From assembly GCA_947500435.1 (NCBI GenBank), contig CANMRV010000003.1, positions 124,001-188,000 of the forward strand: a DNA stretch of 64,000 nucleotides. The letters run 5' to 3'. Positions within the stretch are counted from its first letter, which is position 1. The number at the start of each line of letters is the position of its first letter. Position numbers and translations under genes: made by a program. The stretch is from an uncultured Flavobacteriaceae bacterium. Lineage in GTDB: Bacteria; Bacteroidota; Bacteroidia; Flavobacteriales; Flavobacteriaceae. Positions 1 to 64,000 of the stretch are shown piece after piece. Under the pieces are notes generated by a model. It searched no databases and was not told where the DNA came from. It saw only the letters and a list, made by a program, of their open reading frames with translations.

Positions 1-930
1 ATTAAAAAGCGAAACGAATTGAGATTGTAAACCGTCTAACAGTGTTTTTTTTACGGCATCACATTTACTAGAATATAAGGCCTCTGAATCAAAGTTTTGT
101 TTCCAGCCTGCTTTGAAATCTATGTTGAGGTCACCACTCTTAATCTTAAGCATGAATTTAGGAAACCAGCCTGATTTAAAATCAGAATGCTCTAGTCCGT
201 TTTCATCAATTATTTGAAGATTGTGAGAAGCGTCTGCGGCGATGGCTTTTTTAAGGTCGGAAATCTTCTTCTGTATAGTCTTCTGCAGTTTCAGAAAATC
301 ATCAATACTTTTATCCTCGAATTTTTTAAGATGCTCTGCATCGGTCTCATTGAAAATTAGATTCCCGACTTTCTTCAAATCAATGGCGATGTCCCAACTT
401 TTATCATCATCGATTTTCTCAAGTGCGAAATCGATAAGAACTTTGGTTAGTTTCGAATCACTACCGGCTTTATTGATGAGCCTTGAGACCGCTTCATCTA
501 ATAATAAGTCCCTATCCAAAACGACTTCAAAATTCTGCGGTAGTTTTAAATCTTTTGCAAAAGTGCGGATTAAACGATGAGTGAACTTATCAATGGTAGA
601 TATATCAAAAAAAGCATAATTATGAAGTATCTTTTTTAACGCTGTTTTCGATTTATTTTGTAGTTCGGTTGCACTTAGTGAAAGCTCCTTCAAGAGGTCA
701 ATAAACAAGGAGGGTGCTTTTTCAGTACTAGATGTTTTGCTAAAAACAAAAAGACTATCCAGAATCCGTCCTTTCATTTCATTTACAGCTTTGTTGGTAA
801 AGGTAATGGCCAGAATTTGACGATAGCCTTCATTTGTAGAAAGAATAATTCTAAGATATGCTTTGGTAAGGGTGTAGGTCTTACCAGAACCGGCCGAAGC
901 ATCGTATATTTTGAATGAATTCGTAAGCAC
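1..930 (-). CDS. UvrD/RecB-like DNA helicase, N-terminal part (partial)
   Basis: The frame runs 310 codons from position 930 to the window edge, so only the N-terminus is present. The start is a GTG directly after an in-frame TAG, so no upstream start is possible. Residues 10-17 read ASAGSGKT, a Walker A loop, followed by YTLTKAYLRI and then ILAITFTNKAVNEMKGRI, which matches motif Ia of superfamily 1 UvrD/RecB/AddA helicases. FFDISTIDKFTHRLIRTFAKDL then matches the motif that follows in AddA/RecB proteins. In Bacteroidota these are proteins of about 1,000 residues acting in double-strand-break processing. The AddA-like role is inferred because the nuclease end is outside the window. It is divergent from sod. 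Confidence 0.88.
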   Translation of the reverse strand, partial: MLTNSFKIYDASAGSGKTYTLTKAYLRIILSTNEGYRQILAITFTNKAVNEMKGRILDSLFVFSKTSSTEKAPSLFIDLLKELSLSATELQNKSKTALKKILHNYAFFDISTIDKFTHRLIRTFAKDLKLPQNFEVVLDRDLLLDEAVSRLINKAGSDSKLTKVLIDFALEKIDDDKSWDIAIDLKKVGNLIFNETDAEHLKKFEDKSIDDFLKLQKTIQKKISDLKKAIAADASHNLQIIDENGLEHSDFKSGWFPKFMLKIKSGDLNIDFKAGWKQNFDSEALYSSKCDAVKKTLLDGLQSQFVSLFN

Positions 931-1019
931 CTACTTTTTATCCGCAAATTACACAGAACTCTTCTATATTTGGCACCCTTCTTAACAAAGATTTATACGA
1001 ATATGTTTGTTAAAATATG

Positions 1020-1027
1020 TAAATTTG
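1020..1027 (+). promoter_or_regulatory. Probable -7 promoter element for sod
   Basis: TAAATTTG fits the Bacteroidota -7 consensus TAnnTTTG and lies 35 bases before the sod ATG. No clear TTG -33 element is seen at the usual distance, so the call rests on the -7 box and its position. Confidence 0.45.
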
Positions 1028-1062
1028 AAGAAATCGAATTTTAAAAATAAAATATAGAAATT

Positions 1063-1671
1063 ATGGCTTTTGAACTACCAAAATTACCCTATGCCTATGA
1101 TGCATTGGAACCACATATTGATGCAAGAACGATGGAGATTCACCATACCAAACATCATAATGGATATACTTCAAAATTAAACGCTGCAATAGAAGGAACT
1201 GATTTAGCAGGAAAATCGATAGAGGATATTTTATCGAATTTAGATATGTCTAACGGAGCTGTCAGAAATAACGGAGGTGGATTTTTCAACCACTCCTTGT
1301 TTTGGAGTGTTATGTCACCCGACGGTGGAGGTTCTCCTTCTGGTGAATTAGCTGATGCTATTAATGATGCTTTCGGTTCTTTTGAGGAATTTAAGAGTAA
1401 ATTCAGTACTGCTGCCGGAACTAGATTTGGTTCAGGTTGGGCTTGGCTCTGTGTGCACCCGGGTGGTAAAGTTGAAGTTTGCTCTTCACCAAATCAAGAT
1501 AACTCATTGATGCCAGGAGTTGGTTGTGGCGGTCGTCCTATTTTAGGCTTAGATGTTTGGGAACACGCATACTATCTTAACTATCAGAATAGAAGACCAG
1601 ATTATGTTAGTGCTTTTTTCAATGTTATCAATTGGGATAAAGTAGCCGAATTGTATAGCGCACATAAATAG
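1063..1671 (+). CDS. Fe/Mn superoxide dismutase
   Basis: The protein has 202 residues, the normal length for the Fe/Mn-SOD family, which converts superoxide to oxygen and hydrogen peroxide in the cytoplasm. All four metal ligands are visible: His27 (MEIHHTKHH), His77 (NHSLFW), Asp164 and His168 (DVWEHAYY). The Gly-rich [11 protein letters not shown] segment, without the Gln typical of Fe-SOD at that place, and [18 protein letters not shown] favour a Mn or cambialistic enzyme, but metal preference cannot be settled from sequence. It is a single-gene unit with its own -7 promoter box and a perfect terminator hairpin after the stop. Confidence 0.96.
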
Positions 1672-1702
1672 GAGTCCTTTAAGTACTCTTCCAATAAGAA
1701 AA

Positions 1703-1739
1703 ATCCCTCCTCTAGAATTCTAGAGGAGGGATTTTTTTA
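1703..1739 (+). terminator. Terminator of sod, perfect palindrome
   Basis: A perfect 30-base palindrome (1703-1732), ATCCCTCCTCTAGA on the left arm and centred on GAATTC, is followed by seven T. It is 32 bases after the sod stop. The reverse strand also has an A/T flank, so it may stop transcription arriving from the small-RNA array too. Confidence 0.9.
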
Positions 1740-1749
1740 GGTCTGAACT

Positions 1750-1827
1750 AAAAATAGAAAAGGGCGGAGAAGTCTCCACCCTTTTCGTCCCAAATCTTAC
1801 CATAAACTTAACCTACTTATGCTATGG
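1750..1827 (-). ncRNA. Predicted small RNA, array copy 1
   Basis: On the minus strand the block starts CCATAGCATAAGTAGGTTAA, continues through a conserved GTAAGATTTGGG segment and ends in hairpin GGGTGGAGA/TCTCCGCCC with A and T flanks, ending TATTTTTAG. The CCATA start can pair with TATGG about 20 bases on. The hairpin differs from the other copies but stays paired. The upstream -7 box is TAATTTAG, weaker than in copies 2 and 3. Confidence 0.6.
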
Positions 1828-1832
1828 CAGTA

Positions 1833-1840
1833 CTAAATTA
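1833..1840 (-). promoter_or_regulatory. -7-like box of small-RNA copy 1
   Basis: TAATTTAG on the minus strand differs by one base from TAnnTTTG and sits exactly five bases before CCATAGC, the same spacing as in all intact copies. No TTG element is found at the -33 position. Confidence 0.4.
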
Positions 1841-1956
1841 CTGGTATTGCGTTAAATAAAAAAGAAATTTTGGTATTTTTTAAGAGCTTTATTTATCACT
1901 AAAGGCGTAAGAATTAACTTAAAAGTGAGGTTAACCTTGTTAAATACTGGGGGTTT

Positions 1957-2032
1957 CAAATAAAAAAGGCAGAGCAATGCTCCACCTTTTTTCCCCAAAT
2001 CTTACCATGAACTTAACCTACTTATGCTATGG
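1957..2032 (-). ncRNA. Predicted small RNA, array copy 2
   Basis: It has the same layout as copy 1: CCATAGCATAAGTAGGTTAA, then GTTCATGGTAAGATTTGGGG, then hairpin GGTGGAGC-ATT-GCTCTGCC inside A6/T6 flanks. The stem contains a G-T wobble relative to copy 3. The loop ATT is shared with copy 3. Confidence 0.68.
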
Positions 2033-2037
2033 TTCTT

Positions 2038-2045
2038 CAAAAATA
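2038..2045 (-). promoter_or_regulatory. -7 box of small-RNA copy 2
   Basis: TATTTTTG on the minus strand is a full match to TAnnTTTG, five bases before the predicted RNA start, with the same AAGAA spacer as copy 3. Confidence 0.55.
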
Positions 2046-2175
2046 TAGTGATTATTCGACCTTTTAAAAGGTTTTAGATGAACTTCCAAGAAGTTGGGTT
2101 GAAATGCATTTTATCGATAAGAGTCCTACAAATCGATTCAAACCAAGGGTAATTTTCTTGAAATTATTAAAAATT

Positions 2176-2242
2176 AAAACCAGAGCAATGCTTCGACCCT
2201 CCCCTCCCAAATGGTATCATGAAGCTGAGATATTTAGTATGG
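2176..2242 (-). pseudogene. Decayed copy of the small-RNA unit
   Basis: The stretch aligns along its length with the other units (plus strand: CAGAGCAATGCT, then CCCAAATGGTATCATGAA, then TAGTATGGCG), but many positions differ. The terminator stem no longer pairs well and no TAnnTTTG box stands at the conserved spacing. It keeps the register of the array, so it is best read as a unit that has lost function. Confidence 0.6.
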
Positions 2243-2352
2243 CGATTATATACAAACTAAAAAAAGATCTTAAAGTGAACCTCTTTCTATGCATCGCTTT
2301 AATTAACGCTGGGCCAAATTGAAATTAAATCTAATGCTTGAGGGTTTTTTGG

Positions 2353-2426
2353 AAAATAAAAAGGCGGAGCAATGCTCCGCCTTTTTCCCCAAATCTTACC
2401 ATGAACTTAACCTACTTATGCTATGG
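2353..2426 (-). ncRNA. Predicted small RNA, array copy 3 (best conserved)
   Basis: The minus strand reads CCATAGCATAAGTAGGTTAA, GTTCATGGTAAGATTTGGGG, then a perfect 13-bp hairpin (2358-2386) AAAAAGGCGGAGC-ATT-GCTCCGCCTTTTT. This copy has the only clear two-part promoter in the array, so it is the one most likely to be expressed. Confidence 0.72.
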
Positions 2427-2431
2427 TTCTT

Positions 2432-2460
2432 CAAAAGTAAAGTAGCTCTGTCAATCTCAA
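2432..2460 (-). promoter_or_regulatory. Two-part promoter of small-RNA copy 3
   Basis: On the minus strand TTG (2458-2460) is followed after 18 bases by TACTTTTG (2432-2439), matching the Bacteroidota -33 TTG / -7 TAnnTTTG arrangement. The predicted RNA begins about six bases downstream. Confidence 0.65.
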
Positions 2461-2562
2461 AAACTTCTTTGTTGAAGTTCTTATAATTCGGATGAAGTGT
2501 ATTTTGGAGTTTTTGAAAAGAATCGTAAACCTACTTAGTCTAATAGAATCTGGCTTTTTCGG

Positions 2563-2638
2563 AAAATAAAAAAGGTGGAGAAGTCTCCACCTTTTTTGCC
2601 CCAAATCTTACCATGAACTTAACCTACTTATGCTATGG
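2563..2638 (-). ncRNA. Predicted small RNA, array copy 4
   Basis: It has the same conserved 5' block, followed by a hairpin (2568-2597) with arms AAAAAAGGTGGAGA and TCTCCACCTTTTTT. Compared with copy 3, paired positions on both arms have changed together (C-G to T-A), which indicates selection for pairing. It lies about 100 bases downstream of purF on the same strand. Confidence 0.68.
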
Positions 2639-2643
2639 CGAGT

Positions 2644-2651
2644 CTAAAATA
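2644..2651 (-). promoter_or_regulatory. -7-like box of small-RNA copy 4
   Basis: TATTTTAG on the minus strand has one mismatch to TAnnTTTG and lies five bases before CCATAGC, as in the other copies. Confidence 0.4.
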
Positions 2652-2696
2652 GACGAGTCATCTTCGACAGCGACTAAAAACACGCTGAATAGCGAG

Positions 2697-2740
2697 AATT
2701 ATCGATGAACTACAATAATTTGTGCATTTCATCGATAATT
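2697..2740 (-). terminator. Long hairpin just after purF
   Basis: A perfect 13-bp inverted repeat, AATTATCGATGAA and its complement, encloses an 18-base loop and begins three bases past the purF stop. It lacks a clean T-run on the minus strand, so it may protect the mRNA end or be a weak terminator. A degraded version of it recurs in the array spacer near 2090-2125. Confidence 0.55.
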
Positions 2741-2743
2741 TTA

Positions 2744-4642
2744 TTAATAAGCCCGCTCGTTTTTGCCTTCGTAGAAATTAATAAATGCACGATTGACCAC
2801 GCGATTTCCCCCTGCTGTCGGGTAGTTTCCGGTGAAATACCAATCTCCTAAATTCTTAGGACAGGCTTGGTGAAGGTTTTCAATGGTTTGATAGATTATT
2901 TCAACTTCGGCCTTAATATCCTTAGGACTTAATAATTCGCCGCTTTTCTTGGAAATTTCATCCGCGGTAAAGGGAGCATAGAACTCCTTTACATAATTAA
3001 TAACCTCGGGATCTTTTGTATTGATTTGAGTTAAACATTTATTATAAATGTCTTCTACAATATCTAGGGTGCCTCTATCTTTATGCAAATCGAGTGCGGC
3101 CCTAAAGGCAATAAAATCTTCAAGCTTGGCCATATCAATGCCATAACAATCGGGGTAGCGAATTTGTGGAGCTGAGGAAACGACGATTATTTTCTTAGGC
3201 GATAGTCGATCAAGAATACGAAGAATACTTTTCTTAAGTGTGGTACCTCTTACAATACTATCATCAATGATGACCAAGTTGTCCCCTTCATCAACTGAAC
3301 CATATGAGATATCGTAAACATGCGCTACTAAATCATCACGACTATCATCTTGTGTGATAAAGGTCCTCAGCTTCGCATCTTTAATGGCTACTTTCTCTAT
3401 TCTAGGTCGGACCTCTAAAATCTCATGAAGCTCTTCGCTTGTAATTTTTGAACCGATAGAAAGAATTTGTTCTTCCTTTTTCTTGTTCAAATAGTTTTGA
3501 GCTTCCTTGACCATTCCGAAGAAGGAAGTCTCCGCTGTATTTGGAATATAAGAGAAAACAGTTTTCTTGATATTGTGGTCAATAGCGTCCAAAATTTTTG
3601 GAAAAATGAGCTTTCCAAGTTCTTTACGTTCTTGATAGATTTCTTTGTCGCTTCCGCGGGAAAAATAGATGCGTTCAAAAGAACAAGCTTTTCTTTCCGT
3701 AGGTTCAAGAACTTGTTTCAAAGAAGTACTTCCGTCTTTTTTAATGATAAAGGCGTGACCGGGATCCAATTCGTGTACCTCATCATAGGAAACATTAAAA
3801 ACAGTTTGAATTGCTGGTCTTTCGGATGCAACAACTGCCACCTCATCATCTTGATAATAATAGGCAGGGCGGATTCCCGCAGGGTCTCTTAACACGAAGG
3901 CATCGCCGTGACCTAATAAACCGGCCATGGCATAACCGCCATCAAAGTTCTTAGCTGCCCTTCTAAGTATTTTAGCAACTTTGAGACGTTCTGCAATTAA
4001 GGGTGAAGCTTCCTGTTTGTTATACCCTTCTTTTTTAATCTGTTTATATAACTTGGCAACGGCGTCATCTAAGAAGTGACCAATCTTTTCCATCACGGTA
4101 ACGGTGTCCGCCATTTCCTTAGGGTGTTGCCCCAATTGTACTAAGTTGTCAAAAAGCTCATGTACGTTGGTCATATTAAAGTTACCCGCCATGATAAGAT
4201 TTCTGTGCATCCAATTGTTTTGCCGCAAGAATGGATGTACACTTTCAATACTATTCTTTCCGAAAGTGCCATATCGGACATGTCCTAAAAGCAACTCCCC
4301 GATATATGGAATATTCTTTTTTTGCAAAGCCACGTCACCTGCGTACTCAGGGTTTTGTTCCATTTCAGTATTGATTCGATCATTGATTTGAGCGAAAATA
4401 TCTTGAATAGGTTGCTGCTGACTTGACCGTACACGACTCATATATCGTTCTCCAGCATTCATATCTAATTTGATACTTGCAAAACCGGCACCATCTTGAC
4501 CCCGATTGTGCTGCTTCTCCATCATCAAATACATTTTGTTAACTCCGTAGAAAGCTGTACCATATTTTTCTTTATAGTACTCTAGGGGTTTTAACAATCG
4601 TATTACCGATATACCACATTCATGTTTGATAGCGTCGCTCAT
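2744..4642 (-). CDS. purF: Amidophosphoribosyltransferase (class II, long Bacteroidota form)
   Basis: The 632-residue protein makes phosphoribosylamine from PRPP and glutamine, the first step of purine synthesis. The N-terminus MSDAIKHECGISVIR places the nucleophile Cys9 behind a short propeptide, as in N-terminal-nucleophile glutamine amidotransferases. NRGQDGAG and a LLGHVRYGT segment follow. The C-terminal phosphoribosyltransferase half has the PRPP loop VIIDDSIVRGTT near residue 464. It is longer than the E. coli enzyme (about 505 residues), which is typical of the flavobacterial form. A terminator separates it from the upstream kinase gene, so it probably has its own promoter. Confidence 0.93.
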   Translation of the reverse strand: MSDAIKHECGISVIRLLKPLEYYKEKYGTAFYGVNKMYLMMEKQHNRGQDGAGFASIKLDMNAGERYMSRVRSSQQQPIQDIFAQINDRINTEMEQNPEYAGDVALQKKNIPYIGELLLGHVRYGTFGKNSIESVHPFLRQNNWMHRNLIMAGNFNMTNVHELFDNLVQLGQHPKEMADTVTVMEKIGHFLDDAVAKLYKQIKKEGYNKQEASPLIAERLKVAKILRRAAKNFDGGYAMAGLLGHGDAFVLRDPAGIRPAYYYQDDEVAVVASERPAIQTVFNVSYDEVHELDPGHAFIIKKDGSTSLKQVLEPTERKACSFERIYFSRGSDKEIYQERKELGKLIFPKILDAIDHNIKKTVFSYIPNTAETSFFGMVKEAQNYLNKKKEEQILSIGSKITSEELHEILEVRPRIEKVAIKDAKLRTFITQDDSRDDLVAHVYDISYGSVDEGDNLVIIDDSIVRGTTLKKSILRILDRLSPKKIIVVSSAPQIRYPDCYGIDMAKLEDFIAFRAALDLHKDRGTLDIVEDIYNKCLTQINTKDPEVINYVKEFYAPFTADEISKKSGELLSPKDIKAEVEIIYQTIENLHQACPKNLGDWYFTGNYPTAGGNRVVNRAFINFYEGKNERAY

Positions 4643-4659
4643 TAGATATATAAATTAAA

Positions 4660-4683
4660 AAAGCCCCGAATTATCAGGGCGTG
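4660..4683 (-). terminator. Terminator of the PfkB kinase gene
   Basis: The minus strand shows GCCCTGA-TAA-TTCGGGGC followed by six T, directly after the kinase stop and before purF. The seven-pair stem includes one T-G pair. Confidence 0.78.
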
Positions 4684-4686
4684 TTT

Positions 4687-5613
4687 TTATTTTAGTTCGA
4701 TGTCGAATTGTGTTAATGCTTTGAACTGATGCAAGCGTTTGTTGACTTCATCTCTTTCAAGAGTTTCCATGCGTTCTGTGCCAAATTTTTCCACGGAGAA
4801 TGATGCCAAGTTTGAGCCGTGAATCACGGCATTCTTCATATTCTCAAATGTAATATTATCGGTTGCCGCCAAATAGCCCGTAAAGCCGCCAGCAAAAGTA
4901 TCACCAGCACCAGTTGGGTCAAAAACTTCTTTTAAGGGTAGGGCGGGTGCAAAGAATATATTATCATCATGAAAAAGAAGAGCCCCGTGTTCTCCTTTTT
5001 TTATAACTACATACTTAGGGCCCATAGTTTGAATCTTTGCTGCAGCTGTTACCAGGGAATATTCACCTGTCAACTGTCTCGCTTCTTCATCATTAATAGT
5101 GATGACATCAATATGTTTAATAACCTCTAGTAAATCTTCCAAAGCATTATCCATCCAAAAGTTCATTGTATCTAATACAATCAACTTCGGTCGTTTGGCC
5201 ATTTGGGTGATGACGCTCATTTGAACCATAGGGTGCAAATTGCCCAACATGACGATATCTGCATCTTTATAATTCTCTGGAACAACTGGGTTGAAATCAG
5301 CCAGCGTATTCAGTTCAGTAACCAAGGTGTCCCTTGAATTTAAGTCGTTGTGGTACTTTCCTTTCCAATAGAAAGTCTTGCCGCCTTCAACGATTTCAAT
5401 TCCTGAAATATCAATTCCCTTAGAAGTCAATACATCTAGATAGGCCTGTGGTAAATCATCACCAACAATCGATACTATAGTAGAATCAACATTGAATTGA
5501 GATGCTGCGAGTCCGATAAAGGTTGCTGCACCACCAAGAATTTTATCGGTTTTTCCGAAAGGACTTTCAATTTCATCGAAAGCTACTGTACCTACAATCA
5601 CTAACTTACCCAT
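4687..5613 (-). CDS. PfkB-family sugar or nucleoside kinase
   Basis: The protein has 308 residues and a ribokinase-like fold. It begins MGKLVIVGTVAFDEI, has the substrate-site glycine pair GGAATFIGLAAS near residue 30, and carries the catalytic and anion-hole motif DPTGAGDTFAGG near residue 250. The family phosphorylates sugars, nucleosides or similar alcohols with ATP; the substrate cannot be read from the sequence. I take the ATG at 5613 because the only upstream alternative is a TTG two codons earlier. A TATATTTG box lies about 30 bases upstream, so it is its own unit. Confidence 0.9.
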   Translation of the reverse strand: MGKLVIVGTVAFDEIESPFGKTDKILGGAATFIGLAASQFNVDSTIVSIVGDDLPQAYLDVLTSKGIDISGIEIVEGGKTFYWKGKYHNDLNSRDTLVTELNTLADFNPVVPENYKDADIVMLGNLHPMVQMSVITQMAKRPKLIVLDTMNFWMDNALEDLLEVIKHIDVITINDEEARQLTGEYSLVTAAAKIQTMGPKYVVIKKGEHGALLFHDDNIFFAPALPLKEVFDPTGAGDTFAGGFTGYLAATDNITFENMKNAVIHGSNLASFSVEKFGTERMETLERDEVNKRLHQFKALTQFDIELK

Positions 5614-5642
5614 ATTCAATTTGTGGCGTAAAAATTAAGCTG

Positions 5643-5650
5643 CAAATATA
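5643..5650 (-). promoter_or_regulatory. -7 box of the PfkB kinase gene
   Basis: TATATTTG on the minus strand matches TAnnTTTG and lies 30 bases before the ATG. No clear -33 TTG is seen. Confidence 0.45.
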
Positions 5651-5713
5651 CGGTTTTGTATAGGTATTTGATAGAGGTGTTTATATCAAATAATAAAATA
5701 ATTGAAGGCACTT

Positions 5714-6349
5714 TCACTTCCTCCCGAAATCCGCAGGTATCTCTCCCCAAGCCTTCGTTTCCCATTTGACAATAGGCGTATAATAAGAATTGTTTTTCAA
5801 CCAATCAATCGCACGTCGAATCAAATCAAACAAAGCTTTATTCTTAGTAGTTTCGACGAGTTTGGTGTTACATGATTTTTTGCGAACCCAGCTCATCGCG
5901 GTTCTTGAATCAGTATAAATGATACGGTCGCTTTTGCGTTCTTTAAGATAGGCAAGGCCATGAACCAATGCCAAAAACTCACCAATATTATTCGTGCCCT
6001 GAGCAAATGGACCTTGCTTAAAAAGCTTCTTTTTAGTTTTGGTATCTACACCTTGATATTCCATTATACCTGGGTTTCCACTGGAAGCCGCATCTACGGA
6101 AATAGAATGATAGTTGGGTTGACCAATTTTTAGAAGTTGTTCTTGGGTAAGGGATATTTCTCCTTTTTTCTTGCCTTTGTATTCTTCATAACTTCCATTA
6201 TAGGCTTTTTTGGCCAAGTCGAAAGTAGCGAACGATTTGTATTCCGCTCCTTTGTGGCCTTCTATAGCAGCTTTGCAATCCTTCCAAGTATCATAAATAC
6301 CTGGGCGTTTTCCTTTCCAAACTGTATAGAATTTTGCTTTTTTTGCCAT
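5714..6349 (-). CDS. rnhA: Ribonuclease HI with N-terminal RNA-DNA hybrid-binding domain
   Basis: The protein has 211 residues. Residues 5-50 (KFYTVWKGKRPGIYDTWKDC) form the caulimovirus-viroplasmin-like hybrid-binding domain. A linker leads to an RNase H domain with the acidic catalytic set Asp86 (SVDAASSG), Glu124 (NNIGEF), Asp147 (YTDSRT) and Asp207 (PADFGRK). It degrades RNA in RNA-DNA hybrids in the cytoplasm. It follows purN by 17 bases and is probably co-transcribed with it. Confidence 0.93.
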   Translation of the reverse strand: MAKKAKFYTVWKGKRPGIYDTWKDCKAAIEGHKGAEYKSFATFDLAKKAYNGSYEEYKGKKKGEISLTQEQLLKIGQPNYHSISVDAASSGNPGIMEYQGVDTKTKKKLFKQGPFAQGTNNIGEFLALVHGLAYLKERKSDRIIYTDSRTAMSWVRKKSCNTKLVETTKNKALFDLIRRAIDWLKNNSYYTPIVKWETKAWGEIPADFGRK

Positions 6350-6366
6350 GTGAAAACATAATCATA

Positions 6367-6993
6367 TTAGTCCATTACCCCTCCTTGGGAGGAGTCAACA
6401 TTGCCCAAAGCGATGTTGGGGGAAGACTTTTCAGCCAACAACTTCTCTATCACTTTAGGAAAATGCTCATATTCCAAAGCATGTACCTTTTTCGCGATTT
6501 CTGCAACACTGTCTTCTGGTGATACTTCCGTTTTTGACTGATGAATAATCGCCCCTTCATCATAGTTTTCATTCACATAATGAATTGTAATTCCAGTTTC
6601 TGTTTCCTGGTTGTCTTTTACAGCTTGGTGCACATGATTTCCGTACATGCCTTTGCCTCCATATTTAGGAAGTAAAGCAGGGTGAATATTCACAATTTTA
6701 TTAGGGTAATTTTCAATCAGATTCGAGGGAATTTTCCAGAGAAAACCGGCAAGTACAATAAGGTCTGGTTGCATGGATTTCAGAATATTTAGAACACAGT
6801 CGGTCTCATAAAAAGCAGTTCTATTGAAATATAAACCATTGATTTTCAATTTATTACATCTATCTAAAACTTTGGCATCCCTTTTGTTAGTTAGCACACC
6901 GGCTATAGTAACGTTAGGCTTGTCATGAAAATGATGTATGATGTTTTCAACATTTGAACCAGAACCGGAGGCAAATAATACAATATTTTTCAT
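6367..6993 (-). CDS. purN: Phosphoribosylglycinamide formyltransferase
   Basis: The protein has 208 residues and transfers a formyl group from 10-formyl-tetrahydrofolate to GAR, the third step of purine synthesis. It begins MKNIVLFASGSGSNVENII (phosphate-binding glycines). It has the catalytic NIHPALLPKYGGKGMYGNHVH, where Asn and His are the conserved pair, and GITIHYVNENYDEGAIIHQ with the catalytic Asp. The last 20 or so residues (SPNIALGNVDSSQGGVMD) look unlike the family and are encoded by a short intergenic-type repeat that reads through to the stop. Confidence 0.94.
   Translation of the reverse strand: MKNIVLFASGSGSNVENIIHHFHDKPNVTIAGVLTNKRDAKVLDRCNKLKINGLYFNRTAFYETDCVLNILKSMQPDLIVLAGFLWKIPSNLIENYPNKIVNIHPALLPKYGGKGMYGNHVHQAVKDNQETETGITIHYVNENYDEGAIIHQSKTEVSPEDSVAEIAKKVHALEYEHFPKVIEKLLAEKSSPNIALGNVDSSQGGVMD
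6373..6425. repeat. REP-like element forming the purN 3' end
   Basis: The plus strand shows ACCCCTCCTTGGGAGGAGTC followed by AACATTGCCCAAAGCGATGTT. The two parts are inverted repeats (CTCCTTGGGAG and ACATTGCCCAAAGCGATGT). The wording resembles short dispersed repeats seen between genes in many flavobacteria, yet here it is coding. Confidence 0.5.
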
Positions 6994-7112
6994 GAAGAGA
7001 ATCGACGTTACCGAAGAAGAATTATTTGGAGCTAAAATAGCACTCTTGTACTTAAATTTCTTAAATTACGAGACATTTTAACGACAATAGGTGTTATTAA
7101 TCCAAAGTTTTT

Positions 7113-7120
7113 TATTTTTG
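7113..7120 (+). promoter_or_regulatory. -7 box of acpP
   Basis: TATTTTTG matches TAnnTTTG and lies 34 bases before the acpP ATG in the spacer divergent from purN. A good -33 TTG is not evident. Confidence 0.5.
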
Positions 7121-7154
7121 CCAACAATTTAAATTTTTAAAACCAAATATTATT

Positions 7155-7388
7155 ATGTCAGACATTGCATCAAGAGTTAAAGCTATCATCGTTGATAAAT
7201 TAGGAGTTGATGAAAACGAAGTGGTTACAGAAGCTAGCTTTACTAACGACCTAGGGGCGGACTCACTAGATACAGTTGAGTTGATTATGGAATTCGAGAA
7301 AGAATTCGATATTCAGATTCCAGACGATCAAGCTGAAAATATTGCAACAGTTGGCCAGGCCATAAGTTATATAGAAGAAGCGAAGTAA
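7155..7388 (+). CDS. acpP: Acyl carrier protein
   Basis: The 77-residue acidic protein carries the growing acyl chain in type II fatty acid synthesis. The phosphopantetheine attachment serine is Ser37 in [13 protein letters not shown], and length and composition are standard. It is the first gene of the acpP-fabF-rnc series. A strong terminator sits directly after it, which should leave acpP transcripts in excess over fabF and fits the high cellular demand for ACP. Confidence 0.97.
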
Positions 7389-7419
7389 TCTTTATGATTT
7401 CTTGAACAAGATTTGAAAT

Positions 7420-7457
7420 TATCCATGCGGTAACCATATCGCATGGATATTTTTTTT
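7420..7457 (+). terminator. Terminator between acpP and fabF
   Basis: A perfect 10-bp stem (TATCCATGCG and its complement) with a 10-base loop is followed by eight T. It stands 32 bases after acpP and 34 before the fabF ATG. It makes the long fabF reading-frame extension from 7443 unlikely to be the real start. Confidence 0.88.
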
Positions 7458-7490
7458 AATTTGCTTAGTAAGCGTGTAAAATTTGGTTCA

Positions 7491-8741
7491 ATGCAGATAA
7501 AGCGAGTTGTAGTTACCGGATTGGGGGCACTTACTCCCATAGGCAACAACATTGAGGAATATTGGAACGGACTAGTAAACGGCAAGAGCGGTTCTGCTCC
7601 CGTTACGTACTACGATACCGAAAAATTTAAGGTCAAGTTCGCCTGCGAATTAAAGAACTATGACCCTGCTGACTTTTTTGATAGAAAGCAAGCCCGTAAA
7701 CTAGATAAGTTTGCACAATATGCACTTGTAGCTTCTGATGAGGCTATTGAAGATTCTGGTTTAGATTTAGATGCCATCGATAAGTTTCGTGTTGGCGTTA
7801 TCTGGGGAGCCGGAATAGGTGGTTTGGAAACTTTTCAGAACGAGGTGATGAATTTCGCAGAGGGAGATGGTACGCCAAGATTCAATCCATTCTTTATTCC
7901 CAAGATGATAGCTGATATAGCTCCAGGTAATATTTCCATTAAACATGGATTTATGGGACCAAATTATACAACAGTTTCGGCCTGTGCATCATCTGCTAAT
8001 GCCATGATTGATGCGTTAAACTATATACGTTTAGGCTACTGTGATGTTGTTGTTTCCGGAGGAAGCGAAGCCGCTGTAACCATTGCAGGTATGGGCGGAT
8101 TCGGAGCCATGCATGCACTTTCGACAAGAAATGATGATTATGAAACAGCTTCAAGACCTTTTGATGCTACCCGAGACGGATTCGTTTTAGGCGAAGGAGC
8201 GGGAGCATTAATTCTTGAAGAATACGAACATGCCAAAGCGCGTGGCGCAAAAATATATGCTGAAGTAGTTGGGGGCGGATTGTCAAGTGATGCATATCAT
8301 ATGACTGCGCCACATCCTGATGGTATCGGCGTTGTTCAAGTAATGAAGAACTGCCTGAAAGATGCAGGTTTAAAACCTGAAGATGTTGACGCCATTAATA
8401 CGCATGGTACATCAACTCCCTTGGGAGATGTTGCTGAACTAAAGGCAATTTCGGAGGTATTCGGAGAGCACGCACCAAACATCAATATAAATTCTACCAA
8501 GTCGATGACAGGTCATTTATTGGGAGCGGCAGGAGCAATAGAAGCGATTGCATCTATACTAGCGATGAAACACGGTATTGTTCCACCGACCATAAATCAT
8601 ACTACGGTTGATGAAAATATAGACCCGAAATTAAATTTGACTCTGAATAAGGCACAGAAACGAGAAGTTAATGTTGCATTGAGCAATACATTTGGTTTTG
8701 GAGGTCATAATGCTTGTGTAGTATTTAAGAAAATCGACTAA
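7491..8741 (+). CDS. fabF: 3-oxoacyl-[acyl-carrier-protein] synthase II
   Basis: The enzyme condenses malonyl-ACP with acyl-ACP in fatty acid elongation. The 416-residue protein has the Cys-His-His triad: Cys about 165 in VSACASSANA, His in NTHGTSTPLGD and His in STKSMTGHLLGAAG. The start MQIKRVVVTGLGALTPIG is the usual KAS II N-terminus. The frame opens 48 bases further upstream, but that stretch lies in the acpP terminator and its protein (MDIFFNLLS) is not family-like. Confidence 0.95.
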   Translation: MQIKRVVVTGLGALTPIGNNIEEYWNGLVNGKSGSAPVTYYDTEKFKVKFACELKNYDPADFFDRKQARKLDKFAQYALVASDEAIEDSGLDLDAIDKFRVGVIWGAGIGGLETFQNEVMNFAEGDGTPRFNPFFIPKMIADIAPGNISIKHGFMGPNYTTVSACASSANAMIDALNYIRLGYCDVVVSGGSEAAVTIAGMGGFGAMHALSTRNDDYETASRPFDATRDGFVLGEGAGALILEEYEHAKARGAKIYAEVVGGGLSSDAYHMTAPHPDGIGVVQVMKNCLKDAGLKPEDVDAINTHGTSTPLGDVAELKAISEVFGEHAPNININSTKSMTGHLLGAAGAIEAIASILAMKHGIVPPTINHTTVDENIDPKLNLTLNKAQKREVNVALSNTFGFGGHNACVVFKKID

Positions 8742-8748
8742 TCAACAA

Positions 8749-9486
8749 ATGAACTTCCCATCTAATATATTTAATTCCCATTCTAAAGAAGATGGGAATT
8801 TTTTTTTGGGAATGACGAAAATCTTGGGTTTTAAGCCAAAGAAACTCAAAATCTACCAGAAGGCATTTTTACATCGGTCCGCTAATAAAAGGGACAAAGA
8901 TGGAAACCCCATGAATTATGAACGGCTCGAATTTTTAGGGGATTCAATGCTAGGCACGATTATCTCAAGACATCTGTATAATGAAGTTCCCTTAGGTGAT
9001 GAAGGGTATCTCACCAAAATGAGGTCAAAGATTGTAAGTCGAGAACATTTGAATGAATTAGGGAAAGACTTGAATCTTATTGCATTTGTGGAGAGCCGAA
9101 TTCCGAAATCACATTTCGGAGATAATATTCATGGAAATGTTTTTGAGGCTTTGGTTGGTGCTATTTACTTGGATAGGGGTTATAACTACTGCGAAAAGTT
9201 TATAAACGAAAGGGTTATTGCGCCTTATGTAGATATCGAGATGCTTGAGGGCAAGGTAATTAGTTATAAGAGTTTGGTAATTGAGTGGTGTCAAAAACAA
9301 AAAAAAACGTTCCATTACAACGTGTATGAAGACACAGGTAATGATAGCTTAAAACACTTCGCGGTAAAACTTTCCATCGGAAACAATGTTGTAGCAAAGG
9401 CCAGAGCAACTTCTAAAAAAAAGGCCGAAGAGCGTGCTTCCAAAAGAGCCTATTTTGCGCTTCAAGATAAGATGCAAAAATCCTAA
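8749..9486 (+). CDS. rnc: Ribonuclease III
   Basis: The 245-residue enzyme cuts double-stranded RNA in rRNA and mRNA processing. The RNase III signature NYERLEFLGDSMLG and the second acidic motif FEALVGAIYLDRGY are present, and a dsRNA-binding domain fills the last 70 residues (KAEERASKRAYFAL). It starts 7 bases after fabF. A terminator-type hairpin with nine T overlaps codons 9-20. An in-frame ATG at 8812 (MTKILGFKPKKL) would give a 224-residue protein that still has the whole catalytic domain, so the true start is uncertain. Confidence 0.93.
   Translation: MNFPSNIFNSHSKEDGNFFLGMTKILGFKPKKLKIYQKAFLHRSANKRDKDGNPMNYERLEFLGDSMLGTIISRHLYNEVPLGDEGYLTKMRSKIVSREHLNELGKDLNLIAFVESRIPKSHFGDNIHGNVFEALVGAIYLDRGYNYCEKFINERVIAPYVDIEMLEGKVISYKSLVIEWCQKQKKTFHYNVYEDTGNDSLKHFAVKLSIGNNVVAKARATSKKKAEERASKRAYFALQDKMQKS
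8773..8807 (+). terminator. Terminator-type hairpin inside the rnc 5' end
   Basis: AATTCCCAT (8773-8781) pairs with ATGGGAATT (8792-8800) and is followed directly by a run of nine T (8799-8807). It has the form of an intrinsic terminator 32 bases after the fabF stop but lies within the annotated start of rnc. Confidence 0.75.
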
Positions 9487-9573
9487 GTATAAATTTAGTG
9501 TAACTAAACCGTTATAGTTTGTCATATACTAGCATTCTATTGGTGTACTCTAGGCTGTTTTCGTTTTTAGTTT

Positions 9574-9581
9574 TATATTTG
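9574..9581 (+). promoter_or_regulatory. -7 box before the IPExxxVDY-pyk pair
   Basis: TATATTTG matches TAnnTTTG and lies 15 bases before the first ATG. The spacing to the start implies a very short leader. Confidence 0.45.
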
Positions 9582-9595
9582 AAGTTCGCACTTAC

Positions 9596-10060
9596 ATGAT
9601 GGCTATACATAAAATCACAGATGATTTTTATGAAGACTCCTTTACACTGCTGGCTTTGCACAGTAGTATGGAGGATTATGCAATTGTATATGCTCTTAAT
9701 TTGTGCTTAAAATCAAACTTTAAAAGAGCATCGAAAGATCTAGACCTGTCGGAAGACATTTCCTTTCCGATTTTCGAATGGAGAGATGAACAAAATGATA
9801 GTTATTGGACGCTCATCACCAATACTAGTATACAAGAGGAAAGTTTGGTGGGAAGTGACTTGTTCGCAAACGAGCCATCCTACACCAAAAATCATTTGGT
9901 GCCAGAATATAAGGATGCGGACTACCTTTTGAAAATTGAACATGATGACGATAGTATAGAAGAGCGTACGGTGAAGCAGTTGCAGACTATACCCAAAATA
10001 ATAACCGCTTACATTTTAGAAGTTGATAATCTGAAATCTAAGAACAACCTAATTTTTTAA
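9596..10060 (+). CDS. IPExxxVDY family protein
   Basis: The 154-residue protein belongs to a Bacteroidota family of unknown function named for a C-terminal motif, seen here as the variant VPEYKDADYLLKI near residue 105. It is small, acidic and without a signal peptide, so probably cytoplasmic. It lies two bases before pyk and is therefore almost surely co-transcribed with it, a pairing common in flavobacteria. The start could equally be the second ATG at 9599. No biochemical role is claimed. Confidence 0.85.
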   Translation: MMAIHKITDDFYEDSFTLLALHSSMEDYAIVYALNLCLKSNFKRASKDLDLSEDISFPIFEWRDEQNDSYWTLITNTSIQEESLVGSDLFANEPSYTKNHLVPEYKDADYLLKIEHDDDSIEERTVKQLQTIPKIITAYILEVDNLKSKNNLIF

Positions 10061-10062
10061 AA

Positions 10063-11505
10063 ATGCCGAGTAAGAAAAAAACCAAGATAGTAGCTACTTT
10101 AGGACCGGCTACAAGCAAGAAAGAGGTACTGAAAAAAATGATGTTGGCGGGAGTGGATGTCTTTCGAATCAATTTTTCGCATGCAGATTATGAAGATGTG
10201 AAAGAGCGAATTAAAATGATTCGTGAGCTTAATGAGGAGATGCAAATCTATACTTCTATTCTAGCGGATTTACAGGGGCCAAAACTTCGTGTGGGAGTAA
10301 TGGCTGGTGAAGTGGTAGTTGCCCCAGGTGATGAAATTACCTTTGTTACAGGAGAGCCTTTTGAAGGAACCGCCGAGAAGGTTTATATGAACTACAAAAA
10401 CTTTCCTCAAGATGTAAAGACAGGAGAACGTATTTTATTAGACGATGGAAAGTTAATGTTTGAGGTGATTTCTACCAACGGAAAAGATGAAGTTAAATCC
10501 AAGGTAATCCAAGGAGGTCCCTTGAAATCTAAAAAAGGGGTAAACCTACCGAATACAAATATCTCATTGCCAGCTTTGACAGAGAAGGATGTTAAGGATG
10601 CTATTTTTGCAGTTTCTTTGGATGTAGATTGGATAGCCCTTTCGTTTGTTCGATTCAGTCAAGACCTTATTGATCTTCAGAATATCATTAAAGAACATTC
10701 AGAGCATAAAATTCCAATCATTGCAAAAATTGAAAAACCGGAAGCTGTAGAGAATATTGACAAGATTGTTGCCTATTGCGACGGACTCATGGTAGCCCGC
10801 GGTGATTTAGGAGTTGAGGTTCCGGCACAAGAAGTGCCTTTGATTCAAAAGCAACTCGTATTGCGTGCTAAAAAGGCTAGAATTCCTGTAATTATTGCTA
10901 CTCAGATGATGGAGACTATGATTACTAGTCTTACTCCCACTAGAGCGGAAGTAAACGATGTAGCTAATTCTGTAATGGATGGTGCCGATGCTGTAATGCT
11001 TTCTGGTGAAACGTCGGTAGGAAATTATCCTGTTCAGGTTATTGAGAAAATGGCGAGTATATTACAAAGTGTTGAGAGCTCTGAATTGATTAATGTGCCA
11101 CATGATCCACCACATATTCGCACAAACCGATACATTACGAAATCAGTTTGTTATCATGCTGCGATTATGGCGAATGAGATTAAAGCCAAAGCAATTTCCA
11201 CATTAACGAATAGTGGGTATACTGCTTTTCAAATATCAGCTTGGAGGCCTAGTGCTCATATTTTAGTTTTTACATCCAATAAAAGGATACTTACCCAACT
11301 CAACCTTCTTTGGGGAGTAAAAGCATTCTATTACGACAAGTATGTTTCTACAGATGAAACCATCGAAGATGTGAATCAGATTGCCTGTAAAAAAGGGTTT
11401 TTAGACGTAGGTGATATGTTGATTAGCCTTGCGGCCATGCCCATTAAGGATAAAGGTATGGTAAACACTTTGCGGGTTACAGAAATTGAAACCTGTAATT
11501 TCTAG
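10063..11505 (+). CDS. pyk: Pyruvate kinase
   Basis: The 480-residue glycolytic enzyme converts phosphoenolpyruvate and ADP to pyruvate and ATP. The N-terminus KKKTKIVATLGPAT, the substrate and metal segment IIAKIEKPEAVENI followed by LMVARGDLGVEVP, and the loop TQMMETMITSLTPTRAEVNDVANSV (split over residues 285-310) are all standard. The C-terminal allosteric domain is complete. It is the last gene of its unit, followed by a shared terminator. Confidence 0.97.
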   Translation: MPSKKKTKIVATLGPATSKKEVLKKMMLAGVDVFRINFSHADYEDVKERIKMIRELNEEMQIYTSILADLQGPKLRVGVMAGEVVVAPGDEITFVTGEPFEGTAEKVYMNYKNFPQDVKTGERILLDDGKLMFEVISTNGKDEVKSKVIQGGPLKSKKGVNLPNTNISLPALTEKDVKDAIFAVSLDVDWIALSFVRFSQDLIDLQNIIKEHSEHKIPIIAKIEKPEAVENIDKIVAYCDGLMVARGDLGVEVPAQEVPLIQKQLVLRAKKARIPVIIATQMMETMITSLTPTRAEVNDVANSVMDGADAVMLSGETSVGNYPVQVIEKMASILQSVESSELINVPHDPPHIRTNRYITKSVCYHAAIMANEIKAKAISTLTNSGYTAFQISAWRPSAHILVFTSNKRILTQLNLLWGVKAFYYDKYVSTDETIEDVNQIACKKGFLDVGDMLISLAAMPIKDKGMVNTLRVTEIETCNF

Positions 11506-11523
11506 CACAGAATTTATTGCATA

Positions 11524-11560
11524 AAAAAGAGCCAAATCAATTAAATCGATTGGCTCTTTT
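11524..11560. terminator. Bidirectional terminator between pyk and the PAS gene
   Basis: AAAAAAGAGCCAA and TTGGCTCTTTT form a nine-pair or longer stem with A and T flanks on both sides, 20 bases past pyk and 20 bases past the convergent PAS gene. Confidence 0.85.
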
Positions 11561-11578
11561 CACTTAAACATGAAGCAT

Positions 11579-12100
11579 CTAAGCTACTTCTTTCTCATAG
11601 GCGATGAAGTTTACTACTTCACCAGATTTATTTAATATAGGCTCTGCCTTTATCCAACAGTTGTAGGTACTTCCATCTTTTCGATAATTTAATACAACGG
11701 CTTCAAAAGGTTCTTTATTTTTTACAGCAATACCTATATTTCTTGATGTCTCTTTACAAGTTTCAACACCTTGGAACATTTTGGGATTCTTGCCTAAAAT
11801 TTCCTCAGGTCGGTAACCATTCATAAGGTGTATGTTTTGGGTGGCGTAAACTATTCTCAATTGAGGATCGGTTACTACGACCACATGTTCTTTTTGCAAC
11901 AACTCCTCATCAAAGTTTTCTCCGTAAGACCACTTATTACTTTCAGCTAAATTTTTCAGCATAAAAACATCATTACTTGCCTGACATATTCTATAAAAAA
12001 AAGGAGCGTATAAATCCCAAGAACTTATAGGTAGGCTTATCATATCCAGTGTGTCGTAGAATTTGTTGGCGGCAAGGTCGTAGTTCTTAATTTCCTGCAT
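11579..12100 (-). CDS. Single PAS-domain protein, LOV-like but without the flavin cysteine
   Basis: The 173-residue protein has an unassigned N-terminal half (1-70) and a PAS domain (about 72-172) containing VVVTDPQLRIVYATQNIHLMNGY and YRKDGSTYNCWIKAEPI. The segment GKNPKMFQG (103-111) lines up with the LOV motif GxNCRFLQ, but the photoactive Cys is Pro106. It is therefore unlikely to form the light-induced adduct. There is no output domain, so it probably acts through a partner protein. It stands alone, convergent with pyk. Confidence 0.8.
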   Translation of the reverse strand: MQEIKNYDLAANKFYDTLDMISLPISSWDLYAPFFYRICQASNDVFMLKNLAESNKWSYGENFDEELLQKEHVVVVTDPQLRIVYATQNIHLMNGYRPEEILGKNPKMFQGVETCKETSRNIGIAVKNKEPFEAVVLNYRKDGSTYNCWIKAEPILNKSGEVVNFIAYEKEVA

Positions 12101-12350
12101 TTTTCAAGTCGGGGTTTAATTAGTTTGGGTAAAATTTATTTCGTGAATTAAATAATACAGGAAAAATTAATTCCCTCTTTCATAGCAATTTTTGTTAAAA
12201 TTAGAAAAAGCCTGAATTATGTTAAAATTAAAAGCAATGATTAACAGTCTTGTTTAATAAATAGCTGAATTACAATGCTTTTGTATGCGTAAGGATGAAC
12301 AAAAAAACAGACTAATCCTCTGTTATTAAGTGTATATAAGCAATAGATAT

Positions 12351-13199
12351 ATGAAATTTGAATTCCATGACAACAATATAGGATCTTTATTTGCCTTTAC
12401 CGATGATATCAAAATCAATGAAAATCGTTTCTCTGTAAATGCAGGAAACATAACTATTTTATGGAATAGAAATGACACCGCGACTGAATTGGAGGTCGAC
12501 GGATTGAGAGTTCAATTACTTCCGAATCAATTGGTGACCACCACCTATTTGCAAAAAATATCCTATGAATACTCGAACCTTCCCTTAACTGCTTTTTTAT
12601 TCAACAGGGAGTTCTATTGTATTTCGGATCATGATAGTGAAGTATCCTGTAACGGAATCTTATTTTTTGGAACACAAGATCTTCCTATTGTAACAATTCC
12701 AGAGGAACAAAAGCGAAAATTCGAAACACTTTATGAGGTTTTTATTGATGAGTTTACAACACCAGATAAGATACAGGGTGATATGCTCCAAATGCTTTTA
12801 AAACGTCTTATTATCATATGTACACGTTTGGCAAAAGACCAATTGATTGTCAAGAAATTGGATAACGAGCAAATTGACGTGGTTCGTAAATTCAATGTTT
12901 TGGTTGATACACATTATAAAACCAAACGCAAAGTGAGTGATTATGCTGACTTGCTTTTTAAAAGCCCTAAAACACTTTCCAATTTGTTTGCACTTTATAA
13001 TCAGAAGTCACCACAACAGATTATTTTAGAACGCTTAGCCTTAGAGGCAAAACGTCTTATTCGTTTTACTAATAAACAGAATCAAGAGATTGCTTATGAG
13101 CTTGGTTTCAATGATCCTGCTCATTTCAGTCGTTTTTTTAAGAAAATGACAAGTCAGTCACCCACGAAATATCGCGAAAGCAAGGCGATTTCCACCTAA
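12351..13199 (+). CDS. AraC-family transcriptional regulator
   Basis: The 282-residue protein has an N-terminal sensor half without recognisable ligand motifs and a C-terminal double helix-turn-helix from about residue 185. The second helix-turn-helix is IAYELGFNDPAHFSRFFKKMTSQSPTKYR, the AraC signature. I chose the ATG at 12351; the frame is also open to a GTG at 12330. It is followed by a 51-codon frame and an AhpD-like gene on the same strand, which may be its targets. Confidence 0.85.
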   Translation: MKFEFHDNNIGSLFAFTDDIKINENRFSVNAGNITILWNRNDTATELEVDGLRVQLLPNQLVTTTYLQKISYEYSNLPLTAFLFNREFYCISDHDSEVSCNGILFFGTQDLPIVTIPEEQKRKFETLYEVFIDEFTTPDKIQGDMLQMLLKRLIIICTRLAKDQLIVKKLDNEQIDVVRKFNVLVDTHYKTKRKVSDYADLLFKSPKTLSNLFALYNQKSPQQIILERLALEAKRLIRFTNKQNQEIAYELGFNDPAHFSRFFKKMTSQSPTKYRESKAIST

Positions 13200-13291
13200 C
13201 GGGAAATTTCTACAAGCCGTCGGGCAATTCATAATAACACTTAGCTTCTTTTGCGTCGCATCTTTGTCATGTAATTAAAAAATACAACAAG

Positions 13292-13447
13292 ATGAAGACA
13301 AAAATAAAATCAATTTTCAATTTGATAGAGATTTTTCGTCAGACGAGAAAATCCAAAGTAAAATCAATAAATATAGTATCGCATTGTGAGCAAAAACATC
13401 ATCACGATTTTTATTGTGATGCAGAGAAACCATTTATATCCCTTTGA
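13292..13447 (+). CDS. Small His/Cys-containing protein, 51 residues, unknown
   Basis: A 51-codon frame with ATG and TGA lies between the AraC regulator and the AhpD-like gene, 36 bases before the latter. The N-terminal half is basic (MKTKIKSIFNLIEIF, then RQTRKSKVK). The C-terminal half holds HCEQKHHHDFYCD, two Cys and four His within 13 residues, a possible metal-binding cluster. No family is recognised. Its reality is suggested by same-strand context and by the odd His/Cys cluster, which chance AT-rich frames rarely give. Confidence 0.45.
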   Translation: MKTKIKSIFNLIEIFRQTRKSKVKSINIVSHCEQKHHHDFYCDAEKPFISL

Positions 13448-13483
13448 AAAATTAAAGAATAATAACAAAAAAGTATAAAAAAC

Positions 13484-14032
13484 ATGAGCACATTTAATGT
13501 ACCAAAAAGAGAAGAAGTAAGCGAAAAGAACCAAGCAATTTTTGATAATCTGGAAAAAGCAGTGGGGTTTGTTCCGAATTTATATGCCACCTATGCGCAT
13601 TCAGAAAATGCTTTAGAGAATTATTTAAATCTAAGCAACGCCAAGACTTCGTTGAATGCGAAACAAAAAGAAGTTGTCAACCTTGCCGTAAGTCAAGTAA
13701 ATAATTGCACGTATTGTCTTTCTGCACATACGGCCATTGGAAAATTGAACGGTTTTACTGAAGAACAGATTTTGGAATTGAGAGGTGGGAAAGCATCTTT
13801 TGATTCAAAATTGAATGCACTTGCTGGTTTGGCCAAAAACTTAACAGTGGCAAGAGGAGCAGCTGATGAAACGGTTGTTGAGAACTTCTTTCGTGAAGGA
13901 TGGACAAAAGAAAACCTAGTTGATACGATTGTTCTGGTTGGAGATAAAACGATATCTAATTACCTACACAAGACTACAGATGTACCGGTTGATTTTCCAG
14001 AAGTACAATTTTTGGAGACCGTTGGAGCCTAA
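13484..14032 (+). CDS. Carboxymuconolactone decarboxylase/AhpD-like protein
   Basis: The 182-residue all-helical protein carries the AhpD redox motif Cys75-x-x-Cys78 with His82 in NNCTYCLSAHTAIG, typical of peroxidase-related members of the family that use a redox-active cysteine pair. There is no signal peptide, so it is probably cytoplasmic. It follows an AraC regulator and a small His/Cys-rich frame, which suggests a redox-stress unit, but the substrate is unknown. Confidence 0.88.
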   Translation: MSTFNVPKREEVSEKNQAIFDNLEKAVGFVPNLYATYAHSENALENYLNLSNAKTSLNAKQKEVVNLAVSQVNNCTYCLSAHTAIGKLNGFTEEQILELRGGKASFDSKLNALAGLAKNLTVARGAADETVVENFFREGWTKENLVDTIVLVGDKTISNYLHKTTDVPVDFPEVQFLETVGA

Positions 14033-14094
14033 TATATAATAGTATAACGTAGGCTGTCCGTTTGAGGATAGTTAAAAATATAAATATTCTAAAC

Positions 14095-14125
14095 AAAAGA
14101 CTTCCGCCTTCGCGGAAATGACAAA
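14095..14125. repeat. Short REP-like palindrome
   Basis: GACTTCCGCCTTCGCGGAAATGAC contains the inverted repeat TTCCGC-CTTC-GCGGAA between two genes. The form is typical of dispersed short repeats in flavobacteria. No second exact copy was spotted in this window. Confidence 0.4.
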
Positions 14126-14137
14126 AATCAAGTAATT

Positions 14138-14527
14138 ATGAAAAAAGTAATCACAGTAGTAGCATTAGTATTCGGAGTTGCATTTTCAATGAATGCCCAA
14201 GACAAGATGATGAAAGAAATGGTAAGTACAATTTCTTTGGAGCAGATTCCTGGAGAGTTTACTCAAAAACAAATCACGGTTTCAGAAGGAACCTATGTTT
14301 TTGAAATTGCGAATAATGCAGTAGGTCATGACGTAGGTTTTGTATTAGTCCCAAAAGGGAAAGATATCAGCAAACCTGAAAATCATATTCAAACAGCGTA
14401 TGTTACCGAGGTTGTTGGAACAGGAAAAAAACAGTTTTCTAAACCAACAAAATTGACAAAAGGAGAATATGTATATTTCTGCCCAATGAACCCAACAGCA
14501 ACTGATAACACATTGATTGTCGACTAA
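14138..14527 (+). CDS. Secreted cupredoxin-like protein
   Basis: The 129-residue protein has a signal peptide (MKKVITVVALVFGVAFSMNA) and a beta-rich body of cupredoxin type: EGTYVFEIANNAVGHDVGFVL, then KGEYVYFCPMNPT. His64, Cys115 and Met117 could bind copper. The second His usually found just after the Cys is absent, Asn118 standing there, so a classical blue-copper site is doubtful. It is periplasmic, single-gene, with a clean terminator after it. Confidence 0.78.
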   Translation: MKKVITVVALVFGVAFSMNAQDKMMKEMVSTISLEQIPGEFTQKQITVSEGTYVFEIANNAVGHDVGFVLVPKGKDISKPENHIQTAYVTEVVGTGKKQFSKPTKLTKGEYVYFCPMNPTATDNTLIVD

Positions 14528-14548
14528 TTTTTAAATTAAGGGCACAAA

Positions 14549-14577
14549 AAAACCCGAGCTTTTGCTCGGGTTTTTTT
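14549..14577 (+). terminator. Terminator of the cupredoxin-like gene
   Basis: AAACCCGAGC-TTTT-GCTCGGGTTT with seven T, 20 bases after the stop. It also serves the convergent small lipoprotein gene. Confidence 0.9.
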
Positions 14578-14595
14578 ATACTTGAAGAAAGCTAA

Positions 14596-14736
14596 TTACT
14601 CAGTAACAGCTGTTTCTGTAGTCTCTTCTAACTCTTCTACGATATCCTCGATTTCACCTTTAACGCTGCAAGAAACGGCGAATAAAGAAACTGCGAATAA
14701 GGCTAACATTTTTGGCTTGTTGATTGAAATCTTCAT
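14596..14736 (-). CDS. Small lipoprotein, 46 residues
   Basis: A complete 46-codon frame reads MKISINKPKMLALFAVSLFA, then VSCSVKGEIEDIVEELEETTETAVTE. The hydrophobic stretch followed by SC at Cys23 is a lipobox-like signal. The mature part would be a very acidic 24-residue peptide, nearly half Glu or Asp. It has clear coding character, is convergent with the cupredoxin-like gene and shares its terminator. The function is unknown; it could be a small envelope lipoprotein of the entericidin type in size only. Confidence 0.7.
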   Translation of the reverse strand: MKISINKPKMLALFAVSLFAVSCSVKGEIEDIVEELEETTETAVTE

Positions 14737-14865
14737 GGTTAAATGATTTAGGTTATTATTAAAAATTGTCTATCTAAAACCAACAATTGCTTATTTTATT
14801 GCAAAAACTAAGTTTATTCGATGAAATGCACTTTATGAAATTATTGTATCGGCAGGAATCTTTTT

Positions 14866-15966
14866 TTAAAAATCGAACTTCAGTTGAACAGAAACTTCTT
14901 TCCCCTCTTTTGTAGTCTCTCTCTTTTCAGTGTTTAAATTGGCCAATGAGATTCCTAGTAATCGAACTGAGTTTTCAAGATTATCTTGATATAGCAAACT
15001 TTTGGCTGTTTCTAGAATCAAGTTCTTGTCAGATATAAAATAGGGAAGGGTTTTGCTTCTGGTTTGCAGTGTGAAATCGCTGTACTTTATTTTTAGAGTA
15101 ATTGTCTTTCCTGCAATTTTTGACTTTTGGAGGCGTCGTTCCAATTCTTGGGCAATTTGCTCCAAACGTTCTAGCATAAATACCTCACTACTTAAGTTCT
15201 CGCTAAACGTCCGTTCTGCACCGACTGATTTTGGAATACGATGTGGCTTTACCTCACTATTATGAATGCCGCGAACTACATGGTAGTAAAAGATTCCACT
15301 CTTACCAAAATTTTCGTCAAGAAACTCGAGGGATTTGGTTTTTAAATCTTTACCGGTGAAAATGCCAAGTTTATACATTTTTTCTGCAGTTACCTTTCCT
15401 ACACCATAGAATTTTCGAATTTCTAAATCTTCTAAGAATTGAATGACCTCCTCAGGATTTACAGTTTTCTGTCCGTTAGGTTTGTTATAATCACTTGCGA
15501 CCTTGGCAATGAATTTATTAATGGAGATTCCCGCCGAGGCAGTTAAGTGTAATTCATCAAAAATGCGCTGTCGAATTTCTTGAGCGATAAGTGTTGCCGA
15601 CGGGTCACCTTTTTTATTGACTGTAACATCTAAGTAAGCCTCATCTAGAGAAAGCGGTTCAACCAAATCAGTATATTCATAAAAGATATTCCGTATGGCT
15701 TTCGAGATTTCTTTATACCGCTCGAAATTTGCCTTTACGAATATCAATTCAGGGCAGTTTCGTTTCGCTATAACACTACTCATGGCGCTGCGAACCCCAA
15801 ACTTACGAGCCTCATAACTTGCAGCCGAGACGACTCCTCTTTGAGAACTTCCACCTACCGCAATGGGCTTCCCTCGAAGATCAGGATTGTCTAACTGCTC
15901 TACTGAAGCATAGAAGGCATCCATATCCACATGAATGATTTTTCGTAAAGGAAAATCCGGTTCCAT
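14866..15966 (-). CDS. dinB: DNA polymerase IV (Y-family translesion polymerase)
   Basis: The 366-residue protein has the Y-family metal motifs HVDMDAFYASVEQ (residue 13 on) and PLSLDEAYLDVT (near 105). It also has the helix-hairpin-helix segment IRKFYGVGKVTAEKMYKLGI and a little-finger domain after residue 240. It copies damaged DNA at low fidelity. The C-terminal VQLKFDF resembles the short beta-clamp-binding tail of DinB proteins. It is divergent from the CYTH gene with a 39-base gap, so their promoters must overlap. Confidence 0.95.
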   Translation of the reverse strand: MEPDFPLRKIIHVDMDAFYASVEQLDNPDLRGKPIAVGGSSQRGVVSAASYEARKFGVRSAMSSVIAKRNCPELIFVKANFERYKEISKAIRNIFYEYTDLVEPLSLDEAYLDVTVNKKGDPSATLIAQEIRQRIFDELHLTASAGISINKFIAKVASDYNKPNGQKTVNPEEVIQFLEDLEIRKFYGVGKVTAEKMYKLGIFTGKDLKTKSLEFLDENFGKSGIFYYHVVRGIHNSEVKPHRIPKSVGAERTFSENLSSEVFMLERLEQIAQELERRLQKSKIAGKTITLKIKYSDFTLQTRSKTLPYFISDKNLILETAKSLLYQDNLENSVRLLGISLANLNTEKRETTKEGKEVSVQLKFDF

Positions 15967-16005
15967 ATCGTAAATTTATTGAACATAAAATTGAAACTCC
16001 TGATA

Positions 16006-16473
16006 GTGGTTGAAATAGAACGAAAATTTTTGGTGAAATCGAATGAATTCAAGGAACAAGCTTCTTCTAAAGCACGAATAGTTCAAGGGTTTCTCAATAC
16101 ACATCCTGAAAGAACTGTAAGAGTTCGGATAAAAGGGGATTCTGGATTCATAACTATAAAAGGAATTTCAAATACCTCGGGAACTTCTCGCTTTGAATGG
16201 GAGAAATCGATTGAGGTCAACGAAGCTGAATCGCTTTTGGCTTTATGCGAAGAAGGGGTATTGGAAAAGACGAGATATGAAATTTCCTTGGGCAAGCATA
16301 TATTTGAAGTGGATGAATTCCATGGGGAGAACAAAGGTTTACTAGTTGCCGAGGTTGAACTAAATTCTGAACATGAAACATTTGAAAAACCAGATTGGCT
16401 TGGAGAAGAAGTTACCGGAGATATTAAATATTACAATTCTCAATTAAGCAAACAACCATTTAAAAATTGGTAA
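16006..16473 (+). CDS. CYTH-domain protein (class IV adenylate cyclase/thiamine triphosphatase-like)
   Basis: Starting at the GTG at 16006 gives MVEIERKFLVKS, the canonical CYTH N-terminus with the ExExK metal and phosphate motif; the frame opens earlier at a TTG but that part is not family-like. The 155-residue protein also shows ERTVRVRIKGD, FEWEKSIEV and FEVDEFHGENKGLLVAEVEL, the alternating charged strands of the triphosphate tunnel fold. These enzymes bind organic or inorganic triphosphates; which substrate is used here is unknown. It is followed three bases later by the YciI-like lipoprotein gene. Confidence 0.88.
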   Translation: MVEIERKFLVKSNEFKEQASSKARIVQGFLNTHPERTVRVRIKGDSGFITIKGISNTSGTSRFEWEKSIEVNEAESLLALCEEGVLEKTRYEISLGKHIFEVDEFHGENKGLLVAEVELNSEHETFEKPDWLGEEVTGDIKYYNSQLSKQPFKNW

Positions 16474-16476
16474 ATC

Positions 16477-16971
16477 ATGAAAAGAAGTAAAGTTTTAATT
16501 CTTATCGTTTTTGTTCTGGCAAGCTGTAAAGAAGTTCAGAAGCCGAAAGATACAACAACCGATGTTCTTCATGAAGAAGCAAAATCCATTGAGAAAGTCA
16601 AGGAAGAATTGACCTTTAAGGGCTTTGAAATCTTTGATTATGTAGACGAGAAAACGAAAGATACGGTCCTTATGCAGCAGTATTTTATTGCTTTCTTAAA
16701 AAGAGGACCAAACCGCTCACAAAACAAAAAAGAAGCTGACAGTTTACAAGCCTTACATATGGCTCATTTAGGAAAAATGTATGATGAGGGTCATGCAGAT
16801 ATTTCAGGACCTTTTGGAGATGATGGCGACATTAGGGGGATTACTATTTATAACACTCCAACCTTAGAGATTGCTGATAGCCTGGCAAATGCCGACCCCA
16901 TGGTAAAAGCAGGAAGTTTGGTAATTGAAATACACCCATGGTGGGCGGCTAAGGGTTTTCCGCTCCGCTAG
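16477..16971 (+). CDS. YciI-like lipoprotein
   Basis: The 164-residue protein begins MKRSKVLILIVFVLASCKE, a lipoprotein signal with Cys17. After a charged linker it carries a YCII-type domain: YFIAFLKRGPNR, LHMAHLGKMYDEGHADISGPF, and LEIADSLANADPMVKAGSLVIEIHPWWAAKG. The His-Asp pair typical of the family appears to be kept (AHLGKMYD). An exported YciI domain is less common than the cytoplasmic form. It is probably co-transcribed with the CYTH gene and convergent, one base apart, with the next gene. Confidence 0.82.
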   Translation: MKRSKVLILIVFVLASCKEVQKPKDTTTDVLHEEAKSIEKVKEELTFKGFEIFDYVDEKTKDTVLMQQYFIAFLKRGPNRSQNKKEADSLQALHMAHLGKMYDEGHADISGPFGDDGDIRGITIYNTPTLEIADSLANADPMVKAGSLVIEIHPWWAAKGFPLR

Positions 16972-16972
16972 C

Positions 16973-17368
16973 TTATTTCGCAAAAACCCCTTCTTTTTCA
17001 AGTAACGGAATTTCCGAAAGACTAGCCTCATTCACCGTATTCTTTTCAAAAATAAATCGCCTTTCATAGATTTTATTATCCGCATAATAGGTGACAAAAA
17101 ATTCATTGTTCAGCGCAAGAACATCCTCTTGAATCAATTCTATCTTTTGGAAAGATTTAGCATCAACCACACCTATAGCATGACGCATCAGTGAAGTTTT
17201 TCGCTCGCCATCATATCCCTTGGAAACAATCAAAACCATATCAATTTGTGTGGTTCTGTTGTTTATGATATATGCATTCCAGTCCTTAGATAAGAAGTCT
17301 TCATTCCATTCATGAACCGCAGCAACATAGACGTCTTTGGCAATCGGTATTTCAATATCTTTTTTCAT
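16973..17368 (-). CDS. Conserved hypothetical protein downstream of pheS
   Basis: The 131-residue protein has no signal peptide and no motif I can name; it looks like a small beta-rich cytoplasmic domain (IPIAKDVYVAAVHEW, WNAYIINNRTTQIDMVLIVSKGYDG). It lies 55 bases downstream of pheS on the same strand, so the two may be co-transcribed. Its coding nature is supported by the clean frame and normal composition. The function is not known. Confidence 0.75.
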   Translation of the reverse strand: MKKDIEIPIAKDVYVAAVHEWNEDFLSKDWNAYIINNRTTQIDMVLIVSKGYDGERKTSLMRHAIGVVDAKSFQKIELIQEDVLALNNEFFVTYYADNKIYERRFIFEKNTVNEASLSEIPLLEKEGVFAK

Positions 17369-17423
17369 ACCCCGAGAATCCGTTAAGCGGGAATAAAATT
17401 TAGCCTTGAAGAAAATTTATGAT

Positions 17424-18443
17424 TTACAAAGCGCTTCTAAACTGTTCCAAGAAACGTACGTCGTTTTCACTTAACAAGCGAATATCTGAAATTTGATGTA
17501 ACAAAAGAGCGATACGATCAATACCCATTCCGAAGGCAAAACCGGAATATTCTTCAGGGTCAATACCGCAATTCGTAAGTACGTTGGGATCTACCATACC
17601 GCAACCCATGATTTCTAGCCAACCCGTTCCTTTGGTCATGCGATAATCAGTTTCAGTTTCTAAACCCCAATAGACATCGACTTCGGCGCTAGGTTCCGTA
17701 AAAGGAAAATAGGAAGGTCTTAGGCGTATTTTAGACTTTCCAAAAAGCTCCGTAGTAAAAAACTGCAGGGTTTGCTTTAAATCTGCAAAGGAAACGTTCT
17801 TATCAATGTATAAACCCTCCACTTGGTGAAAGAAACAGTGTGAGCGTGCCGAGATGGCTTCATTTCTATAAACTCTTCCCGGTGAAATTGTTCGAATTGG
17901 AGGTTTGTTATTTTCCATATATCGAACTTGCACTGATGAAGTATGGGTGCGCAACAAAATATCTGGATCGGTTTGAATAAAAAAAGTATCCTGCATATCA
18001 CGGGCCGGGTGATATTCTGGAAGGTTCAATGCTGTAAAATTATGCCAATCATCTTCAATTTCAGGTCCTTCAGATACGTTGAAACCAATTCTTGAGAAAA
18101 TCTCAATTATTTGATTTTTAACTATTGAAATAGGATGACGGGCTCCAAGCTCAATGGGTTCACCTGGCCGTGTTAAATCATCATAAATGCCTTGAGATTC
18201 AGTGGTATTTTCTAAACTATCTTTTAAAGCATTTACCTTATCGGTTGCTAGCTTTTGAAGTGTGTTAATAGTCTGTCCAAATTCTTTCTTTTGATCATTG
18301 GCCACATTTTTGAATTCAGCAAAGAACTCTTTTAGCAGACCCTTTTTGCCCAAATATTTAATCCGGAAAGTCTCTACAGCTTCTTTCGAATCTGCAGTAA
18401 ACTGCTCCACTTCGGCAATATGTTCTTTAATTTTATCGATCAT
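17424..18443 (-). CDS. pheS: Phenylalanyl-tRNA synthetase alpha subunit
   Basis: The 339-residue protein has the N-terminal coiled coil that binds tRNA (MIDKIKEHIAEVEQFT to about 90) and the class II catalytic core. It has motif 2 around PGRVYRNEAISARSHCFFHQVEGLYID and motif 3 GFAFGMGIDRIALLLHQISDIR. It charges tRNA-Phe together with PheT, which is not in this window, so the subunits are unlinked as is usual in Bacteroidota. I chose MIDKIK at 18443; the frame extends seven codons further but that part is not conserved in the family. Confidence 0.95.
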   Translation of the reverse strand: MIDKIKEHIAEVEQFTADSKEAVETFRIKYLGKKGLLKEFFAEFKNVANDQKKEFGQTINTLQKLATDKVNALKDSLENTTESQGIYDDLTRPGEPIELGARHPISIVKNQIIEIFSRIGFNVSEGPEIEDDWHNFTALNLPEYHPARDMQDTFFIQTDPDILLRTHTSSVQVRYMENNKPPIRTISPGRVYRNEAISARSHCFFHQVEGLYIDKNVSFADLKQTLQFFTTELFGKSKIRLRPSYFPFTEPSAEVDVYWGLETETDYRMTKGTGWLEIMGCGMVDPNVLTNCGIDPEEYSGFAFGMGIDRIALLLHQISDIRLLSENDVRFLEQFRSAL

Positions 18444-18507
18444 AGTTGTGCGATAGATTGGCAAATTTAAAACTTTATAGGCATTATGTCATTGGGGACT
18501 ACTAAAA

Positions 18508-18542
18508 AACCGCATCTCAAGCTTAGAAACGCGGTTTTTGTT
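18508..18542 (-). terminator. Terminator after the sulP-type transporter gene
   Basis: On the minus strand AAAAACCGCGTTTC pairs with GAGATGCGGTTTTTT (one mismatch) around a seven-base loop, 14 bases past the transporter stop. Confidence 0.75.
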
Positions 18543-18555
18543 AGAGTTATAAACG

Positions 18556-20421
18556 TTATACTTCGTCCTTCACATTTTCTTTGACCCATTTCAGACATTC
18601 CTCAAAAGTATCAAAAATGTGTTCTTCAGGAATCAAATCAGGAATGATGTCAATACGTTCCATCATGTATCGAGGTTGTTTCAAAACATCTACCATCAAT
18701 ACCGTAACATTGTTTTTATAGAGTTCCTGAATTACATCTTCCATGGCATATAATCCTGATTGATCCATGTACTGTGTTCGGCCCAAACGTATAATTACCG
18801 TATTTGCAGTTGAAGGAATTTGATTGGCCAAGGCTTGAAATTCACTGGTTGAACCAAAGAAAAGAGGTCCTTTCAGGTGTTTTATGAATACCTCTTCCGT
18901 AAGATTTTTTGGAAAGTCTTTTTCGTCTGCCCAAGCTTTTTCATCTGAAAGCGATTTAACATCTGAACGTTCTGCGGTCAAATCACCCATCTTCTTCATG
19001 AACATAAGCGAAGCTATTACCAAACCTATACCTACGGCATAGACCAAATCCCATACTGATGAGAGCACAAGAACCACCAACATAATAACCACTTCAGAAC
19101 TGAATTTTATAGGCCCTAATTTGATGTCTTTCGGTAAACTTGGAATCGCTTTTAGACCCTTGTAATCCATAACACCAATACCTACTGTTACTAGAATTCC
19201 AGCTAAAACAGCCGCCGGAATTTGAGAAGCGACAGGGGCAAGGGCGAGCATGATGATAAGCAGCATTATACCCGCTACCATACCTGACAACTTTGTTTTT
19301 CCACCTGCGTTGATGTTCACTACTGTTCGAATGGTAGCTCCCGCTCCAGGAATGCCACCAAAAACGGCTGCAATACTATTTCCTATACCTTGACCAATAA
19401 GCTCCTTATTGGGCTTGTGTTTGGTCTTGGTCATATTATCGGCAACAATAGAAGTCAATAACGAATCGATAGCGCCAAGAAGTGCCAAAGCTAAGGCAGT
19501 AAAAATATATGGCGAAATCGAACCAACGCTGAATTTTGTAAATATTTCAAGGTTCGGTACAGGAAACCCAGAAGGGATTTCTTCTATGGGGCGATAGTCT
19601 AATCCAAAACCATAGGCCACTCCCGAAACTAGAAGTAAACCTACCAAAGTGCTTGGTATGGTAGTAGTGATACGTTTAAAACCATAAATAATTATGATGG
19701 TTGAAAGTGCTAGAATGAGCTCCAACCAATTAATGTTTTTCAGGGCTCTTGGTAAAACCTTGAAAGCGCCAATAACACCAGAAGCCTCACTTTTCGCTAG
19801 AGTTTTAGCCTCTTTTAGCATGTTTTCCTCAGTAATCTCACTAGCACGTTTGATGGTTTCTTCAAAATTTTCCAATACCAAAATACCTTCCCCTGCCTCT
19901 TCCTTTAGGATATTGTCAAGTATTATTTCTTCAGCTTGAGGTTTGAATCGATTAACCAGCTCGGTATCTTCTTTGGCGTAATATCCGACCGCTGGAAGTA
20001 GTTGAGTTACCAAAATTATTACTCCGATTGCCGTCATAAAACCCGATACTACTGGATAGGGGATGTACCGTATATACATTCCTATTCCTACAAGCCCAAG
20101 AACTATTTGCATTAGACCTGCGAGTAGAAAAACAATGAGAATTGCTGGCAGGGCTTGTTCGACGCTTCCGTCATTAGCAGCAACAATGCCGGCGATAACC
20201 ACCATGCTTACGGCAGTCATAGGAGCTGTTGGGCCAGAAATTTGGGTGTTTGTACCACCAAAAAGGGCCGCAAAGAAGCTGATAAAAATTGCTCCATAGA
20301 GTCCAGCACTTGGTCCTAAACCGGAGCTAACCCCGAAAGCAAGAGCTAATGGAAGAGCCACGATACCTGCCGTAATACCTCCAAAAAGGTCGCCTCTCAA
20401 ATTTGAAAACAAATTTTTCAT
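18556..20421 (-). CDS. SulP-family anion transporter with STAS domain
   Basis: The 621-residue inner-membrane protein has about 10-12 membrane helices; the start LRGDLFGGITAGIVALPLALAFGVSSGLGPSAGLYGA is the SulP signature. It ends in a cytoplasmic STAS domain (from about 505: FIKHLKGPLFFGSTSEFQ, YMDQSGLYAMEDVI). A charged insertion of some 70 residues (about 150-220) interrupts the membrane part. SulP proteins move sulfate, bicarbonate or other anions. Proximity to a carbonic anhydrase and a second SulP favours bicarbonate. A terminator separates it from the carbonic anhydrase gene upstream. Confidence 0.9.
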   Translation of the reverse strand: MKNLFSNLRGDLFGGITAGIVALPLALAFGVSSGLGPSAGLYGAIFISFFAALFGGTNTQISGPTAPMTAVSMVVIAGIVAANDGSVEQALPAILIVFLLAGLMQIVLGLVGIGMYIRYIPYPVVSGFMTAIGVIILVTQLLPAVGYYAKEDTELVNRFKPQAEEIILDNILKEEAGEGILVLENFEETIKRASEITEENMLKEAKTLAKSEASGVIGAFKVLPRALKNINWLELILALSTIIIIYGFKRITTTIPSTLVGLLLVSGVAYGFGLDYRPIEEIPSGFPVPNLEIFTKFSVGSISPYIFTALALALLGAIDSLLTSIVADNMTKTKHKPNKELIGQGIGNSIAAVFGGIPGAGATIRTVVNINAGGKTKLSGMVAGIMLLIIMLALAPVASQIPAAVLAGILVTVGIGVMDYKGLKAIPSLPKDIKLGPIKFSSEVVIMLVVLVLSSVWDLVYAVGIGLVIASLMFMKKMGDLTAERSDVKSLSDEKAWADEKDFPKNLTEEVFIKHLKGPLFFGSTSEFQALANQIPSTANTVIIRLGRTQYMDQSGLYAMEDVIQELYKNNVTVLMVDVLKQPRYMMERIDIIPDLIPEEHIFDTFEECLKWVKENVKDEV

Positions 20422-20477
20422 GTATAAGGTGATTATTGATATAATTTAAGGGGTCAAGATACCATTTTTAGACCACA

Positions 20478-20508
20478 AAAAAAGCCAATGTTTTACATTG
20501 GCTTTTTG
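20478..20508 (-). terminator. Terminator between the carbonic anhydrase and sulP genes
   Basis: AAAAAGCCAATG-TAAAA-CATTGGCTTTTT, a perfect 12-bp stem with T flank on the minus strand, just after the carbonic anhydrase stop. It should reduce read-through into the downstream SulP gene. Confidence 0.85.
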
Positions 20509-20529
20509 AGAATTTAAATAATCTGATTC

Positions 20530-21156
20530 CTATAGAAAAGTAACTTTTCCGTTATTAATGTCATACATGGCGCCAACTATTTTGATTTCTCCGTTGTCTT
20601 CCATTTCTTTCAATACCGGGCTCATATTTCTGGTATTTTCAATGGTCATATGAACATTTTTTACAGCTACTTCATTTACAAAATCGATGTTTTTTGAATT
20701 TCGCATGCTTGTATCAGAGGGCTCAGAAACAGCATCAACCGCTGGTTTGATTTTATCTAACAGAATAGTAAGATTGCCCAATTTCGCACCATCACAGGCT
20801 CCCTTTACAGCACCACACGCCGTGTGTCCAAGAATCACCAAAATTTTTGTTCCTGCCAGTTTACAGGCAAATTCGATGCTTCCTAAAAGATCTTCATTTA
20901 CGATATTGCCTGCTACTCGAGCACTAAAAATATCACCAACTCCTTGGTCAAAAATTAACTCCGCTGATACGCGTGAATCGATGCAACTCAATATCGTCGC
21001 GAATGGATATTGACCAGACGAGGTATCATTCACTTGGTCTAATAAGTCACGGTTAGCCATTTTACTGGCTACAAAGCGCTGATTACCTTCTTTTAAAAGT
21101 TCTATAGCCGCATTAGGTGATATGGCTGCCTGTGTTTCTTGTGTATGTGCTTTCAT
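20530..21156 (-). CDS. Beta-class carbonic anhydrase
   Basis: The 208-residue enzyme interconverts carbon dioxide and bicarbonate. The zinc ligands are Cys58 (in ILSCIDSRV, with the Asp60-Arg62 dyad), His111 and Cys114 (in LGHTACGAVKGAC). There is no signal peptide, so it is cytoplasmic. It sits between a universal stress protein and SulP transporters, which suggests it works with imported bicarbonate, for example for anaplerotic carboxylation. That role is inferred from context. Confidence 0.94.
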   Translation of the reverse strand: MKAHTQETQAAISPNAAIELLKEGNQRFVASKMANRDLLDQVNDTSSGQYPFATILSCIDSRVSAELIFDQGVGDIFSARVAGNIVNEDLLGSIEFACKLAGTKILVILGHTACGAVKGACDGAKLGNLTILLDKIKPAVDAVSEPSDTSMRNSKNIDFVNEVAVKNVHMTIENTRNMSPVLKEMEDNGEIKIVGAMYDINNGKVTFL

Positions 21157-21193
21157 GTTTTACTCTATTTTTTAGTTGAAATTGTTTGCGCCA

Positions 21194-21997
21194 TTATTCT
21201 GGGGTAACCAAGAAATTGACATTAAGATTGTTGATTAAATTCTTGACATCAGATTTCATGAAGTTCGTTTGATTTTCAGTATGTTTCTTCTTTCTATTAA
21301 AACACAGTAAATCTACGTTGTTTTTGTTGATATAATTAGAAAGGCTATTGATTGAGTTGTCGCCGTGCTCAAAAACATATTCTACTATTTTTTGATTTGC
21401 AGGTTGTACCACTTCTTCTATAATATCGGAATTTTTTACGATTTTAAATGATTTTAAGGGCTTTTGAATATTGGCCATTAAATCATCTGCAAATTCTAAA
21501 TTTATAGGTTCGCCCAAATTATTTAACATTCCTAATGAGATTTCAGTATTGGGTTCCAGCGAGTTTTTATCAGAAGCGACCATTATGGCTCCTTTAAAGG
21601 TATTAAAAACATACTGTGTAATACCATCACCCAGGAATTTGAAAGGACTAGATTTTCTTTTACCTAGAACTATAATGTCTGGTTGGGTATTATCAATAAA
21701 GTTTTTTATTTCATTTTTTACGTTACCAAATGCATAGGAGGAATTTATTTTGATGTTATAGGTTTCGGCAATCGGTTTGACCAGTTCCTTCAATTTCTTT
21801 GCGGTCTTCGTACTCTGATTATTAATGGTACGAATAGCCGATAATTGATTTTCCTTCTGAATAACATCAGTAGGTTTCCTAACACTGAATACCTCTAAAT
21901 CAGCATTAATCATTTTGGCAAGGGAAACAGCGTTTTTAATGGTTTTTGTTGCTTTGTTATTTAAACCTGTTAGTACTGCTATTTTATAATTTTTCAT
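21194..21997 (-). CDS. Universal stress protein (UspA family, tandem type)
   Basis: The 267-residue protein begins with a UspA domain: KIAVLTGLNNKATKTIKNAVSLAKMINADLEVFSV (split 4-38) and PDIIVLGKRKSSPFKFLGDGITQYVFNTFKGAIMVAS (105-141), with a partly degenerate ATP-binding glycine motif. The second half (150-267) is a diverged Usp-like domain ending NNLNVNFLVTPE. It lies between a SulP gene and the carbonic anhydrase gene with short gaps on the same strand, so it is likely part of the same transcript, perhaps tuning the transporter. Confidence 0.85.
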   Translation of the reverse strand: MKNYKIAVLTGLNNKATKTIKNAVSLAKMINADLEVFSVRKPTDVIQKENQLSAIRTINNQSTKTAKKLKELVKPIAETYNIKINSSYAFGNVKNEIKNFIDNTQPDIIVLGKRKSSPFKFLGDGITQYVFNTFKGAIMVASDKNSLEPNTEISLGMLNNLGEPINLEFADDLMANIQKPLKSFKIVKNSDIIEEVVQPANQKIVEYVFEHGDNSINSLSNYINKNNVDLLCFNRKKKHTENQTNFMKSDVKNLINNLNVNFLVTPE

Positions 21998-22013
21998 AAT
22001 GTTTATTTTTAGG

Positions 22014-23594
22014 TTACGCCGATTTCGGCCTTAGTTTAAAGAATTCGATAAAACTAGCTGGGTTTTCAATTACTCCGCGTTCCGAGATTAATTTAATATC
22101 AATATGTCTTTCTTTCGCCTTAAAAGCGAAATCGTCAAGTATTTCTATAATGTCATTATCTAAATACCTTGTTTTTCTAACATCTATTTCTAAATAGGTG
22201 TCACGTGGTAAACTATCAAGCTCTTTCAAAATGGCACCCTTATTGAAGAATGTAACTTCTTCCGCGAATGTCATTTTTATCCTATGCTTACCATTGCTTT
22301 GATCCTCAATGTGAAGAAAATGAGAGTTCTGGTAACTTTTAATCAAGATGACTACGATGCCAACAGCGAGCCCAAGTCCAATACCTATGAGTAAATCGGT
22401 AAATATTATTCCTAAGACAGTTACAGTAAATGGAATAAATTGTTTCCATCCCATGTCATACATTTTTTTGAAAAGTGCTGGCTTTGCTAGTTTATAACCT
22501 ACTATGAATAAAATTGCCGCCAGAACAGAAAGCGGAATCATATTCAATAATGTGGGAATCAGCATCACCGAAATTAAAAGGAAAAATCCATGTATAATGG
22601 CTGACATTTTTGTTTTACCACCTGACTGGATATTGGCGGAGCTACGAACAATTACTTGGGTTATTGGTAAACCGCCAATCATTCCTGATAAGATGTTTCC
22701 AGTGCCTTGGGCTAACAATTCGCGATTGGTTGGGGTTACCCTTTTTTGCGGGTCCAACTTGTCTGTAGCTTCCACACAAAGCAAGGTTTCCAAACTGGCA
22801 ACTAGAGCGATTGTAAATGCAGTAATCCATATTTGAGGATTACCGATTGCTCCAAAATTCGGGAAACTAAATTGTGCCAAAAAGGAAGAGGCATCTTCTG
22901 GTACTGGTACGCTAACTAGATGATCTGATGAAATACCCCATATCTCATTACCCTTTGTAAGGTTGTAAAAAACAATGCCTACTACTACTGCCACTAAAGG
23001 TCCCTGAACAAGTTGAAATATTTTACCTTTTTTGGAAAGCACATTGCTCCACAATATTAATATGGCTAAACCTATTGCTGCAACTAATGTGGCACCCGGG
23101 CTTATATTATTAAAAGTTTGAAAAATTTCAGAAAAGGTATTTTCACCATCTACTTGAAAAAATGCAAAGTCCCCTTCTGGATCGGGGTCATAGCCAAAGA
23201 AATGCGGAATCTGCTTTAAAATGATAATGATACCGATGCCCGTTAACATTCCTTTGATTACAGAAGATGGAAAATAGTATCCAATAATCCCGGCTTTTAG
23301 GAAACCAAAGACTATTTGAATAATTCCGCCTAAGACAACCGCAAGAAGGAAATTTTCAAAACCGCCCAAAGTACCAATAGCGGTTAGTACAATAGCAGCT
23401 AAACCTGCTGCGGGCCCACTTACACCGATTTGAGAACCACTGGCCGCGCCTACGACTATCCCACCAACTATACCGGCTATTAAACCTGAGAATAGTGGTG
23501 CGCCACTGGCTAATGCAATACCCAAACAAAGGGGGAGCGCTACAAAAAATACAACGATACTTGCGGGCAAGTCGTTCTTTAAATATTTGAACAT
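22014..23594 (-). CDS. SulP-family anion transporter, bicarbonate-type candidate
   Basis: The 526-residue inner-membrane protein starts MFKYLKNDLPASIVVFFVALPLCLGIALASG, has the SulP glycine-rich core (IGVSGPAAGLAAIVLTAIG) and about 10-12 helices, and ends in a short STAS-like domain (FAEEVTFFNKGAILKELDSLP, VRKTRYLDNDIIEILDDF). Its Bacteroidota relatives stand beside carbonic anhydrase genes and are often taken as bicarbonate carriers. It is the first gene of the SulP-Usp-carbonic anhydrase group. Confidence 0.9.
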   Translation of the reverse strand: MFKYLKNDLPASIVVFFVALPLCLGIALASGAPLFSGLIAGIVGGIVVGAASGSQIGVSGPAAGLAAIVLTAIGTLGGFENFLLAVVLGGIIQIVFGFLKAGIIGYYFPSSVIKGMLTGIGIIIILKQIPHFFGYDPDPEGDFAFFQVDGENTFSEIFQTFNNISPGATLVAAIGLAILILWSNVLSKKGKIFQLVQGPLVAVVVGIVFYNLTKGNEIWGISSDHLVSVPVPEDASSFLAQFSFPNFGAIGNPQIWITAFTIALVASLETLLCVEATDKLDPQKRVTPTNRELLAQGTGNILSGMIGGLPITQVIVRSSANIQSGGKTKMSAIIHGFFLLISVMLIPTLLNMIPLSVLAAILFIVGYKLAKPALFKKMYDMGWKQFIPFTVTVLGIIFTDLLIGIGLGLAVGIVVILIKSYQNSHFLHIEDQSNGKHRIKMTFAEEVTFFNKGAILKELDSLPRDTYLEIDVRKTRYLDNDIIEILDDFAFKAKERHIDIKLISERGVIENPASFIEFFKLRPKSA

Positions 23595-23667
23595 AACAAA
23601 AAAGTAGTTGGGTCTTCATAGCTCGTATGAAGACTGATTAGTTAATTAAAAAACAAGTGAGATTGAA

Positions 23668-23961
23668 CTAACTAATATGCTCTGGTGGCGGAAGTAAAAT
23701 TGCCAAAGAGGTATTATAATCACTTTCGAGATAAAAATTAGATATACTAGTCTTATCTTCCTGTAACTTGGTTATTGCGTTGAAGTCGGAGTCAAGAAAA
23801 AAATCTTTTTCCTTTGCTTCTTTTTTTTCTTCTTTCTTTTCCTCTTCACTGAAATCAATCGTTATAACAGAATCATCGATACTAGTAAGCGTCATAACCG
23901 ACGGAGCCAAAATCGCCGTGGCTAATAACAATGCTAAAATGATGAGTACTGATGATTTCAT
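23668..23961 (-). CDS. Small secreted or membrane-anchored hypothetical protein
   Basis: The 97-residue protein has an N-terminal hydrophobic segment (SVLIILALLLATAILAPSVM), then a short folded-looking part and a Lys/Glu-rich run (SEEEKKEEKKEAKEKDFF). It ends with SDYNTSLAILLPPPEHIS. No family is recognised. It lies 73 bases upstream of the SulP transporter on the same strand and could be the first gene of that transcript. Confidence 0.65.
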   Translation of the reverse strand: MKSSVLIILALLLATAILAPSVMTLTSIDDSVITIDFSEEEKKEEKKEAKEKDFFLDSDFNAITKLQEDKTSISNFYLESDYNTSLAILLPPPEHIS

Positions 23962-24025
23962 AGAAAATTAAAGCAATAGAACGCGAATATAACAGTAATA
24001 CTATAATAATTTTGTTAAAGAAATT

Positions 24026-24784
24026 TTAAAAATCCTTCAACAGTCTAATACTTTCAGAAGTTAACCAGCCTGTTTGACCGTCTGCTATTTGAATTTTCTT
24101 GTATTCTTTAAGTGTTTCAAGCACATTTAATTTTGTTCCTTCGTGAAGTGTGAAAACTGCTTGACTTCGTTCATTGGGTTCAGACGTAACCTTGACTTCA
24201 TTGTCAAAAACAATTGCGGGCTGATCTGCCTGAAAATCAGCATATTGTAGAAAAGCAAAAACAACAGAAACTACCGCAATGAGTAAAGAAACGATACTGG
24301 TGATAAAAGCTATTCGCTTTTGTGTTGCATATTTTAAATAATAAAAACCAATGTACAATAGAACGAAGAGTATCATAAATATCACGGCGGTATATCCCCA
24401 TTGATCAAAGGATAGAAAACCAGTAATTTCTTGATAAATTTTTGATAGACCAGTTTCGGGCATTATCTCAATGGCGTCTAATGTCATATTTTGAGCATAT
24501 GCTAAATTGTTTTTTATCTCAGTGTCATTAGGTTTTAACAAGAGTGCCTTTTCGTAATAGTATATACTTGGTGCAACTTGGTTCAATTTGTAATATGAAT
24601 TGCCCAAATTAAAATACAGCTCAGATGAATGCTGACCTGCCTCAACAATTTTCAAGTAATTTTCTATTGCTTTGTTGTAATCACCAGCATTATAGGCGTC
24701 TGTCGCTTTGCTAAATAATGCTTCGTTCTGCGATTGTACAGAAAAGGAAAGAAAGATTAATAGAAAAGTGAGTATGCTTTTCAT
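24026..24784 (-). CDS. batE: BatE: TPR and SH3 membrane protein
   Basis: The 252-residue protein has a signal peptide (MKSILTFLLIFLSFSVQSQ) and TPR repeats (ALFSKATDAYNAGDYNKAIENYLKIVE, ELYFNLGNSYYKLNQVAPSIYYYEKALLLKPND). Two membrane helices (about 130-185) follow, and then a C-terminal bacterial SH3 domain (NERSQAVFTLHEGTKLNVLETLKEYKKIQIADGQTGWL). It is the last gene of the Bat operon, starting two bases after batD. Bat proteins form an envelope-associated complex linked to aerotolerance in Bacteroides; the mechanism is not established. Confidence 0.88.
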   Translation of the reverse strand: MKSILTFLLIFLSFSVQSQNEALFSKATDAYNAGDYNKAIENYLKIVEAGQHSSELYFNLGNSYYKLNQVAPSIYYYEKALLLKPNDTEIKNNLAYAQNMTLDAIEIMPETGLSKIYQEITGFLSFDQWGYTAVIFMILFVLLYIGFYYLKYATQKRIAFITSIVSLLIAVVSVVFAFLQYADFQADQPAIVFDNEVKVTSEPNERSQAVFTLHEGTKLNVLETLKEYKKIQIADGQTGWLTSESIRLLKDF

Positions 24785-24786
24785 AG

Positions 24787-26565
24787 TTACAACTGTTTAT
24801 CTAAATACGAAATCACTTCACTGGCCTTGTCGTAATCTTGCTTCATTTGTACATCTGAAAATGGACTATATCGTGCCATTTCACAATTTTTGAGTAGGGC
24901 GATAAATCCATCTTTTGTGGTATCATCTACCTGCTTTTCAATAAGTAGAGTCGTGATTTTATCTTTACTGAATTCTGAGGTTTCTATTTTTAGTTTTGCT
25001 TTCAAATAGTTATGAAGCCCTTTTTCTAAAGCAATATAAAATGCTTCCTTATTACCTAAGGATTTTTTAGCAGCGGAGAGATATTTGCGTGCTAATTTGT
25101 TAGCTCTTCTAATTTTGTTTCCAGCAACATCGCTGGCAATGGCATCACGTTTCTTCCCAAAAATAATGGCTAAGGGAATTAATAGCAATGGCAACAATAA
25201 CCATAAATAAAAACTAGTCGAGCCTAAAAAATAATCGGACCCGATTGCTGTTAAATTTGGTTTTAACTTAATGAAATTGAATTGGTCACCTGTTGCAATT
25301 ACAGTTTGTCTGTTTCCTGTTGGCGAACCTGTATTTCCGCTGCTGGCACTGGTCGGACCTTCGACTACATTTATAAGGATCTCATCAGAAGAAAGCGTTT
25401 TATAGTTACCTTCTTTGGGGTCAAAATAACTAAATGAAATCGGCTGAATTGGGTATTTTCCTCGAAATGAAGGTACAATAGTATAACTGTTGGATACTTT
25501 CCCCTGCATTCCTGACAAGGTGGTCCTAACTTTTTCATCAAACTCAGGCTCATAAACTTCCAATGAGCTCGGAAGGTTTGGTTCTGGTAATTGAAACAAT
25601 TTCAAATTCCCTTTACCACTCACCTCTACTTTTGCTTGTAAAGATTCCGAAGCATTTAAACTTGTTTTGCTAGCGGAAACAGAAAAATCAAAATCACCAA
25701 CAGCGCCACTAAAATCTGCGGGCTTTCCTTGGCTTGGTAATGCTTTTACGCTAATCGTTCGTTTACCTGCCGATACGGTTTTGTTAGTTTGGGAATAAAT
25801 CCTTCCTCCGAAAAAATCCCTTTTATTGGTAGGCACATCAACAGTAACATCCAATGAAAGAGGTTCTATTTCTAATTTTCCCGATTTCTGTGGGTAGAGA
25901 ACAACACGCTTTAGAATAACATAACGATATTGTTTTCCCTTGTAAGTTCCGTTTTTAGCATTTCTAACAGATACAGGAATATCTTGACTCCAGAAATTGT
26001 TATACTTCGGATTATCTAAAGGACGATAGTTTGAAACACTTATAGACGGACTCACGTATAATTTATAGACAACGCTAACCGCTTCATTCATGTAGGGGCT
26101 TGTCTTTGAGACTTCCGCCACCAAATGTAAACTTTCGTCTGCGAAATCTTCTATTGTTTTTTGAGCGTTGGGTTTATCTACAGCGGCTGTAACTTCAATT
26201 TGTTTCGAAAGCGATTTGTATACTTTACCACCTATTGTAATAGATGCTTGTCTAATATTGATTTTGCCCCGCTTTGTCGGAGCTAAGGTGTAAGAATAGG
26301 TTTTGGAATAGCTTCGCACCCCATTAACCCATGAAGAGCTAATCGATTGAGATGGCCCCATGAGAACTCGAAAACCAGAAAAGTCAGGAGGATTAAAATC
26401 ATCACCATCCTTGTTCATGACAAAATCAACTCTCAGTCGTTCGTTGATACCCAATTTCTCTTTGCTCACCAACATTTCAAATGTAACCGCTTCTGAATCT
26501 TGCGCCTTTGAAAAAAAAGCTAGAAACAGCAACGGAAATAGAAGTATGTATTTCTTAAGCATCAT
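24787..26565 (-). CDS. batD: BatD: large envelope protein of the Bat operon
   Basis: The 592-residue protein has a signal peptide (MMLKKYILLFPLLFLAFFSKAQ). Its periplasmic part is built of Ig-like beta domains of BatD type (VTFEMLVSKEKLGINERLRVDF, FRVLMGPSQSISSSWVNGVRS, FSVSASKTSLNASESLQAKVEVSGKGN). One membrane helix lies near 450-470, with a basic helical cytoplasmic tail. I use the ATG at 26565, five bases after the batC stop; the frame opens four codons earlier at a TTG inside batC. Confidence 0.9.
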   Translation of the reverse strand: MMLKKYILLFPLLFLAFFSKAQDSEAVTFEMLVSKEKLGINERLRVDFVMNKDGDDFNPPDFSGFRVLMGPSQSISSSWVNGVRSYSKTYSYTLAPTKRGKINIRQASITIGGKVYKSLSKQIEVTAAVDKPNAQKTIEDFADESLHLVAEVSKTSPYMNEAVSVVYKLYVSPSISVSNYRPLDNPKYNNFWSQDIPVSVRNAKNGTYKGKQYRYVILKRVVLYPQKSGKLEIEPLSLDVTVDVPTNKRDFFGGRIYSQTNKTVSAGKRTISVKALPSQGKPADFSGAVGDFDFSVSASKTSLNASESLQAKVEVSGKGNLKLFQLPEPNLPSSLEVYEPEFDEKVRTTLSGMQGKVSNSYTIVPSFRGKYPIQPISFSYFDPKEGNYKTLSSDEILINVVEGPTSASSGNTGSPTGNRQTVIATGDQFNFIKLKPNLTAIGSDYFLGSTSFYLWLLLPLLLIPLAIIFGKKRDAIASDVAGNKIRRANKLARKYLSAAKKSLGNKEAFYIALEKGLHNYLKAKLKIETSEFSKDKITTLLIEKQVDDTTKDGFIALLKNCEMARYSPFSDVQMKQDYDKASEVISYLDKQL

Positions 26566-26570
26566 AGGTA

Positions 26571-27416
26571 CTACCAATCTTTTTCATTTTTTACTTTGAC
26601 CCCTTTTACTTTCTTGGCGTCAATCTTCTGTTGTACTTTTTTTTCTTCGTTCTGCATGGCCTCTAGCAGATTCTGAATTTGCTGTTTTGATAGTTGATTG
26701 GGTCGGGGTTGTTTTTGCTGTCCTTTTTTATCATCTTCTGGCTTTTTCTCCTCTTTTTCTTTTTGGTCACCCTCACCTTCTTTATTATCCTCTTTCTCTT
26801 CGTCGCCTTTGTCTCCTTTGTCTTTTTCGTCTTCGTCTTTATTGTCCTTTTTCTCGCCGTCGTCCCCCTCGTTCTTGTCTTTGTTCTCGTCTTCTTTCTT
26901 GTCCTTATCCTTGTTTTCTTTGTCGTCTTTGTTATCGTCGTTCTTTTGTTCGTCTTGTTGCTTTTTGAGCATCTCTTTGGCTAAAGCCAAGTTGTAACGT
27001 GTTTCTTCATCAGTCGGGTCATTTCGTAAGGCTTCTTTATAGCCTTCAACCGCCTTTTCATACTCCTTGCGTTTCATGAAAACATTACCCATATTATGAT
27101 AGGCTTTGTGTTTGCTTTTTTTGTCCGTAGCAGTTTCGCCTGCTTCCTTAAATCGCCCAAAAGCCTCGCTATAGGTTTCTTTATTATAATAAGCGTTTCC
27201 TAAATTGAAAGGCGCAGCAACATTCTCATCACTTTTGGCAATTGCTTTTCTGTAATCAACCTCTGCATCGATAAACTTAGATTCAGATAATGACTTATTG
27301 GCATCCCAGGTGAGATTAGTTGAGGCTTCTAGAGCCTTGGCTTTTTCTTTCTCCTCATCTTGGGCATAAGAGAAACATCCAATTAGCAGAACAAAAAATA
27401 GGATATACTTTTTCAT
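26571..27416 (-). CDS. batC: BatC: TPR protein with long charged low-complexity region
   Basis: The 281-residue protein has a signal peptide (MKKYILFFVLLIGCFSYAQ) and three TPR-like repeats (about 30-150; the last KEYEKAVEGYKEALRNDPTDEETRYNLALAKEML). A run of some 90 residues composed almost only of Lys, Asp, Glu, Asn and Gly follows, and it ends with a helical tail rich in Gln and Lys. It sits between batB and batD with a six-base gap. Long open frames on the opposite strand here are mirror artefacts of the repetitive codons. Confidence 0.88.
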   Translation of the reverse strand: MKKYILFFVLLIGCFSYAQDEEKEKAKALEASTNLTWDANKSLSESKFIDAEVDYRKAIAKSDENVAAPFNLGNAYYNKETYSEAFGRFKEAGETATDKKSKHKAYHNMGNVFMKRKEYEKAVEGYKEALRNDPTDEETRYNLALAKEMLKKQQDEQKNDDNKDDKENKDKDKKEDENKDKNEGDDGEKKDNKDEDEKDKGDKGDEEKEDNKEGEGDQKEKEEKKPEDDKKGQQKQPRPNQLSKQQIQNLLEAMQNEEKKVQQKIDAKKVKGVKVKNEKDW

Positions 27417-27421
27417 AGCAC

Positions 27422-28465
27422 CTAGTTTCTTTTTTCGTTAAACAAATTCAACTTACGCAACCACTGCGTTTTTCGATCTAAAACAAAAACATCTAAAAAT
27501 AACAATAATAGACCCGCGCCCAAAAACCACTGAAACTGGTCTTTATACTCGGCGAATTGTTTGGCTTCAAACTCCTTTTTATCCATCTGGTTCAATTGCT
27601 CCTTGATGAATTCTACAGCTTCTTCCGTATTTGTACCGTCAATATATTCCCCGTCTCCGTCATCTGCTATGTCTTCAAGAACTTCGGCATTCAATTTGGT
27701 AATAACGACTTCTCCCTGTGCATCTTTTTTCAAACTCTCAACAACACCTTTTCTTTTTATAGGAATTGGCGCACCTTTCTCTTTACCCACGCCAATAGTG
27801 AAGATTCGAATTCCAGCTTCCCTGGCATTTTCGACAGATTTTACTGCATTTCCTTCGGAATGATCTTCTCCATCTGAAATAATGAACAGCACACGATTTG
27901 TTTGGTCCTCATCATCATAATAGGTAGTTGCCAATTCAATGGCTTGGTCGATTGCCGTGCCTTGAGAAGTTAGCATATCAGTATTCATACTTTGCAAAAA
28001 CATCTTTGCAGCACCATAATCGGTAGTTATGGGAAGCTGAGGAAAAGCTTGGCCTGCATAGGCAATGATTCCTATTCTATCGCTGGCCAATTGATTAATA
28101 ATCTCAGAAACCAAACGTTTTGATTTTTCCAATCGGTTAGGAGCGATATCTTCGGCCAACATACTTTTAGAAACATCAACCGCAAAAACGATATCAACTC
28201 CTTCTCTTTTTACCGTCTCTAATTTTGTGCCAATCTTTGGGTTGACCAATCCTAAGGTTAGAAAAGACAACCCTAGTAGTATTAGAATCAATTTCAAACT
28301 TGATTTGAAATCTGATTTATCGGGAGTCAATTGTTTAAGCAAAGAAAGATTTGAAAACTTCTTTTGTGTCTTTTTTTTCCAGATTTGAAGCAGCACGAAA
28401 AGGACAATCAATACAGGAATGATGCCTAGCAAATAGAAATATATTTTTTCGTCGAATTGAATCAT
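27422..28465 (-). CDS. batB: BatB: VWA-domain membrane protein
   Basis: The 347-residue protein has membrane helices at about 10-27 and 57-75, a von Willebrand factor A domain with the MIDAS motif DVSKSMLAEDIAPNR, the conserved SDGEDH segment, and a last helix near 310-330. The VWA domain should face the periplasm and bind partners in a metal-dependent way. It lies between batA and batC with gaps of only a few bases. Confidence 0.92.
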   Translation of the reverse strand: MIQFDEKIYFYLLGIIPVLIVLFVLLQIWKKKTQKKFSNLSLLKQLTPDKSDFKSSLKLILILLGLSFLTLGLVNPKIGTKLETVKREGVDIVFAVDVSKSMLAEDIAPNRLEKSKRLVSEIINQLASDRIGIIAYAGQAFPQLPITTDYGAAKMFLQSMNTDMLTSQGTAIDQAIELATTYYDDEDQTNRVLFIISDGEDHSEGNAVKSVENAREAGIRIFTIGVGKEKGAPIPIKRKGVVESLKKDAQGEVVITKLNAEVLEDIADDGDGEYIDGTNTEEAVEFIKEQLNQMDKKEFEAKQFAEYKDQFQWFLGAGLLLLFLDVFVLDRKTQWLRKLNLFNEKRN

Positions 28466-28468
28466 AAT

Positions 28469-29467
28469 CTATATAAAACTTCGAAATAGGGTATTTCTCA
28501 AAATCCATTCTAAGAGTAGGAGTGCTCCTGCCAAAAGTATCCATGGTCGAAACTTTTCCTCGTATCGGGTGTATTTGAACTCCTCTATTTCCGTTTTTTC
28601 TAACTTGTTGATTTCGTCGTAAATTTCTTCAAGCTTTTCATTATTGGTGGCTCTAAAATATTTTCCTCCAGTAACTTTTGCAATATCTTTCAACAGTTCT
28701 TCATCAATTTCTACTTGTCGCATACCATATCTGTAAGATCCATCAGCGTTGTAGGCAACAGGCGATAAGGCATTTCCGTTAGTTCCTAGACCAATGGTGT
28801 AGGTTTTAATATCATATTCAATTGCCAGATCTGCCGCTGTTTGAGGTTCAATAAAGCCAGAATTGTTGACTCCGTCCGTTAATAAAATGATAATCTTACT
28901 AATTGCCTTGCTTTCTTTGAGTCGATTTACCGAAGTAGCCAAGCCCATTCCGATAGCTGTGCCGTCATTTAATTGTCCGTAGGTAATTTCCCTTAAGGAA
29001 CTTAAAACAATGGATTTATCACTTGTAATCGGAGTTTTAGTATACCCTTCTCCAGCATAGGCCACCAATCCGATTCTATCATTCGGACGTTTTCTAATAA
29101 AATCTGCGGCTACCTTTTTCAATGCAGATAATCGATTGGGTTTCAAATCGCGGGCGAGCATACTTGAGGAGACATCAATGGCCATAACGATATCGATTCC
29201 CTTGGTTGTCTTGGTTCTTGTGGAAACATCTTTGGTTTGCGGCCTGGCAATAGCAACAATGATTGCAGCTAAGGCCAAAAGGCGTAATAGAAATAAAACA
29301 GGTTTTAACTTTGGAAGAAATCCTTGTGAAGAAAATCCTTTTATACTCGAAATTTTAAGTGACGGTGTTTGCTCTTTACGTTTAAAAAAGTACCATAGCG
29401 CAACCAATGGAAGCAGTAGAAGCAACCAAAAGAAATCTGGATTCGCAAATTGTACGTCTTTAAACAT
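28469..29467 (-). CDS. batA: BatA: VWA-domain membrane protein
   Basis: The 332-residue protein has a membrane helix near the N-terminus (PDFFWLLLLLPLVALWYF), a second at about 57-75, a VWA domain with MIDAS motif DVSSSMLARDLKPNR and TDGVNNSG, and a C-terminal helix. It resembles BatB and probably pairs with it. Its ATG overlaps the previous stop as TAATG, a sign of translational coupling. Confidence 0.92.
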   Translation of the reverse strand: MFKDVQFANPDFFWLLLLLPLVALWYFFKRKEQTPSLKISSIKGFSSQGFLPKLKPVLFLLRLLALAAIIVAIARPQTKDVSTRTKTTKGIDIVMAIDVSSSMLARDLKPNRLSALKKVAADFIRKRPNDRIGLVAYAGEGYTKTPITSDKSIVLSSLREITYGQLNDGTAIGMGLATSVNRLKESKAISKIIILLTDGVNNSGFIEPQTAADLAIEYDIKTYTIGLGTNGNALSPVAYNADGSYRYGMRQVEIDEELLKDIAKVTGGKYFRATNNEKLEEIYDEINKLEKTEIEEFKYTRYEEKFRPWILLAGALLLLEWILRNTLFRSFI

Positions 29468-31134
29468 TAGGATTCTAATTTAACTTCAAGGGTTGCTAAA
29501 ATTCTATCTACAATTTCTTGCGCATATATATCATCATCTAACCACGTAAGAATTACTTGCTGTTGAAAGCCTTTTCCACCGAACATGATTAAGGTATATT
29601 TTCCTCGAATCAATTCATCAGATTCTGGCACAGAGAATTTGCCACTTCCAAAAACCTTTATTCCTTTCACGCCTGAGACCGTTGAAAATTCTTCTTGTTT
29701 GGTTATGATATTTTTAGCTCCTTTCTGTTCGAACCCCTTAATAATAGCTTCGATGGACTGCTCAAACTCAGGTTCTTGTTCAGGATTTGTCAAAGACATC
29801 GAAGAACTTACCATTGTAAACAAACCAATGGAGCTACGATACCCGAATACTTGTAACTCTTTAATTTTGGCCTGTGCTTCTGCCGGAAGTCTAACTTCTT
29901 CACGCACTAAAACCTTAGGGGTTTCAATAATAACAGGAGGAAAGCCATAAGAACTTCTTACCCATTCTCCATCTAATAATTCTTTGGTGGGATGCCCTAA
30001 AATAGTGTCTTTGGTATACTGAAAACCAAAATACGCTGAAGCCGCAACGGCGGATATTATAAGTAAACCTGCTAAACTCACTGCTGCAATAACGATTCGT
30101 TTCTTTTGTTTTTTCTTTTCTAATTCTTCAAGGTATTCTGCTTGCTGCATCAATTCTTCCTCGGTAGGTTCAGGAAGTGCATCATGGGTCTTTTCAACAA
30201 TCTGTTCTATGGATTTCCTGTCTTGTTCGGCAACCGAAGTATCAGGTTTTGATTTGGCGAATTTTACCAAATCGGCTGTTTGAAGTATTCGTTTAAATTG
30301 CGAAATGGTTTCTTTGTCAAGTTCCAATTCTCCCGAATCGGTCATTAACTCCAACTTATCAATCAACTGGTCAGTTGTACTTTCTAAAGCCGTAACATTA
30401 ACATCTTCTTCCAAATATGAACGAACTATATCTGTAAGTTCAGAATAGTATTTTTTGTATTCGTCTTGAATCAGGTATTTGGAGTTTTCTAGTTTCTTCA
30501 ATTCCAACATCGCGCGGTCATAGGGAGGTAGTAGTGCTACCTTCTCCTCTTCGGTCAATGGTTTTTTCCGGAATCCAAACCAGTATAGTAGTCCACCTAG
30601 AACCGCTAAGCCTAATAAAATCCAGAGGGCTATTTTCCACCAACCTGAATGACTTTTTTCGACGACTATAAGGTCTTTGATGTCATACATTTTTTGGTTG
30701 AGGGTATCGACGGGTACAGTAGCCACATCGATTTGCAGTGAATCGGTAAAAAACCCCTGACCATTGATATCAATTCTTTGGGTAGGTAGTTTATAAGAAC
30801 CAGAATCGAATTGGGTAAGTGCATATGATTTTTCGAGTGTAAAACGGTCTTTTTTTCGAGTAGTGTCTGTTTTAAAAGCTTCAACTGTTTCTAATGGAGA
30901 GAAAGTCTGTCCCTCCGGAAAAATTACATTTGCGGTAGAATCGGTATCCACATAAACTGTCCAAATTATCTGCTCGCCAATTTTAATAAAAGTGGTATCT
31001 ACCTCTGAGGTAATTTTTGGAGTTGATTGGGCATATCCGAAGAAAGAAAATCCGCAAAACATTAAAAGAAAAGCATGTCGCAAACAATTCGACAGCCATT
31101 TCGTACTTCGTATTTTGTATTTCCAACTTCCCAT
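29467..31134 (-). CDS. Bat-operon membrane protein between DUF58 and BatA
   Basis: The 555-residue protein has an N-terminal signal (HAFLLMFCGFSFFGYAQ), a BatD-like Ig domain (STPKITSEVDTTFIKIGEQIIWTVYV), and a membrane helix near 165-185. A cytoplasmic helical part follows (LPPYDRAMLELKKLENSKYLIQDEYKKYYSELTDIVRSYLEE), then a second helix near 345-370 and an extra C-terminal domain of about 180 residues. Gene overlaps (TAATG) on both sides place it in the operon. The first 19 residues are encoded by a short repeat-like stretch and may not be native. The role is unknown, presumably structural in the Bat complex. Confidence 0.82.
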   Translation of the reverse strand: MGSWKYKIRSTKWLSNCLRHAFLLMFCGFSFFGYAQSTPKITSEVDTTFIKIGEQIIWTVYVDTDSTANVIFPEGQTFSPLETVEAFKTDTTRKKDRFTLEKSYALTQFDSGSYKLPTQRIDINGQGFFTDSLQIDVATVPVDTLNQKMYDIKDLIVVEKSHSGWWKIALWILLGLAVLGGLLYWFGFRKKPLTEEEKVALLPPYDRAMLELKKLENSKYLIQDEYKKYYSELTDIVRSYLEEDVNVTALESTTDQLIDKLELMTDSGELELDKETISQFKRILQTADLVKFAKSKPDTSVAEQDRKSIEQIVEKTHDALPEPTEEELMQQAEYLEELEKKKQKKRIVIAAVSLAGLLIISAVAASAYFGFQYTKDTILGHPTKELLDGEWVRSSYGFPPVIIETPKVLVREEVRLPAEAQAKIKELQVFGYRSSIGLFTMVSSSMSLTNPEQEPEFEQSIEAIIKGFEQKGAKNIITKQEEFSTVSGVKGIKVFGSGKFSVPESDELIRGKYTLIMFGGKGFQQQVILTWLDDDIYAQEIVDRILATLEVKLES

Positions 31135-32000
31135 TACCCTCTTCGCTTAAAATAACCCAACAACTTCTTTACATAACTTTCATCAACACGACAATCTAAA
31201 ACACCAGATCCTGATTTGGTAAAAGTGTCTTTGAAGTAATCTACTCTCTCGCGATGGTATTTGGCATATGCATTTCTTACACTTTTCGATTGGGTGTTTA
31301 CAAGTTGAATCTTTCCGGTTTCGAAATCTTGCATTTGTACCATCCCAAGATTTGGAATGGATTCTTCACGTTGATCATAAACACGAATACCGGTTACATC
31401 GTGTTTATTACCGATAATTTTCATAGTGCGCTCGTAATCCTCAGCAATGAAATCAGAAAGCACAAAAACAATGGCTTTCTTCTTCATCACATTGGTCAAA
31501 TACTTCAAGGCGCCGGCTAAATCGGTCTTGTTGCTTTTTGGCTTGAATTCCAAGAGCTCACGAATAATACGAAGCACATGGCTCTTCCCCTTTTTGGGAG
31601 GAATGAAAAGCTCTACTTCATCAGAAAATAGAATTAGACCTGCTTTGTCATTATTCTGAAGCGCAGAGAAGGCAAGCGTAGCAGATATTTCGGTAATGAT
31701 TTCCTTTTTGAACTGATTGGATGTTCCGAAGAGTTCTGAACCACTAACGTCTACCATCAACATCATAGTCAATTCGCGTTCCTCCTCAAAAACTTTTACA
31801 TAAGGTTCGTTATAACGCGCAGTAACATTCCAATCGATACTTCGAACATCATCACCAAACTGATATTGACGAACCTCACTAAATGTCATTCCACGACCCT
31901 TAAAAGTAGAATGGTACTCCCCACCAAAAATATGGTCGGAAAGACGACGCGTCTTTATCTCGATTTTACGAACTTTTTTAAGTAATTCTTTGGTATCCAT
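31134..32000 (-). CDS. DUF58 (VWA-like) protein of the Bat operon
   Basis: The 288-residue soluble protein has the DUF58 core YHSTFKGRGMTFSEVRQYQFGDDVRSIDWNVTARYNEPYVKVFEEER (residues 26-71, in parts) and a VWA-like MIDAS segment VDVSGSELFG. Such proteins accompany MoxR ATPases in MoxR-VWA systems thought to act as chaperones or metal insertases. It overlaps the next gene by one base. There are 79 bases between moxR and this gene. Confidence 0.92.
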   Translation of the reverse strand: MDTKELLKKVRKIEIKTRRLSDHIFGGEYHSTFKGRGMTFSEVRQYQFGDDVRSIDWNVTARYNEPYVKVFEEERELTMMLMVDVSGSELFGTSNQFKKEIITEISATLAFSALQNNDKAGLILFSDEVELFIPPKKGKSHVLRIIRELLEFKPKSNKTDLAGALKYLTNVMKKKAIVFVLSDFIAEDYERTMKIIGNKHDVTGIRVYDQREESIPNLGMVQMQDFETGKIQLVNTQSKSVRNAYAKYHRERVDYFKDTFTKSGSGVLDCRVDESYVKKLLGYFKRRG

Positions 32001-32002
32001 CT

Positions 32003-32078
32003 ATTCAGTAAACAGTATCCAGTAACAGTAGGCGGCGACAATTTTCGAAAAAATTGTTTACTACCACTGCCAACTGTT
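32003..32078. repeat. AT-rich repeat-like spacer between moxR and DUF58
   Basis: The spacer contains CAGTAAACAGTATCCAGTAACAGT, built of near-direct copies of CAGTAACAGT, and an inverted repeat ACAATTTTCGAAAAAATTGT. It looks like a decayed dispersed repeat within the operon rather than a promoter. Confidence 0.4.
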
Positions 32079-32079
32079 T

Positions 32080-33081
32080 TTAGGGTACTTCGATCTCGTT
32101 TACTATCTTATTGATAATTTCTTCTGAAGTGATATTTTCTGCTTCGGCTTCATATGTAATACCTATTCTATGTCGCAATACATCATGCACTATGGCGCGA
32201 ACATCTTCTGGCACTACATAACCACGTCTTTTTATAAAGGCATAGCATTTGGCGGCAGTACCAAGATTGATACTTCCACGTGGAGATGCGCCAAAACTAA
32301 TGAGCGGCTTTAGGTGCTCTAGATTATACTTTTCAGGATAACGGGTAGCGAAAACAATATCTAAGATATATTTCTCTATTTTTTCATCCATATAGACATC
32401 TCGAACCGCCTGCTGAGCACTCAAAATTTGTTTTAAAGTCACTACAGGTTTAACCTCTTCATAAGCACCTTTCATATTTTGGCGCATAATCAACTGCTCT
32501 TCATTCATCTTTGGGTAATCGATTACCGTTTTCAACATAAAACGGTCAACTTGTGCTTCGGGTAAAGGATAAGTGCCTTCTTGTTCTACAGGGTTTTGCG
32601 TAGCCATTACTAAGAATGGTTTATCTAAAATAAAAGTTTCATCACCAATGGTTACCTGTTTTTCCTGCATTGCTTCAAGCAAAGCGGATTGAACCTTTGC
32701 GGGCGCACGGTTGATTTCATCGGCCAAAACAAAGTTGGCGAAAATCGGCCCCTTTTTGATAGAGAAATCATTGACCTTCATATTATAAATCATAGTGCCC
32801 ACAACATCAGCGGGTAAAAGATCTGGGGTAAACTGAATTCGACTAAAATCGCCTTGAACAGCTTTTGATAAAGTATTTATCGCCAAGGTTTTTGCTAGAC
32901 CTGGCACACCTTCTAAAAGAATATGACCTTGACCTAAAAGTCCTATTAGTAATCGTTCGACCATGTGTTTTTGACCAACGATGACCTTATTCATCTCTAG
33001 CATCAATAAATCGATAAAGGCACTTTCTTGTGCTATTTTTTCGTTTACCGCGCTAATATCAACAGTAGTATTTTCTTCCAT
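32080..33081 (-). CDS. MoxR-family AAA+ ATPase
   Basis: The 333-residue protein has Walker A GVPGLAKT and Walker B FVLADEINRAP, the sensor LVMATQNPVEQEGTYPLPEAQVDRFMLK and the lid LISFGASPRGSINL. MoxR ATPases work with VWA partners, here DUF58, BatA and BatB, probably remodelling or activating an envelope complex. It is the first gene of the Bat operon, with a 310-base spacer to the divergent aldo/keto reductase gene holding both promoters; no full promoter consensus was found there. Confidence 0.95.
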   Translation of the reverse strand: MEENTTVDISAVNEKIAQESAFIDLLMLEMNKVIVGQKHMVERLLIGLLGQGHILLEGVPGLAKTLAINTLSKAVQGDFSRIQFTPDLLPADVVGTMIYNMKVNDFSIKKGPIFANFVLADEINRAPAKVQSALLEAMQEKQVTIGDETFILDKPFLVMATQNPVEQEGTYPLPEAQVDRFMLKTVIDYPKMNEEQLIMRQNMKGAYEEVKPVVTLKQILSAQQAVRDVYMDEKIEKYILDIVFATRYPEKYNLEHLKPLISFGASPRGSINLGTAAKCYAFIKRRGYVVPEDVRAIVHDVLRHRIGITYEAEAENITSEEIINKIVNEIEVP

Positions 33082-33391
33082 ATTTACTTTTACAATTTCG
33101 GGTATTGATTGGTTTGTTTATAAATGGTGGTGCAAATTGAAAATTTATTCACTGAGTAGCTGTTAATGATTGGTTAAAAAAATTCTCAAGCCCTTATTTT
33201 TATGAAGTTTTTAAGGGATTTGTAGGATATTAATTTCAAAACATACTTTTGAATCAACATTTCTTTTTTAACATTTCTAAGAATAGATTTTCCTAATATG
33301 AAACTGCCGAAAGATAGGAAAAATTAAGGAAGCTTAAAATCGGGGAATTCCTACCTAAAATTGACATATTATTTTTTAATTTCACCAACCT

Positions 33392-34267
33392 ATGCAAAAC
33401 AAAAAATCATATTCAAAAATTATAGCAGGTACTATGACTTGGGGTGCTTGGGGAAAGAATTTTACGATTCAACAAATGACAGACTTAATGTGCCATTGCA
33501 TTGAGGAAGGCATTACGACGTTTGACCATGCTGATATTTACGGCGGATATTCAACGGACGCAGCTTTTGGAAAAGCTTTTGAAGAAAGCCAAATAGATAG
33601 GAGTACAATTCAATTCATCACCAAATGTGGTATTCAAATGGTTGATGATTCGAGATTAAACAAAGTAAAACACTATAACTATTCCAAAGAATATATCATC
33701 TGGTCTGCAGAGGAATCCCTTAAAAACCTCAAAACAGATTATTTAGACCTCTTTCTGTTGCATCGCCCTAGTCCTTTGATGCACCCTGAAACTATTACAG
33801 AAGCAATTTCAAAGCTGTTACAGGAGGGAAAGATAAAATCATTCGGGGTATCAAACTTCAATCCTTCTCAAATAGCAATGTTAGAAACAGCAATTCCGGT
33901 TTCTGGGAATCAAGTTGAATTTTCTTTGACAGCGAACGAAGCTATGTATGATGGTTCTTTGGATGATTGTTTGGCAAAGAAGCGAATGACAATGTCATGG
34001 AGTCCGTTAGGGTCATATTTTCGGGAGGATACTCCACAAACAAAGCGTATTGCCAAATCTATTGAACCGATGTGTTCAAAGTATTATGCAAACGCAGACC
34101 AATTGCTTTTAGCATGGATTTTAAAACATCCTTCTGCTGTATATCCAGTTGTGGGTACTGCCTCGAAGGAGCGGCTGAAAGCATCGATGGAGGCAACCCA
34201 GATAGATTTAGAATTGGAAGACTGGTTTATACTTTTGGAAGCCAGTAAAGGAAATGAAGTTCCATAA
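33392..34267 (+). CDS. Aldo/keto reductase
   Basis: The 291-residue NADPH-dependent oxidoreductase has a TIM-barrel fold. The catalytic set is visible: Asp and Tyr in DHADIYGGY, Lys in FITKCGIQ and His in LFLLHRPSPLMHP; the cofactor end is HPSAVYPVVGTASKERLKAS. It resembles the YdhF-like subgroup. The substrate is unknown. The SDR gene follows after 14 bases, so the two form a reductase operon. Confidence 0.92.
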   Translation: MQNKKSYSKIIAGTMTWGAWGKNFTIQQMTDLMCHCIEEGITTFDHADIYGGYSTDAAFGKAFEESQIDRSTIQFITKCGIQMVDDSRLNKVKHYNYSKEYIIWSAEESLKNLKTDYLDLFLLHRPSPLMHPETITEAISKLLQEGKIKSFGVSNFNPSQIAMLETAIPVSGNQVEFSLTANEAMYDGSLDDCLAKKRMTMSWSPLGSYFREDTPQTKRIAKSIEPMCSKYYANADQLLLAWILKHPSAVYPVVGTASKERLKASMEATQIDLELEDWFILLEASKGNEVP

Positions 34268-34281
34268 ACAAATAACATAAA

Positions 34282-35037
34282 ATGAACAAGACAGCATTAA
34301 TTACAGGCGCCACAAGTGGTATCGGAAAGGCAACAGCAGAGTTATTTGCTGAAAATGGAATTCGTTTAATTCTCTGTGGAAGGCGACAGGAGCGCTTGGA
34401 CGGGCTTCAATCTTCACTTGGTCAGAATACAGATGTTCATACTTTAAATTTTGATGTTAGGGACAAGAAAGCGGTTTCGAAAGCCATACATTCTTTGCCA
34501 GATCAGTTTTCTAATATTGATATTCTGATTAATAATGCCGGGAACGCGCATGGATTGGATACTATTGATGAAGGAAGTCTAGAAGACTGGGATGCTATGT
34601 TAGACATCAACGTAAAAGGTTTGCTTTATGTGTCAAAGTCTATAATTCCTCAAATGGTCGATAGAAAAGTGGGACACATTATCAATATTGGTTCAACTGC
34701 AGGTAAAGAAGTATATCCCAAAGGGAATGTATACTGTGCTAGCAAACATGCTGTAGATGCAATAAATCAAGGTATGCGAATGGATCTGAATGCACACGGA
34801 ATTAGAGTAGGTGCCGTTAACCCAGGACTCGTAGAAACCGAGTTCAGCGATGTTCGTTTCAAAGGAGATTCAGAGCGGGCTGAAACCGTTTACAAAGGTT
34901 TTCAAGCCCTGAAAGCTGAAGATATTGCCGATGTCATTCATTTTGTCGTTACGCGTCCATACCATGTAAATATTGCAGATTTAGTTGTGATGCCCACGGC
35001 ACAGGCAAGTAGTACGATAGTGAAAAAAGAATTGTAA
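34282..35037 (+). CDS. Short-chain dehydrogenase/reductase (YdfG-like)
   Basis: The 251-residue Rossmann-fold oxidoreductase has the cofactor loop TGATSGIGKATAELF, an Arg after strand 2 (CGRRQERL) that favours NADP, NNAG, and the catalytic Ser and YxxxK in INIGSTAGKEVYPKGNVYCASKHAVDAI. It resembles E. coli YdfG, which acts on 3-hydroxy acids and serine, but the substrate here is inferred only. It is the second gene of the operon with the aldo/keto reductase. Confidence 0.92.
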   Translation: MNKTALITGATSGIGKATAELFAENGIRLILCGRRQERLDGLQSSLGQNTDVHTLNFDVRDKKAVSKAIHSLPDQFSNIDILINNAGNAHGLDTIDEGSLEDWDAMLDINVKGLLYVSKSIIPQMVDRKVGHIINIGSTAGKEVYPKGNVYCASKHAVDAINQGMRMDLNAHGIRVGAVNPGLVETEFSDVRFKGDSERAETVYKGFQALKAEDIADVIHFVVTRPYHVNIADLVVMPTAQASSTIVKKEL

Positions 35038-35062
35038 AAAAAGAACGGCCTACATTGGGCCG
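35036..35062 (-). terminator. Terminator after the T9SS protein gene
   Basis: CGGCC-CAATGTA-GGCCG followed by TTC and seven T on the minus strand. The convergent SDR gene ends right beside it and may also use the hairpin. Confidence 0.7.
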
Positions 35063-35088
35063 CACTTTCAATTTCTTCGTTTGAAACC

Positions 35089-36975
35089 TTATTGTACTAC
35101 TAACTTTTTGGTCTCTACACCTTTTTCTGTTTGGATTTGGATAATATAAATGCCCGGAGGGAGTTCCGACACGTCAATAGCCTTTTCATTTGAGCCCCTA
35201 CTAGTCATTTCTTTTATTTTACTGCCAGCCATATCGAAAACTATTGTTTTAGTATTCGGATTATTGTCATTAGGAGCTACAAATGAAGTACTGCTTGCAG
35301 GGTTAGGGTACAAAATTGATTTTAATACCGGAGTATTTCTAGAATCTATAATTTCAAATTTCCTTGTTACAGTTTCGCTTGCTTCACCTGTTGCATTTAC
35401 CCCTGAGTAAGGAGTAACCTCAATGGAGTATTCTCCAACTGGGAAATTATCTCCATTTAATTCGGAATAACCCAAATCTCCAAAAAGGGTGTATGGACTT
35501 ACATTTTCTATCCGTGATATGTTTATTGGTCCGTTCAATTTTAGTTGAACACTTCCTGGGCATATATCGAACTCGTCACATTCATAATCAACTAAAATAG
35601 TGGCATTATTTGTAGGAGTTTCTTCAATATCAATGCTATTTCCTTCAAATAAAGAGTGTAAATCTTCAATTTCGTTGGTAGTATCAGCATTGAATAATCT
35701 AATGATATGAGTTCCAAATTCGATTTCAATTTTAAATGCTGTTGTAAGAGGTACTCCAGCATTTCCTTTGCCCTCAGGTTCTGAATAAAGTGTTGCGGTC
35801 AACGTATAATCTCCTTCTGGAAAGGACCTCCTGTTGAAATTCCCTTCTATGTCTCCAAATAAACTGTAGGGTGCTTTGTTTTCTACCTGAGTATGATTTA
35901 TAGGGCCTGCAATACTGAAAATAACGCTTCCTTCCGGTGGCGCATTAGTAATAGCTGCAACGATTACTGTTTCATGTGTAAATTCTCCGCTTTGTGGAAA
36001 ATATGTCTGACCGTCTTCTATCTCTATGAATTTGAAGGGCTTATGAATTGTAGTATCTGATTGATATTCAAATCTTATTTGATTATTGTCTTCTATAATG
36101 ATGGTAATGGACATGGATGTGCCTGCAGTGCCGACTCCGTTGGGCTTTTCATAAGGGGTAGCTTTTATACGATAAATGCCGTCTGTGAAATTTTGGAAAT
36201 TGTAGTCTCGATGAGCATCTTCAAAAGGTAAATGGCTCCTGTCCCCAAACATAGAATAAGGGGCGATATTTTCAATCCTAGAGCTACTTCCCCATAACGG
36301 AGGACCTTCTATTTCCATTTTTATACTTCCAGTAAATCCTTCGTCTACTAGAGCGATAACTGTTTTCGGATTCTTTAAAAAAGGATCGTTTGTGGCATTA
36401 AAAACTCGCCCATCTGACAATCCGCCAGCACTAAAGATCCGGTTTTCTTCTAAAAAAATGATATCTAAGCCAATGATTCCTAACGAATCAGGAACAATAA
36501 AGCTGACTTCGATAGTATTTAGGTGTCCACCTAATTCATGAATGGCCGAGGCGCTAAGATGATATTTGCCTGCCGGTAGGGGAACACCATTGTAGTCTCC
36601 GTTAATATCGCCGAAAAGCGCATAGGGAGCCTTCATCTCGGTCCAACTTCTATTGAGCGGTCCACTAAGTGAAAATTCAACGCTGATAAAATCTGTTTCG
36701 CCGATGGTATTGACCTTTATATTCAGATTTTTGTCTTTTATGGAAATACTGTTTAGTATTTTTCCGTCACTTATGCTGGCAATTTCTGTGTTGGTATCAG
36801 CATCCACTAAGATAAAATGCTCTATAGCTTCACCAAAAGATGGTGCTCTATCTAAGGCCTTTGGAACGGTCAAACTATTTGTGTTTAGTTTGCTTGCCTG
36901 TGCATATTGACTTAGCATAACTGAGAATAGAAGATAACAAATGGTTAAAACTGAGAAGTGTAGTTTTGTATTCAT
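35089..36975 (-). CDS. T9SS-exported protein with four ~125-residue repeats
   Basis: The 628-residue protein has a signal peptide (residues 1-27). Four tandem repeats begin near residues 54, 170, 300 and 424. Each has an opening strand with a DG turn, a PYxLFGD motif (at 117, 239, 369 and 494) and a closing GxYxxxATPYS-like strand. The last 75 residues form a type A T9SS sorting domain (ILYPNPAS, FDMAGSKIKE, PPGIYIIQIQTEKGVETKKLVVQ), which is removed on export. The repeats read like beta-sandwich modules of a surface adhesin or binding protein. No enzyme domain is present. Confidence 0.85.
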   Translation of the reverse strand: MNTKLHFSVLTICYLLFSVMLSQYAQASKLNTNSLTVPKALDRAPSFGEAIEHFILVDADTNTEIASISDGKILNSISIKDKNLNIKVNTIGETDFISVEFSLSGPLNRSWTEMKAPYALFGDINGDYNGVPLPAGKYHLSASAIHELGGHLNTIEVSFIVPDSLGIIGLDIIFLEENRIFSAGGLSDGRVFNATNDPFLKNPKTVIALVDEGFTGSIKMEIEGPPLWGSSSRIENIAPYSMFGDRSHLPFEDAHRDYNFQNFTDGIYRIKATPYEKPNGVGTAGTSMSITIIIEDNNQIRFEYQSDTTIHKPFKFIEIEDGQTYFPQSGEFTHETVIVAAITNAPPEGSVIFSIAGPINHTQVENKAPYSLFGDIEGNFNRRSFPEGDYTLTATLYSEPEGKGNAGVPLTTAFKIEIEFGTHIIRLFNADTTNEIEDLHSLFEGNSIDIEETPTNNATILVDYECDEFDICPGSVQLKLNGPINISRIENVSPYTLFGDLGYSELNGDNFPVGEYSIEVTPYSGVNATGEASETVTRKFEIIDSRNTPVLKSILYPNPASSTSFVAPNDNNPNTKTIVFDMAGSKIKEMTSRGSNEKAIDVSELPPGIYIIQIQTEKGVETKKLVVQ

Positions 36976-37157
36976 GCTTTTGTATTTAGATGTTTGGAGA
37001 GTACAAAGTAAAAGCCTTTATTTCACATCGAAATGATTTAAATCATGCTTCTCTAAATACAAAAAAGAGGGATGATTCATATTAACCTCATTTCGTAAAT
37101 TTATGTTTTGAATTATCAGCTTCTCTAAAATGACTTCGCAGTACTTAAAGAACCATT

Positions 37158-38294
37158 ATGATTAATAAACGTCTTTTGGTAAAAAACCTCCTCGCCCATA
37201 ATGACGAGAACAGTTTTTATGACAAAAAGCGTTTTATAGCTATTGGACAAAAGGAAGGGAAAGCTAAATTTTTGAAACACGTTTGCGCCTTGGCAAATAG
37301 CAATCCGAAGAACAATTCATTTATTGTCATCGGTGTTGAAGATGAGGATAATCAGATTGTCGGGGTTGACTTCTTTGATGACAGTAAGATCCAAAATCTA
37401 GTCAATGCTTATCTCGATAATCCCCCACTGATTTCCTATGAAAATATTCCATTTCCACATCTTGAGGAAGGCAAGGTCGTCGGGTTGGTTACCATAAAAT
37501 CCAACGGAAAAGTATGCGCCCTTCGCAAGAATATCTGGAAATATTATGGAGGCATGGTTTTCTTCAGAGAAGGCAGTATTAGCATGCCAAAGGCCTACGA
37601 TATCGAGCTGAAAGACATCAATAGGGATGCCGTTGCCACAATAGAACAGCATGCACGAAATAACATTGAATTGACTTTGGACGGGGTTATCGACTTTATC
37701 AATAACCGTCATAAAGACCTAGAAAGCAGCTATAAAGTTTTTAAAGAACAGTTTATTGTCTGCTGGGCAGGAATCCAAAAAAAGGTAAAAGGAGAAATCT
37801 ATTTTTCAAGAGTTGATATTGAATTGATCAATGAGCAGGTCAAACTGTTTTACTCCACTTTGGATGAAATTACTATATCATATGATGAACATTCTTTTAC
37901 CACCATTGAATATGTTCAATTAGGTTTAGGAAAGAAACAGCAGTACTATCCATTAGAAAAGGTCGTCATTATTTTTTCAGACAATGGCACTTACCAAATT
38001 CAAAGTGATTTGATTTTTGAGCCACCACAATATGATAAGAAAACCTTACATCATATTTTGAACTCGAACAATGCACTATTGCGAAAACTGGAAAATAAAA
38101 TAGCATTAAATAAGGCTGAACTTAATGATTTAAAACACCTTCCAGACACCTATTTAATTTGTTTTTTAAATGGATTTGAAGAAGCCAAAGACCAAATGGA
38201 AAATGCGCGGGTATTGCTCAAAAAACAAGATAAAATCATTTATCAAACGCTTAAGGAGTCCCTTCGCATTTTGAGAAAGGTGAAATATAATTAG
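37158..38294 (+). CDS. AlbA_2 (Schlafen-like) domain protein
   Basis: The 378-residue protein has an N-terminal AlbA_2-type domain (about 15-140) with FLKHVCALANSNPKNNSFIVIGVEDEDNQIVGVDFF and VFFREGSISMPKA, the pattern of the nucleic-acid-binding module formerly called divergent AAA_4. The rest (150-378) is unassigned, ending in a coiled region with Lys and Leu (LLKKQDKIIYQTLKESLRILRKVKY). There are no HTH or ATPase motifs. Its stop overlaps that of the convergent sugar kinase by three bases. The role is unknown; regulators and defence proteins use this domain. Confidence 0.78.
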   Translation: MINKRLLVKNLLAHNDENSFYDKKRFIAIGQKEGKAKFLKHVCALANSNPKNNSFIVIGVEDEDNQIVGVDFFDDSKIQNLVNAYLDNPPLISYENIPFPHLEEGKVVGLVTIKSNGKVCALRKNIWKYYGGMVFFREGSISMPKAYDIELKDINRDAVATIEQHARNNIELTLDGVIDFINNRHKDLESSYKVFKEQFIVCWAGIQKKVKGEIYFSRVDIELINEQVKLFYSTLDEITISYDEHSFTTIEYVQLGLGKKQQYYPLEKVVIIFSDNGTYQIQSDLIFEPPQYDKKTLHHILNSNNALLRKLENKIALNKAELNDLKHLPDTYLICFLNGFEEAKDQMENARVLLKKQDKIIYQTLKESLRILRKVKYN

Positions 38295-39253
38295 ATATGA
38301 GGTTCAGAAGAGTCAAAAACTTCATCTCGAGAAGGTAATGAAGGAATGGCTCCGTAATTTGTAGTAGTCAAAGCCCCCGCTTTATTGGCATTTTTAATCA
38401 TTTTCAATAAAAGACTCGTATTTTCCAATATTTCATTGGGGATTTGAAGGTTTGCAATTTGTTGTAACAGACAACCTATAAAAGCATCTCCAGCTCCTGT
38501 CGTATCAATGGGTTTTACAGGAATACTGGGAACAGTTTCTTTTAGTTCTTGAGTACTGACAAAAGTACCATCACCACCTAGCGTAATCGTGATAATTTTA
38601 GCGCCAACTTCATGAAGAAAATCACTGGCTTCGTGAAGGTCGTTCTTTCCTGAAAGTAGTTGCGCTTCCTCCAAACTGAATTTGCATAAATGTGATTTTT
38701 CAACAAAAGGCATGCATTTTTTTACAAACGCTTCTTCTTCATTGCGCCAGAGATCCCCTCTGAAATTTGGGTCAAAACTTATGAAAGCATCTTGGGTAAG
38801 GGCATCAAAAAAGTAGCGGCCATAGGCTTTTTCTAAATCACCACCTAACAAAGCTGTAGCTGCCCCTAGGTGAACAATACTGTCCTTAAAATCATTTTTT
38901 AAAGACGAATCATATTGTAATTTTTTATCAGCACCTCTACTAAACACAAAATCGCGTTCGCCATCTTCAGCCAAGGAAACAAAGGCCAAAGTAGTAAAGG
39001 TTTTTGAACGTTGAGCTAAGGAAATATCAACATCGTTTTCTTCTAAAACATCAAGAAGAAAATCACCGAAAGGGTCATTGCCTACACAGCCAACGAACTT
39101 ACTTTTACCACCCAATTTCGCAATGGCACAAGCGACATTTGCAGGTGCCCCGCCTGCTTTTTTTGTAAATTCATTTGCCTTGGAAAGATTACTACCTTGC
39201 CTTTCAGCGACAAAGTCTATTAGGAGTTCTCCGATACAATATACATTTCGCAT
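38291..39253 (-). CDS. PfkB-family carbohydrate kinase, fructokinase-like
   Basis: The 320-residue protein has a ribokinase fold. It carries GELLIDFVAERQG at the start, the signature GGAPANVACAIAKLGGKSKFVGCVGNDPFG and the catalytic DTTGAGDAFIGCLL. The pattern fits fructokinase, which makes fructose 6-phosphate from fructose, but other sugars cannot be excluded. It stands alone, convergent with the AlbA_2 gene. Confidence 0.88.
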   Translation of the reverse strand: MRNVYCIGELLIDFVAERQGSNLSKANEFTKKAGGAPANVACAIAKLGGKSKFVGCVGNDPFGDFLLDVLEENDVDISLAQRSKTFTTLAFVSLAEDGERDFVFSRGADKKLQYDSSLKNDFKDSIVHLGAATALLGGDLEKAYGRYFFDALTQDAFISFDPNFRGDLWRNEEEAFVKKCMPFVEKSHLCKFSLEEAQLLSGKNDLHEASDFLHEVGAKIITITLGGDGTFVSTQELKETVPSIPVKPIDTTGAGDAFIGCLLQQIANLQIPNEILENTSLLLKMIKNANKAGALTTTNYGAIPSLPSRDEVFDSSEPHI

Positions 39254-39413
39254 GTTGAAGTCAATTGCTTAGGGGACCAAGATAATGACAAAAAAGTATG
39301 GTTCTATTAATTCTAACATTAAATAATAGATAATACTCCCAAAAGACAGACCGCCTTTTGCACCCTTTCCAAGAAATCATTACCTTTTCCAAACTAACTA
39401 AAAACGAAAAGTA

Positions 39414-40547
39414 ATGGGCTTATTTGATGAAATAAAAAAGAAACTCAGTCATGAATTTATTGACATTGTTGAGTGGCTTGACAATACAAATGATACAATT
39501 GTTCACCGTTTTGAGCGCTATCAAAATGAGATTAAGAACAACGCAAAACTAATCGTTCGAGAAGGCCAAACAGCTGTTTTTATTAATGAAGGTCAGTTGG
39601 CAGATGTTTTCACTCCGGGCACCTATGATCTGACCACTCAAAACCTTCCGATTTTAGCAACCTTAAAAGGGTGGAAGTATGGTTTTGATAGTCCGTTTAA
39701 AGCTGAGGTCTATTTTGTAAATACAACATTGTTTACCGATGAAAAATGGGGAACTAAAAACCCATTCATGTTAAGTGATGAACGTTTTGGATTAGTAGAA
39801 ATTCGCGCTTTCGGAACTTACAGTTTTAGAATTAACGACCCAGGTAAATTCGTTGTTGATGTTGTAGGGACTGATGGTAATTTTACCAATTACGAAGTCA
39901 ATGAACACCTAAAAAGTCTAATTGTAACCCGTTTTACGGACACTGTAGGAGAAGCTAATCTCCCAGTTGAACTATATGCAGCCAATACTACAGAACTTTC
40001 GGAAACTTGCCAGGAAGTAATGCAACCAGAATTCGGTAGAGTAGGTATTGAGTTGGAAAAATTCTATATCGAAAATGTATCGATGCCGGAAGAACTCAAA
40101 AAAGAGATTTTCGAATACAGCCGATTAGATAAATTGGACATGACCAAATTGGCGCAATTCAAAGCTGCCAAAGCGATGGAAGCTGCTGCCAAGAACGAGG
40201 GTGGTACCGCCGGTGCTGGAATGGGAATGGGAATGGGCTTTGTACTAGCACAACAAATGGGCGGTATGATGAATCCGCAAGCTCCGCAACAAGGTTTTGG
40301 TGCTCCGCAGCAAGCAGCAGTTCCACCAGCAATGCCGACACAGGTGATGTATCACTATGCTAGTAATGGACAACAAATGGGTCCGGTTTCTATCGAAAAA
40401 CTTAAGGAATTGTTTGCAAGCAGAACCGTTAATAAAGATTCATTAGTTTGGAAACAAGGCATGCAAAACTGGACCGCTCTAAAAGACGTAGAAGAATTAA
40501 AATCATTCCTAGGAGGAAGTACTCCACCACCATTGCCTACAGCATAA
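39414..40547 (+). CDS. SPFH-domain protein with C-terminal GYF_2 domain (YdjI-like)
   Basis: The 377-residue protein has an SPFH/band-7-like part of the YdjI (virion core protein) type: ERYQNEIKNNAKLIVREGQTAVFINEGQ to about residue 230. A Gly/Met/Gln/Ala-rich linker follows (GMGMGMGF, QQGFGAPQQA), then a GYF_2 domain (YHYASNGQQMGPVSIEKLKELF and LVWKQGMQNW). There is no membrane helix. It is the first gene of a probable three-gene unit with the zinc-ribbon membrane protein and a phosphatase; B. subtilis YdjI is encoded with YdjG in a similar way. Confidence 0.85.
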   Translation: MGLFDEIKKKLSHEFIDIVEWLDNTNDTIVHRFERYQNEIKNNAKLIVREGQTAVFINEGQLADVFTPGTYDLTTQNLPILATLKGWKYGFDSPFKAEVYFVNTTLFTDEKWGTKNPFMLSDERFGLVEIRAFGTYSFRINDPGKFVVDVVGTDGNFTNYEVNEHLKSLIVTRFTDTVGEANLPVELYAANTTELSETCQEVMQPEFGRVGIELEKFYIENVSMPEELKKEIFEYSRLDKLDMTKLAQFKAAKAMEAAAKNEGGTAGAGMGMGMGFVLAQQMGGMMNPQAPQQGFGAPQQAAVPPAMPTQVMYHYASNGQQMGPVSIEKLKELFASRTVNKDSLVWKQGMQNWTALKDVEELKSFLGGSTPPPLPTA

Positions 40548-40569
40548 TTGAAGAAAATTAAGATAAGCT

Positions 40570-40612
40570 ATTCCCCTACTTCGGAGGGGCTAGGGGAGGA
40601 TTTTTCAACCCA
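40570..40612. repeat. Short GC-rich dispersed-type repeat
   Basis: TTCCCCTACTTCGGAGGGGC followed by TAGGGGAGGATTT between two genes forms an imperfect hairpin. It resembles short repeats that recur between flavobacterial genes and may act as an mRNA stabiliser or partial terminator. Confidence 0.45.
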
Positions 40613-40629
40613 ATTTCCATCCAAATAGA

Positions 40630-41718
40630 ATGCAAGAAGAAGAAACAATAAATTCTGAACATAAAAAGGACTGCGCCAATTGTGGAGCAGAACTAAAGTT
40701 TAAACCCGGCTCACATCAATTGAAATGTGGGTATTGTGGATATGAGGAATTTATTGAACAAGCCAAAAGTAGTTTTGAAGAACTTGAACTGCAGCATTAT
40801 TTAAAGGTTGTTGGTGAGAATGCCTATACGAATACCATTGATTTACTAAACTGCAAACATTGTGGCGCCAATCAACATGTAGAGGAAAACTACAAGTCCT
40901 TGAGTTGTGTGTATTGCGGTGAACCTCTGATTCGAGAGGATATTGAAAGAGAAGGCTGGATTTTACCCGGCGCACTTGTGCCTTTTCAATTAGATTCTAA
41001 AAAAGCCAGGGGCATTTTCAAGAATTGGGTCAGTGGAATTTGGTTTGCACCTAGTAACTTAAAACGGGCAGCTTTAGACCCTGAAGGTTTACACGGCCTT
41101 TATGTTCCGTATTGGACTTTTGATTCTAACTTATTTGCAGCTTATCACGGACAGCGTGGAGATTATTATTACGAAACACAGCGTGTAAGAACCAAGAATG
41201 GAGTCCAAACACGACAAGTTCGAAAAACACGTTGGTCATCGGCTTCCGGCTCGGTGAAAGGTTTTATCGATGATATTCTGATTAATGCTTCCCAAAAGAA
41301 AAGACGGGATATTCCATCTAAAATAGCATTTTGGGATACAAAGAAGTTAGTGGCTTTCAACTCTAAATACCTTTCCGGATTTGTAACTGAAAAATATACC
41401 GTTTCTCTAAAAGAAGGGCACCATCAATCCTTCCAAGAAGCAAAACATATCGCCCATAATTGGATACGACGAGACATTGGCGGAGATACCCAACGTATTT
41501 CACATGCCGATATTAAGTTAGCAGATGAAACTTTCAAGCACATTTTGCTTCCTGTTTATATAAGTTCCTATCGCTATAATGGCAAGGAATATCATTTCTA
41601 TATCAATGGGCAGACAGGTACTTTGAGTGGAACCCGTCCCTATTCTTTCTGGAAGATTTTCTTTTTAGTACTTTTTATCATTGCGGTCATCGCTGTAATT
41701 GCGATTTTTGCAAAATGA
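40630..41718 (+). CDS. Zinc-ribbon membrane protein (YdjG-like)
   Basis: The 362-residue protein has two N-terminal zinc ribbons, CANCGAELKF...CGYCG (16-37) and CKHCGANQHV...CVYCG (77-98). A long soluble region follows (WTFDSNLFAAYHGQRGDYYYETQ, LKEGHHQSFQEAKHIA), and one C-terminal membrane helix (IFFLVLFIIAVIAVIAIFA). The order of zinc ribbon, soluble part and membrane anchor resembles B. subtilis YdjG, partner of YdjI. It overlaps the phosphatase gene by four bases (ATGA). Confidence 0.8.
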   Translation: MQEEETINSEHKKDCANCGAELKFKPGSHQLKCGYCGYEEFIEQAKSSFEELELQHYLKVVGENAYTNTIDLLNCKHCGANQHVEENYKSLSCVYCGEPLIREDIEREGWILPGALVPFQLDSKKARGIFKNWVSGIWFAPSNLKRAALDPEGLHGLYVPYWTFDSNLFAAYHGQRGDYYYETQRVRTKNGVQTRQVRKTRWSSASGSVKGFIDDILINASQKKRRDIPSKIAFWDTKKLVAFNSKYLSGFVTEKYTVSLKEGHHQSFQEAKHIAHNWIRRDIGGDTQRISHADIKLADETFKHILLPVYISSYRYNGKEYHFYINGQTGTLSGTRPYSFWKIFFLVLFIIAVIAVIAIFAK

Positions 41719-42452
41719 AAGAGAGCAGGACTTTGGTGATTGGCGATATCCATTCGGGATTAAGGGCTTTGGAACGAGTATTGGAAAAAGCGAAGGTTAC
41801 CACTGAAGACAAGATTATTTTTCTTGGGGATTATGTAGATGGATGGAGCACCGCAGTTGAAACTGTCGACTTCTTAATAGCCCTCAAGGAAACCCATAAT
41901 TGCATATACATTCGAGGTAATCATGATGAATTATGCCATGATTGGCTAAAGGAAAAAAAAGACAATCCCATTTGGTTTCGGCACGGTGGGGAAGCTACTA
42001 TGACATCTTATAAGAGGGCAGATGACGATACTATAGCGGAGCATATGCGGTTTTATGAAGGACTTGAAAACTTTCATCTAGATTCGGACAACAGACTCTT
42101 TTTACATGCAGGATTCACTAACCTTAAAGGAGTAGAGCATGAGTATTTCACTAAAACTTTTTATTGGGATAGAACATTGTGGGAGTTGGCACAATCACTA
42201 AATCCTGAAATGTCGAAAGAAGACGAGTACTATCCAAGCCGGTTAAAACATTATAAAGAAATCTACATCGGACATACCCCAATTTCGAAAAAACTATCCG
42301 ATGTTGTTCCAACTATGGCGGCGAATGTCTGGAATATAGATACGGGTGCGGCATTCAAAGGCCCACTTTCTCTGATGGATGTTGATACCAAAGAGATATG
42401 GCAAAGCGACCCTGTGCATACCTTTTATCCTGAAGAAAAAGGAAGAAATTAA
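41715..42452 (+). CDS. Calcineurin-like metallophosphatase
   Basis: The 245-residue protein has the metal-site motifs of the PPP-type phosphoesterase family: GDIHSG (9), FLGDYVDGW (35), IRGNHDE (66), HAGF and GHTPI. Such enzymes remove phosphate from Ser/Thr proteins or from small molecules. Overlap with the zinc-ribbon gene implies coupled translation and a shared task, so this may be the phosphatase of that membrane module; the substrate is unknown. Confidence 0.9.
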   Translation: MKESRTLVIGDIHSGLRALERVLEKAKVTTEDKIIFLGDYVDGWSTAVETVDFLIALKETHNCIYIRGNHDELCHDWLKEKKDNPIWFRHGGEATMTSYKRADDDTIAEHMRFYEGLENFHLDSDNRLFLHAGFTNLKGVEHEYFTKTFYWDRTLWELAQSLNPEMSKEDEYYPSRLKHYKEIYIGHTPISKKLSDVVPTMAANVWNIDTGAAFKGPLSLMDVDTKEIWQSDPVHTFYPEEKGRN

Positions 42453-42514
42453 AATAGACGGATTGATGAGGGAATAACTATGTATTATTTCCGAACTTTG
42501 AAAAAAATTAAATA

Positions 42515-43510
42515 ATGGTAGAAAAGAACATACGATTAGAGGTGATGCAGGCGATAGAGCATAAAGTCGAGGGGTTTATCGACTCTTTTCTGATACCCAT
42601 TGAAGATATATGGCAACCAACCGATTTTTTGCCAGATTCGCAAAGTGATGGATTTTTAGATGCTGTTGAAACGCTACGCGGTGAATCAAAAGAGCTTGGC
42701 TATGATTTTTGGGTGACTATGGTTGCGGATACTATAACAGAAGAGGCTTTACCAACTTACGAATCTTGGTTAATGGATGTTGAGGGAATCAACCAACATG
42801 ACGGGAAGGCAAACGGATGGTCAAAGTGGGTAAGACAATGGACAGGCGAGGAAAATCGTCACGGCGATGTTCTAAATAAATATTTATACCTATCGGGAAG
42901 AGTGAATATGCGTGAAATAGAAATTACAACGCAGCATTTGATTTCTGATGGATTTGATATCGGTACCGATAGAGACCCCTATAAGAATTTTGTATATACC
43001 TCTTTTCAAGAATTGGCAACAAACATATCTCATAAGCGAGTAGGTCAGATGGCCAAGAAAAAAGGCAATGCATTACTTGGAAAGATGTGTACTATTATAG
43101 CTGGTGATGAAATGCGCCATCATTTAGCATATCGTGAGTTTGTAAAGACCATATTTGGCGAAGATCCATCAGGAATGATGTTGGCTTTTACTGATATGAT
43201 GAAAAAGAAAATTGTTATGCCTGCTCACTTCTTAAGAGAGTCTGGAGGAAGCATAGGTACTGCATTTGAGAATTTTTCAAACTGCGCCCAACGTTTAGGA
43301 GTATATACAGCTCAAGACTATATAGACATTCTTAGTAAATTGAATGCCTATTGGGAAATAGATGCTTTGCGTGGCTTAACTGATGAGGCGGAAAAAGCAA
43401 GAGATTATTTAATGAAGTTACCCGCAAGATTACTACGCATTTCTGAACGTATGCAATTTCCTGAAGACCAGTATCGCTTTAAATGGGTAGAAGCTAATGG
43501 AATGGTTTAA
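42515..43510 (+). CDS. Acyl-ACP desaturase
   Basis: The 331-residue soluble di-iron enzyme introduces a double bond into acyl-ACP. The iron-binding helices carry EENRHGD (near 113) and DEMRHH (near 203), the two EExxH-type motifs of the plant-type stearoyl-ACP desaturase family. It controls membrane fluidity and fits a cold-water organism. Single gene with a clean terminator. Confidence 0.92.
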   Translation: MVEKNIRLEVMQAIEHKVEGFIDSFLIPIEDIWQPTDFLPDSQSDGFLDAVETLRGESKELGYDFWVTMVADTITEEALPTYESWLMDVEGINQHDGKANGWSKWVRQWTGEENRHGDVLNKYLYLSGRVNMREIEITTQHLISDGFDIGTDRDPYKNFVYTSFQELATNISHKRVGQMAKKKGNALLGKMCTIIAGDEMRHHLAYREFVKTIFGEDPSGMMLAFTDMMKKKIVMPAHFLRESGGSIGTAFENFSNCAQRLGVYTAQDYIDILSKLNAYWEIDALRGLTDEAEKARDYLMKLPARLLRISERMQFPEDQYRFKWVEANGMV

Positions 43511-43530
43511 GGACTAAATAGAATCAAAAT

Positions 43531-43558
43531 TAAAGGTCCGCAATCGCGGACCTTTTTA
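43531..43558. terminator. Bidirectional terminator after the desaturase gene
   Basis: AAAGGTCCGC-AAT-CGCGGACCTTTTT hairpin shared with the convergent HhH-domain gene. Confidence 0.9.
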
Positions 43559-43578
43559 GTTCTAAAAAAATTGTGTAA

Positions 43579-44151
43579 TTACAATTTTCCGTGGTCGTGC
43601 TCATCTTGCCATTTCGCAAGCTCAGCCCATTTACCTTCATAAGCCATTTTGGCCTGCATTGGCCAAGAAGCAGGATTGTGAACTTTGTAACGTTCACCAC
43701 CACCATCAAGAATTTCTTGACATCTTGCAACAGCAGATTCCGAAAGAGCCTTCCAGGTTGTAATTCCAGCATTATTAAACATTTCGGAGATTTTCGGGCC
43801 AATACCTTCAACTACCTTAAGGTCATCTTCTTTAACAGGTTTGCCCAAAGCTGCTTTAGCCGCATCTGCATCAAAAGGAATTTTTGTCTCGACAGCAGGA
43901 GCTGCGCTAGCTGTCAAAGAGGCTGCGGTTGTCGCCGCGCCAGCTACTGCAGCTGCACTTGCTGTTTTCAGCTTGCCGTTACAAGCATCAAGGTCAGCTT
44001 GAAGTTTAGCATTTTTGTCTTTCCAAGCGTTAAGTTCGCCCGAATTGTCTATAGTTGTGCTTGAGCCTTTGCCGATTAGGTATCCTAAAATTCCAGAAAT
44101 AATACCTACCAAAGCGGGAATCAACCAGCACCAAATATTTGAAAAATCCAT
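43579..44151 (-). CDS. Membrane-anchored helix-hairpin-helix protein
   Basis: The 190-residue protein has an N-terminal membrane helix (IWCWLIPALVGIISGILGYLIG). An Ala-rich coiled linker follows (about 35-85), then a helix-hairpin-helix type domain (DDLKVVEGIGPKISEMFNNAGITTWKALSESAVARCQEIL), and it ends WAELAKWQDEHDHGKL. The domain resembles that in many small proteins of uncertain role, not a proven DNA binder. It is 27 bases downstream of the OmpA-family gene, so both probably make one envelope unit. Confidence 0.78.
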   Translation of the reverse strand: MDFSNIWCWLIPALVGIISGILGYLIGKGSSTTIDNSGELNAWKDKNAKLQADLDACNGKLKTASAAAVAGAATTAASLTASAAPAVETKIPFDADAAKAALGKPVKEDDLKVVEGIGPKISEMFNNAGITTWKALSESAVARCQEILDGGGERYKVHNPASWPMQAKMAYEGKWAELAKWQDEHDHGKL

Positions 44152-44178
44152 ATTATTTAATTTTTTATAAGTTATTTA

Positions 44179-45099
44179 TTAGTTTAATGTGACTTCGGTT
44201 CTCCTGTTTTTCGATCTTCCTTCTTCAGTAGCGTTACTTTCAACAGGAGAATCTGGACCTTTGGAAGAAGCGTTGATTTTTGATGCTGCAATTCCGTTTT
44301 GCACTAAATACGATTTGGCGAAATCGGCCCTGCCTTGTCCAAGGCGAACATTTGGTCCACGGCGACCTACATTATCAGTGTGGCCAACTACGTTACAAGA
44401 TGCACCTTCTACTTTGTCTAGATATCTAGAAATATCAGCAACTTTTTGACGTTGTTCTGCGCTTAGATTAATAGAAGCTTGATTCGTTTCAAAATAAAGA
44501 ACTAGGGGGTTTGCGTTTATTTTGTCACGAAGAGCTTTCATTTCATCTTCAGCATCGGCAGCTGCGTCACCAAGGCTATAAGCAATGGGTCCAAGGAACA
44601 TTTCGCCTTTTGCGACCATGTCTTCCATCAGTTTGCCCATAGTATTTATTTGGGTTGATGAGACTCCATTTTCCACCAAATGGTTCTTAACCGCATTGGC
44701 ACGAGCTAAACCCAGGTTAGGAAAAGCTGAATCGTTCTTTTCATCGCTTTTGTAATAACCAGTCAAATTAATGACTTTACCCGCATTTTCTGCTAAGAAA
44801 GTCTTTAAGCTTGCAATCCCATCAGTAACCTGCTGAGAAAGTGGTATTAAAATCGATGAGGACGACATATTAAAATTATAATTGTCGTTTGCATTGTACG
44901 TGTAATCGCCATCACTAAAAGCAAAGGGATTCGACGTTGCTTCGGGTGTTACTGGTGCTGTTACCGCCTCTTTTATGGGTTCTTCAGAGGCTTCCTCAAC
45001 TGAAGAAGCACCACAAGAACTACAGCACGTAATATAGAAGTACGTACCCGCCAGAATGGTAATGAGCATCAGCAACAAGTTTGTTGTTGTTTTTGTCAT
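44179..45099 (-). CDS. OmpA-family protein with two OmpA-like domains
   Basis: The 306-residue protein is membrane-anchored (NLLLMLITILAGTYFYITCCSS). It has a first diverged OmpA-like part (about 85-165, including LTGYYKSDE and LGLARANAVKNHLVENGVSSTQI) and a clear C-terminal OmpA domain (ASCNVVGHTDNVGRRGPNVRLGQGRADFAKSYLVQNGI). The second binds peptidoglycan, so the protein should tether the envelope to the cell wall. It is the first gene of the pair with the HhH protein. Confidence 0.88.
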   Translation of the reverse strand: MTKTTTNLLLMLITILAGTYFYITCCSSCGASSVEEASEEPIKEAVTAPVTPEATSNPFAFSDGDYTYNANDNYNFNMSSSSILIPLSQQVTDGIASLKTFLAENAGKVINLTGYYKSDEKNDSAFPNLGLARANAVKNHLVENGVSSTQINTMGKLMEDMVAKGEMFLGPIAYSLGDAAADAEDEMKALRDKINANPLVLYFETNQASINLSAEQRQKVADISRYLDKVEGASCNVVGHTDNVGRRGPNVRLGQGRADFAKSYLVQNGIAASKINASSKGPDSPVESNATEEGRSKNRRTEVTLN

Positions 45100-45233
45100 T
45101 GTTAAAAATGATTTAGTGTTGAATCTACAATGTATTAAAAAATTTCCTTAAAATGTTAAATTATTGTGAATTAAATCCTATAAATGAGTAGGTAAGCATT
45201 CTTAATTCGTGTAGGTATTACTTGGCTTACTTG

Positions 45234-45380
45234 TAGTTTTGTTGCTATTTATACAGTTTTTTATACCATTCATAAAATACCTCTGTTCAGTTTACCAAGA
45301 ATTTTTGAAATTTCTGAAAAATATATAAGTGGAAACCCTATCACTCCCGACAAAGATCGGCATTGCGATAGGGTTTTGTT
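45234..45380 (+). ncRNA. Possible orphan transcript ending in a structured terminator
   Basis: A -7-like TAGTTTTG box (45234-45241) is followed about 90 bases later by the hairpin 45333-45376: AAACCCTATC pairs with GATAGGGTTT and an inner CCGA pairs with TCGG, with a T-rich tail. No plus-strand gene precedes it. It could be a small RNA or an attenuated leader of the collagen-like lipoprotein gene that starts 100 bases further on. There is no clear -33 element. Confidence 0.35.
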
Positions 45381-45483
45381 TTGTATAATAAACAGTGAAG
45401 ATTAGATTTGGCTAACTACAAATGTTAACCTTTTCATTTGAGTTCTCATAAAAGGTCAAACAATAAATTTAAAATATTTGATT

Positions 45484-46251
45484 ATGAGAACTACACTAAA
45501 ATTATTAATGAAAGGGATATTCGTATTTATCCTTGTATTTACATCCTGTAAAAAGAATGATTTAGAGGATGTTTCATTACTAGAGCCGATAGCTGCTGAG
45601 AATGGGGTAAACGGCACTAGTGGAACTGATGGGAATGACGTCACCAACGGGACAAATGGAACTGATGGTGCCAACGGGACGGACGGTACTGACGGTGAAG
45701 ATGGAGCAGATGGTCAAGATGGTGCAGATGGAGAGCAAGGCCCACAAGGAGAACAAGGTCCTATGGGTCCGGCAGGTGCCGATGGTCAAGATGGAGAAGA
45801 TGGTGTTGACGGAGAGCAAGGTCCAGTAGGACCAGCTGGTCCTGCAGGAGCTGATGGCGAAGATGGGAATGCAAATGTTACTGCCTACAGTTATTCAGGG
45901 TTTGATTTTGGGACATCCGAAAGATATAAAATGCAACTTAGTAACATTACTAAAGCTAATTTCGAAAAAACCGCTTGGTTCGTTTATCTGTTACGAGGTA
46001 CTGCGAATATGCATTTAATTCCAGGAATTGGACATGCTAATGATGAATTTTCTGTTTTGATTTGGCATAAAGATGGCAAAGGAAATTTTCAAATTGATTT
46101 GGAAGAAGGCAGCGGCTCAAACTATAGTGGAGTGCGAATTATTGGAATACAAGCAAATAATTCTGTCACAGGAGGAAAATCCGAAGGTTTACCAGATATA
46201 GACTTTAGCGATTACTACACTGTAATGGATTACTACGGACTTAAGTATTAA
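45484..46251 (+). CDS. Collagen-like lipoprotein
   Basis: The 255-residue protein has a lipoprotein signal (KGIFVFILVFTSC, Cys22). It then carries about 90 residues of Gly-X-Y repeats, first GTDGTNG-like (Gly-Thr-Asp), then GEQGPQGEQGPMGPAGADG. The C-terminal domain is about 125 residues of beta type with no recognised family. The TTG two codons earlier is less likely than the ATG used here. Bacterial collagen-like stalks form triple helices and often hold surface heads; it is probably a trimeric surface lipoprotein. Confidence 0.85.
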   Translation: MRTTLKLLMKGIFVFILVFTSCKKNDLEDVSLLEPIAAENGVNGTSGTDGNDVTNGTNGTDGANGTDGTDGEDGADGQDGADGEQGPQGEQGPMGPAGADGQDGEDGVDGEQGPVGPAGPAGADGEDGNANVTAYSYSGFDFGTSERYKMQLSNITKANFEKTAWFVYLLRGTANMHLIPGIGHANDEFSVLIWHKDGKGNFQIDLEEGSGSNYSGVRIIGIQANNSVTGGKSEGLPDIDFSDYYTVMDYYGLKY

Positions 46252-46260
46252 AAAATAGTT

Positions 46261-46315
46261 GTTTGAGTTAGATTAGTTACACCCTGTCTTCTAGTTAAGG
46301 GCAGGGTTTTTAATA
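46261..46315 (+). terminator. Terminator of the collagen-like gene
   Basis: CCCTG and CAGGG pair around a long loop, followed by TTTTTAAT. It is preceded by GTTTGAGTTAGATTAGTTA, a sequence that recurs almost unchanged before the next terminator at 46646. Confidence 0.6.
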
Positions 46316-46489
46316 GGATGTTTACCTTTTTGAACCTATGGTATTAATCAATATAAGTATATAGAAAAGCAGTAAAAGTTGATTTTTTACCATTTACACA
46401 GAAATTACATCCAACAATACAATGTTGAAAAAGTAGAAGAGAACTTGACATTATATTTGAAAAGGATTTGAAGTTAGAATAGAGCAGAT

Positions 46490-46624
46490 ATGAAAACTGA
46501 AATTATAAAAATAATGACTTTCGCATGTATGGTGATAGTTCTTGGAACGCAGGCCCTTCTTCACGGAAGCTGGAGAGTTCCAGAAACGGAACCGCTGAAG
46601 TCAAAAAATGGAAGCAATTCATAA
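46490..46624 (+). CDS. Small single-helix membrane protein, 44 residues
   Basis: A 44-codon frame codes for MKTEIIKIMTFACMVIVLGT followed by QALLHGSWRVPETEPLKSKNGSNS. It has a short basic start, one hydrophobic segment (residues 8-25) and a polar tail. It lies in a 700-base gap with its own strong terminator 40 bases downstream, which supports a real transcript. No family is known. Confidence 0.5.
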   Translation: MKTEIIKIMTFACMVIVLGTQALLHGSWRVPETEPLKSKNGSNS

Positions 46625-46645
46625 GTCTTTCATATAAAACTTAGT

Positions 46646-46736
46646 GTTTGAGTTAGTTTGGTTAATCCCGCTGTTATTTCAAGACTATCATTCGGGGGAA
46701 CGGGTAGATTTTGAGTAACAGCGGGTTTTTTATGCC
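46646..46736 (+). terminator. Extended structured terminator
   Basis: It opens with GTTTGAGTTAGTTTGGTTAA, as in the preceding terminator. A long hairpin follows: CCCGCTGTTA pairs with TAACAGCGGG, then inside it TCAA with TTGA, CTATC with GGTAG, and TTC with GAA, ending in six T. It closes the unit of the 44-residue protein. Confidence 0.75.
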
Positions 46737-46877
46737 TTTAAATGTTAACATATTAGCTCAATTAGCATTAATAAATAACAAAATATTTTATCGGGGCACC
46801 GAAGAGAATATAGTCCAACCAAAATACTTTTTGATAATCCGGATAAAAAGGTTTTGGAATTCTATTGGAAATAAAAA
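46737..46877. other. AT-rich spacer, nothing recognised
   Basis: The stretch contains a 60-codon open frame overlapping the hairpins on both sides, with no family character. No promoter or repeat was seen. Confidence 0.4.
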
Positions 46878-46942
46878 ACTCCTAATTGTTTGAGCCAGTT
46901 CGCCTTTTGGTGGATGAAGGAGCTAAACAATTAGGAGCTTTT
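46878..46942 (-). terminator. Long-stem terminator of the aldehyde dehydrogenase gene
   Basis: GCTCCTAATTGTTT (minus strand) pairs with AAACAATTAGGAG around a 30-base loop and is followed by six T, about 25 bases beyond the dehydrogenase stop. It works in both directions by form. Confidence 0.8.
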
Positions 46943-46964
46943 TTACTTTAAGCTCTATTATAAT

Positions 46965-48518
46965 TTACAAATCGAATTTGATTCCCTGAGCGAGAGGAAG
47001 TTCTGTTGTGTAGTTAATTGTATTTGTCTGACGACGCATGTATACTTTCCATGCATCTGAACCACTTTCGCGACCACCGCCAGTTTCTTTTTCGCCACCA
47101 AATGCACCACCTATCTCGGCACCGGAAGTTCCAATATTGACATTGGCAATTCCGCAATCACTACCATTTTGACTTAAGAAACGTTCTGCTTCACGTAAAT
47201 TGTTCGTCATGATGGCAGAAGAAAGTCCTTGAACCACTCCGTTTTGAACTGCAATTGCATTTTCAACATCTCCAGAATACTTTAAAAGATAAAGTACGGG
47301 AGCAAAAGTTTCATGTTGTACGATTTCAAAATCGTTTTTAGCCTCTGCAATGGCAGGTTTTACATAACAACCACTTTCATAGCCTTCACCTTCTAAAACG
47401 CCACCTTCGACAATGACTTTTCCACCTTCAGCAACAACTTTTTCGAGTGCTTTGTTATAGTGTCCAACAGCATCGGTATCGATTAATGGACCAACATGGT
47501 TATTTTCATCCAAGGGATTGCCAATACGTAATTGCCCATAGGCAGCTACAACCGCATCTTTTACCTTATCATAGATAGAATCGTGAATAATCAATCTACG
47601 CGTTGAAGTACAACGTTGGCCTGCGGTACCAACTGCACCAAAGACAGCACCAATTACGGTCATTTTAATATCTGCATCTGGAGTAACAATAATTGCATTG
47701 TTTCCTCCTAGCTCTAATAAGGACTTTCCTAATCTTGCAGCAACCGCTTGCGCAACGATTTTTCCCATTCGGATGGAACCTGTAGCCGAAACCAATGGAA
47801 CACGACCATCGTTAGTCATCATTTCACCAACTTTATAATCCCCATTAATCATACAAGAAATCCCTTCTGGTAATCCGTTTGCTTTGAAAACTTCAGCAGC
47901 AATGTTTTGACAAGCCACACCACATAAAGGTGTTTTTTCGGATGGTTTCCAAACACATACATCACCGCAAATCCATGCTAATGCAGTATTCCATGCCCAA
48001 ACAGCAACTGGAAAGTTAAATGCAGAAATAATTCCAACAACTCCCAATGGGTGATACTGTTCGTACATTCTATGTCCGGGTCTTTCAGAGTGCATGGTCA
48101 AACCGTGCAATTGTCTTGAAAGTCCGACTGCGAAATCACAGATGTCAATCATTTCTTGAACCTCACCCAAACCTTCTTGGTAGCTTTTTCCCATTTCATA
48201 AGAAACCAATTTTCCAAGTGGCTCTTTTAATTCACGTAATTTTTCACCAAACTGACGTACAACCTCTCCTCTCAAGGGAGCTGGTTTTTGTCGCCAAGTT
48301 TTGAATGCCACCGTAGCTGTTGCCATTAACTTTTCATAGTCTTCTTTGGAAGTGGCTTTCACTTTTCCAATCAAAGCTCCATCAACAGGAGAATACGATT
48401 CTATAATTTCTCCAGAAGAAAAATTATCAGAACCGGTAGAAGTTCCTTCGTTGATTTCTTTAATCCCTAAGGCTTTTAGGGCTTCAGTAATACCAAATTC
48501 CGTGGCTATTTTTGACAT
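46965..48518 (-). CDS. Aldehyde dehydrogenase, ALDH7-type (piperideine-6-carboxylate dehydrogenase-like)
   Basis: The 517-residue NAD-dependent enzyme has the catalytic Cys in GTAGQRCTSTRRL, Glu in LLELGGNNAI and the cofactor segment GVVGIISAFNFPVAVWAWNTALAW. The overall pattern (SGAEIGGAFGGEKETGGGRESGSDAWKVYMRRQTNTINY at the end) is that of ALDH7/AmaB, which oxidises alpha-aminoadipic semialdehyde in lysine breakdown. Because the tryptophan-type genes are next to it, 2-aminomuconate semialdehyde is another possible substrate. It starts 60 bases after the NTF2-like gene. Confidence 0.88.
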   Translation of the reverse strand: MSKIATEFGITEALKALGIKEINEGTSTGSDNFSSGEIIESYSPVDGALIGKVKATSKEDYEKLMATATVAFKTWRQKPAPLRGEVVRQFGEKLRELKEPLGKLVSYEMGKSYQEGLGEVQEMIDICDFAVGLSRQLHGLTMHSERPGHRMYEQYHPLGVVGIISAFNFPVAVWAWNTALAWICGDVCVWKPSEKTPLCGVACQNIAAEVFKANGLPEGISCMINGDYKVGEMMTNDGRVPLVSATGSIRMGKIVAQAVAARLGKSLLELGGNNAIIVTPDADIKMTVIGAVFGAVGTAGQRCTSTRRLIIHDSIYDKVKDAVVAAYGQLRIGNPLDENNHVGPLIDTDAVGHYNKALEKVVAEGGKVIVEGGVLEGEGYESGCYVKPAIAEAKNDFEIVQHETFAPVLYLLKYSGDVENAIAVQNGVVQGLSSAIMTNNLREAERFLSQNGSDCGIANVNIGTSGAEIGGAFGGEKETGGGRESGSDAWKVYMRRQTNTINYTTELPLAQGIKFDL

Positions 48519-48578
48519 TTTATAACTTTTTAAGCATGAATTGTTAAATTTCTACAAAAATACGAATAAACAACTGAT

Positions 48579-48983
48579 TTATTCTTGTTTTCGAAGGACA
48601 GATATCTTGGTGATTTTTTCACCATTTACCTCATAAATAAGAACTAATTCAATAGGTGTATCGCTTCCTTTCCTTCCAGTAATATATTCGTGGTCAATGA
48701 CCTTGTTGTCGAAAACTGTTCGGGTCAATATTTTAGAATGGAGTTTGGGAGAAGCTGCAAATAAATCAGCATACACTTTCTTACAGGCATCATAGCCTTC
48801 CAATGTAATTTTCCCTGTGGAAAAATCATGCATGGTAATATTCGCATCAATAACCGACATGAACCCTTCAATATCTCGGTTGTTATAGGTTTCCAACTGT
48901 TTTTGTACTACTTCTTCGGGAGTCATTTGGGCGGATAAGGATATCGTTGTTAGAATTAAGGAAAGTACGACTACAGTTTTCAT
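48579..48983 (-). CDS. Secreted NTF2-like (SnoaL) protein
   Basis: The protein has 134 residues when started at MKTVVVLSLILTTISLSAQ, a signal peptide; the open frame runs much further upstream, but that part overlaps the neighbour and has no signal. The mature domain (TPEEVVQKQLETYNNRDIEGFMSVIDANITMHDFSTGK, DHEYITGRKGSD) is of the NTF2-like cone fold. It probably has no enzyme activity or an unknown one. The start overlaps the stop of the DUF1304 gene. Confidence 0.82.
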   Translation of the reverse strand: MKTVVVLSLILTTISLSAQMTPEEVVQKQLETYNNRDIEGFMSVIDANITMHDFSTGKITLEGYDACKKVYADLFAASPKLHSKILTRTVFDNKVIDHEYITGRKGSDTPIELVLIYEVNGEKITKISVLRKQE

Positions 48984-49345
48984 CATTTGAAAAGGATAAA
49001 AGCGACTGCAATTAGTGCCGGTACAGCCTGAATAAAGAATATTTTCTTTTCTACAGTCAGGGCACCGTAAATTCCTGCTACCGCAACACATCCTAAAAAG
49101 AATAGTGAGATATTATCTCTCCAAACTGCGTCCGAGATAAAAAATGTCCAGACTAATCCTGCAGCTAAGAATCCATTGTATAAGCCTTGATTAGCTGCCA
49201 TTGATTTAGTTGGCACAAATAAATCCTTTGGAAAACCTCTAAATATTTTGGGCCCCTTTGTCGTCCATGCGAACATTTCAAAGTAGAGAAAATAGAAGTG
49301 TAGAAAAGCAACTAATCCAATTAAAATTTTAATGGTGATTTCCAT
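48983..49345 (-). CDS. DUF1304 membrane protein
   Basis: The 120-residue inner-membrane protein has four helices. It carries the DUF1304 pattern FLYFEMFAWTTKGPKIFRGFP near residues 20-40 and NQGLYNGFLAAGLVW. The function is unknown. It lies 11 bases after the 3-hydroxyanthranilate dioxygenase gene and overlaps the next, so it is part of that transcript. Confidence 0.88.
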   Translation of the reverse strand: MEITIKILIGLVAFLHFYFLYFEMFAWTTKGPKIFRGFPKDLFVPTKSMAANQGLYNGFLAAGLVWTFFISDAVWRDNISLFFLGCVAVAGIYGALTVEKKIFFIQAVPALIAVAFILFK

Positions 49346-49356
49346 AGTTTCTGGGT

Positions 49357-49899
49357 TTAGTTTTCTTCGGCTACGAAACGTTTATCAACGGGCATAACCG
49401 TCCCGCAATTTGTACAAGTTCTCAATTTTTCGGAACCATAAAAATGCTTGAAATGTCCTAAAAAATCTTTCTCAATATCGTGCAATGTGAAGTAAGCTTC
49501 GTACAATTTGTGATTGCAATTATCACAGAACCAAAGTAAGCCGTCGTCAACTTCCATATCGGCACGTTTGCGTTCCACCACCAAACCAATGCTTCCCTGA
49601 TGGCGAACAGGAGAGTGTGGAACTTTCGCAGGGTGTAAATACATATCTCCAGGCCCCAATTTCATGGTTTTCTTCTGCCCATCCTCTTGAATATGCACTT
49701 CAATTTCTCCCTCTAACTGATAAAAAAGTTCTTCGGTTTCATTGTAATGGTAGTCTTTTCTCGCATTGGGTCCGGCAACAATCATGACGATATAATCCCC
49801 AGCATCTTTGTACAGATTTTTATTTCCGACAGGCGGTTTTAGGGTATCACGGTTTTCTTCAATCCATTTGTTGAGATTAAACGGAGGTGCTATTGACAT
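49357..49899 (-). CDS. 3-hydroxyanthranilate 3,4-dioxygenase
   Basis: The 180-residue cupin opens the ring of 3-hydroxyanthranilate in the kynurenine pathway of tryptophan breakdown. The Fe ligands His51, Glu57 and His95 (YHYNETEELFY, HPAKVPHSP) match the family. The extra rubredoxin-like Fe site has Cys124, Cys127, Cys161 and Cys164. It is the first gene of a cluster with DUF1304, the NTF2-like protein and the aldehyde dehydrogenase. Kynurenine genes for the upper pathway are not in the window. Confidence 0.95.
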   Translation of the reverse strand: MSIAPPFNLNKWIEENRDTLKPPVGNKNLYKDAGDYIVMIVAGPNARKDYHYNETEELFYQLEGEIEVHIQEDGQKKTMKLGPGDMYLHPAKVPHSPVRHQGSIGLVVERKRADMEVDDGLLWFCDNCNHKLYEAYFTLHDIEKDFLGHFKHFYGSEKLRTCTNCGTVMPVDKRFVAEEN

Positions 49900-49984
49900 A
49901 GATGGATAAATGATTTTTGTTCAATCTAGTCAGTACCAGATGAACATGAGGTTCCATCAAATTTAAGAAAAGAAATTGGCTTTC

Positions 49985-50470
49985 TTAGTTACCCTGTCTG
50001 AAGAAAATCTGCGTAAAATAGAAGTTGCCCGCATCATTTATTTTAACGCTAACAGCCGTATGGGAAAAATCACCTTCCATAGTTTTCTTATGACTAGAAC
50101 TATTTAGCCAACCTTGAAAGGCTTCGGCTGCATTTGTATAATCCTTGGCTACATTTTCAGCTACGAACTCAGCACTAACTTGAGAAGAAATTTTTGAAGC
50201 TCTTGAACTGAAATTATCGTGATTGATACTTCCTTTGGAAATCATATAATCATTATGCTGATTCGCATATTCGTATGCGACTTCGCTGAAGTCTAAAGCA
50301 GATTGACCCAAAGATATGCGATGGTCATTTACAACCGCCAATAATTCTATTTCCACTTCTTTAGCGTTCTCAGCCTCGTTAATACTTGTGTTTTCTATGG
50401 GTTCTTTACTGCAAGAAGCCAAAGTAATTACAAATAAAACGAGAGCAATATAGTGCGTTCTCATTTTCAT
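49985..50470 (-). CDS. CAP-domain lipoprotein
   Basis: The 161-residue protein has a lipoprotein signal (HYIALVLFVITLASCSKE). Its CAP/SCP domain has VNDHRISLGQSALDFSEVAYEYANQHNDYMISKGSINHDNF and AFQGWLNSSSHKKTMEGDFSHTAVSV; His and Glu that form the CAP cavity are present. The bacterial family is of unknown function, probably a surface or periplasmic binding protein. It is monocistronic, with a 350-base spacer to the divergent A2M gene in which nothing clear was found. Confidence 0.88.
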   Translation of the reverse strand: MKMRTHYIALVLFVITLASCSKEPIENTSINEAENAKEVEIELLAVVNDHRISLGQSALDFSEVAYEYANQHNDYMISKGSINHDNFSSRASKISSQVSAEFVAENVAKDYTNAAEAFQGWLNSSSHKKTMEGDFSHTAVSVKINDAGNFYFTQIFFRQGN

Positions 50471-50820
50471 ACAACAGTTCTATTTGTAAGTAGGCGCTCT
50501 AAAAGTAAAGTAGGTAGGAGAGATATGGGGTGTTCTCGTGTTCTCTTGCCAACTGGGGACGTTAGCGGTCGTAATGATACGTAAAATACAGAGGTCATCT
50601 ATGTAAAAAATGCTTTTTTCGACGAATTACACCTTTCCACAAAATTTTAGTAAGTAAAACCGTACTTCTTTAACACTACTTGAATTATCTGGCTACAAAG
50701 TAATAAAGAAACAACCATTTCCGTTCTAACAGAATACTGGGGTATTCGGGGCTTCATATTCACGGTATTTAGGGATGGATTTTGTTTTGAACCCCGCTAT
50801 CTTTAACAAAACACATTTCC
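50471..50820. other. Spacer between divergent genes
   Basis: This 350-base AT-rich region must carry the promoters of the CAP-domain gene and of the A2M gene. I see no full TTG-N18-TAnnTTTG match, repeat or small open frame with coding character. Confidence 0.4.
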
Positions 50821-53800
50821 ATGAAAATCAAGTCCATTTTTCTCTTTTCTCTTTTCCTATTTGTTATAGCCGGATGCAAAGAAAAACCCGCAACCCCAGC
50901 TGAACAATTTGAAAATCTCAATAAATATCAGGACTATATTACTGAAGTCTCTCACGGAATTATCTCCGCGCAAAGTGATGTTCGCGTCGTTCTAAATACT
51001 CCAGTGGAGTCATGGGATAATGGTGATGAGTTGGACTCTGATTTACTTCAAGTTTCTCCCAGAACTAAAGGGAAGGTGGTTTCCTTGGGCAAAAGAACAA
51101 TTGCTTTTATTCCTGAAAACGGATTCAAACAAGACACTGAATACACTTTTGAATTGGCACTTTCCGAAATAGTTGGAGACCTTCCGAGGGAACTAAAGAT
51201 AATGGCTTTCGGAGTAAAAACACTTCAACAACAATTCAATATTTACACGGACGCATTACAGTCGTATTCGAAAAATAGACAATATATCACCGGACAGCTT
51301 AGGGCCTCTGATGTCTTACCGTTAGAGACGGCAAAGCAGTTGCTTTCAGTTTCCCACAAAGGGAAATCCGTTAAACTTAAATTTGACGAGGCTGTCCAAA
51401 AAGGAACTCAATTTTCATTTAAGATAGATAGTATTCAGCGCTATGAAGAAGATTCTGAGTTAGAAATTTCTTGGGATGGCGCTAAGTTCGACATTGAAAG
51501 TAGTGGTGAGAATGTTGTCAAAATATCAGGAAAGAACAACTTTACAGTTTTAGACGCTTCTGTTGAAACAGGAGAAAGTCAAGTAGTTCTCATCAACTTT
51601 TCTGACCCTATTAAAAAAGGACAGAACTTTAAAGGGTTGGTAACGCTTGAAGGTACTTCAAAACCTAAGTATGCAGTTGATGGAAATACATTAAAACTAT
51701 ACTCTTCTACAGAATTGAAAGGCTCTGCCAAGTTGGAAGTCCTACAAGGAATTCAAAGTGAAGATGGTTATAAACTTAAAAATAAGTTTGAACAATACGT
51801 AGCTTTCGAACAGCTGAAACCACAAGTGAGACTACTTTCAAACGGAACTATTCTACCTTCTTCCAACAACTTAAAAATCAATTTTGAAGCAGTAAACCTA
51901 AAAGCTGTAGATGTGTCTGTTTTTAAAATTTTTGAAAATAATGTACTTCAGTTTTTACAAAGTAATAATATTAATGGAAGCTCTAACCTGAGAAGTGTTG
52001 CTAGACCGATTGCTAGAAAGAAAATAGTTCTTGAGAATAATTTATCTTCTTCTACAGGAAAATGGGCCGCCCATGCGATTGATTTGAGTGCTTTAATTTC
52101 TCCTGAAGTCGGAGCGATGTATCGCGTCGAATTCAATTACCGACCTGCTTTTAGCACCTACAAGTGTGACTCAACCAATTTTGATGAAACAGAGGAAGAT
52201 GAAGATAATTTTGATGAAGAACAAGAAGATAGCTCTTGGGATGGTATCGAAAATTACTATGATGATTATGGCTATTACGGATATAATTGGAACGAACGAG
52301 AAAACCCCTGTGACAAGTCATACTACTATGATAAGAAGATTGGCACGAATGTTTTGGCAACCGATATCGGGGTTACCATTAAAAGAGGGGTGAACAAAAG
52401 CTACTTCATCGCAGTTAATGATATATTGAATACCAACCCTATTGCGGGAGCAAAAGTCACCTTTTATAACTTCCAGCAACAACCAGTAGGTTATGTGAAT
52501 ACCGATGCCGAAGGAACGGCCATTTTCGATGCTGAAAAGCTCGCTTTTTTCGCTGTAGTAGAAAACAACGGACAAAAGAACTATGTGAAATTGAATGATG
52601 GAAATGCACTTTCCGTAAGCAAATTCAATGTTTCCGGAACACAATTGCAAAAGGGAATTAAAGGATTCATTTTCGCCGAGCGTGGTGTGTGGAGACCTGG
52701 AGATAAGATTTTCTTATCCTTTATGTTGAATGATAATGCCAATAAGTTGCCGGCGAACCATCCGGTGAAATTGGAGTTGATAGACCCTTATAACAAGGTG
52801 GTGCATCGGGAAGTTTCAAAAAACGGACTAAACAATTTCTTCCATTTTGACATCAAAACCAATGAAAATGCCCCAACCGGAAATTGGTTAGCAAAAGTTT
52901 CTGTTGGAGGTGCATCTTTTACAAAAACTATAAAGATTGAAACCATCAAACCGAATCGTTTAAAGATTAAAACGGAGTTTGACGCTGAAGTTCTAAATGG
53001 AGCCAAACCTATCAAAGGTAACATGGAAGTAAAATGGTTACACGGTGCCATTGCTAAAAATCTAAAAGCAGACATTACAGCTAAATTCAATCCGAAGAGA
53101 ACTACATTTAAAACTTTTCCGGGTTATATTTTTGATGATCCAACACGTCGTTTTTCTTCGGAGGACCAAGTTGTTTTTGACAGTAAAATTAATGGTGAAG
53201 GGAAAGCTAGCTTTAGTATCAATCCTCAATTGACGAGCAAAGCTCCTGGAATGTTAAATGCGGCATTCATCACCAAGGTTTACGAAAATGGAGGGGATTT
53301 TAGCACGGATGTTTTCACGAAACCATATTCCCCATATAACACTTATATCGGTCTGAATGTGCCCAAAGGTGACAAGACCAGAGGAATGCTCTTGACCGAT
53401 GTAAAACATAAATTCGAGGTAGTTTCCGTGGATGAAAACGGGAAAGCAAAAGCAGCGAGGAACCTAAAAGTATCAGTCTTCAAGGTGAGCTGGAGATGGT
53501 GGTGGGATACTTCTTCCGACAACCTTTCTTCCTATAGCAGTAGTCAATATCGTGATTTGCTTTTTGAAAAAACAATTAATACAAACTCGAGCGGAAAAGG
53601 AAGTTTTGATTTCGAATTAAAGTACCCTGATTGGGGAAGGTATTTGGTGCGTGTTGAAGACCCAAATGGAGGTCATGCCACAGGAAAAGCCATTTATATC
53701 GACTGGCCAGGTTGGGCAGGAAAATCTCGAAAAGGGGACCCTTCTGCAGCTACAATGTTGGTATTTTCTACCGATAAAGAAAAATATAATGTGGGTGAAA

Positions 53801-56340
53801 CCGCGACGGTTACCTTTCCAAGTTCGTTTGGTGGAAGAGCTTTAGTTACTGTTGAAAATGGAAGCGAAGTTTTAGAATCCATGTGGGTTGAAACTGGTGA
53901 AGGTGAGACGAAATTCCAATTACCAATTACGGAGCTTTACACTCCTAACGTATTCATTAATATTTCATCCTTACAACCTCACGCGTCCACTAAAAATGAT
54001 TCTCCAATTCGTATGTATGGAGTAACAGGAATCAGCGTAGAAGACCAAAACACAAAGTTAGAACCCGTGTTTTCGATGCCAGATGTATTACGTCCTGAAG
54101 AAACGATTACGGTAAAAGTAAATGAGAAGAACAAAAAGGCAATGACCTACAGTATTGCCATTGTTGATGAAGGCTTATTGGATTTGACACGCTTTAAAAC
54201 TCCAAATCCATGGAGTACCTTCTACGCTAAAGAAGCTTTGGGCGTAAAAACTTGGGATGTATACGATGACGTTATAGGAGCATTTGGCGGCAGAATTGAC
54301 CAAGTATTTGCAATCGGGGGTGATGGCGAATTAGCGGGAGCGAAGAATAAAAAAGCGAACCGTTTTGAACCTATGGTGGTGCATTTAGGTCCGTTTAGTT
54401 TGAAGGATGGAGAAACCAAATCGCACAAGATTAAGATTCCGAAATATGTAGGTTCAGTAAGAACTATGGTTGTTGCTGCGAATAATGACAAAGAAGCTTA
54501 CGGACAGGTAGAAAAAACGACTCCGGTACGTAAACCTTTGATGATTTTGGCTTCCTTACCACGGAAAATTACACCTGGTGAAAAAGTGACGCTTCCAGTT
54601 ACTGTTTTTGCTATGGAAAAGAAGGTCAAAAATGTGACCTTGAGAATCAAACAAGACAAGGCATTTACGATAGAGGGTGAACAGACTCAAAAATTGACAT
54701 TTGCACAGCCTGATGAAAAGATGGCCTACTTTCAATTGAATGTTTCCGATTTCTCGGGGATTGGAAAAGTGATTGTTGAAGCTTCCGGTGGAGGAGAAAC
54801 AGCATCTTTTGAAATTCCGATTGATGTTGTGAACCCGAATCCGGTGACATCCGAAGTAACAGAAGTAATTTTAGATGCAAATGGAAGTCAAACCATAAAT
54901 CTAGAAACTTTCGGAATCGCAGGAAGCAATTCCGCAGAAATCGAATTTTCGACCTTGCCTCCAATGAACTTCAACGGACGCATGAAGTACTTGATTCGTT
55001 ATCCGCATGGGTGTGTCGAGCAGACCACTTCGGGAGCATTCCCGCAGTTATTCTTATCCGATGTTTTTGATGTTGAGGCAAGCAAGAAAAAACGCATTCA
55101 GCAAAATATTGATAGAGGAATTAAGAGGCTAGGTGGATTCCAAAACACAGGTGGTGGATTCTCCTATTGGCCAGGTCAAAACTATGTCAACGATTGGGGA
55201 ACAACCTATGCCGGACACTTCTTGCTAGAAGCAGAAAAGAAAGGGTATGTCTTACCTATCGGATTTAAATCGAGTTGGGTAAAATACCAACAAGGTGTTG
55301 CCAAACAATGGAGAGCGGGAAGCAATTCAGATTTAGCACAAGCGTATCGCTTATACACCTTAGCACTTTCTGGAAATGCCGATGTTGCTAGTATGAACCG
55401 TTTACGCGAGAGTAGTGGAGTTTCTAATGAAGGTAAATTCCGATTAGCTGCTGCTTATGCAATTATTGGTCAGGCTAATGTGGCGAAAAAGATTTTGAGC
55501 ACGGCTCGATTAGATGTAGAGAATAGCAAATATTACTACTACACCTATGGCTCATCAGATAGAAATAGAGCGATGGCTTTGGAAACTTATGTCTTGATGG
55601 GCGAAAAAGCGAAAGCACAAGAATTAGCGAAAACGATAGCCCAAAACCTATCGGACAAAAGATATATGAGTACCCAAAGTACCTCCTATAGTTTGATGGC
55701 CATGGCCAAATTCGCCGAAATGATTGGTGGAAAAGGAATCAAAACCAGCGTCACCATAAACGGAAAATCAGAAAACGTTGGTACAGAGAAAACACTTGCA
55801 AGTCGACCTATCGAAATCAAAAAAGGCAGCAACAGCATCACGGTTAAAAACCAAGAAAGTAATACATTGTATGTGAGTATCGTGAACAGTGGAATTCTTC
55901 CCGTCGGAGAGGAAAAAGCAATTCAGAAGAACTTAGCTGCAACAATGGTTTTCAAAGGAAGAAATGGTTCTATTTTAGACCCTTCGACGATTACGCAGGG
56001 AACAGATTTCGTAGCTGAGGTTTCCCTAACAAATACATCTTCAAATAATCTAAAGGATATGGCGTTAACGGAAATCTTCCCTAGTGGATGGGAAATCGTA
56101 AATACACGTTTTACAGATTTTGGAAGCTTTGCTCAAAACCAAGTCACGCATACGGATTTAAGAGATGACCGAGCGAATTTCTATTTTGATATGAAGCGTA
56201 ACGAAACTAAAACCTTTAGAATTCTGTTGAATGCTTCGTATTTGGGCAAGTACTATTTACCCGGGGTTCAGGCGGAGGCGATGTATGATAATGATTATAT
56301 CGTTCGAACTAAGGGGCAATGGGTTGAGGTGGTGCAATAA
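50821..56340 (+). CDS. Alpha-2-macroglobulin family lipoprotein
   Basis: The 1,839-residue protein has a lipoprotein signal (FSLFLFVIAGC, Cys19) and many Ig-like MG domains. It carries the MG segments KRGVNKSYFIAVNDILN and GFIFAERGVWRPGDKIFLSFMLND, a thioester site GCVEQ (Cys1398-x-Glu-Gln1401), an alpha-helical thioester domain after it, and a C-terminal receptor-binding-like domain. It should trap proteases that attack the envelope, anchored at the outer or inner membrane. A 60-residue Asp/Glu/Tyr-rich insertion lies at about 448-508. The usual partner pbpC is 6.5 kb downstream, not adjacent. Confidence 0.93.
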   Translation: MKIKSIFLFSLFLFVIAGCKEKPATPAEQFENLNKYQDYITEVSHGIISAQSDVRVVLNTPVESWDNGDELDSDLLQVSPRTKGKVVSLGKRTIAFIPENGFKQDTEYTFELALSEIVGDLPRELKIMAFGVKTLQQQFNIYTDALQSYSKNRQYITGQLRASDVLPLETAKQLLSVSHKGKSVKLKFDEAVQKGTQFSFKIDSIQRYEEDSELEISWDGAKFDIESSGENVVKISGKNNFTVLDASVETGESQVVLINFSDPIKKGQNFKGLVTLEGTSKPKYAVDGNTLKLYSSTELKGSAKLEVLQGIQSEDGYKLKNKFEQYVAFEQLKPQVRLLSNGTILPSSNNLKINFEAVNLKAVDVSVFKIFENNVLQFLQSNNINGSSNLRSVARPIARKKIVLENNLSSSTGKWAAHAIDLSALISPEVGAMYRVEFNYRPAFSTYKCDSTNFDETEEDEDNFDEEQEDSSWDGIENYYDDYGYYGYNWNERENPCDKSYYYDKKIGTNVLATDIGVTIKRGVNKSYFIAVNDILNTNPIAGAKVTFYNFQQQPVGYVNTDAEGTAIFDAEKLAFFAVVENNGQKNYVKLNDGNALSVSKFNVSGTQLQKGIKGFIFAERGVWRPGDKIFLSFMLNDNANKLPANHPVKLELIDPYNKVVHREVSKNGLNNFFHFDIKTNENAPTGNWLAKVSVGGASFTKTIKIETIKPNRLKIKTEFDAEVLNGAKPIKGNMEVKWLHGAIAKNLKADITAKFNPKRTTFKTFPGYIFDDPTRRFSSEDQVVFDSKINGEGKASFSINPQLTSKAPGMLNAAFITKVYENGGDFSTDVFTKPYSPYNTYIGLNVPKGDKTRGMLLTDVKHKFEVVSVDENGKAKAARNLKVSVFKVSWRWWWDTSSDNLSSYSSSQYRDLLFEKTINTNSSGKGSFDFELKYPDWGRYLVRVEDPNGGHATGKAIYIDWPGWAGKSRKGDPSAATMLVFSTDKEKYNVGETATVTFPSSFGGRALVTVENGSEVLESMWVETGEGETKFQLPITELYTPNVFINISSLQPHASTKNDSPIRMYGVTGISVEDQNTKLEPVFSMPDVLRPEETITVKVNEKNKKAMTYSIAIVDEGLLDLTRFKTPNPWSTFYAKEALGVKTWDVYDDVIGAFGGRIDQVFAIGGDGELAGAKNKKANRFEPMVVHLGPFSLKDGETKSHKIKIPKYVGSVRTMVVAANNDKEAYGQVEKTTPVRKPLMILASLPRKITPGEKVTLPVTVFAMEKKVKNVTLRIKQDKAFTIEGEQTQKLTFAQPDEKMAYFQLNVSDFSGIGKVIVEASGGGETASFEIPIDVVNPNPVTSEVTEVILDANGSQTINLETFGIAGSNSAEIEFSTLPPMNFNGRMKYLIRYPHGCVEQTTSGAFPQLFLSDVFDVEASKKKRIQQNIDRGIKRLGGFQNTGGGFSYWPGQNYVNDWGTTYAGHFLLEAEKKGYVLPIGFKSSWVKYQQGVAKQWRAGSNSDLAQAYRLYTLALSGNADVASMNRLRESSGVSNEGKFRLAAAYAIIGQANVAKKILSTARLDVENSKYYYYTYGSSDRNRAMALETYVLMGEKAKAQELAKTIAQNLSDKRYMSTQSTSYSLMAMAKFAEMIGGKGIKTSVTINGKSENVGTEKTLASRPIEIKKGSNSITVKNQESNTLYVSIVNSGILPVGEEKAIQKNLAATMVFKGRNGSILDPSTITQGTDFVAEVSLTNTSSNNLKDMALTEIFPSGWEIVNTRFTDFGSFAQNQVTHTDLRDDRANFYFDMKRNETKTFRILLNASYLGKYYLPGVQAEAMYDNDYIVRTKGQWVEVVQ

Positions 56341-56397
56341 TGGCCGGATGTTGGATGTTCGAGGCACGAAGTGATAACCAGTGTTGATTTTGAGTAT

Positions 56398-56440
56398 TCC
56401 CCTCTTGAGAGGGGTGGCGCAGCAGGGGTGTGTTCTTAAA
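56398..56440. repeat. Short dispersed-type repeat after the A2M gene
   Basis: CCCCTCTTGAGAGGGGTGGC followed by GCAGCAGGGGTGTGTT: the first part is an inverted repeat. This pattern is widespread between genes in Flavobacteriaceae. It could act as an mRNA end structure. Confidence 0.55.
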
Positions 56441-56516
56441 AGTTAGAAGAGTTCAGAATTCTATAAAGCTTGATTCAATTCCTAGGTGCTAACCTTTATT
56501 TCCATATTTTTAGAAT

Positions 56517-57473
56517 ATGGAACCAACCGTTCAAATCGGCGATGATTTTATAGAGGCCAACACCAATTTTAAAGAACTGATTCCGGCTTTGAAATTAGGT
56601 TTTGCTTCTGAGGATATTAGCATCCCAAATCGGCATCATCATCTTTTTCCAAATACTGAAACTGGTGCGGATTCTACTTTACTTTTAATGCCAGCATGGC
56701 ATTCTGGAAAAGAGGCCGGAGTAAAAATTGCAACGGTGAGTCCCGAAAACGAGAGGTTCGGTTTGCCTTCAGTTCATGCCATCTATATTTTGATGAATGC
56801 AGTTACGGGAACTGTAAAAGCTACATTTCAAGCTAAAGAGATGACGGCCAAACGTACTGCCGCTAGTTCTGCTTTAGCATCTGCATTCTTATCAAAAGAG
56901 AATTCAACTTCGCTTTTAATGATTGGAACTGGGGCGTTGTCCACTAACTTGATTCGGGCACACGCGAGTGTTCGGCCTATCAATACAGTTTATGTTTGGG
57001 GGCGAAATCCTGAAAAAGCAAAAGCAATTTGCGAAGACCTCAAAGATGAAATTTTTAGTTGTAGGGCTATCGCATCCATTGAAGAAAAAATAAGTGAAGT
57101 TGATATTGTTTCCTGTGCGACACTCTCCAAGATTCCTTTAGTTCTTGGAAAACTCCTGAAAGAGGGGCAGCATATAGATTTAGTTGGGGCCTACCGACAA
57201 GATATGCGTGAAGCAGATGATGAGGTAATAAAAAAAGCGGCTGTCTTTGTTGATTCCTTTGGAGGTCGAAAAGAAAGCGGGGATATTTTTATTCCAATGG
57301 AAAAAGGAATCCTGAGAGAAGATGATATCAAAGGAGATTTATTTTCTCTCTGCTCTGAAAAAACAAAAGGAAGAACCAATGATAAGGAAATTACGCTTTT
57401 TAAATCCGTAGGTCATGCGCTTGAAGATTTAGTGGCGGCATCCTTATACTACGAAAAATTTACTCATGAGTAA
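56517..57473 (+). CDS. Ornithine cyclodeaminase/Pyr2C reductase-like protein
   Basis: The 318-residue NAD(P)-binding protein of the OCD/mu-crystallin family has VKIATVSPENERFGLPSVHAIYILMNAVTGTVKATFQAKEMTAKRTAASSALAS (in parts 70-125), the dinucleotide loop IGTGALSTNLIRAHAS, and DLVGAYRQDMREADDEV. Paired with a trans-3-hydroxy-L-proline dehydratase it is best read as delta-1-pyrroline-2-carboxylate reductase, which makes proline from the dehydratase product. The two genes overlap by eight bases. Confidence 0.88.
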   Translation: MEPTVQIGDDFIEANTNFKELIPALKLGFASEDISIPNRHHHLFPNTETGADSTLLLMPAWHSGKEAGVKIATVSPENERFGLPSVHAIYILMNAVTGTVKATFQAKEMTAKRTAASSALASAFLSKENSTSLLMIGTGALSTNLIRAHASVRPINTVYVWGRNPEKAKAICEDLKDEIFSCRAIASIEEKISEVDIVSCATLSKIPLVLGKLLKEGQHIDLVGAYRQDMREADDEVIKKAAVFVDSFGGRKESGDIFIPMEKGILREDDIKGDLFSLCSEKTKGRTNDKEITLFKSVGHALEDLVAASLYYEKFTHE

Positions 57474-58530
57474 TACCTATCAAAACATCCTGAGGCAAAT
57501 AGAGTTCAATCCACCGGCAGCTTGGCTTCAAATCAAGACGATTGATATGCATACGGGTGGAGAACCTTTACGTGTAATTGTTTCCGGTTTTCCGGAGTTA
57601 AAAGGGAATTCCGTTTTAGAATACCGTCGCTACTGCAAAGAAAATTACGACCATCTGCGAACAGCCTTAATGTTTGAACCGCGCGGTCATGCTGATATGT
57701 ATGGCTGTATTCTGGTTCCACCAAATGATGAAGAAGGTGATTTCGGAATACTTTTTTTACACAATGAAGGCTATAGTACCATGTGTGGTCATGCCATAAT
57801 TGCGATTACTACTTTGGCTGTTGAGATGGACTGGATAGAAGTAAAAGAAGGAGATAACGAACTAAAAATAGATGCTCCCTGCGGACGAATCACCGCCTTT
57901 GCCCACGTGAAGAATGGAAAAGTAACAGGAGTAAGATTCCATTGTGTGCCTAGTTTTGTAGTTGGTTTAGATAGAACCGTTGAGGTCAAAGGTTTAGGAA
58001 AAGTCACTTACGATTTGGCCTATGGAGGAGCGTTTTACGCATATGTAGATATGAAAAAGAACAACTTTGATTTCGACTTAAGTAGTGATTCATATCGTTT
58101 TCTAATTTCCTCAGGAATGGATATCAAACAAGCTGTTATACAGCAAGACCCTGAAATTGAGCATCCCTTTGAAGAAGATCTAAGTTTTTTATACGGAACC
58201 ATTTTTATTGGTGATTCAGATAAACCCGAAATAGATAGTAAAAACGTTTGCATTTTCGCTGAGGGCGAGGTCGATCGTTGTCCTACTGGTTCTGGAGTAT
58301 CAGGAAGAATGGCAATTCACAAAACAAGAAACGAAATTGACCTAGGAGAAACCATGACTATTGAAAGTATTACAAGTTCAGTATTCGAGGGCTCGATAGT
58401 ATATGAAGAAGACTACGGACCATTCAAAGCGGTCATTCCACAAGTTGAAGGAACAGCGCAGATCACCGGGATGCACACTTTTTGCATTGATCCAAATGAC
58501 CCAATGAAAAACGGATTTATTTTAAGATGA
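57466..58530 (+). CDS. Trans-3-hydroxy-L-proline dehydratase (proline racemase family)
   Basis: The 354-residue protein has the proline-racemase fold: IDMHTGGEPLRVIV at the start and the first catalytic Cys107 in NEGYSTMCGHAIIA. At the second catalytic site DRCPTGSGVSG has Thr274 where racemases have Cys (xPCGTG). The Cys/Thr pair is the hallmark of trans-3-hydroxyproline dehydratases. It turns trans-3-hydroxy-L-proline, a collagen constituent, into pyrroline-2-carboxylate, which the previous gene product reduces. Confidence 0.9.
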   Translation: MSNTYQNILRQIEFNPPAAWLQIKTIDMHTGGEPLRVIVSGFPELKGNSVLEYRRYCKENYDHLRTALMFEPRGHADMYGCILVPPNDEEGDFGILFLHNEGYSTMCGHAIIAITTLAVEMDWIEVKEGDNELKIDAPCGRITAFAHVKNGKVTGVRFHCVPSFVVGLDRTVEVKGLGKVTYDLAYGGAFYAYVDMKKNNFDFDLSSDSYRFLISSGMDIKQAVIQQDPEIEHPFEEDLSFLYGTIFIGDSDKPEIDSKNVCIFAEGEVDRCPTGSGVSGRMAIHKTRNEIDLGETMTIESITSSVFEGSIVYEEDYGPFKAVIPQVEGTAQITGMHTFCIDPNDPMKNGFILR

Positions 58531-58570
58531 AATCTTACTTTAAGAAAGCACCTAAGAATATCGTAATGTG

Positions 58571-58602
58571 AAAAGCCCTCTAAAAGATTTTAGAGGGCTT
58601 TT
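58571..58602. terminator. Terminator after the hydroxyproline pair
   Basis: AAAAGCCCTCTAAAAGATTT and the complementary TTTAGAGGGCTTTT form a strong hairpin with A and T flanks, shared with the convergent collagen-like gene. Confidence 0.88.
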
Positions 58603-58634
58603 GGATTGTTTTGATTCCGTACTAGAAAAAAACA

Positions 58635-59363
58635 CTAATCCCTTGAACCCACATTTTCGAATACGACGATATCTACAGTACCTTCAATACTAAGGTCATT
58701 TCCAGTTTCATTATTGACTCCGTCAACGGTCATCAAAAAGGAAAATTTCAAATTGTTGGTGGTATCGTCAAAACTGTAATCGCTGATTGTGAATGTAGAG
58801 GCTAAGCCGTAATTATTGCTGACTCTATTGTTCGTATTGATAGATCCGAAATAGTCATCGTCAAGCAGAATATATGTTAAATCGTCGGAGAAAATCGCAA
58901 AATCTGAAAACTGTATTTCAAAACTGAAACTTTGTGATGCTAAACCTGCATCAATTACATCCAAAGAGATAGCAGCTCCATTTACTTCATCGACATTGGG
59001 TGCATCCAACAGTCTTAAAAAGTAGAATTCATGATCAGGATCATCATCTTGAAAATTGTTGTTATAAAGTTGAGGAGAAATGAATTCCAATTCCGTTTCA
59101 TAGTCAAAAGCTACGCTGTCTGGTCTCATGCCTTGAACCCTCAGGTCTATTGAACCATATTTGGCGAAATCCTCTAAGCCAATTGCATCGGCCCCGTCCT
59201 GACCGTCCTGACCGTCAGCACCATTTATACCGTCGATGCCGTCTTGACCATCGACACCATTGATTCCGTCAACGCCATCTTCGACACTACAGCTTGTAAT
59301 TGAACTGGCAACAAATAAGATTAGGGTTGTCGCCCCTAGAATTCGTAAAAAATTGTTTTTCAT
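58635..59363 (-). CDS. Second collagen-like lipoprotein
   Basis: The 242-residue protein has a lipoprotein signal (MKNNFLRILGATTLILFVAS, Cys25). A short Gly-X-Y run follows (GVDGINGVDGQDGIDG, continuing to about residue 60). The C-terminal beta-type domain is about 180 residues, acidic, unlike that of the other collagen-like protein. It is likely a surface lipoprotein. It lies downstream of a membrane-bound AraC regulator and a 35-base palindrome-like site stands 111 bases before its start. Confidence 0.85.
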   Translation of the reverse strand: MKNNFLRILGATTLILFVASSITSCSVEDGVDGINGVDGQDGIDGINGADGQDGQDGADAIGLEDFAKYGSIDLRVQGMRPDSVAFDYETELEFISPQLYNNNFQDDDPDHEFYFLRLLDAPNVDEVNGAAISLDVIDAGLASQSFSFEIQFSDFAIFSDDLTYILLDDDYFGSINTNNRVSNNYGLASTFTISDYSFDDTTNNLKFSFLMTVDGVNNETGNDLSIEGTVDIVVFENVGSRD

Positions 59364-59473
59364 GATAAAAAGTTTAAAAGGTTAAAAAGTTATCTCATTG
59401 GCTTTCTTCTTATGCCAAGGAGGTTATTGATTTTCTCAACAACGGGTGTTTTATCATGAAATTCTATGCGGGT

Positions 59474-59508
59474 AGTCCGTAATCTTACAGTTTATAAGAT
59501 TTAGGACT
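59474..59508. promoter_or_regulatory. Candidate operator site 1 (inverted repeat)
   Basis: AGTCC-GT-AATCTTA, seven bases, TAAGATT-TA-GGACT (in part overlapping the arms' centre) is a long dyad. It matches site 2 at 60844-60878 in 27 of 35 positions, with both ends conserved. It overlaps the stop of the AraC gene and lies upstream of the collagen-like lipoprotein gene. Confidence 0.55.
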
Positions 59509-60643
59509 ATTGTTGGAGATTTTTGCGATACTCTGTGGGTGTAACACCTTCAACGGATTTGAAATATTTGTAGAAATTAGATTTTGAATTGAACCCGGCT
59601 TCCAGCGCTATGGCCATAATCTTGTAGTTTGAGAAATGAGAATCCTGTAACATTTCTTTAATCATTTTATGTCGATACCGATTGACCAAATCAGTAAAGC
59701 TCATATTGGCTTGGGTATTTACAATCTTTGATACATAATTGGGAGAAATGTTGAGCTGTTCACTTATATCTTGTAGACCCAAAGACGGGTTGGTATAGAT
59801 ATGGTCATTTTCCAATAGCTGGATTACTTGATTAAAATGTTCTGATTCTTTAGCTCCGCTTTTTTGAAATATTTTTCCTTCGAAAGGAAGTCTTAATGTT
59901 TTGAGCTCTTTTCTTATTTCAGCTCTTTCTTGTGCCAGCTTTGCTTCGTAAATACCGGTATAACCAACCCAATAAATCCATAGGGTTAAAGACAACCACA
60001 AAGGATAAAATAGGGCTATATTGTCAATTCCTGTGGTCATGTCAAGGATAATCAATACAACCCAGCAAATAATAATTGCGCACGAGATAACAAGCATTTT
60101 TCGAAGCCAACCTAATTTAATGAAAAAGCGTTCAGGCCTTTTCTTTTTTGCTGCTTGAAATTTATTCAGTAGTCTGAAGGAAGCAATAGCAGAGACTACG
60201 ATTGCCACTAAATTCACTAGCTCTAGATAAAAATAGAAGATGTTCTTTATCATTTCAGGCTTGTCAAGAAAGAACGAATAAAAGCGAGTTCCCCAAATAC
60301 ATAAAGAGATAAAAATAAAAGGGATATACAGGGCCAAGGGATTTTTGGGTTTTCGCGATACTGACAATGCTCCCTCGACAGAATGTCTCACATATAGGTA
60401 AAAGCTAGGTGCCAAAGTCAATGCCCATGGGATATGAAGAAAAGTCAAACCTGGAATTTCTTTCATAAGCCCTACATCCCAAGCATAATAATTTAAATTA
60501 CTGATACTTAGAAAAAGAACCGTAAGCGCAAGAAAAGAGTTTGCCTTACTTTTGTATTTTTTATTGGAGATTACAGCAAAGAAAAATATCAACCCTTGAA
60601 GAACTCCAGAAAGGATAAGGGTGTTGAAGATGTTGAAATTCAT
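59507..60643 (-). CDS. Membrane-embedded AraC-family regulator
   Basis: The 378-residue protein has about seven to eight membrane helices in the first 240 residues (LILSGVLQGLIFFFAVI at the start). A short linker leads to a cytoplasmic AraC-type DNA-binding domain (about 275-378: LQDISEQLNISPNYVSKIVN, IMAIALEAGFNSKSNFYKYFKSVEGVTPTEYRK). Such regulators sense a signal in or across the membrane. It is flanked by two similar 35-base sites, one before its own gene and one before the collagen-like lipoprotein gene. Confidence 0.9.
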   Translation of the reverse strand: MNFNIFNTLILSGVLQGLIFFFAVISNKKYKSKANSFLALTVLFLSISNLNYYAWDVGLMKEIPGLTFLHIPWALTLAPSFYLYVRHSVEGALSVSRKPKNPLALYIPFIFISLCIWGTRFYSFFLDKPEMIKNIFYFYLELVNLVAIVVSAIASFRLLNKFQAAKKKRPERFFIKLGWLRKMLVISCAIIICWVVLIILDMTTGIDNIALFYPLWLSLTLWIYWVGYTGIYEAKLAQERAEIRKELKTLRLPFEGKIFQKSGAKESEHFNQVIQLLENDHIYTNPSLGLQDISEQLNISPNYVSKIVNTQANMSFTDLVNRYRHKMIKEMLQDSHFSNYKIMAIALEAGFNSKSNFYKYFKSVEGVTPTEYRKNLQQ

Positions 60644-60843
60644 TTGAGAAATGTAAATTTACGGTTCTTGTTCTCCAACTTGTTAACTTTAAATAAAATC
60701 AATCAAACAGTTTTTGAAGATAATCATAATTTAAGTCCATTCAGACTTATTTTAATCCACACCTATGTTATTGTTATTTTCTTGACTATCGAGGGCAAGC
60801 TTTGAAATAAAGAAGTGAAAGTAGATTACTAGTATTTTCGCGA

Positions 60844-60878
60844 AGTCCAATATCTTACAATTTGGAGGATTTAGGACA
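60844..60878. promoter_or_regulatory. Candidate operator site 2
   Basis: On the minus strand TGTCCTAAATC, then GTAAGAT and GGACT; outer arms TGTCC and GGACT (one mismatch) enclose a 25-base core. It has the same sequence and spacing as site 1 and lies about 200 bases upstream of the AraC gene start. Confidence 0.5.
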
Positions 60879-60916
60879 ACCATCTTGATTGTTCTAAACT
60901 ATCTTTTCTTCAACTG

Positions 60917-61345
60917 TTAAGAAACCATCCGATTACTTGAAATGCCCTTCGCCCATTCAATAGCGCTATCCAAGGATTTAAATCTTTTGGTTCTTGTTCT
61001 GATGAACCATTTCTCTATGAGCGCAATAGAATTTCCGAATTTTGAATAGCTGACGACTCCATATCCCTTCAAGGTATATCTGTGTTGGAAAAACTTCTTC
61101 CAGTCGGTGGGTTTGGTAGAATAGGAGTTGATACGATTTGCTATCAGAATGAGGTCCTGACCATGAGAGTCATATAGATATGAGATATCTTCCACTACTT
61201 TTTTACCATGGTCATCCCAATTGAATGTAATTCCCTCATAAACTTCTGCAACAACAAAACCATCTAAGAGATAGAAATCCCCAAATGGATAGTTAATTTC
61301 ATGAATAGCGTCATGATAAAAAACAGAGTCTTTAAACTTTCCCAC
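60917..61345 (-). CDS. Hypothetical protein
   Basis: The 142-residue protein starts at a GTG (61345) since a stop directly precedes it two codons earlier. It is basic toward the C-terminus and shows a helix-strand pattern reminiscent of SpoIIAA-like small domains (GDFYLLDGFVVAEVYEGITFNWDDHGKKVVEDIS, RFKSLDSAIEWAKG). No family can be named with certainty. It lies alone between the AraC regulator and cvpA. Confidence 0.65.
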   Translation of the reverse strand: MGKFKDSVFYHDAIHEINYPFGDFYLLDGFVVAEVYEGITFNWDDHGKKVVEDISYLYDSHGQDLILIANRINSYSTKPTDWKKFFQHRYTLKGYGVVSYSKFGNSIALIEKWFIRTRTKRFKSLDSAIEWAKGISSNRMVS

Positions 61346-61556
61346 AAAATCTCATTTTCAAATTCTCGGTGGCAAGATAATAGATGTACGAAAGAGATTC
61401 GGTTTTGGTCGGCTAAGTGCCTTGAAATTCTTTGTAGAGCAAATTTTAAGTAGTCTTCTTACAATTTATCAGGGTTTTTAATCAATAAGAAAGAGCGGTC
61501 TTTGACAGTTCTTATTGAATTGCCTTTACAATAAGATTTCTATTCTCTGTAGACCA

Positions 61557-62066
61557 CTATTGCGCTTCTTCTGCAGGATCTTCACCTCCCTGTAAGACCG
61601 CATCAAAGACAAAAGCCCCAATCTCTTTGATCGGTTCATAAAGGGCGGAATTTTCCATCGTTTCGTTCTTTACGAGTCCAACGGATGAATTTACGCGTTC
61701 AAAAAATATGAGAAGTGCACCTAGTATAATCGCGACTTTGAGGGCTCCAAAAAGGCCACCAGCAATTTTATTAAGGAGACCCAACATTGCGAAATCGGCT
61801 ATTTTGGTAAGAAATTTTCCAGCGAAATTGACCAATAAGACAATAGCAATAAAGGTAATAATAAAGGCCGCAATATTGATGTAACGTTCATCCCACTGCA
61901 TATTTTGAGAAAGGTAGTTTCCTGCGATGTATGAAAAATGGATAGCACCAAAAATCCCAGCAATCAAAGCAACTAAAGAGGCCAATTCTACAAAAAGTCC
62001 GTTTTTTAGTCCTTTGTACAAGCCGTAGGCAAGCAATAATCCCAAAATGATATCCAAGAAGCTCAT
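61557..62066 (-). CDS. cvpA: CvpA family membrane protein
   Basis: The 169-residue protein has four membrane helices and begins MSFLDIILGLLLAYGLYKGLKNGLFVELASLVALIAG, the CvpA pattern. CvpA is linked to colicin V production and envelope integrity in E. coli, but its action in Bacteroidota is unknown. A TATATTTG promoter box stands only a few bases before the ATG, so its mRNA may be leaderless. Confidence 0.88.
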   Translation of the reverse strand: MSFLDIILGLLLAYGLYKGLKNGLFVELASLVALIAGIFGAIHFSYIAGNYLSQNMQWDERYINIAAFIITFIAIVLLVNFAGKFLTKIADFAMLGLLNKIAGGLFGALKVAIILGALLIFFERVNSSVGLVKNETMENSALYEPIKEIGAFVFDAVLQGGEDPAEEAQ

Positions 62067-62070
62067 ACAA

Positions 62071-62078
62071 CAAATATA
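62071..62078 (-). promoter_or_regulatory. -7 box of cvpA
   Basis: TATATTTG on the minus strand five bases before the ATG matches TAnnTTTG. A transcript starting at the usual distance would begin at or next to the start codon. Confidence 0.4.
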
Positions 62079-62141
62079 GAACTTTGATTTGTACCTTTAG
62101 ACCTTTCCATTTTGAAGGGAATTACTTGAAAGAAAGAAACA

Positions 62142-62498
62142 ATGTCTAGAGATATAATTTTAAAAGAGCGTTGGGAAGGACTTGTGGAAAAACTGTCGGA
62201 TCAATTTGCCGATGGAGACCCACTTGAACTCGATGCAATAATTTATTTGGTTGGGGTTCAAGAATTGGGGCAATACCATAGAAAATACAAGAAAGATGAT
62301 AAGTTAGACCTAATGCATATTGCCATCTGCCGTTTGTTGGAACCTTATGGATACTACGAATTTTCGCATTTTGACGAAGAGAGTTGGCCACATTATACAA
62401 TTAAGGAGGAGTTACCTCCACTAAAAGCCGGAGAGCAATCGGTCTTAATGAAAGAAGCTATTGTAAATTACTTTGTTGAGAAGGAGTACATAACCTAA
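62142..62498 (+). CDS. Conserved hypothetical protein
   Basis: The 118-residue protein is soluble and acidic, with helical segments (LKERWEGLVEKLSDQFADGDPLELDAIIYLVGVQELGQYHRKYKKDDKLDLMHIAICRLLEPYG) and a C-terminal short domain. I do not recognise a functional family; it resembles small proteins found only in Bacteroidota. It is followed after eight bases by the ABM-domain gene, then pbpC, which implies a three-gene unit. Confidence 0.75.
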   Translation: MSRDIILKERWEGLVEKLSDQFADGDPLELDAIIYLVGVQELGQYHRKYKKDDKLDLMHIAICRLLEPYGYYEFSHFDEESWPHYTIKEELPPLKAGEQSVLMKEAIVNYFVEKEYIT

Positions 62499-62506
62499 TA
62501 AATTAA

Positions 62507-62815
62507 ATGAAATCCAAAACCCCATATTACGCAGTAATTTTCACTTCAACCCGGACAGAAGGGGATAATGGTTATTCTGAAATGGCACAACAAATGGAAG
62601 ATTTGGCCAAACGACAACCAGGGTATTTAGATTTTGAAAGTGCTCGGGAAGATTTGGGAATAGCAATTAGCTATTGGGAAAGTCTAGAAGCGATAGCCAA
62701 TTGGAAAGCAAATGCTGACCATCTATTTGCACAACAAAAAGGAATTAAAGATTGGTATTCGTGGTACAAAGTCCGTGTTTGTTTGGTAGAAAGGGAGTAT
62801 GACTTTGAAAGATAG
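62507..62815 (+). CDS. Antibiotic biosynthesis monooxygenase-like (ABM) domain protein
   Basis: The 102-residue single ABM domain protein has YYAVIFTSTR, QQMEDLAKRQPGYLDFESAREDLGIAISYWESLEAIANWKANADHLFAQ. This is the YgiN-like ferredoxin fold. Members of the family oxidise quinols or degrade small molecules, but many have unknown substrates. Its end overlaps the start of pbpC by 17 bases. Confidence 0.88.
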   Translation: MKSKTPYYAVIFTSTRTEGDNGYSEMAQQMEDLAKRQPGYLDFESAREDLGIAISYWESLEAIANWKANADHLFAQQKGIKDWYSWYKVRVCLVEREYDFER

Positions 62816-64000
62816 AGTACTACGCTACGCTCACAAACACCCCAAAAAGCTTATCCTTTTTGGGATTCTTCTAATTGCCTATTATTTCTGCCTTCCCAAA
62901 GATTTATTCAAAACACCAACGGCAACCGTTGTTGAAAGTAGGCAAGGGAACTTGTTAGGAGCAAAAATTGCCGATGACGGGCAATGGCGATTTCCAGCTA
63001 TCGACAGTGTTCCTAAAAAATTTGAAACCTGCTTATTGCAGTTTGAAGACGCCTATTTCTATAAGCACTTTGGATTTAATCCGGTTTCTATGGCCAAGGC
63101 TATCGGCTCAAATATATCTGCCGGAAAAACTGTTCGAGGCGGTAGTACTTTGACACAACAGGTCATTCGCTTATCTCGAAAGAGAAATCGCTCGTACTAC
63201 GAGAAGTTCATTGAATTGATTTTAGCAACACGCCTCGAGTTTCGCCATTCGAAAGAAGACATTTTAAAACTCTATGCTAGCCATGCTCCCTATGGGGGAA
63301 ATGTAGTCGGACTCGATGTCGCGTCATGGCGCTATTTCGGATTGCAACCCCACCAATTGTCTTGGGCAGAATCGGCAACACTAGCTGTTTTGCCAAATGC
63401 GCCAAGCTTGATTTATCCTGGAAAAAATCAAAAAAGACTATTAGATAAAAGGAATCGATTGCTCCAAAAACTGCTCGCCGAAAAGTATATCGACAGTACA
63501 ACTTATGATTTGGCTTTGCTGGAAGAACTTCCTCAAAAGCCATATCCCTTGCCTAAAACTGCTCCTCATCTAGTTGAGCAAATTGCGAAAAATGCCCGAG
63601 GGCAACGAATTAAAAGTTCTTTGGATGAAAATCTGCAGCGGAATGTGAATTCCATCGTGCAGAAGTACCATCAAAGTTTGCGACAGAACCAAGTTCATAA
63701 TGCCGCAGTTTTGGTTTTGGATGTAAAGACAAGAGAAGTTTTAAGCTACGTCGGAAATACAAAAACCACAAAGGAGAATCAGAAAGATGTAGACATGATT
63801 CATGCAAATCGCAGCACAGGAAGCACCATAAAACCTTTGCTATATGCAGCGATGTTAGATGCCGGTGAATTGCTTCCTGATATGCTCGTGGCTGATGTGC
63901 CTACTCAAATTGCAGGCTATACTCCGGAGAATTTTAATGAAGATTATAATGGAGCAGTTGAGGCTAAAAGTGCTTTGGCTCGGTCATTGAATATTCCAGC
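62799..64000 (+). CDS. pbpC: Penicillin-binding protein 1C, N-terminal part (partial)
   Basis: The frame is 400 codons long and cut by the window edge. An N-terminal membrane anchor (KKLILFGILLIAYYFCL) is followed by a glycosyltransferase 51 domain: EDAYFYKHFGFNP with the catalytic Glu, then RGGSTLTQQVIRLSRKRNRS. The transpeptidase part begins with the SxxK box STGSTIKPLLYAAML. PBP1C polymerises and cross-links peptidoglycan; in many Gram-negatives pbpC and the A2M gene are neighbours, and here they are 6.5 kb apart. I chose the ATG at 62799; it overlaps the previous stop. Confidence 0.92.
   Translation, partial: MTLKDRVLRYAHKHPKKLILFGILLIAYYFCLPKDLFKTPTATVVESRQGNLLGAKIADDGQWRFPAIDSVPKKFETCLLQFEDAYFYKHFGFNPVSMAKAIGSNISAGKTVRGGSTLTQQVIRLSRKRNRSYYEKFIELILATRLEFRHSKEDILKLYASHAPYGGNVVGLDVASWRYFGLQPHQLSWAESATLAVLPNAPSLIYPGKNQKRLLDKRNRLLQKLLAEKYIDSTTYDLALLEELPQKPYPLPKTAPHLVEQIAKNARGQRIKSSLDENLQRNVNSIVQKYHQSLRQNQVHNAAVLVLDVKTREVLSYVGNTKTTKENQKDVDMIHANRSTGSTIKPLLYAAMLDAGELLPDMLVADVPTQIAGYTPENFNEDYNGAVEAKSALARSLNIP

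Follow-up and report, generated by a model that had tools for sequence, protein, structure and literature searches.

What is encoded by a block of DNA that recurs on one strand of the gap between sod and purF in an uncultured member of the Flavobacteriaceae, a family of major marine polysaccharide degraders that also includes fish pathogens? An earlier, sequence-only reading of the window (the whole 64,000-nt stretch analysed here) had claimed four intact minus-strand copies of about 75 bases in this gap. These are present, as four ~75-nt units with 5' ends at exactly the positions then proposed (2638, 2426, 2032 and 1827). Our sequence analysis makes it likely that they are four self-standing genes for one ~75-nt trans-acting small RNA (sRNA) that would clamp the translation starts of surface-protein mRNAs, and that this RNA is a core feature of the family. 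Gene architecture, conservation, synteny and enrichment of matching sites could be read directly from the sequences, and the layout of the locus is as follows.

1063 to 1671, plus strand: sod, superoxide dismutase of the Fe/Mn type, the conserved convergent neighbour (ORF and synteny)
1699 to 1736, no strand assigned: perfect 19-bp inverted repeat with A/T flanks (repeat search)
1750 to 1827, minus strand: sRNA copy 1, the sod-proximal subtype with U at position 24 and a GGGA tail end (covariance model R1, 94.2 bits)
1955 to 2032, minus strand: sRNA copy 2 (sequence and fold; R1, 101.2 bits)
about 2165 to 2245, minus strand: a fifth, decayed copy flanked by copies 3 and 2 (partial block similarity, repeat family D3)
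2350 to 2426, minus strand: sRNA copy 3 (sequence and fold; R1, 97.5 bits)
2562 to 2638, minus strand: sRNA copy 4, purF-proximal, with 5' hairpin, single-stranded linker and terminator (sequence and fold)
2744 to 4642, minus strand: purF, amidophosphoribosyltransferase, the conserved upstream neighbour on the same strand (ORF and synteny)

Positions 1–39 are identical in the four copies save for one C/T difference at position 24, the common sequence being CCATAGCATAAGTAGGTTAAGTT(C/T)ATGGTAAGATTTGGG, a core that contains CATAAGTAGGTTAAG; among the four, T at position 24 and a tract ending in GGGA occur only in the sod-proximal copy. After the shared core, each unit has a different GC-rich hairpin followed by a T-run. 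Copy 4, at C3:126561-126638 of its own genome, scored 99 bits against model R1. All four units fold into a 5' hairpin and a strong terminator hairpin, with energy z-scores of −2.7 to −4.1, and a hairpin followed by a T-rich tail was found in 409 of 411 copies from relatives. Across these relatives the core is near-invariant and the terminators vary freely in sequence but not in form, in line with the earlier claim of an invariant 5' half joined to variable terminator halves. In the model-fitted alignment, pairing was kept with changes on both sides at six pairs, versus 0.4 in shuffles, and changes on both sides were also seen in the conserved CCAU/AUGG 5' hairpin. The decayed fifth copy, which retains remnants of linker and terminator and folds no better than its own shuffles, indicates that the array has lost units as well as gained them. 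A second short core remnant, AACCTACTTAGTCTA on the plus strand (2528–2542), lies in the spacer that separates copy 4 from copy 3, and the inverted repeat next to sod is a probable two-way terminator separating that gene from the array.

Each unit is preceded by a box of the form TAnnTT(T/A)G which, as had been claimed from the letters, in all four cases ends exactly five bases before the CCATAG of the predicted 5' end:

1833 to 1840, minus strand: −7 box TAATTTAG of copy 1
2038 to 2045, minus strand: −7 box TATTTTTG of copy 2
2432 to 2439, minus strand: −7 box TACTTTTG of copy 3
2644 to 2651, minus strand: −7 box TATTTTAG of copy 4

These assignments were made from the sequence and from position-specific conservation in 412 distinct copies from relatives, in 72% of which TAnnTT(T/A)G occupies precisely −13 to −6, as against 0–0.5% at five control offsets in the same copies. 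The TTG noted further up in copy 3 was likewise confirmed, with 18 nt between it and the box.

A search with a 33-nt core pattern located it in each of the 14 other genomes of the same genus and in several other genera. With the covariance model, 318 of 400 Flavobacteriaceae genomes and 195 of 237 genera proved to carry the RNA, at one to seven copies per carrier genome. Named carriers include Zobellia, Maribacter, Cellulophaga, Flagellimonas, Robiginitalea, Winogradskyella, Aquimarina, Formosa, Christiangramia and Flavobacterium, while the other families of the order that were sampled with the model yielded only two marginal matches, with E above 0.001. Judged from these genomes, the RNA is both family-wide and family-limited, a core feature of Flavobacteriaceae. 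In the own genome, one further weak model match at C7:291632 (32.9 bits, E = 0.001) was taken as chance, and viral contigs, in which an exact core match was looked for, contained none. Synteny was assessed at 118 named loci, with neighbours beyond the ends of the 8-kb pieces scored as missing: purF is directly upstream on the same strand in 102, a convergent sod is downstream in 93, and purF and/or sod occur in the same orientation in 114. At L102, L111, L137 and L164, possibly second loci or ends of stored pieces, neither gene was found beside the copy. Conservation across 195 genera, together with the promoter and terminator statistics, strongly supports the proposal of the sequence-only reading that this is a multicopy small-RNA locus with promoters and terminators of Bacteroidota type.

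These data bear on what else the array could be. A functionless dispersed repeat or mobile element (REP- or MITE-like), an alternative that the same reading had raised against itself, retains next to no probability: several similar copies and a decayed one would suit it, but exact matches to the 14-mer CATAAGTAGGTTAA occur in the 4.92-Mb own genome at these four places only, so that there the block is not a dispersed repeat, and the usual synteny across the family, the absence of a match in viral contigs and the positional conservation of promoters and terminators argue against it more widely. It is also very unlikely that the array belongs, as a variant, to an RNA family already described. 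Flavo-1 RNA and 6S-Flavo RNA are flavobacterial noncoding RNAs with entries in Rfam; neither reached its gathering score in the window, and the suggested link to Flavo-1 was thus not upheld. More generally, a search of the whole window with Rfam 15 gave no match at gathering score, and a permissive scan gave only sub-threshold, chance-like matches. FopS (RF04319) resembles the array in its layout of seed plus terminator and gave a weak covariance match on copy 4, but at 19.8 bits (E = 2.9) this is far from the gathering cutoff of 56 bits. FopS is a multicopy paralogous sRNA family of Bacteroides thetaiotaomicron that pairs at the start codons of SusC mRNAs and represses their translation (PMC11697453). 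Like it, the array comprises near-identical paralogs of a Bacteroidota sRNA with their own promoters (sigma-ABfr in FopS, sigma-A type in the array) and terminators, and its RNA is predicted to pair at the start codons of surface-protein mRNAs. The two differ in that FopS has one single-stranded 5' seed and no 5' hairpin, whereas the array RNA has a conserved 5' hairpin and presents a hairpin seed and a tail seed; in that FopS has 14 copies and the array RNA one to seven, as a rule in a tandem array at a single conserved locus; and in that FopS targets SusC and the array RNA, by prediction, adhesins or lipoproteins. Model score and 5' structure place the array RNA outside FopS; it would work like its Bacteroides counterpart without being a member of that family. 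A question of novelty rather than of function is whether the RNA already appears, under another name, among the 85 new Rfp transcripts reported for F. psychrophilum (PMC9723704), possibly as Rfp18, for which there is a small but real chance and which would be compatible with the sRNA reading preferred here. The model matches nearly every sampled genome of g147, taken to be Flavobacterium, and named Flavobacterium loci carry the RNA; Rfp18, for its part, affects metalloproteases and is conserved in the genus, and its predicted pairing partners are the mRNAs of secreted proteases and of a secreted adhesin (PMC9723704). However, Rfp18 is described as pairing through a third stem-loop, where one array unit has two, and the main text of that paper does not mention a multicopy or tandem purF–sod RNA.

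Tandem or multicopy sibling sRNAs have been named in other phyla, among them the Neisseria siblings, Vibrio Qrr and Listeria LhrC (PMC11697453). The likeness to the array lies in several near-identical copies, a shared seed and the control of lifestyle genes. These siblings belong to other hosts and their sequences are unrelated to that of the array RNA, and to our knowledge no sibling sRNA has a two-part start-codon clamp or the target class proposed below. Our literature searches turned up neither a purF–sod sRNA nor SprB-type adhesins under sRNA control.

If the array encodes a trans-acting sRNA, which part of it would recognize targets? The sequence-only reading had tentatively assigned this role to the invariant 5' half, and the complementarities found there support it. 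The hairpin-loop segment CAUAAGUAGG is perfectly complementary to CCUACUUAUG, AUG included, and the single-stranded tail AGAUUUGGGG is complementary to a CCCAA-type tract 5' of CCUACUUAUG, both predicted to fall on translation starts of secreted-protein mRNAs. The corresponding seeds map as follows.

1812 to 1821, 2017 to 2026 and 2411 to 2420, minus strand: seed 1 in the other copies, same sequence as in copy 4
2599 to 2608, minus strand: seed 2 of copy 4, AGATTTGGGG, spanning RNA positions 31–40 in the single-stranded tail; complements CCCAA(ATC) tracts upstream of target starts
2623 to 2632, minus strand: seed 1 of copy 4, CATAAGTAGG, spanning RNA positions 7–16 on the loop side of the 5' hairpin; complements start sites of the form CCTACTTATG

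CATAAGTAGG is the perfect complement of CCTACTTATG, and equivalents of seed 2 are present in the other copies. Own promoter, intrinsic terminator and a conserved seed complementary to the translation starts of several mRNAs, features among those by which trans-acting base-pairing sRNAs are classed, are found here. A Shine-Dalgarno mimic was also considered, as AAGUAGGU resembles AAGGAGGU, and was rejected by reasoning, because almost every copy keeps the mismatching U and pairing of this kind is not what the phylum depends on.

Start sites were examined in Candidatus Arcticimaribacter forsetii (G640), whose complete 2.03-Mb genome has one RNA copy. Two of the three best duplexes in its ranking put the start codon inside CCTACTTATG, with CCCAA upstream opposite UUUGGG. 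Duplex energy alone, over all starts of this genome, was no better than that of shuffled sRNAs, and we therefore ran sequence- and position-specific tests, the energy ranking being used solely to suggest the CCTACTTATG register, which was tested separately afterwards. The real CCTACTT gave 2 matches before gene-start ATGs, compared to a mean of 0.14 over 140 permutations, one of which reached or exceeded the real count; when the tail tract was also required, the real CCTACTT was the best of all permutations. SusC mRNAs, the main targets that analogy with FopS would suggest, were not retained as such: two SusC-like starts of this genome have suggestive partial matches to the sRNA, and SusC starts were not enriched by energy.

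For the wider comparison we used the bipartite pattern CCCAA-N2-15-CCTACTTATG, whose gap limit leaves out the antisense strand of the sRNA genes themselves. It occurred 77 times in 301 Flavobacteriaceae genomes; reversing the pattern gave 17 occurrences and permuting the tail tract gave 19. In other families of the order (about 207 genomes) there were 11, versus 9 for the control. Every one of the 62 genomes that contain the site is a carrier of the RNA, which makes 62 of 243 carriers and none of 58 non-carriers (Fisher p = 3e-7), a comparison between related, non-independent genomes in which those lacking the RNA tend to be smaller. Some of the matches are not start codons, and the restriction of the exact site to a quarter of RNA-bearing genomes points to targets with imperfect sites or to other functions. 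Likely orthologs in different genera both keep the site in some pairs (for example L390/L401, L398/L408 and L391/L417), with orthology judged by eye. Outside the array, the own genome contains CCTACTTATG ten times, and in seven instances it holds the start codon of an ORF; six of these seven ORFs begin with a signal sequence or lipobox. Tail pairing, which played no part in picking these seven starts, was better there than at G640 starts (combined p = 3e-4), and six of the seven are predicted to form a two-part duplex over the AUG.

The proteins read at these sites are largely of one kind. A signal-like N-terminus was found in 22 of 30 ORFs of at least 45 aa, compared to 29% of all G640 genes, by a crude predictor applied with the same rule to both, and most sites at real starts appear to belong to secreted proteins, namely large adhesins of a type that the type IX secretion system exports, and lipoproteins. 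Domains encoded by the predicted targets include SprB repeat, CHU_C-associated Ig_7, Big_9, cadherin-like, laminin G, choice-of-anchor and CBM96/DNRLRE domains and the T9SS sorting tail, and lipoprotein genes are also among them. One predicted target in the own genome (L426, 1–1503, minus strand; C3 at about 272.9 kb), with its start codon in CCTACTTATG, codes for a gliding-type adhesin with SprB repeats. A bipartite site was also seen in two genera at the start of a 75-aa divergent 4Fe-4S protein (Fer4_19; L396, 1279–1503, minus strand, and L415, 1519–1743, plus strand), which looks cytosolic and does not fit the surface-protein class.

Two other explanations of these sites must be set against pairing. 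In one, improbable in our estimation, the RNA acts mainly by binding and titrating a protein, in the manner of CsrB or 6S RNA, and its match to start sites is of secondary importance. That hundreds of species keep a 39-nt core invariant is more than a 10-nt seed calls for, the copies are redundant, and one Bacteroidota sRNA family does bind an RRM protein, RbpB (PMC11697453). Yet a copy has no repeated protein-binding motif within it, and two separate segments of the RNA match conserved start-codon sites that track its presence. The other explanation, which we hold to be quite improbable, takes CCTACTTATG and the upstream CCCAA for a transcription or translation signal of surface-protein genes that has nothing to do with the RNA. 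It would account for the clustering of sites in one functional class with A-rich leaders, but not readily for a motif that exactly complements two RNA segments, is not enriched in families without the RNA and, in its bipartite form, is absent from the 58 sampled Flavobacteriaceae genomes that lack it; moreover, the 2 to 15 nt between the half-sites is unlike the spacing of a protein site.

In the start-codon clamp that we favour, each gene would be transcribed from its own sigma-A type promoter to its intrinsic terminator, giving an RNA that presents CAUAAGUAGG on the 5' hairpin and its loop, and AGAUUUGGGG single-stranded between this hairpin and the terminator. Both segments would together clamp the translation initiation region, the loop-side segment pairing over the AUG of a start codon lying in CCUACUUAUG and the tail segment pairing with the CCCAA-type tract upstream, while the 3' strand of the stem, between the two, would be looped out; the 2–15 nt spacing in targets would fit such a flexible clamp. 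Bacteroidota largely initiate translation without Shine-Dalgarno pairing, so that occupation of the AUG and the A-rich leader would block initiation, with repression as the expected sign. From sequence we infer expression, pairing in the cell, repression and a physiological cue, and the RNA probably represses surface-protein translation. We lean towards the broader view that a core regulatory RNA, carried by about 80% of Flavobacteriaceae genomes and without a name in Rfam, exerts global control over the translation of secreted surface proteins, gliding-type SprB-repeat adhesins among them, by a two-part start-codon clamp. Post-transcriptional control of surface adhesins and lipoproteins in this family is little understood so far. 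If the proposal is true, most genera would share a regulator whose gene position, promoter, seeds and concrete target list are in hand, making it testable in few experiments, and it would be a clear example of an sRNA that finds start codons without reliance on Shine-Dalgarno pairing.

Several copies would probably supply dose, and different conserved upstream elements would probably supply different inducing signals. Beyond the −7 box, the 412 copies conserve TT at −50/−49, an A-tract and TTTT at −37 to −34, which define these elements:

2066 to 2081 (about −49 to −34), minus strand: upstream element TCATCTAAAACCTTTT of copy 2
2460 to 2475 (about −49 to −34), minus strand: upstream element TCAACAAAGAAGTTTT of copy 3

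Both are candidate binding sites of an activator. The −49 to −34 region of some relatives' copies reads CATCTAAAA. As a separate observation, the upstream element of copies 2 and 3 resembles TTTCATCTAAAA in many genera. A promoter block of its own, CAATACCAGTAATTTAG (1833–1862), precedes the sod-proximal copy; this block is conserved across related genera, differs from the TCAAC/TCATC-type elements upstream of copies 2 and 3, and may place the copy under separate regulation.
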